DNA of 6,503 nt from NCBI GenBank assembly GCA_025774865.1, contig JALGZO010000524.1, positions 1 to 6,503 on the forward strand, read 5' to 3'. The translations under genes and the position numbers were made by a program. Under the pieces are notes generated by a model, which did not search any database, was not told the DNA's origin, and saw nothing but the letters and a program-made list of their open reading frames with translations. This document shows, in pieces, positions 1-6,503 of this stretch. This DNA comes from a bacterium (GTDB lineage Bacteria; ARS69). The number at the start of each line of letters is the position of its first letter. The stretch's first letter is position 1.

Positions 1-743
1 ACCATCATCTGCGCGAGCTTTCGCTCGTCCGTGTCGCCCGACCGCACCGTCTTCACTTGCCGGCCGCGCCTCATCACGGTCACGCGGTCGGCGTGATCCA
101 CCACCTCCGAGAGCTTGTGCGTGATGAACAGAATGGACGCCCCGTCCTCGGGGAGCCGTGGGCCGGTCAGCAGCAACGCCCGCGCTTCGCTCGGCGCGAG
201 CACCGCCGTCGGCTCATCGAGGATCAAGGTGCGCGCACCCCGGAGCAGCACCTTCAGAATCTCGAGCCGCTGCCGTTCCCCCACGGACAGGTCCTCGACG
301 CGAGCATCCGCATCGAGCGCCAGCCCGAAACGCTCGGCCGTGTCGCGCACCGCATCGCGCGCTGCTTCGCGATCGAGGAATATCCCGGCGCGACGTGGCT
401 CGTCTCCGAGCATCGCGTTCTCGATCACGGTGAACGGGGGAATCAACATGAAATGCTGATGCACCATCCCCACACCTCGGGCCAAGGCCTCGCGCGGGCT
501 CGATGGTGCGAACGGGCTCCCGCCGAGCGACATCGTGCCCGCATCGGGGACCGTGAGACCGTAGAGGATCCTCATGAGGGTGGACTTGCCCGCGCCGTTC
601 TCGCCCGCGATCGCGTGCAACTCGCCGGCAGACGCTTCGAAGTCCACGCCGTCGACGGCGACGACGCCGGGGTAGGCCTTCGTGATTCCGAGCATCGAGA
701 CGGCGGGTGCCGTGCCCCCGTTCGGCGCCGCCTCGACGCTCAC
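1..743 (-). CDS. BMP-type (nucleoside) ABC transporter ATP-binding protein, N-terminal domain, 3' truncated by window
   Basis: Cytoplasmic ATPase predicted to power import of the ligand caught by the BMP lipoprotein encoded just upstream. The 247 visible codons form one complete ABC domain: Walker A GENGAGKST (residues 47-55), Q-loop MVHQHF (Gln96), signature LSVGE (152-156), Walker B LILDEP (173-178) and switch His209 in FITHKL. The opening ITKAYPGVVAVDGVDF and the Q-loop HQHFML are typical of the YufO/NupO and RbsA-like ATPases, which carry two ABC domains in about 500 residues, so the second half should lie beyond position 1. I chose the GTG at 743-741, which overlaps the upstream TGA in the sequence GTGA and is in frame. 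A second possible start is the ATG at residue 17 (position 695); neither has a good Shine-Dalgarno, which suggests translational coupling. The family is secure, while the exact sugar or nucleoside substrate is inferred from the neighbour. Confidence 0.93.
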   Translation of the reverse strand, partial: MSVEAAPNGGTAPAVSMLGITKAYPGVVAVDGVDFEASAGELHAIAGENGAGKSTLMRILYGLTVPDAGTMSLGGSPFAPSSPREALARGVGMVHQHFMLIPPFTVIENAMLGDEPRRAGIFLDREAARDAVRDTAERFGLALDADARVEDLSVGERQRLEILKVLLRGARTLILDEPTAVLAPSEARALLLTGPRLPEDGASILFITHKLSEVVDHADRVTVMRRGRQVKTVRSGDTDERKLAQMM

Positions 744-1768
744 CGGCGGCCGGTTTCGAACGGCACGACGATTTCCCCCGCGACGATGGAATCTCGCAGG
801 GCCGTGGTGCGCTCCCGCATTTCGCCCGTGAGCAGCATCTCGTTGTGCTCGTCGATCGAGAAGCCCACCCCGTCTTCGGCCAGACCGAACTCGACCAGTC
901 CGCCCCGGAACTCGCCGGCCACTGCGTCGGCGATCACCGCGTAGAGTGCATTGTCGACGTGTTTGATCATCGAAGTCAGAACCGCCCCGGGAGCGACGCC
1001 GTTCTGGTTCGAGTCCACGCCGATCGCCAACTTGCCGCGCTCGCGTGCCGCCTCGATCACGCCGAGCCCCGTGACCCCGGCCGCGTGGAAGATCACGTCG
1101 GCGCCCTGCCCGATCTGGGAGAGCGCGATCTCCTTGCCGCGCACGGGGTCGGAGAACGCCTCCGGACGCACGCCCGCGTAACCGACGAGCACCGTCGCAT
1201 CCGGCCGCACGTGACCGACCCCGGCCTTGTAGCCCGCCTCGAACTTGTGGATGAGCGGAACGTCCATGCCCCCGACGAACCCCACCGTACCCGTTGTCGA
1301 CTTCATGGCCGCGAGGACACCCACGAGAAACGACCCCTCGTGCTCGCGAAACACGAGGGAGGCGACGTTGGCGACGCCGTCGAGATGACCGTCGACGAGG
1401 ACGAAGGAGACGTCCGGAAAGTCGCCCGCGACCGTACGGATGGCGTCCGTGAAGAGGAAACCGACGCCGATCACCACGTCGTACCCGCGCGCCGCGAGCT
1501 TGCGCAGGCCGACCTCCCGGTCCGCTCCCTGCCCCGGCTCGAAGTCCGTCACCTGGATCTGGAAGTCCCTCGCGGCCCGCGCGGTTCCTTCCCACGCCGA
1601 GTCGTTGAAGGACTTGTCGCCCTTGCCGCCGATGTCGAATACGAGCCCCACCCGGAATTCGCGACCCGTCTCGGCCTTCTCCCCGCTGCGCTCGCCCCCA
1701 CCACACGCCGCGAGGGAAAGCAGACAGAGGATACCGCTCCCCACCGTGGCGACCGCCCGCGTCCTCAC
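740..1768 (-). CDS. BMP/PnrA-family substrate-binding lipoprotein (probable purine nucleoside binder)
   Basis: Solute-binding lipoprotein of an ABC importer, 342 aa, a usual size for the family. The N-terminus has a short positive region (MRTR), a hydrophobic stretch and the lipobox LAAC with Cys22 as the lipidation site. The mature part begins with the BMP hallmark VGLVFDIGGKGDKSFN (residues 40-55) followed by SAWEG. Further conserved blocks are VGFVGGMDVPLIHKFEAGY (162-180), GADVIFHAAGVTGLG (222-236) and GVDSNQNGVAPG (250-261) with TSMIKHVDNA. Relatives such as Treponema PnrA bind purine nucleosides; that specificity here is inferred from family and context. I chose the GTG at 1768-1766, which overlaps the upstream TGA by 4 bp and sits directly before the signal peptide. 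An open frame runs 58 codons further upstream, but that part is Arg/Gly-rich, lies inside the amidohydrolase gene and would bury the signal peptide. The stop overlaps the ABC ATPase start. Confidence 0.93.
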   Translation of the reverse strand: MRTRAVATVGSGILCLLSLAACGGGERSGEKAETGREFRVGLVFDIGGKGDKSFNDSAWEGTARAARDFQIQVTDFEPGQGADREVGLRKLAARGYDVVIGVGFLFTDAIRTVAGDFPDVSFVLVDGHLDGVANVASLVFREHEGSFLVGVLAAMKSTTGTVGFVGGMDVPLIHKFEAGYKAGVGHVRPDATVLVGYAGVRPEAFSDPVRGKEIALSQIGQGADVIFHAAGVTGLGVIEAARERGKLAIGVDSNQNGVAPGAVLTSMIKHVDNALYAVIADAVAGEFRGGLVEFGLAEDGVGFSIDEHNEMLLTGEMRERTTALRDSIVAGEIVVPFETGRR

Positions 1769-3126
1769 GACACTGCACCCGGTCGGAGGCGAGGTACCTC
1801 CGGGGCCGCGCGCTCCCGCGCTCGTTGAGCTTGCTTCTCGGCCTCGCGAACGATCGCGGGCGCATCCATCCGAACGGCCTGTCCGCTCTCCACCAGCACC
1901 TCCCCCGACACGAGCACGTGGCGCACGTCGCCGGCCCGGCACGAGTACACGAGCGCGGTCAGCGGGTCCGCGACCGGGGTCGCGTGCGGGGTGTGGAGAT
2001 CGACGGCAATGACGTCGGCATCCTTGCCGGGCTCCAGCCGACCGATCCGGTCATCCCAGCCGAGCGCCTCCGCCCCCCCGAGGGTCGCCATCGTGAGGAC
2101 ATCCGGCGCGGTCAACGAGCCCGGCCCCGACTTCAGCTGCGCGAGCCGCGCCGCCGCCCGCATTTCGGCGAAACCGTCGAGCCCGTTGTTGGCGGGCGCT
2201 CCGTCACACCCGATCGACACGTGCACTCCCGCGTCGCGGAGACGCCCCACCTCGCAGATCCCCGAGCCGAGCTTCAAGTTCGTGTGCGGGCAATGCAGTG
2301 CGCGTGACCCGCTCGTCGCGAGGCATTCCACCTCGCGGTCCGAGAGCCATACGCAGTGGGCGAGCAGCGTCCGCGGCCCGAGAAAACCGACGTCTTCGAA
2401 GTACTCGATGTTGCGGCGCCCCTTGAGCCGTTCCACGACATCGGTCTCGTTGGAGTTCTCCGACGCGTGCGTGTGCAGGAGGTATCGATCCTTCGCCAAG
2501 GACACGACCTCTCGAAAGAGAATGTCCGAGCACGAGAGCACGAACCGCGGCGCGAACGCATAACGCAACCGTCCGTCGGCGGCCCCGTCCCAACGCTCCG
2601 CCAGGTCGAAGCTCTCGCGCAGCGAGTCGAGCGTCGTCTCGAGAAGGCCGACGGGCACTCCCTCGCCCTCGTCCATCATCGCCTTCCCGCTCGCCGCCCG
2701 CAGGCCGGTTCGCTCGAGCGTCTCGAACACGACACCGTGGTGGTGGGTCGTTCCCATGTCGAGAATGGTCGTGGTACCGCCGAGGAGGAGCTCGAGGATC
2801 GAAAGCTCGACGGACGCGCGCAAACTGTCGGGATCGTGCGCGGCTTCCAGCGGCCAGATACACTCGCGGAGCCACGGCAGAAGGGACCGGTCCTCGGCGA
2901 GGCCGCGAAACAACGTCTGGCAGAGATGCACGTGCGTCTGCACGAGACCGGGCATCAGCGTGAGCCCGGAGGCATCCACGACCCGCGCCCCGGGTGCCCT
3001 CGCGGCGAGGTCGCCGCCGACCGCCTGGATCGACCCGTCGCGGATCAGGAGGTCGCCCGAGGCCTCTTCCCAGGCGGGACCTCCCAGCAGAATGCGTTCC
3101 GCTCCCGTCAGGAGCACGACGCTCAT
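1765..3126 (-). CDS. COG0402 amidohydrolase, probable nucleoside/purine deaminase (5'-deoxyadenosine / SAH / MTA deaminase-like)
   Basis: Metal-dependent hydrolase expected to deaminate an adenosine- or guanine-type compound in the cytoplasm. The 453 aa cover the whole family fold. The N-terminal beta region ends in LMPGLVQTHVHLCQTLFRG, whose His65-x-His67 pair binds metal. HTHASE (218-223) holds His220 and the substrate-side Glu223, LAHCVW holds His257, and GCDGAP holds Asp308, completing a single-metal set. The C-terminal GRLEPGKDADVIAVDL returns to the small beta domain. The block HLCQTLFRGLA followed by IWPLEAAH (90-97) is what I recall from proteins annotated as 5'-deoxyadenosine or SAH/MTA deaminases, and differs from E. 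coli SsnA and 8-oxoguanine deaminase. The ATG at 3126-3124 overlaps the carbamate kinase TGA as ATGA and has GGAG 5 nt upstream (3135-3132). The C-terminal tail after about residue 425 is charged and may be dispensable. The superfamily is secure, but the substrate is not. Confidence 0.9.
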   Translation of the reverse strand: MSVVLLTGAERILLGGPAWEEASGDLLIRDGSIQAVGGDLAARAPGARVVDASGLTLMPGLVQTHVHLCQTLFRGLAEDRSLLPWLRECIWPLEAAHDPDSLRASVELSILELLLGGTTTILDMGTTHHHGVVFETLERTGLRAASGKAMMDEGEGVPVGLLETTLDSLRESFDLAERWDGAADGRLRYAFAPRFVLSCSDILFREVVSLAKDRYLLHTHASENSNETDVVERLKGRRNIEYFEDVGFLGPRTLLAHCVWLSDREVECLATSGSRALHCPHTNLKLGSGICEVGRLRDAGVHVSIGCDGAPANNGLDGFAEMRAAARLAQLKSGPGSLTAPDVLTMATLGGAEALGWDDRIGRLEPGKDADVIAVDLHTPHATPVADPLTALVYSCRAGDVRHVLVSGEVLVESGQAVRMDAPAIVREAEKQAQRARERAAPEVPRLRPGAVS

Positions 3127-4091
3127 TCCCGCTCCGGCTCCTGTTCGTGGTCGATGATCCGCGGATGGATGTGGGTCCCGGCTCGGCCTTCGACGGCGGC
3201 GAGAAGCTTCTGCGGCGACGTGATAATCGCTTCCTCCCCGCCGTGCCCTACGAAATCGATCGCGGCCTCGATCTTCGGCCCCATGCTCCCACTCGGAAAC
3301 TGACCTTCACGCAGGTAGCCGGCGGCTTCCGCCGCCGACATCTCGGGAAGGCCCCGCTGCGTCGGCTGGCCGAAATCGAGCGAAACCCGATCGACGCTGG
3401 TCAGCGCGATCAGTCGCCGGGCGCGGAGCTGCTTGGCGAGCACGGCGGCGGCACGATCCTTGTCGATGACCGCCTCGACGCCGCGGAGCTTCCCTTCGCG
3501 TCTCACCACCGGCACACCGCCGCCGCCCGCCGCGATGACGACCATACCCGACGCGACGAGACTGCGGACCGCGTCCCACTCCACGATCTCGACCGGTCGC
3601 GGCGAGGGGACCACGCGCCGCCAGCCGCGCCCCGCATCGTCCACGAGCGCCCACCCCTTGGAGCGCTCGAGGTAGAGTGCCTCCTCGCGCGAGTAGAACT
3701 GGCCGATGGGCTTCGTCGGTTTGGCGAAGGCCGGATCTTCTTCGTCGACGACGCACTGCGTCACGATCGAGACGACCCGGCAGCGAATCCCGCGCGCGCT
3801 CAGCGAATTGTCCAGAACCTGCTGAAGCAGGTAGCCGATGCCCCCCTGCGAGTCGGCGCCGCAAACGTCCAGCGGCATCGGCGGAATCTGGTCTCGGGCG
3901 GCCTCGTTCCGGATGAGGATGTTCCCGACGATCGGCCCGTTCCCGTGGGAGAGCACTACTTCTTCGTTCGCGTGGGCGATGAGCTCGGCGACCCCCTCCA
4001 TCGCCCGGGACGCGATGAGGAACTGCTCCTCGAACGTACCCGTGCCCCGTTCGGGTAGCAGGGCGTTCCCGCCAAGCGTGATGACATTCAT
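3123..4091 (-). CDS. arcC: Carbamate kinase
   Basis: Catalyses carbamoyl phosphate + ADP to carbamate + ATP, the energy-yielding end of arginine, agmatine or purine breakdown. The product is 322 aa, slightly longer than the usual 310-316. All hallmark blocks are present in order: GGNALL (7-12), SHGNGPIVG (48-56), CGADSQGGIGYLL (77-89), KPTKPIGQFY with Lys127 (124-133), VVPSPRP (160-166), AAGGGGVPVV (187-196), GVEAVIDKDRAAAVLA with the Asp-Lys-Asp at 210-212, and GSMGPKIEAA with Lys273 (268-277). The three lysines match the conserved active-site lysines of the family. There is no frame damage. I chose the ATG at 4091, since the protein begins there with the family's usual first beta strand; the open frame runs 23 codons upstream into yqeC but adds nothing family-like. 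The gap to yqeC is 10 nt and has no clear Shine-Dalgarno. No arginine deiminase or ornithine carbamoyltransferase is adjacent, so a purine or allantoin route is more likely than the classic arc pathway. Confidence 0.96.
   Translation of the reverse strand: MNVITLGGNALLPERGTGTFEEQFLIASRAMEGVAELIAHANEEVVLSHGNGPIVGNILIRNEAARDQIPPMPLDVCGADSQGGIGYLLQQVLDNSLSARGIRCRVVSIVTQCVVDEEDPAFAKPTKPIGQFYSREEALYLERSKGWALVDDAGRGWRRVVPSPRPVEIVEWDAVRSLVASGMVVIAAGGGGVPVVRREGKLRGVEAVIDKDRAAAVLAKQLRARRLIALTSVDRVSLDFGQPTQRGLPEMSAAEAAGYLREGQFPSGSMGPKIEAAIDFVGHGGEEAIITSPQKLLAAVEGRAGTHIHPRIIDHEQEPERE
3132..3142 (-). promoter_or_regulatory. Ribosome binding site of the amidohydrolase, inside the carbamate kinase 3' end
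   Basis: The minus strand carries AGGAG (3142-3138) and GGAG (3135-3132); the latter is 5 nt before the ATG at 3126. It supports that start and makes this the only overlapping junction in the operon with a recognisable Shine-Dalgarno. Confidence 0.6.
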
Positions 4092-4101
4092 CGAAAGGGA
4101 A

Positions 4102-4962
4102 TCACGCTGCTCCCGATTCGGCGACGAACGCTTCCACCAGTCCGCCCTGGCGGTTGTCACCGACGGCCACGCGACGAATCCGCGAACCGCACCGCTCGAG
4201 GATCGAGTTTGCCAAGCGATTCGCCGATTTGTGATCGCGACCCAGCGGGGCCTTGTTTACGTAGACCAGCAATTCGATGTCGCCAGGGATCTTGCTGAGC
4301 AATCCTCGCGGATGGGTGAGTAGATCGACGACGCGGTCGGCGGTGAGCTTCTCGCCCCACGCTACTCCGAGAAGATCCTGAATCACTTCCGGACGGTGGC
4401 AGTGATCGGTGTTCACGTGGGTCTCGATGCCGTCCGCCCCGATCACGACGACGCAGTGCGTCGCGCAAAGCGGCACGACGGGCTCGCCGAGACGATGTCC
4501 CTTGATCGACCGCCCGCGACTTCCGTCGGCCTCGACAATGACGACGTCCCAGGTCAGCCTCGAGAGGAGCTCGCCGAGGTAGTCCGAAGGCAGACCGATC
4601 AGCTTGTTACGGATGATCGAGCGGCCCAAGAATGTCATCGGGGAGGACACATCACCCGAGGCGCCCCCCAGAAAATCGTCGATCCAGGTCCCGCCCCCCC
4701 GGTTGCCCCCGCGGTAGCTGCGCCAGGTCTGTCCGGTCGTGTCCATCTCGTCCCAGAGGAGCACGTCGCGTACGTCCGCGAGCTCCTCCAGCTTCATGCG
4801 TGCCGTCGTGGTGGCCAGCACCCGACGCCCTTCGCGAGCGGATTCGTGACAGAGGCGCACGAGAGTCGAGGTCTTCCCTCCGCCGCCCACGAGCGCGATT
4901 ACCGAGCCCTTCCGGATCCCGAACGCCTCCGACAGCGTGAGAAAATCCTTCGTCACGATCAC
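4102..4962 (-). CDS. yqeC: YqeC-family P-loop protein, selenium-dependent hydroxylase accessory protein
   Basis: Putative nucleotide-binding maturation factor for selenium-dependent molybdenum hydroxylases (purine or xanthine hydroxylases with labile selenium). Its biochemical role is not established; the link rests on published co-occurrence of yqeB/yqeC with orphan selD. The 286 aa protein opens with VIALVGGGGKTS (21-32), a P-loop with Lys30, then ATTTARM (50-56), a second family block. VIVEADGSRGRSIKGH (141-156) is the most diagnostic stretch, followed by PVVP (161-164), VVVIGADG (171-178) and LVYVNKAPLG (232-241), which resembles a G-protein-like NKxD site in altered form. Residues 80-105 are Gly-rich and look longer than in E. 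coli YqeC (about 256 aa). The start is a GTG at 4962-4960 overlapping the aminotransferase TGA as GTGA; a second in-frame GTG lies at residue 3. It is immediately followed by carbamate kinase, the same pairing as the E. coli yqeA-yqeB-yqeC region. Confidence 0.88.
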   Translation of the reverse strand: MIVTKDFLTLSEAFGIRKGSVIALVGGGGKTSTLVRLCHESAREGRRVLATTTARMKLEELADVRDVLLWDEMDTTGQTWRSYRGGNRGGGTWIDDFLGGASGDVSSPMTFLGRSIIRNKLIGLPSDYLGELLSRLTWDVVIVEADGSRGRSIKGHRLGEPVVPLCATHCVVVIGADGIETHVNTDHCHRPEVIQDLLGVAWGEKLTADRVVDLLTHPRGLLSKIPGDIELLVYVNKAPLGRDHKSANRLANSILERCGSRIRRVAVGDNRQGGLVEAFVAESGAA

Positions 4963-6128
4963 GAGACTCGCTGCAACACGTTCTCGATCATGCCGAGCGC
5001 CCTCTCGATGTTATCCAGCGAGTTCGCGTAGGAGAGTCTGAGGTACCCTTCACCCTGTGGCCCGAAGGACGTACCCGCGAGCGTCGCCACGCCGCCCTCG
5101 TCGAGGAGACGGTCCTGGAGCTCCTCCGATGTCATGCCGAGCTCGCTGATGTTGGGGAACACGTAGAACGCTCCCTTCGGCTTCAAACAGCGAAAACCCT
5201 CGATCGCGTTCAGACCGTCGACGATCCGATCTCGACGCCGCCGAAACTCGGACACCATCTCCGCCGGCCGGTCCTGGGGACCGCGCAGTGCTTCCACCCC
5301 GGCCATCTGCGTGAAGCTCGCCGTGCAAGAGTTCGAGTTCGTCATGAGACGCGACACGTGAGGCTCGAGATCCTTCGGCATGATCCCGTAACCGAGTCGC
5401 CAGCCCGTCATGGCGTAGCTCTTGGAGAACCCGTCCACGACGATCGTACGATCCAGCATGCCGGGGAACTGGGTGATCGACTCGAAGGCTTCCTCGTACA
5501 CGATCTTCGAGTAGATCTCGTCCGCGAGCACCCAGAAGTCGTGCCGCTCGGCGAGCTCCGCGATCCCCCGGAGATCGTCATGGCTGAGCATCGAACCGCA
5601 GGGGTTGTGCGGCGAGTTGATGATCACCATCTTCGTCTTGTCGGTGATCCGCGCCTCGAGATCCGCGAGATCGAAGGTGAAGTCCCGGTCCTCGCGCAGC
5701 GGGAGAGGCACCGGCTTCGCCCCGAAGAAGTCGATGACCGATTGGTAGATCGGGAACCCGGGATCGGGGTAGATGACCTCTTCGCCCGGATTCACGCACG
5801 CGATGACCGAGTAGAAGAGGATCGGCTTCGCCCCCGGCGTGATCACCACGTTCTCGGGGCCGACGGAAACGCGGCGTTCCTTCGAGAAGGACTCTGCGAT
5901 CGCCTCGCGGGCCGGCGGCAGCCCGGCCGAGGGCCCGTAGTGAGTGAAGCCTTCGCGCAGGGCGTCGGCGCCCGCCTCGACGATGTTGGGCGGGGTGTCG
6001 AAATCTGGCTCGCCGATCTCCAGATGAACGACTTCGCGGCCCCGGGCTTCCAACTTCTTGGCCCGGGCGAGGATCTCAAAGGCCGTCTCGGTACCGAGTC
6101 CGGCCATTCTTCGGGCAATGCGCTCCAT
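4959..6128 (-). CDS. Class I/II PLP-dependent aminotransferase (aspartate/alanine aminotransferase-like)
   Basis: Cytoplasmic fold-type I aminotransferase, 389 aa, full length for the family. Visible landmarks are HLEIGEPDFDTP (35-46, substrate loop), THYGPSAGLPPAREAIA (62-78), the cofactor-binding stretch ITPGAKPILF (96-105), NSPHNPCG with Asn175 (171-178), DEIYSKIVY (203-211), SKSYAMTGWRLGY with the PLP lysine Lys236 (235-247), and YLRLSYA with Arg364, which should bind the substrate carboxylate. These support an aspartate or alanine/2-oxo acid type enzyme, but specificity cannot be read from the sequence. The ATG at 6128 is preceded by TGGAGGA with an 8-nt spacer, by far the best ribosome binding site in the window. 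An open frame extends 120 codons upstream but is Arg/Pro/Gly-rich and runs against a better-looking frame, so I rejected it. As first gene of the operon, it may act on an amino or oxo acid product of the purine route, for example glyoxylate or alanine; this is inference. Confidence 0.94.
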   Translation of the reverse strand: MERIARRMAGLGTETAFEILARAKKLEARGREVVHLEIGEPDFDTPPNIVEAGADALREGFTHYGPSAGLPPAREAIAESFSKERRVSVGPENVVITPGAKPILFYSVIACVNPGEEVIYPDPGFPIYQSVIDFFGAKPVPLPLREDRDFTFDLADLEARITDKTKMVIINSPHNPCGSMLSHDDLRGIAELAERHDFWVLADEIYSKIVYEEAFESITQFPGMLDRTIVVDGFSKSYAMTGWRLGYGIMPKDLEPHVSRLMTNSNSCTASFTQMAGVEALRGPQDRPAEMVSEFRRRRDRIVDGLNAIEGFRCLKPKGAFYVFPNISELGMTSEELQDRLLDEGGVATLAGTSFGPQGEGYLRLSYANSLDNIERALGMIENVLQRVS

Positions 6129-6135
6129 GATCGCG

Positions 6136-6142
6136 TCCTCCA
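6136..6142 (-). promoter_or_regulatory. Ribosome binding site of the aminotransferase
   Basis: TGGAGGA on the minus strand contains GGAGG (6141-6137), 8 nt before the ATG at 6128. It fixes that start against the longer open frame that begins further upstream. Confidence 0.85.
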
Positions 6143-6148
6143 AGAGGG

Positions 6149-6165
6149 CGAGAAAGCGTTTCTCG
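6149..6165 (-). promoter_or_regulatory. Perfect 17-bp inverted repeat in the operon leader (operator or hairpin candidate)
   Basis: The minus strand reads CGAGAAA-CGC-TTTCTCG, with perfect 7-bp arms around a 3-nt centre. It lies between the predicted transcription start (about 6178) and the Shine-Dalgarno (6141-6137), a position suited to a repressor operator or to an RNA hairpin controlling ribosome access. The core AAAGCGTTT on the plus strand resembles LacI/GalR-type operators, but the odd centre is not ideal for that family. There is no following T-tract, so it is not a normal intrinsic terminator. Confidence 0.5.
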
Positions 6166-6184
6166 GGCGGATTCCCCCCCACGC

Positions 6185-6213
6185 AAGATATCACTCGGCC
6201 AGATCCCTGCCTA
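6185..6213 (-). promoter_or_regulatory. Candidate sigma70-type promoter for the operon
   Basis: On the minus strand, TAGGCA (6213-6208, 4 of 6 matches to TTGACA) is separated by exactly 17 bp from TATCTT (6190-6185, 4 of 6 to TATAAT). The -10 is preceded by TGA, giving an extended -10 element. Transcription would start near 6178, about 50 nt before the aminotransferase ATG. It is the best match I could see in the intergenic region, but such matches arise by chance and the host's sigma factor preferences are unknown. Confidence 0.35.
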
Positions 6214-6295
6214 GCAGACGGCTCCAGGCCCGACCGCCGGGTCCCGCCGCCCTCCCCCGGATTCCCGCCGAGCCGCCCCCACAGGCCCTCCCCGC

Positions 6296-6503
6296 CTACT
6301 TCCGGAGGTCGACGCTCACGAAGAGCTCCGGGTCGGCATCGCTCCTTCCTTCGACGTGCCCGGCGTTCCGCACGGATCGCACCCCGAGTCCGGCCCGGAG
6401 TCGGACGTTGTCGCGAGGGGCCCATGCGACGGATGGGGTCACCCGGAGCGTGGACTCGATCACCCCGGTGAGATGCAGTCCGCTCCACTGGTCGAACGTT
6501 TCT
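6296..6503 (-). CDS. C-terminal end of an unidentified protein, possibly outer-membrane beta-barrel (5' part outside window)
   Basis: A frame enters the window at 6503 and ends at the TAG at 6298-6296, giving 68 residues. About 56 of its 68 codons end in G or C, as in the solid genes here, whereas the competing frame on the same strand gives an unstructured Arg-rich product. The protein shows alternating polar/apolar stretches separated by short polar turns: LHLTGVIESTLRV, then PSVAWAPRDN, VRLRAGLGVRSV and a final LFVSVDLRK. This is the pattern of antiparallel amphipathic strands in outer-membrane barrels. The last residue is Lys rather than the classic terminal Phe, so the barrel call is tentative. 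It lies 167 bp upstream of the aminotransferase and is probably a separate transcription unit. I do not recognise the family. Confidence 0.55.
   Translation of the reverse strand, partial: ETFDQWSGLHLTGVIESTLRVTPSVAWAPRDNVRLRAGLGVRSVRNAGHVEGRSDADPELFVSVDLRK

Follow-up and report, generated by a model that had tools for sequence, protein, structure and literature searches.

The window spans contig C528 (6,503 bases) of genome G000 from end to end and carries a six-gene operon that we consider likely to provide uptake, entry and ATP recovery for an anaerobic purine-degradation system, with the remaining genes located elsewhere in the genome. We see in it a variation on a known pathway, in a new lineage, and a useful exception to a rule on selenium markers. 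It would carry the anaerobic uric acid route, solved only recently, into a phylum of marine sediment bacteria that has been little studied, and the natural separation of YqeC from YqeB makes the function of YqeC testable, be it that of a selenium factor or of a general molybdenum hydroxylase factor.

The six genes lie in series on the minus strand: a class I/II PLP aminotransferase, the first gene of the unit (4959..6128; PF00155, E 8.9e-76), YqeC (4102..4962), a carbamate kinase (3123..4091; TIGR00746, 373.8 bits against a cut-off of 358.25), a COG0402 deaminase (1765..3126; Amidohydro_1, E 4.5e-61), a BMP/PnrA-type substrate-binding lipoprotein with the lipobox LSLAAC (740..1768; PF02608, E 8e-70) and an ABC transporter ATPase truncated by the contig end (3..743; PF00005, E 2.1e-30). 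Four of the five junctions (aminotransferase/YqeC, kinase/deaminase, deaminase/BMP and BMP/ATPase) are 4-nt overlaps, and 10 nt separate the YqeC stop from the ATG of the carbamate kinase. A first-pass annotation of this DNA had proposed an operon of three consecutive, translationally linked genes, namely YqeC, carbamate kinase and deaminase. The trio is real and lies where it was placed, its members joined by the 10-nt gap and the kinase/deaminase overlap, but the extent of the unit had been understated, as the aminotransferase upstream and the BMP and ATPase genes downstream are also joined to it. YqeC could also start at a GTG at 4956, and no sigma-70-like promoter or terminator was found upstream of the aminotransferase.

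Our family comparison covered five genomes (G000 to G004), beyond which the nearest genomes share only the domain with the window genome (4.7 Mb in 785 contigs, 92.65% complete, 8.3% contamination). All six genes recur in unchanged order and with 62-81% protein identity in G002 and in G003 (about 100% complete, 1% contaminated), which represent different genera from the window genome; the aminotransferase orthologues, at the same place in both, are 75-81% identical. In G004 (82% complete) the deaminase-BMP-ABC order is retained on a piece that runs to both contig ends, and no YqeC was found in this genome or in G001 (67% complete). Gene order is conserved in three genera and partly in a fourth, which is far beyond chance. 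In G003 a glycosyltransferase-like gene is inserted between the BMP and ATPase genes, and two BPD_transp_2 permeases come after the ATPase gene. A scan of the YqeC family alignment against named genomes returned one locus, on a G002 contig (JALGZR010000017.1, isolate M3-44_Bin_119). A study in which purines go unmentioned (Gong et al., PMC9727166) assigns this MAG to Orphanbacterota, a proposed phylum drawn mostly from the Bohai Sea, and since the MAG is a member of the family, we infer that the window belongs to the same phylum. The phyla named in a 2025 survey of SsnA exclude Orphanbacterota (PMC12507026). A search of viral contigs returned none.

The first-pass annotation had read the trio as serving purine catabolism with ATP recovered from carbamoyl phosphate, a proposal supported by partner genes, by the sole kinase and by YgeW. 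The route from urate to 2,3-diaminopropionate and carbamoyl phosphate has been worked out in E. coli (PMC12507026), and nearly all of this 'reductive uric acid pathway', known from E. coli and C. difficile, is encoded in G000; the expected partners Se_dep_XDH, SsnA-like protein, YgeW (in two pieces), YgeY and dihydropyrimidinase were all found. On contig C709, a fused FeS/Mo hydroxylase scores above the cut-off of the Se_dep_XDH equivalog (935.6 bits, cut-off 830.45), an SsnA-like gene overlaps it, two PALP-fold enzymes follow, and a convergent C-terminal part of YgeW is truncated by the contig end. YgeY is found on contig C134, together with the C-terminal portion of a YgfK-like protein and the N-terminal portion of YgeW. 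As the two YgeW pieces cover E. coli residues 1-232 and 239-384, the two contigs very probably abut. The YgeW pieces are 60-62% identical to the E. coli protein and YgeY is 57% identical (575.7 bits, cut-off 321.5). In G003 the cluster is in one piece (XDH, SsnA-like, PALP, PALP, then YgeW, YgeY and YgfK-like on the opposite strand), with the Se_dep_XDH equivalog again above cut-off and a YgeW orthologue at 581-606 bits, likewise above cut-offs. The presence of both clusters in this near-complete genome answers the worry that their co-occurrence in G000 stems from bin contamination. In G002, a three-subunit xanthine dehydrogenase (XdhA/FeS/FAD) lies directly upstream of YgfK-like, YgeY and YgeW genes.

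The Se_dep_XDH protein is no closer to E. coli XdhD than to XdhA (28-30% identity with each), and residue E606 of E. coli XdhD falls in an insertion which is missing here. The SsnA-like protein from C709 has SsnA as its best match (262 bits against a cut-off of 444, 38% identity) and is short at its N- and C-terminus, while the YgfK-like protein corresponds to just the N-terminal half of YgfK (398.8 of 835.3 bits) and carries 4Fe-4S domains. A clear YgeX was not found among the cluster's PALP proteins, one of which is 23% identical to this diaminopropionate ammonia-lyase over part of its length and the other has no match. The D-hydantoinase/dihydropyrimidinase (542 bits, cut-off 393) is the only hydantoinase above cut-off; it neighbours an aldehyde dehydrogenase, an amidase-like protein and a two-protein dihydropyrimidine-dehydrogenase-like pair. 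Named from sequence and established families, this locus is a predicted reductive pyrimidine operon, and its hydantoinase may serve both the pyrimidine and the uric acid routes.

The carbamate kinase is 45% identical to E. coli YqeA, and a family-wide search returned exactly one carbamate kinase per genome in G000, G002 and G003, in each case the operon's own; in G001 the search recovered no more than a fragment, which shares 44% identity with the kinase of the window. A census of the OTCase family comprised one ornithine-type enzyme, pyrB-type enzymes that adjoin dihydroorotase-like genes (assigned from match strength and position) and YgeW. Among these, YgeW is the only obvious source of carbamoyl phosphate for the window's kinase. 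In E. coli, the carbamoyl phosphate released by YgeW is used to generate ATP (PMC12507026), and the proposed ATP-recovery step therefore has a concrete supplier. Since the kinase is the sole one and YgeW would supply it, we assign it to the purine pathway.

On the entry side, known BMP/PnrA-type transporters bind purine nucleosides, and by family membership the ABC transporter of the operon would import such compounds. The aminotransferase reached no NCBIfam equivalog at its cut-off, and no family model fixes its substrate. The deaminase, in which the metal ligands HxH, H, H and D are visible, is not SsnA: it scores 143-146 bits against SsnA models with cut-offs of 444-455 (145.6 of 455.5 bits for one of them), which bears out its earlier placement in another subgroup. 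By model scores it is nearest to the 5'-deoxyadenosine deaminase family PRK07228 (NF005557), where it reaches 513.8 bits against a cut-off of 522 and its G003 orthologue passes at 524.6 bits; N-ethylammeline chlorohydrolase/TRZ-ATZ-type models and 8-oxoguanine and guanine deaminases come after it. Its identity is 33% to E. coli GuaD versus 26% to SsnA, and the deaminase neighbours on plasmids of Paenibacillus and Halopiger gave no further clue. The PRK07228 match could also be taken to mean that the deaminase recycles 5'-deoxyadenosine or comparable radical-SAM by-products in a general nucleoside-salvage unit, with YqeC and the kinase as chance neighbours. We find this improbable, given that the family name is an annotation and that the overlapping gene order is conserved together with a kinase whose only evident partner is YgeW. 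For a deaminase feeding purine degradation, we suggest with modest confidence that the likeliest substrate is a purine nucleoside, from which the enzyme would strip the exocyclic amino group.

Once the base is released, a molybdenum hydroxylase would produce urate, which the second cluster (the Se_dep_XDH/XdhD-type enzyme, short YgfK, SsnA-like protein, dihydropyrimidinase, YgeY and YgeW) would convert to 2,3-diaminopropionate and carbamoyl phosphate, and the window's carbamate kinase would turn the carbamoyl phosphate from YgeW into ATP. The operon and the XDH/YgeW cluster lie on different contigs, including in G003, and we therefore infer the flow between them from pathway logic and co-occurrence. 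One step of the earlier proposal calls for correction, namely that a selenium-dependent hydroxylase oxidises the product of the deaminase: the characterised XdhD-type enzyme instead reduces uric acid to yanthine, and carbamoyl phosphate arises from YgeW, far downstream in the pathway (PMC12507026). The deaminase and the kinase are therefore placed at opposite ends of the route.

As for YqeC, the 286-aa protein passes both models of the family (PF19842, 110.7 bits against a cut-off of 27.6; TIGR03172, 138.9 against 73.05), so this identification stands. It is 26.6% identical to E. coli YqeC and conserved at 61-70% within the family. The core residues of its P-loop GGGGKT (G26, G28, G29, K30 and T31) are invariant in five diverse YqeCs, which also have in common an EADG motif and an NK at 236-237; the latter is lost in G026 and G029. 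It is plausible that YqeC is a nucleotide-dependent maturation factor, and in the proposed system it would help mature one molybdenum hydroxylase without YqeB. A Foldseek search of the PDB with an AlphaFold model built from two sequences (pLDDT 58, pTM 0.65) gave no trustworthy match, and the sole similarity from a sequence search of the PDB was that of the P-loop to FtsY, with E about 0.01.

Whether YqeC here marks labile selenium, as had been suggested, is a matter on which the evidence divides: YqeC and SelD are present, but the stricter marker, YqeB, is absent. Haft and Self treat TIGR03309 (YqeB) as a strict marker and TIGR03172 (YqeC) as a candidate (PMC2276186), and later work has accepted nothing short of YqeB and YqeC together (PMC5029168). 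YqeB, a partner the first-pass annotation had looked to, gave no TIGR03309 match at E <= 0.001 in any of the five family genomes, among them G003 at about 100% completeness, with positive controls in E. coli, G026, G029 and G052. We considered and rejected a YqeB hidden in an XdhC fusion, as the XdhC proteins of the four relatives are free-standing and about 300-330 aa long; in G000 the XdhC gene is truncated by a contig end. The other expected partner, SelD, occurs in G000 (369.5 bits), G001, G003 and G004, and G000 has molybdenum hydroxylases as well. The selD of G000, however, has one in-frame TGA and the genome also has selA, and selenocysteine therefore accounts for SelD. In G002, YqeC and selA are present and SelD was not found; because selA is present, the lack of selD probably reflects a gap in the assembly, and we dropped this genome as a case of YqeC without SelD that would speak against selenium.

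It is conceivable, though we lean against it, that this is a true selenium-dependent molybdenum-hydroxylase system in which YqeC helps to place labile selenium, derived from SelD-made selenophosphate, in Se_dep_XDH. YqeC and, in both G000 and G003, the Se_dep_XDH equivalog score above cut-off and SelD is widespread in the family, all of which would fit; the XdhC-like genes, on the other hand, match nothing of E. coli YqeB beyond its XdhC part. Given the absence of YqeB, the selenocysteine explanation for SelD and a Se_dep_XDH name that rests on similarity, we think a labile selenium cofactor in the operon's system somewhat unlikely. Such a selenium system would be a sharper form of our preferred explanation rather than its opposite.

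On a reading to which we give comparably limited credence, YqeC would act in molybdenum hydroxylase maturation of the ordinary, sulfur type or in another nucleotide-dependent step, with no labile selenium involved. This would fit a family that keeps YqeC well conserved while lacking YqeB, and it would fit G035, a genome of another family with YqeC and no detected YqeB, although G035 is only 86% complete. In C. difficile, deletion of yqeB abolished growth on urate and xanthine. Deletion of yqeC had no clear phenotype there, which likewise agrees with a selenium-free role, but complementation of the double mutant hints that YqeC still matters (PMC11448449). The pass of the Se_dep_XDH model also counts against such a role. 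For this lineage, there is a fair chance, though one falling short of even, that YqeC supports a Se_dep_XDH-type uric acid enzyme entirely without YqeB, through either YqeB-free insertion of selenium or a role that is selenium-free.

Compared with the selenium-dependent molybdenum hydroxylase system described in 2008 (Haft and Self, PMC2276186), YqeC, SelD and molybdenum hydroxylases are shared, whereas the defining marker YqeB is absent and SelD is not an orphan. In E. coli, yqeA (the kinase), yqeB, yqeC, xdh, ygeWXY, ssnA and guaD are all in one region. With this K-12 arrangement (xdhABC/ygeWXY-hyuA-yqeA-yqeB-yqeC-mocA-ygfK-ssnA-ygfM-xdhD/guaD; PMC12507026) our genome shares the proximity of kinase and YqeC, and also YgeW, YgeY, YgfK-like, SsnA-like and fused FeS/Mo hydroxylase proteins. 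It differs in having two loci, without YqeB and without a clear YgeX or a dedicated HyuA, in its short YgfK, in the nucleoside-type importer adjoining the deaminase, and in a deaminase from another subgroup than GuaD and SsnA. The UacX-type clostridial variant of C. difficile (PMC12507026) also differs, YqeB being missing here and YgeW with carbamate kinase being found in place of the hydrolase UacY. Common to the two are an XDH without a neighbouring FAD subunit and a YgfK-like protein in which C-terminal 4Fe-4S domains replace the FAD half, and this replacement suggests that ferredoxin may be the electron donor.

The selD gene of the window's genome (contig C477; L053:1321-2355) contains one in-frame TGA, and for this reason the SelD that it encodes is probably a selenoprotein itself; the in-frame TGA also occurs in the remaining selD-positive relatives searched. 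Outside the window's family, selD is also found in genome G035 together with YqeC (contig C84:9948-10544), and no YqeB was detected in this 86% complete genome.

At the second purine cluster, the XDH cluster, the SsnA-like protein is short in two genera (L052:8907-9986 and L061:4437-5543): it lacks the N-terminal region preceding the metal-binding HxH, and only about 270 residues align to SsnA. Adjoining this cluster, in a conserved placement, is a 498-aa PALP-fold enzyme (L052:9996-11492) which possibly substitutes for the diaminopropionate ammonia-lyase YgeX; its likeness to named families is only marginal (35.2 bits, at the Pfam cut-off). A short YgfK (L087:5992-8058 and L061:10994-12943), in which just the N-terminal half is present and 4Fe-4S domains come after it, resembles the clostridial ferredoxin-type variant.

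The window's genome also holds two pairs of OTCase and dihydroorotase-like genes (contigs C218 and C634), one of which may represent bin contamination. In the operon's counterpart in the relative G003, a glycosyltransferase-like gene (L044:7296-8060) lies between the BMP lipoprotein and ATPase genes, and a class III aminotransferase gene (L044:13623-14918) lies upstream of that operon.
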